From: Planctomycetota bacterium
GTDB lineage: Bacteria > Planctomycetota > UBA8108 > UBA1146
Assembly: GCA_002691835.1 (NCBI GenBank)
Contig: NZJA01000095.1
Coordinates: 1 to 16,467 of the forward strand
Reading direction: 5' to 3'
Length of the DNA: 16,467 bases
Below, piece by piece: positions 1-16,467 of this stretch. The position numbers were made by a program, and so were the translations under genes. The notes beneath the pieces are model-generated. The model saw nothing but the letters and a program-made list of their open reading frames with translations, did no database searches and was not told where the DNA came from. The stretch's first letter is position 1. The number at the start of each line of letters is the position of its first letter.

Positions 1-485
1 CCTTCTTCCACTCCCCAGCGTTCCCTGGGTCCGCGGCGCTGTTCCATATTGTCGACGGTGATGTCTTCACCGATACACCAGAAATCACCGGCGTTGCCGT
101 GATACATCTGGCACTCGATGGATTGGGGGAACATGCCGTAAAGACGTCTTGGGGTCGAGGCGTGAACGAGGATTCCGCAGTTTCCCGGGTCTCCCGCCCA
201 GCGGTATTCGATGGTCAGGGTGTAGTTGGAATACTCCTCGTCGGTGATCAGATGTCCCCCGGGGGAGCCGTGGCTGATCAACAGACCATCCTGGACGGAG
301 AAGGAAGCCGGGACCGGATCTCCCGAATCGGCGGCGGGGATGTCGGTGTGCCAGCCGCTGAGATCCTGACCGTTAAAGAGCGAACGAGCGGATATTTCTT
401 CTGAACCCGTTTCGATCAGGGAGCAGCCCAGAAGGCTGAGAACCGCAACCACTATCGCACAGAGGTGGAATCGCCAGCTTTTCAT
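1..485 (-). CDS. DUF1080 (3-keto-disaccharide hydrolase-like) lipoprotein, C-terminus cut by window edge
   Basis: Reading the minus strand from ATG 485 gives an open frame of 161 codons to the window edge. The N-terminus has a short basic n-region, a hydrophobic core and a lipobox ending L-L-G-C at Cys21, so the protein is probably a lipoprotein. It then shows the hallmarks of the DUF1080 concanavalin-like fold: F-F-N-G-Q-D-L-S-G-W near residue 36, a Y-T-L-T-I-E-Y-R-W strand near 87, N-C-G-I-L-V-H near 101, and S-I-E-C-Q followed by G-N-A-G-D-F-W near 121-134. Family members bind or cleave carbohydrates, and some act on 3-keto-glycosides. The substrate here cannot be read. The start ATG overlaps the stop of the upstream desaturase in an ATGA tetranucleotide, so translation is probably coupled. 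The family is strongly expanded in planctomycetes and verrucomicrobia. Confidence 0.9.
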   Translation of the reverse strand, partial: MKSWRFHLCAIVVAVLSLLGCSLIETGSEEISARSLFNGQDLSGWHTDIPAADSGDPVPASFSVQDGLLISHGSPGGHLITDEEYSNYTLTIEYRWAGDPGNCGILVHASTPRRLYGMFPQSIECQMYHGNAGDFWCIGEDITVDNMEQRRGPRERWGVEE

Positions 486-1705
486 GCGGGAATCGGCATC
501 GTGTTTCGCAGAGCGAGGAACTCTTTCCAGGAGTGGTGCCAGGCTTTTTGGGCCTCGGTCACTTTTTGGCGAAGAGATTCGCTCACTTCTCCTTTTTTGA
601 CGGCACGACGATACTTTCGTACCTGTTCATTCCAATGGCTGAGGGTTTCCTCAACTTGTTGACTCGCGGCCTCAACTCGCATGCGCCACTCTCCGTGCAC
701 TTCAGGAAGAGTTTCTGCGAGTCTGTCATGATAAACCTCTAACTGTCGTTCGAGGCGCTTCTTCCAGCGTATCGGAGCTTCCGTTCGCTTCAGGTTACTG
801 GTTAATCCCAGATGGTTGCCACTCCAGATCAACCATTTTGAGGGGTCGAAGTGGTACCACTTGAGACCGTTTCGGTAATCTGCAGGAAAGGTATGGTGGA
901 AGTTGTGATAGCCCTCACCAAAGGTGATGAGTGCACAAAACCAGGAGTCTTTGGAAGTGTTACTTTTAGACCACGGTTGGTTGCCGATCATATGACAAAG
1001 ACTGTTGATACTGAAAGTCGCTTGATGCGTAAAGACGACTCTCGCCAAGCCTGCAAAAAGCAACATTCCTAATGGGCGACCGATCAGGAATCCCAGACCA
1101 AGTGGCAGCAGGACATTCACGGTCAGTGCGATCCACCAGTAATTACGGTGCTGCCACATGACGAGGCGATCTGCGGCGAGGTCGGGAGTATTACTGTAGT
1201 CGTGTACATTTTCATTCTCATGAAAAATCCACCGCATGTGAGACCACCAGAATCCTTTAGTGGCATCATAGGGGTCATCGTGATGATCAGTGTGTTTGTG
1301 ATGTCGGCGGTGTGAAGCGGACCAGACGAGTGCGCTGTTTTGAAGGGCGGAGGCCCCTGCCACCAGAGCCAGAAATCTCCAGACGAAATGGGCCTCGTAG
1401 GAGCGATGGGCAAAGAGTCGGTGGTAACCGACTGTGATTCCCATCCCGGCACAGATCCACAGCAAGATTGCCGTGGTGGTCAAAGACCAGTGGTGACCTG
1501 AAACGTAAATGTAGGCTGGGATGGAAAGAGCAGTGAGAATCGGACTCAGGCTGAGGAATAGTGCATTCGACCAGATGATCGGACCCCGTGTATTCGCAGT
1601 CTCAGCAGGAGTTCCGGATGGGTCCGAGGAGGCCATGGTCGTATTACTGGTGTTCATGGAATATCCAATCTCAGGAATCAGGCGTTGACCTCTGAATCTC
1701 TTCAT
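482..1705 (-). CDS. Membrane fatty-acyl desaturase (delta-9 / stearoyl-CoA desaturase-like) with C-terminal charged extension
   Basis: This is an integral membrane diiron desaturase that would insert a double bond into acyl chains. All three histidine boxes are visible: H95-R-L-F-A-H100, H132-R-R-H-H136 and H267-N-F-H-H271, the last within E-G-Y-H-N-F-H-H-T-F-P. Hydrophobic segments near 45-70, 75-93, 107-125 and 188-225 match the usual two-hairpin topology. From about residue 310 to 407 there is a charged, probably helical extension beyond the catalytic core. ATG 1705 gives 407 residues, but Met17 (ATG 1657) is an equally possible start because neither has a strong Shine-Dalgarno. The gene overlaps the DUF1080 lipoprotein by 4 bp. 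The 262-bp gap to the divergent TPR gene must hold both promoters, but I see no convincing -35/-10 pair there. Confidence 0.95.
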   Translation of the reverse strand: MKRFRGQRLIPEIGYSMNTSNTTMASSDPSGTPAETANTRGPIIWSNALFLSLSPILTALSIPAYIYVSGHHWSLTTTAILLWICAGMGITVGYHRLFAHRSYEAHFVWRFLALVAGASALQNSALVWSASHRRHHKHTDHHDDPYDATKGFWWSHMRWIFHENENVHDYSNTPDLAADRLVMWQHRNYWWIALTVNVLLPLGLGFLIGRPLGMLLFAGLARVVFTHQATFSINSLCHMIGNQPWSKSNTSKDSWFCALITFGEGYHNFHHTFPADYRNGLKWYHFDPSKWLIWSGNHLGLTSNLKRTEAPIRWKKRLERQLEVYHDRLAETLPEVHGEWRMRVEAASQQVEETLSHWNEQVRKYRRAVKKGEVSESLRQKVTEAQKAWHHSWKEFLALRNTMPIPA

Positions 1706-1967
1706 TAATGACGATTACAACGAATCGATGGGGGGTGGGTCAAACCGATTGGGAAATAAAGTGAGTGAATATTCTACGTAATAGGCCCTTGGGCAGAATG
1801 AGCCCATTTTATCGTCGATTGAAAAAAAGGCTGTTTTTTGAATCCGGCAAGATTTCAGGTCCCAATTGCCCTCGACATACCGGGAATTCACGTTTCTAAT
1901 TTCCTCGACTCTCGTCTCTGCTGTGAGATCGGGGGCCGCATTTTTACTGTGAAAGAAAGAGAAATTC

Positions 1968-3632
1968 ATGCTTTGGTTCATCTTGGGGATTTCCCTTTTG
2001 TCACCTGTTACTTCGAATCAGGAACCGGCTCAGCTTCCAGTTAATCTTCCTGCTCCACCAATGATCCTGGAAAATCTTGGAGACTTCCGTCGAGATGTCG
2101 TTACCGATTCGGAGGAGGCACGTCGTTGGTTTGATCAGGGTTACAATTTGATGCTGTCCTTCAACTTCAATGGTGCCATCCGATCCTTCTACCAGGCAAC
2201 GATAGAAGATCCTGAATTTGCCATGGCGTGGTGGGGGATTGCTCATTGTTCTGGCCCGAATATTAACGTCCCAATGATCTTGCCGGGGCCTTTTGCTGAC
2301 TGGTGTTATTCAGCGAGCAAAAAGGCTGCAGAATTTGCAGATCGTGAATCACTGCCGAATCAGGCGATCATTGCTGCTGGGCAACATCGTTATGCGTGGC
2401 CGATGCCTGAGGACCTCTCGGAAGTGAATTCTGCATATTGTGATGCGATTTTGGCGGCCCATGAAAAGTTTCCACTGGATCCGGATGTCGCAGTCCTTGC
2501 CGCAGAATCGATGATGTTGCTGCAGCCGTGGAGTTACTGGAGTCTTGAAGGAGAACCGCAAGAAAGAACACTTCAGTTTAAAGAGATTGTTGAAGGTGTG
2601 CTCGATCGGGATCCCTATCATCCCGGGGCTTGCCATCTCTACATTCATATCATGGAGTCTTCTCAAACTCCTGAAATGGCTGAGAGAGTTGCGGATCGAC
2701 TATTAGGCCTGATTCCTGGAGCAGGTCATATGGTCCATATGCCTTCTCATATCTGGATGAACACAGGGCGCTATGCAGAATCCGCAGACTGTAACAGAGA
2801 TGCGGTTGCTCTGGATGATCTCTGGTTTGAGCGTAACGGAGGCCCGACCGATTACTATTTTTATGGAATGCACAATCGACATTTCCTCGGCTACGCCACA
2901 TTGATGCTGGGAAGAAGTCGCGAATGCATTGAGGTGACCTCTGCTATCGCCAAAGAGGCACCCTCTGAGCTCTTCATGCAATTCGCCTCTTTCAGTGATA
3001 GCTGGGCGGCTTCTGAATATCACGTCCTGGTCCGCTTCGGTAAGTGGGAGGAAATCCTTGATAAGCCGATGCCGCCAGAGTGGCGTTTTGTTTCCAGAGC
3101 AGTCCTTCATTATGCGCGAGGGGTCGCTTTTGCAAACACGGATCGATTCGAAGAGGCTCGTCTTGAGCTGGCGAAATTAGATGAGGCGATTCAGCAGATC
3201 CCCGAAGATTTCACCATGGGAAGCAGTCCATGTGATGAGGTTTTCGCAGTGGGCCGCAGGGTTCTCGAAGGGGAGATTCTCTTTAAGGAGGGAAGTCGCG
3301 AAGAAGCCCTCGCCAAGCTTCGAGAAGCGGTGGATCTGGAAGATCAACTGGAGTATTCGGAACCGCCTTCCTGGCCTGTTCCGGCGCGCCATCCTCTTGG
3401 GGCATTGCTGAATACAGCCGGCAAGTTCGAGGAAGCGGAAAAGGTCTTTCTCAAGGATCTGAAACATTATCCAGCCAATGGCTGGGCACTGATTGGTTTG
3501 ATGAATGCCTTGGAGGGACAAGGTCGCATGGAGGAAGCCGCGATCACCCGTGGTTCATTTAGTGAGGCATGGAAACATGCTGACGTCCAGCCCACCTCTG
3601 CCTGTTATTGCGGTGAAATCGGTTCTAAGTAA
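1968..3632 (+). CDS. Exported tetratricopeptide-repeat protein
   Basis: The 554-residue protein begins with a short hydrophobic segment (residues 2-14) that looks like a signal peptide or N-terminal anchor. Near residues 45-105 it carries the opening block typical of a widespread TPR family: E-A-R-R-W-F-D-Q-G-Y-N-L, F-N-F-N-G-A-I-R-S-F, D-P-E-F-A-M-A-W-W-G-I-A and G-P-N-I-N-V. Helical repeats with the TPR small/large residue pattern continue, with clear A-helix/B-helix pairs near 395-415, 440-470 and 490-540. TPR arrays mediate protein-protein contacts, and no catalytic motif is visible. The ATG at 1968 is preceded by a purine-rich tract (1951-1963) that can serve as ribosome binding site. 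The gene stands alone, divergent from the desaturase and followed by a large hairpin. Confidence 0.9.
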   Translation: MLWFILGISLLSPVTSNQEPAQLPVNLPAPPMILENLGDFRRDVVTDSEEARRWFDQGYNLMLSFNFNGAIRSFYQATIEDPEFAMAWWGIAHCSGPNINVPMILPGPFADWCYSASKKAAEFADRESLPNQAIIAAGQHRYAWPMPEDLSEVNSAYCDAILAAHEKFPLDPDVAVLAAESMMLLQPWSYWSLEGEPQERTLQFKEIVEGVLDRDPYHPGACHLYIHIMESSQTPEMAERVADRLLGLIPGAGHMVHMPSHIWMNTGRYAESADCNRDAVALDDLWFERNGGPTDYYFYGMHNRHFLGYATLMLGRSRECIEVTSAIAKEAPSELFMQFASFSDSWAASEYHVLVRFGKWEEILDKPMPPEWRFVSRAVLHYARGVAFANTDRFEEARLELAKLDEAIQQIPEDFTMGSSPCDEVFAVGRRVLEGEILFKEGSREEALAKLREAVDLEDQLEYSEPPSWPVPARHPLGALLNTAGKFEEAEKVFLKDLKHYPANGWALIGLMNALEGQGRMEEAAITRGSFSEAWKHADVQPTSACYCGEIGSK

Positions 3633-3652
3633 TACAGAGTTGAATCGGTGAA

Positions 3653-3698
3653 GCAAATCAAGCCTTGGAGCTCTCTGGAGTTCCGGGGCTTGATTTGC
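3653..3698 (+). repeat. 46-nt near-perfect inverted repeat / RNA hairpin
   Basis: The arms 3653-3673 and 3678-3698 can pair along 21 positions around a TCTG loop (3674-3677). The outer 12 pairs are perfect. The three non-Watson-Crick positions are T-G, T-G and G-T, so all 21 pair in the plus-strand RNA, while the opposite transcript would have three A-C mismatches. It starts 20 nt after the TPR stop codon and ends 58 nt before the first AIM24 start. No T-run follows on either strand, so it is not a standard intrinsic terminator. It may be an mRNA 3'-end stabiliser or a palindromic repeat element. Confidence 0.8.
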
Positions 3699-3756
3699 AT
3701 CTGGGGGCGTGCTCGACTTTGATTGTCCTGGTGATGAATCCAGAAGGGGTAAATCG

Positions 3757-4416
3757 ATGGAATTTGAGATTAAGGGTAATCCTGAATTTGGGGAGGCCGT
3801 GGCCCAGCTGGAATCCGGGGATTCATTTCATGCCGCTTCCGGGGCGATGAACTGGCTTCGGGGTCCAGTGTCCTTCAAGGCCCGTCTGATGGGAGGCCTT
3901 GGCAAGTCCCTCATTCGAAAAGTGCTCGGCGGGACTTCGATGTTTGTCAACGAGTACAAGGCGATCGGTCCCTCTCAGGTGGCGTTTTCCCACATGGTGG
4001 CCGGAACACTGGTACAGATGCCGATCACTTCCGAAGGAATGCTGATTGCGGGCGGATCTTTCACGGCCTGCACCCAGGGTGTGAATCTGCGGACCCGATT
4101 CGGTGGGTTCAAGGCCTTCTTCAGCGGCAAGGGCGCTTTCTTCATCGAAGCCTCCGGATCAGGAGAGATCTTCTTTGGTGCCTATGGGGCAGTGGTCGAG
4201 AAGGAGCTGGATGGGGAACTGATCGTTGATAACGGTCATGTCCTTGCCTGGGAGAACACCCTCGACTGGAGCCTCAAGGGTGCAGGTGGGCTCAAGAGCA
4301 CGCTCTTCTCCGGTGAAGGATTGGTCATGAGATTTAGTGGTCGAGGACGCATTTGGCTGCAGACCCGTCATCTGGCGGGGACGGCGGGGTGGATCACCCC
4401 GTTCTTGAGAGCTTAG
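3757..4416 (+). CDS. AIM24 family protein, first of three tandem copies
   Basis: The 219-residue protein belongs to the AIM24 / TIGR00266 family, a beta-rich fold related to a yeast mitochondrial biogenesis factor. Its biochemical function is not established in bacteria. Family signatures are a G-D-S-F-H-A-A-S-G-A-M block near 28-38, G-G-T-S-M-F-V-N near 58-66, G-G-S-F-T-A near 95, F-F-S-G-K-G-A-F-F-I near 118-128, and a C-terminal F-S-G-E-G-L-V-M-R-F-S-G-R-G near 185-199. I chose the ATG at 3757 over a start 48 bp upstream because AAGGGG (3745-3750) lies just before it and the protein then begins directly with the conserved domain. The next gene starts 8 bp after the stop, so the three AIM24 genes form an operon. 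Confidence 0.92.
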   Translation: MEFEIKGNPEFGEAVAQLESGDSFHAASGAMNWLRGPVSFKARLMGGLGKSLIRKVLGGTSMFVNEYKAIGPSQVAFSHMVAGTLVQMPITSEGMLIAGGSFTACTQGVNLRTRFGGFKAFFSGKGAFFIEASGSGEIFFGAYGAVVEKELDGELIVDNGHVLAWENTLDWSLKGAGGLKSTLFSGEGLVMRFSGRGRIWLQTRHLAGTAGWITPFLRA

Positions 4417-4424
4417 GGGGATCG

Positions 4425-5114
4425 ATGAAATTCAACATTCTCGAAACCGGAGCTTTTCAGTCTGCTCTCGTCGAGTTTGAGCATGGCGAGGAATTTTTCA
4501 GCGAGTCAGGAGCGATGGTGCGTGCTTCTGGCAACGTTGACATGGATGTATCGACTCGCAGCCGCGGAAAGAGCGGCATCATGGGCGGAATCAAGCGCCT
4601 CTTCAGTGGTGAGTCCTTCTTTGTCAGCACCTACAAGGTGGGACCCGGTGAAACGGGTGAGGTCGGATTGGCGCCGGTTCTGCCCGGCGAAATGAAGACC
4701 GTCAACCTTGATGGATCGACCACCTGGGTCTGTTCGGGAGGCTCCTTCATCGCTGCCGGTGGTGACGATGTGGAAATGGAATCCAAGTTTCAGGGATTCG
4801 GCAGTGTCTTCAGTGGCGAGGGAATGTTCTTCCTCGAGGTTTCCGGAGTCGGGACTGCTCTGGTCGGTGGTTTCGGTGCTCTGCATGAACTGGAAGTCGA
4901 TGGAGAGTTGACTCTCGATACCGGTCACCTGATCGCCTACGAGAAAACCCTCGATTACAAAATCACCAAAGCTGCCAGTTCGTGGACCCAGAGTTTTCTC
5001 TCGGGTGAGGGCTTTGTCATGAAGTTCGAGGGGCAGGGCAAGGTGATCGTCCAAACCCACGATGCCAGTCTGTTTGGATCGAATCTCGGCCCGCTGTTGC
5101 CGGAGAGGCAGTGA
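4425..5114 (+). CDS. AIM24 family protein, second of three tandem copies
   Basis: The 229-residue protein matches the AIM24 / TIGR00266 layout: G-E-E-F-F-S-E-S-G-A-M near 21-31, F-S-G-E-S-F-F-V-S near 60-68, C-S-G-G-S-F-I-A near 103-110, F-S-G-E-G-M-F-F-L near 130-138, and F-L-S-G-E-G-F-V-M-K-F near 200-210. The start at 4425 follows an AGGGGG ribosome binding site (4415-4420) that overlaps the previous stop codon, which argues for it over an ORF start 72 bp upstream. The protein has clearly diverged from its two neighbours, so the triplication looks old rather than recent. Function is unknown. Expression is presumably shared with the flanking copies. Confidence 0.92.
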   Translation: MKFNILETGAFQSALVEFEHGEEFFSESGAMVRASGNVDMDVSTRSRGKSGIMGGIKRLFSGESFFVSTYKVGPGETGEVGLAPVLPGEMKTVNLDGSTTWVCSGGSFIAAGGDDVEMESKFQGFGSVFSGEGMFFLEVSGVGTALVGGFGALHELEVDGELTLDTGHLIAYEKTLDYKITKAASSWTQSFLSGEGFVMKFEGQGKVIVQTHDASLFGSNLGPLLPERQ

Positions 5115-5117
5115 TCA

Positions 5118-5858
5118 ATGAAATACCGCATTGAATGTCAACCTGGTTACTCCTATCTCGAAGTCGAACTGGATCCCGGTGACAGCATCGCTTCCGAGGC
5201 GGGGGCAATGGCGTGGATGGACCCTTCCATTGACATGGAGACGTCCACCCGTGGAGGAGTCTTCTCAGGTCTGAAGCGTGCATTGCTCAGCGGAGAGTCT
5301 TTTTTCCAGAACACCTACACCACAGAGGAATCCGGTTCTCGGCTCGCTTTGGCACCCGGACCTTCGGGGGCCATCGTGGCTCTCGAATTGAACGACGAAG
5401 AGATTTTCCTGCAGAAGGGTGCATACCTGGCCTCTATCGGTGATATCAAGATTGATGCCAAGTTCGATGGACTCAAAGGTTTCTTCAACGAGGGTCTCTT
5501 CATCCTCAAGTGTTCCGGAACCGGAACCCTCTTCTTCAATGCCTACGGGGATATCCAGCAGGTGCAGCTGACGGGACAGAATGTCGGTCAGGACGTGGAT
5601 GACCTCTTCGACGATGAGTGGGAGAGTTCGGTGCAGGTTCCGGGTGACTACACCGTCGACAACGGCTTCGCCGTAGCCTGGGATCCGAGTCTCAACTATC
5701 GATTGACCACCGGACGCAAAATTCGTCAATTCCTCTTCGGGGACCAGATCATGCTGCGTTTTTCAGGGCAGGGGCGGGTTTGGGTCCAGAGTCGCAGTCC
5801 CCAGGCCTTCGCCAGCTGGATCCACCCTTATCGTCGAGTGAAATCGAAGAACAATTGA
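5118..5858 (+). CDS. AIM24 family protein, third copy, with acidic insertion
   Basis: The 246-residue protein is the third AIM24 / TIGR00266 member. It shares the family blocks G-D-S-I-A-S-E-A-G-A-M (21-31), L-L-S-G-E-S-F-F-Q-N (56-65) and the C-terminal R-F-S-G-Q-G-R-V-W-V-Q (214-224). Unlike the other two copies, it carries about 24 extra residues (153-176), rich in Asp and Glu with one Trp, just before the conserved D-N-G-F-A-V-A-W strand. It starts 3 bp after the preceding stop, with GGAGAGG (5102-5108) as ribosome binding site inside the upstream gene. A small inverted repeat (TTTCCC 5878-5883 with GGGAAA 5890-5895) follows but lacks a T-run. The insertion suggests a specialised loop or partner site in this copy. 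Confidence 0.92.
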   Translation: MKYRIECQPGYSYLEVELDPGDSIASEAGAMAWMDPSIDMETSTRGGVFSGLKRALLSGESFFQNTYTTEESGSRLALAPGPSGAIVALELNDEEIFLQKGAYLASIGDIKIDAKFDGLKGFFNEGLFILKCSGTGTLFFNAYGDIQQVQLTGQNVGQDVDDLFDDEWESSVQVPGDYTVDNGFAVAWDPSLNYRLTTGRKIRQFLFGDQIMLRFSGQGRVWVQSRSPQAFASWIHPYRRVKSKNN

Positions 5859-5919
5859 TCGGTCCGACACGATCCACTTTCCCGATGAAGGGAAATTGGA
5901 GGGGGATGAGAGGTGAAAA

Positions 5920-7059
5920 ATGACGATGAATGAAAAAGCCACCCAGGCGATCCGTGAAGTGGGAACGCGTAATGAAGCTTCTGCCGGAACTGTTCTGATA
6001 GAGGAGGGGGTTTTCGACGAGACTCTCTTTTATCTGGAAAAAGGCAGTGTTGAAATCATTCACGGTGATGATGTCGTCGACACCATCTCTGCCGGCGATG
6101 TTTTTGGTGAAGTGGCATTTGTCGAAAGGCGACCACGAACTGCCACCGTCAGGGCGGCGGAGGATTGCACCTATGTGGCAGCGGAGCGACCCGATCTGTT
6201 GCGATCCCTTTCGAATGACTCGGAAGCGCTCTTCGACTTTGTGCAGGCAATCGAGGAACGAAGAAGTGCCCACATGGCAGCCGGCGAAATTCAGGAAGTG
6301 GATGCTTTCCTCGAAAATGTCGCTGCTGAGGCGACCTCTCACAGGGCGGTTCATCACCCCTATCTTCTGGCCTTGCGAAACAAATCACTTCCCGACATGA
6401 AGTGGGCTCTTGCCGATTTTGCCAGGCAGTATCTGGGCTACTCCTCTCATTTTCCACGCTATCTGACTACCGTCATTGGTCGACTCGAAGTGCCTGAACA
6501 TCGGACTGCTCTCATGGAAAACCTGACGGAAGAATCGGGGATCTACGAGAGCGAAGAGATGGAAGAACTGGCGGAGATCGGCGTCGAGAAGGAATGGATC
6601 GATGGGGTTCCCCATCCGGTGCTCTTCCGCCGTTTCTGTATCGCGGCCGGTGCCGATCAGGCATCGCTCTCTGAAGATACGGTTGAAGTCGTGTGTTGGC
6701 GCGAAATGTTCCTCGCCGTTCTTTCGGGTGGTTCCACTGCAGAAGCCCTGGGTGCTCTCGGATTGGGCACCGAGAATGTGGTCAGCACGATGTACCAACA
6801 TTTTCTTCCAGCGTTGGAAGTACTGGATGCGCCTGCTTCAGAGACAGTTTTCTTTCCCTTGCACGCAGCAGTGGATGATCACCATCAGGAGACCTTGATG
6901 AATATCTCCCGTCACTACGCGGCAACCGCTGAGGGGCGCAGGGATCTGCTCAAGGGGATGCGCAAGGCCCTTTCACTGAGAGCGGGATTCTGGGATTGGC
7001 TCCATGCCCGGGCGTTGACCCAGGGGAAATGTGACGAGGGTGCCACGTTGATGTTTTGA
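5920..7059 (+). CDS. Fusion: cyclic-nucleotide-binding domain + haem-oxygenase-like diiron (HDO) domain
   Basis: The 379-residue protein has two parts. Residues 15-115 form a CRP/PKA-type cyclic-nucleotide-binding beta-barrel: glycines at turn positions, F62-G-E64-V-A as the ribose-binding element and R73-T-A-T-V carrying the phosphate-binding Arg. There is no helix-turn-helix after it. Residues 125-365 are all-helical and resemble the haem-oxygenase-like iron-oxidase families (CADD, UndA, BesC; TENA/PqqC fold). Candidate metal ligands are E205 in N-L-T-E-E-S-G, H232 in H-P-V-L-F, E285, and H315-x3-D319-x2-H322, the last with the same spacing as CADD. I infer a diiron oxygenase gated or sensed through a nucleotide ligand. 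The AGAGGTG before ATG 5920 is the likely ribosome binding site. The gene lies 61 bp after the AIM24 operon on the same strand, so co-transcription is possible. The substrate is unknown. Confidence 0.85.
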   Translation: MTMNEKATQAIREVGTRNEASAGTVLIEEGVFDETLFYLEKGSVEIIHGDDVVDTISAGDVFGEVAFVERRPRTATVRAAEDCTYVAAERPDLLRSLSNDSEALFDFVQAIEERRSAHMAAGEIQEVDAFLENVAAEATSHRAVHHPYLLALRNKSLPDMKWALADFARQYLGYSSHFPRYLTTVIGRLEVPEHRTALMENLTEESGIYESEEMEELAEIGVEKEWIDGVPHPVLFRRFCIAAGADQASLSEDTVEVVCWREMFLAVLSGGSTAEALGALGLGTENVVSTMYQHFLPALEVLDAPASETVFFPLHAAVDDHHQETLMNISRHYAATAEGRRDLLKGMRKALSLRAGFWDWLHARALTQGKCDEGATLMF

Positions 7060-7100
7060 TCGTCCCTGGATGTTTTGATCGTCCCTGGATGTTTTGATCG
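7050..7100. repeat. 19-bp tandem repeat (2.7 copies) covering the stop codon of the cNMP-HDO gene
   Basis: The 19-bp unit GATGTTTTGATCGTCCCTG occurs at 7050-7068 and 7069-7087, identical, and again for its first 13 bases at 7088-7100. The first copy contains the last codons and the TGA stop (7057-7059) of the cNMP-HDO gene. The third copy runs into a short hairpin, GATCGC (7096-7101) with GCGATC (7106-7111) around TCCG. Perfect identity suggests a recent slippage or duplication event. It lies between two convergent genes. Confidence 0.93.
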
Positions 7101-7124
7101 CTCCGGCGATCAGTCGACAGGGTT

Positions 7125-8054
7125 CTAGCCGACCACCCATTGACGCAGTAGCAATCTTGGAGCATCCGGATCGTCCTCGTAGGCGGTGCGATCGTGCAGC
7201 GTCGTCGTGTTATCGACCCACAGCATCTCTCCACGTTTGAGGGTAAAGGTCGCCACCGAGTCCGGTTCTTCGAGGATGGCGTCGAAGCAGTCGAGGGCTT
7301 CCTGTAATCGCGGATGCGGTTTGATCTCCGCTTTTTCGTAACCCTTTTCGATCCAGAAGCGCATGTAGCGGCAGATCGGCCCGCGGGATGCGTCCCTGAC
7401 ATCAAAGACGGCGAAGCGATTGCGCAGCCGTTGGCTCTGGTCTGCTCCTGGTGTGACAATGTCGCGGTAGTGCGGTTCTTCGAGAATGCGGCACAGCTCA
7501 GGGTATTGTTGAGAAAGTTTCTGGTGGGCGAGGAGGGCGCAGGCGATGCGCGAGGCACCGCCCTCGGGTGCGGGGCGAATACAGATCAGGCCGACCAGAT
7601 CGGGCAGTACATCGACGGCGCTGGAATCGGTATGCAGGCCGGTGGCTGCTCTCGTTTGACTGACGGGGATCGCCGTCTTGGTGTAATCTCCGCCCCGGTC
7701 CCTGACTTCGTAAAGGCGACCGTAGTTGCCCAACGGAGTTCCGAGGTGAACCCCGAAGGCGAGGTAGTAGCGACGCAACAGATCATCGTCGATCAGCGCT
7801 TCCGGAGGTGCAGAGACGCGAACCACGCCGCTGCCGTGATAGACCTCTTGCCGGGTCTGAAGGGCCAACTGCTCGAGACGAGACATCCCTGCCACGGCAC
7901 CATGGGTGACTTCATCGTCGACGACTTCCGGGCAATCCCTGCGCCACTGCAGCAACTCCTCGATGATGCCCTCATCGAAATCCAGGGTGTGCTCGGTGCG
8001 CTGGGCAAGATCCGCATTGGTCCATGCTTCACGGGAGTGGGGGGCAGAGTTCAT
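7125..8054 (-). CDS. TauD/TfdA-type Fe(II)/2-oxoglutarate-dependent dioxygenase
   Basis: The 309-residue enzyme carries the facial triad of this superfamily: H141-T-D143 (in G-L-H-T-D-S-S) and distal H287 (in T-L-H-D-R). Arg300 or Arg304 in R-L-L-L-R-Q-W is the likely 2-oxoglutarate carboxylate ligand. The segment P151-D-L-V-G-L-I-C-I followed by G-G-A-S-R also fits the TauD / gamma-butyrobetaine hydroxylase clan. Family members hydroxylate, desaturate or halogenate small molecules. Here the Asp is present, so hydroxylase-type chemistry rather than halogenation is expected. I chose ATG 8054 over an upstream in-frame start because a perfect AGGAGGT lies 6 nt before it. The methyltransferase stop is 4 bp upstream, so the two are co-expressed. 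The substrate is not deducible. Confidence 0.92.
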   Translation of the reverse strand: MNSAPHSREAWTNADLAQRTEHTLDFDEGIIEELLQWRRDCPEVVDDEVTHGAVAGMSRLEQLALQTRQEVYHGSGVVRVSAPPEALIDDDLLRRYYLAFGVHLGTPLGNYGRLYEVRDRGGDYTKTAIPVSQTRAATGLHTDSSAVDVLPDLVGLICIRPAPEGGASRIACALLAHQKLSQQYPELCRILEEPHYRDIVTPGADQSQRLRNRFAVFDVRDASRGPICRYMRFWIEKGYEKAEIKPHPRLQEALDCFDAILEEPDSVATFTLKRGEMLWVDNTTTLHDRTAYEDDPDAPRLLLRQWVVG

Positions 8055-8058
8055 CGGG

Positions 8059-8067
8059 TCACCTCCT
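8059..8067 (-). promoter_or_regulatory. Ribosome binding site overlapping the upstream stop codon
   Basis: On the minus strand AGGAGGTGA (8067-8059) lies 4 nt before the dioxygenase ATG at 8054, with the AGGAGGT core 6 nt away. Its final TGA (8061-8059) is the stop codon of the methyltransferase gene. Ribosomes finishing the methyltransferase are therefore placed at the dioxygenase start. This fixes the dioxygenase start and argues for fixed co-production of the two enzymes. Confidence 0.85.
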
Positions 8068-8829
8068 GACTTTGAAGGCCATGTGCAGCGGAAGGTCTGC
8101 CAAAGGACCGAAGAAGGCCGCATCCTCTGCGATCATCTCCTCGGTGACTGCGAGCTCACGGAAATCCGGAAAGTGCACAAATCCTGCAGACCGCAGTCCG
8201 TCGAGGACATCCTGGAAAGTCTTGTGCAGGCAACGTACCGAGACTTCCGATCCATCTTTCTGGGCCATTCGACCTTCAAAAGTCTGGTCACGCCCGCTGA
8301 ACCAACCACCGGATTTGTCGAAATGAAAACTGTCGGTCCCCGTGTCCATGAAGGGGTTGACCGGGTGTGGCAGCGAAAAGATGAAGTGTCCTCCGGGAGT
8401 CAGGTGGTCATGGACCTTTTGCATGGACTGGTGCATTTGCTCAACAGTGGTGTAGTTGTAGACAAAAACTGCTGTGATCAGATCGTAGACTTCGAGGTCT
8501 GGGCTGAAGTCAGTGGCACAGCCGACCGAGTAGGAGATTCCCAGCGGGTTCTGTTTCTCATTCGCCTCAGCGAGCTCGATCATTCCTGCGCTGATATCGA
8601 TTCCTTCGAGGTGCCCGGCGGGCTCGTCAGCGGAGCGTGCCAGTTGTCGGGTGAAGTAGCCCTCACCACAGCCGAGGTCGAGAACCCTTTGATTTCCGAT
8701 GGAGGAACACCACTGAAGCAGAAAGGGACGCGCGGTCCAGTCTGACAACAATCGGGGCTCATCCCGCGCCCAATTTTTGGAGGTGTCATCAAACATGTCT
8801 CGGGAAGATCGATCTGCCATGGCATCCAT
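8059..8829 (-). CDS. Class I SAM-dependent methyltransferase
   Basis: The 256-residue protein has a Rossmann methyltransferase fold: motif I V49-L-D-L-G-C-G-E-G-Y-F, motif II ending G-I-D78-I (acidic residue for the SAM ribose), and the post-motif strand L-T-P-G-G-H-F-I-F-S at 143-152. The C-terminal half contains S-L-P-H-P near 152-156 and a W-F-S-G stretch near 176, typical of small-molecule methyltransferases of the Methyltransf_11/25 type rather than rRNA or DNA enzymes. The start is uncertain: ATG 8829 and ATG 8820 (Met4) both lack a clear Shine-Dalgarno. The gene lies directly upstream of the dioxygenase, which suggests both modify the same small molecule. A plus-strand reading frame of 279 codons (7906-8745) crosses it but has no recognisable domain. 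Confidence 0.9.
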   Translation of the reverse strand: MDAMADRSSRDMFDDTSKNWARDEPRLLSDWTARPFLLQWCSSIGNQRVLDLGCGEGYFTRQLARSADEPAGHLEGIDISAGMIELAEANEKQNPLGISYSVGCATDFSPDLEVYDLITAVFVYNYTTVEQMHQSMQKVHDHLTPGGHFIFSLPHPVNPFMDTGTDSFHFDKSGGWFSGRDQTFEGRMAQKDGSEVSVRCLHKTFQDVLDGLRSAGFVHFPDFRELAVTEEMIAEDAAFFGPLADLPLHMAFKVRR

Positions 8830-8933
8830 TTCGAAAACAGTTCATTGAACCGGGTCTATTCTAAGTGTGCAGGACGCTGATTCCCAGAGGTCGTTGCAGG
8901 TGCGGGGCCCCCGTTTCAGCCTGTCTCCTTCGA

Positions 8934-9179
8934 TCAGGTATTCTCGTCGGGAGGGTCGATAATCTCTGCCAGGGAACGAATCTCCTCTCCACTGAGGATG
9001 TTCCTCTCTTGCAATCGTTGCATCAGCATCGTGACCAACAACTCGAGCTGTTCATTCTCTTCTTCGAGAGAGGAATATTGAGAACCCGGTAAACCAGTTA
9101 AATCTGCTGTTTTTACCCCATGGATGGACTGCCAGTCCCTCCATGCTCTGGCGGGTGGATTTGATTCGACTGCGGACAA
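8934..9179 (-). CDS. Small coiled-coil hypothetical protein
   Basis: The 81-residue frame is hydrophilic and acidic. Residues 38-60 (L-E-E-E-N-E-Q-L-E-L-L-V-T-M-L-M) have the heptad pattern of a short coiled coil. They are followed by Q-E-R-N-I-L-S-G-E-E-I-R-S-L-A-E, a helix-turn-helix-like pattern seen in small proteins where a leucine-rich helix precedes an I-L-S/T-x-E-E-I motif. The only start available after the in-frame stop that immediately precedes it is TTG 9179 (or an internal codon), and no strong Shine-Dalgarno is visible. It lies 104 bp upstream of the methyltransferase on the same strand and may be the first gene of that operon. I do not recognise a named family. The designed-looking heptads are the main reason to call it. 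Confidence 0.5.
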   Translation of the reverse strand: MSAVESNPPARAWRDWQSIHGVKTADLTGLPGSQYSSLEEENEQLELLVTMLMQRLQERNILSGEEIRSLAEIIDPPDENT

Positions 9180-9271
9180 TCACCCATGCTGGGGGTTCTC
9201 TGGCCTGCTCGCTGAAACGTGAATCGAATCCCGATTCAGAAAGCGGAATGACTCTTGTTGAGCCCTCTCCA

Positions 9272-9280
9272 TGCTATGAT
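9272..9280 (+). promoter_or_regulatory. Candidate extended -10 promoter for the nfu-Rieske operon
   Basis: The sequence TGCTATGAT (9272-9280) matches an extended -10 element (TG, one base, then TATGAT). The region upstream (9252-9260) holds only a weak -35-like stretch, as expected for an extended -10 promoter. It would give a leader of about 67 nt before the Nfu ATG at 9355. It sits in the 175-bp gap between the divergent small coiled-coil gene and nfu. Confidence 0.45.
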
Positions 9281-9354
9281 TTCACTTGTGATCCTCAGGG
9301 AGTTCCGACGGTGAAGCCGGACCTTCCAGGAAGAATGAAAGGGAGCACGCTGTT

Positions 9355-9948
9355 ATGAATGAAGAACTGAAGATTCAGATCGAACCTTGGGAATCAGACT
9401 CCGACACCTGTGTTCTGCGATTGAACCGTGTGGTGGCCACCTCTCCCGAGTACTTCTCCACTGCTGAGGAAGCGGCCGATAGCCCCCTCGGAAAAAAGTT
9501 GGTGGCGATCCAGGGACTCGAAGCGGTCCTGATGCAAGATAAGGTCATCACTCTTCTGAAACCGGTCGACGGTTCAGACTGGCAGCCGATGGTCGACCAA
9601 GCCACTGATTTGGTTCGTCAGCACTTTATGGAATTTGATCGGGTGATCTCCGAGCGTAGCCGTGACATGAATGATGATGAGAAAGCGCTCTTCATCGAGA
9701 TTCAGAATCTCCTCAACTCAGACCTGAATCCTATGGTCGCTGCCCATGGTGGATTTATTGAAGTTGTCGACGTCAAGGACAACGATCTTTTCATTCATAT
9801 GGGGGGGGGTTGTCAGGGGTGTGGCATGGCCGCTGTGACTCTGCGTCAGGGAGTGGAGACATTGATTCGCCAGAAAGTTCCGACGATTCAGAATATCCAC
9901 GACTCTACGGATCATAAGGCTGGGGAGAATCCCTACTATGCCAACTGA
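9355..9948 (+). CDS. Nfu-type iron-sulfur cluster carrier (Nfu_N + NifU C-terminal domains)
   Basis: The 197-residue protein has an N-terminal Nfu_N-like domain (about 5-92; F-S-T-A-E-E-A-A-D-S-P-L-G and I-Q-G-L-E-A-V-L near 34-59). A linker leads to a NifU C-terminal domain (about 112-180) with the cluster-binding pair C153-Q-G-C156 in G-G-G-C-Q-G-C-G. Proteins of this layout receive Fe-S clusters and deliver them to apo-enzymes in the cytoplasm. The C-terminal tail (181-197) is unconserved. AAGGGAG (9339-9345) precedes the ATG by 9 nt. The three glycines before Cys153 are encoded within a run of nine G residues (9801-9809), a possible slippage site. The gene overlaps the Rieske gene by 11 bp, so the carrier may serve that partner. 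Confidence 0.93.
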   Translation: MNEELKIQIEPWESDSDTCVLRLNRVVATSPEYFSTAEEAADSPLGKKLVAIQGLEAVLMQDKVITLLKPVDGSDWQPMVDQATDLVRQHFMEFDRVISERSRDMNDDEKALFIEIQNLLNSDLNPMVAAHGGFIEVVDVKDNDLFIHMGGGCQGCGMAAVTLRQGVETLIRQKVPTIQNIHDSTDHKAGENPYYAN

Positions 9949-10276
9949 AGCCGGGGGAGATTGGCACGATCTGTGTGCCTTTGCTGAAGTCGATGCTGAA
10001 GAGCCGTTCTTCACCCAAGCCGGCGGCCGCGAGCTGATGGTGATCAGAGTGGCTGACGAGGTTTCCGTTTTTACGGATTCATGTCCTCACATTGGAGCTT
10101 CAATGATGGGAGCAATGGTGGAGGATGGGCATGTCGAATGTCCTCTCCATGGCGCCTGCTTCGATGCCCGCACCGGAAAAGTCAGCGATGGCCCGACAGA
10201 CAAAAACCTGCAGTTCCACCCGGCCAAGGTCGATGGAGACCGGGTTTTTGTGAAACTGCAGCCCGCCACTGATTAG
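9938..10276 (+). CDS. Rieske [2Fe-2S] ferredoxin
   Basis: The 112-residue protein is a stand-alone Rieske domain of the oxygenase-ferredoxin / NirD-like type. The two cluster boxes are C49-P-H51-I-G and C68-P-L-H71-G, followed by A-C-F-D and the G-K-V-S-D-G-P turn. The spacing of 16 residues between His51 and Cys68 is normal for soluble Rieske ferredoxins, which pass electrons to non-haem iron oxygenases. No catalytic oxygenase domain is attached and there is no signal peptide, so it is cytoplasmic. It overlaps the Nfu gene by 11 bp and has GGGGAG (9924-9929) as ribosome binding site. A role as electron donor to the nearby iron oxygenases is inference. A nitrite reductase small-subunit role is less likely, as no large subunit is present. 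Confidence 0.93.
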   Translation: MPTEAGGDWHDLCAFAEVDAEEPFFTQAGGRELMVIRVADEVSVFTDSCPHIGASMMGAMVEDGHVECPLHGACFDARTGKVSDGPTDKNLQFHPAKVDGDRVFVKLQPATD

Positions 10277-10347
10277 GTCCTTGTTCCGGCCACCCTCAAC
10301 GTCAGAATAGAACAAAATCTCGGTTCCCTCACTTCTTTGGAGGTCCT

Positions 10348-11184
10348 ATGTCCAATAGCAGCCTGATTAAAGCGTTGCTGATTGTATTGCTAATGCCGCT
10401 GACCGGTTGCCTGGTCGTCAAATCCGACCTTGCCAAGCTCGACGAGCAAAGTGGAGCGCTGACACTGGAGATCGACACCACCAGTGAAGCTGAAGGTGAT
10501 TCGGTCGAGGAGTCGGCCAGCGAGCCTGAAGTCGATCCTGAAAAATTGGCCGCCCAGCAAGAAAAAGTTGAAGAGCTGGAGCACAAAGTCGCCGAGATGG
10601 AGATGGATCTTCACATTGCTGAGTTGGAGCGGGAGCTCTCTCACGAAGCGCTGAATCATCGATTTGAAGAGCTTCGAAGGGCCATCGAGGAAGCGGAACA
10701 TGAAATGCATATGTTTCATGATTTCGACCGTCCGACTCGGGAGTACCAAAGCCGCCGATCGGTCGTCTTTGCAGAAACTCGCCTCAAGGATTCCCGTACT
10801 GAGTTGGAGCAGTTAGAAATGCTGTATGCCGGTTCTGAGTTAGAAGATGGAACTGCGGAGTTGGTTTTACAACGCGGTCGAATGAGCTTGGCAAGGGCTG
10901 AAGAAGCTCTCCAGCAAACACGCCGGGAGCACCAGGTCGAGATGGAAGTTCGAATCCCTCGAAGTGAGGCTCAATTGCAAAGGTCGATCGAGCGTGCAAA
11001 TCGTGATCTGGAGAGAGCTGAGACAGAGAAGGAAATCTCCAGCATTCAGGAAGAGCGAAAGTTTGACAAGATGCAGCGAGAGCTGGATGAGCAAATGGAA
11101 GAGTTGGAAAAAGCGATTCATGACCTGCGAAACATGACAGGTGTCGAGGAGCATTCCAGTCCCGTTGCTTGGGGAATCTTTTGA
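10348..11184 (+). CDS. Coiled-coil lipoprotein of unknown function
   Basis: The 278-residue protein starts with a basic/hydrophobic signal and a lipobox L-T-G-C at Cys21, so it should be lipid-anchored in a membrane. Residues 36-65 are acidic and low-complexity (Ser, Glu, Asp). Residues 68-130 and 190-265 are rich in Glu, Arg, Lys and Leu with heptad spacing and should form long alpha-helical coiled coils, separated by a short break near 128-140. No enzyme motif is visible. GGAGG (10339-10343) lies 4 nt before the ATG and fixes the start. The stop overlaps the next gene's likely TTG start in a TTGA tetranucleotide, so the lipoprotein and the secreted toroid protein are probably co-translated partners. 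Confidence 0.88.
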   Translation: MSNSSLIKALLIVLLMPLTGCLVVKSDLAKLDEQSGALTLEIDTTSEAEGDSVEESASEPEVDPEKLAAQQEKVEELEHKVAEMEMDLHIAELERELSHEALNHRFEELRRAIEEAEHEMHMFHDFDRPTREYQSRRSVVFAETRLKDSRTELEQLEMLYAGSELEDGTAELVLQRGRMSLARAEEALQQTRREHQVEMEVRIPRSEAQLQRSIERANRDLERAETEKEISSIQEERKFDKMQRELDEQMEELEKAIHDLRNMTGVEEHSSPVAWGIF

Positions 11185-12449
11185 TCGTTACTTCACTCAT
11201 CCTTCTGAGTCAGCTTCTGGTTAATCCAGCCTCCGCAGCAGAGCCGCTGGAGGATTGGCGTGTTGAGACCCGTGCTGGCCTCGAAAAGGCCGTCCAATTC
11301 CTTCTCGACCATCAGGAGGAAGACGGAGCTTTCGGTCACTGGCGCAATCCACTCTCCCCCGATGACAAGAATTGGATGGTTCCTGAGCAGCATTTTGCTT
11401 TTCAGGTTGCGATTACCGGGATCTGTTGCGTCACGTTGATGGATCTGGGTTCTGATCTTCCGGATGGAGGCGAGCAAGCTCTGGAGCGAGCCCTCGACAA
11501 CATCTGTGAAAATGGCCGAAGAAAAAGGATTGCCAATTGGGATACCGATAACCTCTGGGGGTACGTCTATGTCCTGGAGGCGGTGGCTCGGGCGTTAGCT
11601 GAACCGGAATTACGATTTGGCCCTGAGCGCCGCGCGCGCCTGAGGAAATTGGGTGAAGACCTGATTGTGACCCTCGGAAATTATCAGAGTCCAGACGGCG
11701 GCTGGGCCTACTACGACAATTCCCCCTTCACTCGTCGACCCACGTGGGGAACTTCATTTGTGACTGCTTCGCTGTTACTGATCTTTGAGCAGTGTGAACA
11801 GATTGGGCTGGAAGTCCCTGACAAAATGCAGGAGCGAGGACTTCGGGCTCTTCGCAGAACTCGCCTTCCCAATGGTGCCTATGATTACAACATCGATCCG
11901 ATCCAGACGACGCGGAACTTGCTCTCCATCAATCAGATCAAAGGATCTCTTTGTCGGATTCAGGTCGGAAACCTCGCATTGAGAAGACTCGGAGACCCGG
12001 ACGAGATCACGAACGAAAATATCGTGACTGGACTCGATCAACTCATGAGACACCACAAGTTTATCTCACTGTCCCGTGGTCGGATCTATCCTCATGAAGC
12101 CTATTATGCCAATAGTGGGTATTTCTTCTTTTACGGGCATTACTACGCTGCGGATGTGATCCGTCAGTTGCCATGGGATCTGCGCGAGCAGTGGTGGCCA
12201 CGCCTGTGTCAGAAGATTCTTGAGACTCAAGAAGAAGACGGATCGATGTGGGATTACGCTTTCTTCTCTTACCACAGAGTTTACGGAACCGCTTGGTCGA
12301 TATCAGTTCTCGCCAAGGCCTTGGCTGATCACGAGAATCTGCGGGTTCCCGCAAAGGGGAAGCCGAATGGCTTTTCGGGACAAGAATCAGAGAAGGAAAG
12401 CCGTGAGGAACCGGTGGAGACTCCTCGGGAGCCTCAAAAGCTACGCTGA
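11181..12449 (+). CDS. Secreted prenyltransferase/squalene-oxidase-repeat (alpha-alpha toroid) protein
   Basis: From TTG 11181 the protein has 422 residues: a signal peptide (about 1-20, with A-S-A before the mature A-E-P) and a helical body. Repeats end in aromatic QW-like turns: E-D-G-A-F-G-H-W, S-P-D-G-G-W-A-Y-Y, L-P-N-G-A-Y-D-Y and E-D-G-S-M-W-D-Y. These are typical of the squalene-cyclase / prenyltransferase toroid superfamily. The squalene-hopene cyclase D-x-D-D motif is not seen, so an active triterpene cyclase is unlikely. Secreted members of this fold are common in planctomycetes and mostly uncharacterised. TTG 11181 is preferred over TTG 11169 because GGGGA (11171-11175) is correctly spaced and the start forms a TTGA overlap with the lipoprotein stop. 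The C-terminal 45 residues are charged and probably disordered. Confidence 0.88.
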   Translation: MIVTSLILLSQLLVNPASAAEPLEDWRVETRAGLEKAVQFLLDHQEEDGAFGHWRNPLSPDDKNWMVPEQHFAFQVAITGICCVTLMDLGSDLPDGGEQALERALDNICENGRRKRIANWDTDNLWGYVYVLEAVARALAEPELRFGPERRARLRKLGEDLIVTLGNYQSPDGGWAYYDNSPFTRRPTWGTSFVTASLLLIFEQCEQIGLEVPDKMQERGLRALRRTRLPNGAYDYNIDPIQTTRNLLSINQIKGSLCRIQVGNLALRRLGDPDEITNENIVTGLDQLMRHHKFISLSRGRIYPHEAYYANSGYFFFYGHYYAADVIRQLPWDLREQWWPRLCQKILETQEEDGSMWDYAFFSYHRVYGTAWSISVLAKALADHENLRVPAKGKPNGFSGQESEKESREEPVETPREPQKLR

Positions 12450-12523
12450 CCGGTCTCGCTGTTCGTGGGGGAAGATTCGGAAATTGCTCTCATGAAAACC
12501 GAGTCGCAGGTCTCTGGAAATCG

Positions 12524-12547
12524 TCACTGAATAAATCACTGAATAAA
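12524..12547. repeat. 12-bp perfect tandem duplication
   Basis: TCACTGAATAAA occurs twice in direct succession (12524-12535 and 12536-12547) in the non-coding region between the toroid gene and the terminator. It resembles a simple slippage duplication, and no function is apparent. Confidence 0.9.
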
Positions 12548-12572
12548 ATTGAGTCACAGGAAACAGTGGATG

Positions 12573-12611
12573 AAAAAAAGGGTGCGGAGATGACTCTCCG
12601 CACCCTTTTTT
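12573..12611. terminator. Strong bidirectional intrinsic terminator
   Basis: An 11-bp GC-rich stem (GGGTGCGGAGA at 12580-12590 with TCTCCGCACCC at 12595-12605) around a TGAC loop is flanked by seven A (12573-12579) and six T (12606-12611). It therefore terminates transcripts from both sides: the lipoprotein-toroid operon on the plus strand and the small Cys-rich lipoprotein on the minus strand, whose stop codon is 15 bp away. Confidence 0.95.
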
Positions 12612-12625
12612 ATTGAAAACTCAAA

Positions 12626-12808
12626 CTACTTGCAGGAACCGCAGCAGCTGTCCTTCTCGGAACCGCACTCGGCTGCTTTGTCAGCACATGAAGTGGCACA
12701 CGCGGAAGCGGCGCACTCAGACTTCTCTTCGCCACCCTGAGGAGCAAAGATACAACCAGCGGTGGAAAGACCGCCAACAACGACAAGAGCAAGAAGAAGC
12801 TTTTTCAT
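12626..12808 (-). CDS. Small cysteine-rich lipoprotein (60 residues)
   Basis: The 60-residue protein has a textbook lipoprotein signal: M-K-K, a Leu/Val core and lipobox S-T-A-G-C at Cys19. The mature part has 42 residues, eight of them Cys: the lipidated Cys19, then 32, 37, 41, 48, 55, 56 and 59. It ends C-C-G-S-C-K and is otherwise rich in Ala, Ser, Glu and Lys. The spacing resembles metal-binding (metallothionein-like) or disulfide-rich peptides. No named family is recognised. AAGGAGAG sits 5 nt before ATG 12808, and its own strong terminator follows, so it is a monocistronic, probably well-expressed gene. A short hairpin (12826-12839) lies in its leader. Metal storage or envelope stress functions are guesses. 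Confidence 0.85.
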   Translation of the reverse strand: MKKLLLALVVVGGLSTAGCIFAPQGGEEKSECAASACATSCADKAAECGSEKDSCCGSCK

Positions 12809-12965
12809 CTAACTCTCCTTTCCTGGCCGCCTGTGCGGCATGACTTGGGAAATGCAATATCGGGAGCAACCAAACTCCCTGAACCTACGATTTAAGCAGG
12901 TTTCTTCGGCAACTCAACGGGATTTCTTGCGAGAGAGTTCCTGTTGTGGTGCAGATTCCCCAAAT

Positions 12966-12988
12966 TTGCCTGATGAGCCTGCAGGCAA
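12966..12988 (-). terminator. Possible hairpin terminator after the GHL10 gene
   Basis: TTGCCTG (12966-12972) and CAGGCAA (12982-12988) form a 7-bp stem with a 9-nt loop, 6 bp beyond the stop codon of the GHL10 lipoprotein on the minus strand. The stem is followed only by ATTTGG rather than a T-run, so any termination would be weak or factor-dependent. The rest of the 186-bp gap up to the Cys-rich lipoprotein must carry that gene's promoter, but I see no clear consensus boxes. Confidence 0.3.
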
Positions 12989-12994
12989 CCCGAT

Positions 12995-14194
12995 TTAAGG
13001 TGATTGGGGCAAGATTTGGACCCTTCTCGACTTTTGTAGCGGGGTTTCTGCCACATTGGGGTCGGTGCTCCAAAAGGCGGAGTAAGCAAAATGGCTGACT
13101 CCCTGACACCCCTGAATCAGCGAACTCTGCTCCTGTGCAAGGGTTACTTTGGGATCTGCATGAAGGTAGGTCCCGAGTCCCATGATGACGGGGTACCCGC
13201 GAGCCGCATCCATGCACTCGGCAACCCTGGATTCGAATCGAGGAATCTCGCGGTCATACTGCATCGGGAAGACCGCATCGATGTGCCCCCGTCTTAACCA
13301 ATTGGGCCAATCCTGTCGAACTCGGTCGTGAGCGATACGGGGAGTCCGATAGACCGCAGCAGTCATCAGAACATCCCTTCGGGCCTTTCGACAACGCTCG
13401 GAGATCACTCGTACCATTTCGGTAACCTGGTCTCTCCGCCATCGATCCCATGCCCTGCGATCGTCATCGGGTGATGCAACCCCTGTCTCTGTCGTGAACA
13501 GTTGCTCGCTTCGAGAATCACGGGGGTAATCTTTCTCGACTCCCGATTCGAGAAAGCGGATGTAATCGAGATGAATGCCAGCAACCTCCGGATACCACGC
13601 GAGGATTTCTTCACAGATCTTCGATACGTGATCACGGACTTCAGGATAGGAGGGATTCAGAGCCACATAGTAGTTGGGTTGAAGCGGTTGACGCTGACCA
13701 TCTTTCGAATGGAGAAACCAGTCTGGCTGACTGTTCCAGAGTTGATCGGGGGTCGTAGTTGGAGGGGGTGTGGTTCCGCGCCAGCCAGGAACGGCATTGA
13801 TCCATGCGTGCAGTTGCAGATCTCTGACTCGAGCTTCTCGACATGCTGCTTCAAGTGGATCAAACCCCGGGTCAGTGTAGTTGAACTCTTCAGCCCAAGG
13901 TTCAATGTTGGAGGGATAGAAGACGGTGCCATTACCCCGAACCTGAAACAGAACAGTATCGAACCCGGCCTTGTCGATGTTCTCCATCAAGTCGACGATA
14001 TCTTGTTCAGTCTTGTAATCCCAACGGGTGACCCAGATCGCTTTACGGATGGGCACTTCGGGGTTTTGGCTACAGCCACTGAAGAAACCGACGAGGAAAA
14101 TCCACAGCATGGCTAGAATCGGTGACCGTGGAAATCGTTGGGGTTGCTGCAAGCCATCATCCTTACTACTTGGGAATAGGGTCACATCTCTCAT
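12995..14194 (-). CDS. GHL10 / DUF187 glycosyl-hydrolase-like lipoprotein (YngK type)
   Basis: The 399-residue protein matches glycosyl-hydrolase-like family 10, a TIM-barrel relative of GH families. Visible blocks are A-I-W-V-T-R-W-D near 52-59, F-D-T-V-L-F-Q-V-R-G-N-G near 78-89, L-H-A-W-I-N near 128-133, N-P-S-Y-P-E-V-R near 180-187 and the hallmark G-I-H-L-D-Y-I-R-F at 206-214, which carries the presumed catalytic Asp210. A hydrophobic stretch ending F-F-S-G-C places the lipidated Cys at 41. The n-region is unusually long, but ATG 14194 forms an ATGA overlap with the upstream stop, which supports it over Met29 (14110). It is probably anchored in the envelope and acts on a polysaccharide of unknown type. 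Confidence 0.9.
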   Translation of the reverse strand: MRDVTLFPSSKDDGLQQPQRFPRSPILAMLWIFLVGFFSGCSQNPEVPIRKAIWVTRWDYKTEQDIVDLMENIDKAGFDTVLFQVRGNGTVFYPSNIEPWAEEFNYTDPGFDPLEAACREARVRDLQLHAWINAVPGWRGTTPPPTTTPDQLWNSQPDWFLHSKDGQRQPLQPNYYVALNPSYPEVRDHVSKICEEILAWYPEVAGIHLDYIRFLESGVEKDYPRDSRSEQLFTTETGVASPDDDRRAWDRWRRDQVTEMVRVISERCRKARRDVLMTAAVYRTPRIAHDRVRQDWPNWLRRGHIDAVFPMQYDREIPRFESRVAECMDAARGYPVIMGLGTYLHADPKVTLAQEQSSLIQGCQGVSHFAYSAFWSTDPNVAETPLQKSRRVQILPQSP

Positions 14195-15114
14195 GACCCT
14201 GTAATCAACTGCAAACTGGCTGGTTGGATCTCGAATTCAAGAACTTTGGGAGATCCCAGTACATCGCCATCGACGAGAATGGGCTGGGATTCCTGAATCA
14301 AAGTGACCTTCCGTGCCTGACGGTATACCACCTCAGGAAAATGATCCAGATGGCGACCTGCGGAGACCTCTCGAAATAGAGAGAAGGCCCGAAGGTATGA
14401 GACCCGAGGAAGAATGCAAACATCGAGAAGTCCATCTGCGAGCTGGGCATTCGGGCAGGGAGTAAAACCACCACCGATCGTGGCTTCATTGCCAATAAAG
14501 ATGGCGGGCCCATTCATTTGCAACTCTTCCTCGTCGATCACGAGTCGTGCGGAACGATTTCTTCGGATTTCAAAAAGCAGACTTTGAATTGCCAGGAGTC
14601 GATAAACGCCATCTCCTGCCCACTGAACCGGATATTTCAAGAGCGGCAGTTTTCGCAGGCGATCAAATCGCTGGGTGATTCGGGCAGGAAGCCCGGTTGC
14701 GGTGATCTGCAGCATCTGTCCCCAGGACTCACCGTCAGCCGAGATGGAGATGGTGTCGACTTTGCGCAGTGTCCGACTGTGAAGCCCCCGCTTCAGACTC
14801 GCTTCCAAGTCGAGTGGGAAGTTGAGACCTTTGCAAAGGTTGTTCCCGGTTCCAGCAGGGATGATTGAGACAGGAGCTTGCCACTCTTGCTGGCTGAGCC
14901 AATTGACAGCCAGCCGAACGGTGCCATCTCCTCCGACTACGAACACTCGGTCAGGGAGAGTCTTTAAAGGCTCGGGGTCAAAGATGTTGGTCCACTGGAC
15001 TGGTATTCCAGATTGCCGTAATTCCGTCGAGTTCTCCAAAAACCTGCGCGCTTGTGTCGCTTTTCGGGAACCTGGATTCGTCAAGATCAGAAGGCTCTTC
15101 GGGGCTCGGTTCAC
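14191..15114 (-). CDS. Diacylglycerol/sphingosine-kinase-like lipid kinase (YegS/BmrU type)
   Basis: The 307-residue protein has the N-terminal nucleotide-binding lobe of the DAGK catalytic family: L-T-N-P-G-S near 11-16, V59-V-G-G-D-G-T-V66 (phosphate loop) and I-P-A-G-T-G-N-N near 85-92. The C-terminal beta-sandwich shows I-G-G-G-F-T-P and A-D-G-L-L-D-V, then V-D-G-D near residue 283. Members phosphorylate diacylglycerol or related lipids using ATP at the inner membrane face. The start is GTG 15114, which forms a GTGA overlap with the hydrolase stop, and no strong Shine-Dalgarno is seen, so translation likely depends on coupling. The 3' end overlaps the GHL10 start by 4 bp. The exact lipid substrate cannot be inferred. 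Confidence 0.93.
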   Translation of the reverse strand: MNRAPKSLLILTNPGSRKATQARRFLENSTELRQSGIPVQWTNIFDPEPLKTLPDRVFVVGGDGTVRLAVNWLSQQEWQAPVSIIPAGTGNNLCKGLNFPLDLEASLKRGLHSRTLRKVDTISISADGESWGQMLQITATGLPARITQRFDRLRKLPLLKYPVQWAGDGVYRLLAIQSLLFEIRRNRSARLVIDEEELQMNGPAIFIGNEATIGGGFTPCPNAQLADGLLDVCILPRVSYLRAFSLFREVSAGRHLDHFPEVVYRQARKVTLIQESQPILVDGDVLGSPKVLEFEIQPASLQLITGS

Positions 15115-15827
15115 TCGAGGATCTGCCCCGGCTCGAGATCGATCACCTGAATCGGCAAGGAGCCGACGGACTCACGCAATTGCCCGGGAGTACCGGAAAG
15201 AAGGGGGAAAGTTCCGAAGTGCATGGGCAAGACCATTTGCACACCCAGGAGGTGGGCTGCCTTCGCGGCTTCTCGGGGGCCCATCGTGTAGTGGTCACCG
15301 ATGGGCAGGATCGCCAACGTCGGAGAATAAAGCTCTCCAATCAGAGCCATATCCGAGAAGACACAGGTATCTCCGGCGTAGTAGAAGCGGAACTCATTTT
15401 CTGTCTCGATGACAAATCCTGCCGGCTCGCCGCCATATTGGAGAACTCCGTCGACCTCGACACTGCTGGAGTGCTTGGCATCGGTCATCGTGACTCGTAA
15501 GCCGCAGATTTCGATCGACCCCCCCTTGTTCATCTCGACGACCTGGTCTTCAGGCAATCCCATCTTTTTGAGCCAGAACGCCATTTCGACATTGCACACG
15601 ACCCGGCAGCCGTGCTTTTCGGCTTGTGGAATGACATCGGCGACGTGATCGAAGTGGCCATGAGTCAACAGGATCAGATCGACATCTTCCGGGTTTTGAA
15701 ATTCTTCGGGGCAGCTGGGATTACTGAGCCAAGGGTCAAAAAGTACCTTCCTTCCCGATGGGGTGCCGACAAGAAAGGTGGCATGGCCGAGCCACTGGAA
15801 GGTGGTTTCTTTTCCGAGGTAATTCAT
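15111..15827 (-). CDS. UlaG-like metal-dependent hydrolase (UPF0173, metallo-beta-lactamase fold)
   Basis: The 238-residue protein is close to the normal UPF0173 length. Metal-binding motifs are T55-H-G-H-F-D-H61 (first site), A-K-H-S-S near 117-121, the conserved Y-Y-A-G-D-T-C near 149-155 and a C-terminal P-M-H-F-G-T-F-P near 199-206. The family opens with W-L-G-H-A-T-F near 12-18, as seen here. Substrates of most UPF0173 members are unknown, and UlaG acts on L-ascorbate 6-phosphate lactone. There is no signal peptide, so it is cytoplasmic. TTGGAGAT precedes ATG 15827. It lies 36 bp after the aldolase gene and overlaps the lipid kinase by 4 bp, so it is in the middle of a four-gene transcription unit. 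A sugar-lactone substrate beside an aldolase is plausible but unproven. Confidence 0.92.
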   Translation of the reverse strand: MNYLGKETTFQWLGHATFLVGTPSGRKVLFDPWLSNPSCPEEFQNPEDVDLILLTHGHFDHVADVIPQAEKHGCRVVCNVEMAFWLKKMGLPEDQVVEMNKGGSIEICGLRVTMTDAKHSSSVEVDGVLQYGGEPAGFVIETENEFRFYYAGDTCVFSDMALIGELYSPTLAILPIGDHYTMGPREAAKAAHLLGVQMVLPMHFGTFPLLSGTPGQLRESVGSLPIQVIDLEPGQILE

Positions 15828-15863
15828 GACAGATCTCCAACTCTATGGTTTTCAGCTTCTCAC

Positions 15864-16467
15864 TCAGGAAACAGATCGGCAGTTTTGTAGCAATGTTCTG
15901 CCTCGTTCTTCCAAGCGAATCCAGTTTTTGGTTTGTAAATCTTCTCCATCAAAGAGCGGGGCGACAAAGCCCACGGCGTGTGCCCCCGCATCGAGAAAGT
16001 CCCGGGCATTTTCCCGGGTCACTCCGCTGGTAGGAATGATGCGCAAATGTGGGAGGGGCCCCAGAGTCGCGCGGACCCATGTTGGACCTCCGGCAGGACC
16101 CGGAAACAATTTGACCAGCGGTGCGCCCGCTTCGTGGGCCGCCTGCATTTCCGTTGGAGTGGAACAGCCGGGAATGATTGCGACGCCAAGATCATTGGCC
16201 AAATGAATCATCTTTGGGTCCATGATCGGAGAGACGAGAAATCGGGCCCCTGCCTCGACTGCTTTTTTCGCCTGATCCGGAGTCAGAACGGTGCCGGCGC
16301 CGACGACGACTTCGGGATGCCGTGAGCTCGTGTCTTGAATGCACTCGAAGGCTCCAGGGATCGTCAGGGTGTACTCGCAGACTTTGAATCCGGCAGACAA
16401 TGCGGCCTCCATGGCGGGGATCGCAAGGTCTCCGTGGGGTGTCCGCAGTATGGCGCTCGCCTTCTCA
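15864..16467 (-). CDS. eda: 2-keto-3-deoxy-phosphogluconate / 4-hydroxy-2-oxoglutarate aldolase (Eda-like), N-terminus cut by window edge
   Basis: The frame is open to the right edge, giving about 200 residues. It starts mid-protein at the A-I-L-R-T strand of this class I aldolase, so only a few N-terminal residues are missing. The active-site signature is present: Glu in V-C-E-Y-T-L-T (E. coli E45), G-A-G-T-V-L-T, P-G-C-S-T-P-T-E and the Schiff-base Lys in L-V-K-L-F-P-G (E. coli K133). The Arg that follows T-L in the E. coli enzyme (R49) is Thr here, and the late P-T-G-G phosphate motif reads P-T-S-G, so substrate preference may differ. It would cleave keto-deoxy sugar acids to pyruvate plus an aldehyde in the Entner-Doudoroff route or in uronate catabolism. 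It is the visible first gene of the minus-strand operon. Confidence 0.93.
   Translation of the reverse strand, partial: EKASAILRTPHGDLAIPAMEAALSAGFKVCEYTLTIPGAFECIQDTSSRHPEVVVGAGTVLTPDQAKKAVEAGARFLVSPIMDPKMIHLANDLGVAIIPGCSTPTEMQAAHEAGAPLVKLFPGPAGGPTWVRATLGPLPHLRIIPTSGVTRENARDFLDAGAHAVGFVAPLFDGEDLQTKNWIRLEERGRTLLQNCRSVS

Follow-up and report, generated by a model that had tools for sequence, protein, structure and literature searches.

A cyclic-nucleotide-binding domain joined to a predicted dimetal oxygenase of the haem-oxygenase-like fold, and the gene set that recurs with it in four bacterial phyla

Organization of the locus

The window, by which we mean the whole stretch of 16,467 nucleotides analysed here, carries a gene that joins a cyclic-nucleotide-binding (CNB) domain to a haem-oxygenase-like dimetal oxidase (HDO) domain (Table 1). 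This open reading frame is real, with the coordinates and strand given by the initial annotation, and it is closest to planctomycete bacterial genes. Three genes of the AIM24/TIGR00266 family lie upstream, and downstream, on the opposite strand, lie a TauD/TfdA-type Fe/2-oxoglutarate dioxygenase and a class I SAM methyltransferase (MTase). An HxD motif, a distal His and an Arg, which we take to be the TauD-type motif, are visible by eye in the dioxygenase, and the true start of its gene is probably internal because the listed reading frame overlaps the MTase by 65 bases. A perfect 19-base tandem repeat (2.7 copies, positions 7050-7100) spans the CNB-HDO stop codon and some of the sequence between it and the convergent TauD gene. 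Rfam at gathering scores gave no matches, and no promoter-like sites were found between positions 3500 and 9400.

Table 1. Features of the CNB-HDO locus, in window coordinates
Feature	Positions	Strand	Basis or remark
Three AIM24/TIGR00266-family genes	3709..5858 (3709-4416, about 4425-5114, 5118-5858)	+	
CNB-HDO gene	5920..7059	+	ATG start, 379 aa
CNB domain, residues 20-98	5977..6213	+	Pfam
E64, pocket glutamate	6109..6111	+	118/118 aligned among matches listed
R73, presumed cyclic-phosphate arginine	6136..6138	+	117/118 aligned among matches listed
Helices 101-120 and 127-140 linking CNB with HDO	6220..6339	+	DSSP of predicted model
HDO domain	6289..7023	+	Structural span residues 124-368; Pfam 166-354
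E205, predicted metal ligand	6532..6534	+	120/120 listed; aligns with CADD E81
H232, predicted metal ligand	6613..6615	+	120/120 listed; aligns with CADD H88
E285, predicted metal ligand	6772..6774	+	120/120 listed; aligns with CADD E142
H315, D319, H322, HxxxDxxH predicted ligand helix	6862..6885	+	120/120 listed; align with CADD H174, D178, H181
TauD/TfdA-type Fe/2-oxoglutarate dioxygenase, convergent with CNB-HDO	7125..8123	-	PF02668, E 2.1e-29
Class I SAM MTase	8059..8829	-	PF13649, E 3.4e-19

Domain architecture and predicted fold

The order of domains proposed by the initial annotation, CNB followed by HDO, is borne out by two Pfam matches above their cut-offs, namely PF00027 (cNMP_binding; E 5.6e-16, 58.7 bits against 27.5) and PF14518 (Haem_oxygenas_2; E 8.2e-23, 81.5 bits against 28.9). 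The predicted fold is confident (pLDDT 92.3, pTM 0.75) and superposes at fold level on HDO and CNB crystal structures; profile and fold agree for each half of the protein. The N-terminal barrel, which was checked for a nucleotide-type fold, matches cAMP- and cGMP-related structures; for the C-terminal part, the N-oxygenase HrmI is the top-listed fold match, and CADD is among the closest solved relatives. Like BesC, CADD, HrmI and UndA, all PF14518 HDOs, the window protein has a seven-helix fold and an E-H-E-H-D-H set of six ligands.

A DNA-binding domain is absent, as had been claimed, and a transcription factor of the CRP/FNR type was therefore rejected: unlike CRP and Vfr, the protein lacks a C-terminal helix-turn-helix, and the part in its place is the enzyme-type PF14518 domain. 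CNB domains joined to an enzyme, effector or regulator without a DNA-binding domain are found in PKG, PKA-R, EPAC, the mycobacterial Pat acetyltransferase, the EAL enzyme Bd1971 and PycTIR, all of which are matched by the window protein or its profile and share with it this arrangement. To our knowledge, none of these is an oxygenase, and we know of no CNB domain in BesC, CADD, HrmI, UndA or other HDOs. The domain pair itself is already present in databases, where automatic annotation calls such proteins, for example, 'iron-containing redox enzyme family protein' or 'CRP-like cAMP-binding protein', and a literature search of open-licence PMC papers found none on the CNB-HDO fusion or on the gene set described below.

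The predicted metal site and enzyme class

A homologue search with the window protein returned 608 proteins at E<=0.001, and the residue counts given here refer to the 120 listed, the window's own sequence (P0001) included. Among these, the six candidate ligands form an invariant set of three His and three carboxylates, which in an alignment made with a profile of 28 CNB-free relatives (A2) falls one for one on the residues that we take to be the metal ligands of CADD (Table 1). The set is kept, with rare exceptions, in all architectures of the subfamily (252 HDO domains, five proteins with fewer than 200 aligned HDO residues being left out of both the ligand counts and the tree). A site of three His and three carboxylates is described for CADD (PMC11965152), and E-H-X-H-D-H or E-H-X-H-E-H is reported for about 85% of the HDO groups analysed in PMC11363339. 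In the predicted model, helix alpha1 is broken by a loop, with 26 residues between E205 and H232, as is reported for CADD and SznF (PMC11611611); the E-H spacing on this helix is 27, unlike that in SznF, where it is 10 (E215, H225). We infer that the protein binds metal, and we hold with high confidence that the HDO is a working dimetal oxygenase.

Regarding enzyme class, the proximity of CADD among solved structures raises the question of whether the protein is a CADD-type self-sacrificing p-aminobenzoate synthase, or a TenA/PqqC-type enzyme, that has been given a regulator. The sacrificial Tyr27 and donor Lys152 of CADD (roles from PMC11965152) align with L149 and F295. Among the 120 of 608 matches listed, position 149 is always L (120/120), and F, L or C occupies position 295; the 16 sequences compared (the window and 15 loci) likewise share L149 and carry F, L or I at the second position, so that neither Tyr nor Lys occurs at its position in either set. 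A CADD-type synthase was rejected on these replacements, and the TIGR04305 score (36.2 against a cut-off of 200) argues in the same direction. A TenA/PqqC enzyme was likewise rejected, as the HDO ligand set is present and PF03070 has no match at E<=0.1 in the window protein, in keeping with the initial assignment to HDO and not TenA; several relatives match PF03070 as well as PF14518. Taken together, either form of this alternative is highly improbable. The BesC equivalog NF042919 scores 36.5 bits against a cut-off of 500, and a one-chain enzyme of the SznF type, HDO plus cupin, is seen only in relatives such as the cyanobacterial L027, Pfam detecting no cupin in the window protein.

The nucleotide pocket and its variants

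The pocket of CRP/PKA type that had been proposed is found in place, with F62-G63-E64 and R73-T74-A75, and thus with the Glu and Arg of the phosphate-binding cassette; the role of R73 as the arginine that contacts the cyclic phosphate is one that we carry over from CRP and PKA. Each of the two key positions has two gaps among the matches listed (120 of 608). Position 62 is V in 105 of these and F in five; the family motif is accordingly VGE, against FGE in the window.

Across the CNB-HDO proteins collected (described in the next section), the pattern GE-x(7-9)-R[TSA]A is matched by 120 of 156. Of the 36 others, four have an N-terminal part of just 45-96 residues ahead of the HDO. The remaining 32 mostly retain E and R with a different continuation, such as RTK, RTR, RRN, RVA, RIA or RCA, and six have lost the Glu or the Arg (P0056, P0116, P0203, P0207, P0213 and P0214). 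Two Myxococcota loci with a complete row of four genes (L097, L098) read R-R-C. The canonical cassette, as in the window, is therefore the rule among the CNB-HDO proteins collected, not a universal feature.

Class III cyclases score above the Pfam cut-off in all ten CNB-HDO genomes searched, a finding that is only permissive since such cyclases are common in bacteria. The best sequence matches are to cGMP-dependent kinases, and a Thr after the key Arg, as in the R-T-A of the window, favours cGMP in PKG without being decisive; on these two grounds, cGMP is as plausible a ligand as cAMP. CNB folds that bind no nucleotide exist. The CNB of the window protein is likely to bind a cyclic nucleotide.

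Distribution, and the CNB domain as an optional part

Three database searches were pooled (120 of 608, 120 of 611 and 42 of 42 matches listed) and, after one protein without a detectable HDO (P0162) had been dropped, gave 257 proteins with this HDO. The domain pair is widespread among them: 156 are CNB-HDO, 80 have no second domain recognised, 12 are cupin-HDO, 7 HDO-cupin and 2 HDO-methyltransferase, proportions that are not unbiased because the lists are partial, the seed queries were chosen and fragments are included (e.g. P0095, P0204 and P0255 among the 156). Hence this HDO is found by itself, with one particular cupin attached at either end, or joined to an MTase. Since the CNB is not recognised in 101 of the 257, some of them fragments, the core reaction does not depend on it. 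In the tree of 252 HDO domains, in which several supports are low, proteins with and without a CNB are interspersed, which implies repeated loss and/or gain of the CNB. Furthermore, four proteins (P0226, P0235, P0251, P0253) match the 118-position CNB profile at its two ends alone, up to position 40 and at about 89-116, and lack the middle, i.e. the barrel core holding the Glu and Arg; these apparent intermediates are likely traces of sensor loss. The best reading is that the CNB is an optional regulator, lost or gained repeatedly.

The same observations could be explained if the CNB now sensed no nucleotide and served as a dimerisation or docking module beside a constitutive HDO. The scatter of CNB-free relatives through the tree and the decayed remnants speak for such a module, as do 32 CNB-HDO proteins in which the N-terminal part is longer but the cassette departs from the canonical R[TSA]A; six of these also lack the key Glu or Arg. 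A scaffold, however, would not need E64 and R73, and their near-invariance in the window's group among the matches listed (Table 1), together with the canonical FGE...PRTA of the window itself, disfavours it; we consider a purely structural CNB unlikely, though a serious alternative. An optional nucleotide sensor remains the reading that we prefer.

The subfamily is sporadic. In genome draws to which known positives also belonged, it was found in 12 of 392 Planctomycetota, 9 of 292 Myxococcota and 5 of 386 Cyanobacteriota genomes (3 of 244 in another draw), and in 1 of 297 Acidobacteriota, which were searched with a profile that includes the CNB, so that other CNB proteins crowd its first pass. 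Matches in fourteen further Planctomycetota genomes are no better than 1e-33 to 1e-41 and lie in open frames of about 230-260 aa; we take these to be putative CADD-like proteins. CNB-HDO entries from other groups include P0094 (Cyanobacteriota), P0091 and P0104 (Deltaproteobacteria), P0132 (Fuerstiella) and P0152 (Phycisphaerae); as P0094, from a cyanobacterial MAG, carries a CNB with a canonical RPRTA cassette, absence of the CNB is not a rule for that phylum. The Microcystis aeruginosa member P0122 stands for 434 member sequences. No relatives were found on the viral contigs searched, and a plasmid search gave one record, 34% identical across 60% of the query. One locus, L007, is labelled as a Bacillota MAG; its genome (G006) falls in the phylum of the planctomycete G002.

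Partner genes and a recurring four-enzyme set

The MTase-TauD pair that lies just downstream of CNB-HDO in the window also flanks CNB-HDO in L001-L006. Five cyanobacterial genomes have a CNB-free version with MTase and TauD; in Cyanobium (L015) the HDO is followed by homologues of both, and four cyanobacterial genomes (L027, L028, L082, L083) show the order HDO-cupin, MTase, TauD. Linkage to the MTase extends to fusion: in P0125 and P0128, the HDO is joined to an MTase 44-45% identical to that of the window along almost the entire length of the latter. The cupin belongs to a distinctive family, in which 23-24 of 24 aligned sequences retain the residues of HxHxHE and PRWxxHQ. Its gene overlaps the start of CNB-HDO in the Blastocatellia locus L029, where it is 44% identical to the cupin of the cyanobacterial HDO-cupin, and a homologous gene adjoins the HDO gene in 8 of 9 Myxococcota loci. 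L097 and L098 have all four genes, for CNB-HDO, MTase, TauD-type dioxygenase and cupin, in one row, CNB-HDO coming first.

These loci were tallied in 27 genomes (12 Planctomycetota, 9 Myxococcota, 5 Cyanobacteriota and 1 Acidobacteriota), some on short contigs and some from related species that are not independent. At least one of MTase, TauD and cupin is present at 20 of the 27 loci, MTase plus TauD at 13, and a cupin, fused or adjacent, at 13, the cupin being at none of the 12 planctomycete loci; a partial TauD match at L095 (32% identity, 161 aa) was not counted. The CNB is present in 17 (12 Planctomycetota, 4 Myxococcota, 0 Cyanobacteriota, 1 Acidobacteriota). No partner lies at the locus in seven, the planctomycete L007-L012 and the myxobacterial L030. 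A search elsewhere in the genome, covering those of L007, L009, L010 and L030 among the seven, located MTase-TauD in G007 and G008 and neither enzyme in G010. At the thresholds used, neither was found in G009 either. In G006, CNB-HDO is intact, the MTase has no match and TauD is present only as a fragment (L044 6782-7255), possibly through decay of the pathway or an assembly gap. The cupin had no match in G001-G008.

Members of the four-enzyme set are thus found repeatedly in Planctomycetota, Myxococcota, Acidobacteriota and Cyanobacteriota; the cyanobacterial examples, Microcystis included, often lack the sensor. It is very probable that HDO, MTase, TauD and cupin share a pathway. The reading of the initial annotation stands for the domain pair, pocket residues, ligands and HDO class, and is changed in two respects, the CNB being optional and the HDO belonging to a recurring gene set. 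That set is of more interest than the domain pair alone, and the new part is the genomic setting, i.e. the fusions and the linkage to MTase, TauD and cupin.

Proposed function and relation to known systems

We slightly favour the interpretation that the protein is a cyclic-nucleotide-gated dimetal oxygenase of an undescribed small-molecule pathway, acting with the MTase, TauD and, in many lineages, the cupin. The enzyme (Fe/Fe or Fe/Mn) would carry out one oxidative step, the other steps falling to the SAM MTase, the Fe/2-oxoglutarate dioxygenase and the metal-binding cupin. cAMP or cGMP made by the class III cyclases of the cell would bind at E64/R73 in the barrel, and the C-helix (101-120), which continues into helix 127-140, the first of the HDO, would then move and alter access, metal loading or O2 reactivity at the HDO site. 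Whether the nucleotide would gate catalysis or metal loading is an about even call. The broader proposal, that a second messenger (cAMP or cGMP) directly gates the HDO and with it an undescribed four-enzyme pathway recurring in four phyla, is offered only tentatively and is somewhat doubtful. As to chemistry, the guess that we put first is that a methylated amino-acid-like substrate undergoes N-oxygenation or C-C/C-N cleavage.

A more specific route would resemble that of SznF: the MTase would methylate a guanidino or amino group, the HDO would N-hydroxylate it, the cupin would rearrange the product (to an N-nitroso group or similar) and TauD would add a hydroxylation. In streptozotocin biosynthesis, SznF/StzF, an HDO-plus-cupin enzyme, works with the arginine methyltransferase SznE/StzE (PMC11705231). 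The combination of HDO, cupin and MTase is also present in the loci of this subfamily, the best-listed fold match is an N-oxygenase, and SznF (6m9s) is the sole listed structure aligned across both parts of the cyanobacterial HDO-cupin model (pLDDT 77.4, with a weak second half). The window protein differs from SznF in having a CNB and lacking a cupin, and a TauD-type dioxygenase is added to the set. The cupins of the subfamily find other cupins by sequence. SznE and SznF are the nearest working analogy for the enzyme set, with neither cupin sequence nor domain arrangement tying the two systems together. We regard this specific scheme, with these roles, as quite unlikely.

According to PMC13108848, the HDOs studied to date need no protein effector, O2 activation is substrate-gated in some, and working out how O2 activation is regulated in HDOs is named as essential. 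If our interpretation is true, this would be the first effector-gated HDO, together with a new oxidative natural-product or metabolite route, and the CNB sensor would represent a solution different from substrate triggering for keeping HDOs from wasting O2. A natural HDO under allosteric control by a nucleotide, alongside close relatives in nature that lack the CNB, would also provide a ready comparison. Additionally, the gene linkage supplies candidate pathway partners for a substrate search in a large HDO subfamily, P0122 of Microcystis aeruginosa included. The predicted HDO DtpC of Acinetobacter, linked to survival of desiccation and oxidative stress (PMC13232832), is a reminder that the role of an HDO need not be a known biosynthesis.

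Other genes at the loci

At each of the 12 planctomycete loci the AIM24 trio sits beside CNB-HDO, on its downstream side in L011 and upstream in the 11 others, and the trio is absent from the 15 loci of other phyla; a functional tie was accordingly rejected, and these genes are treated as lineage neighbours. An NfuA-type Fe-S scaffold gene and a small Rieske protein gene lie at positions 9355-10276 of the window and directly after CNB-HDO in L007-L010 and L012. In a sister planctomycete group (L042-L044), MTase-TauD, with TauD as a fragment in L044, and a class III cyclase gene are about 2.7 kb apart, a proximity not counted as evidence since it represents one event in related genomes. About 2 kb from the myxobacterial CNB-HDO of L030, a 780-aa protein (10768-13110, minus strand) carries two CNB domains and, by eye, an N-terminal FAD/NAD-type reductase part and ferredoxin-like cysteines.
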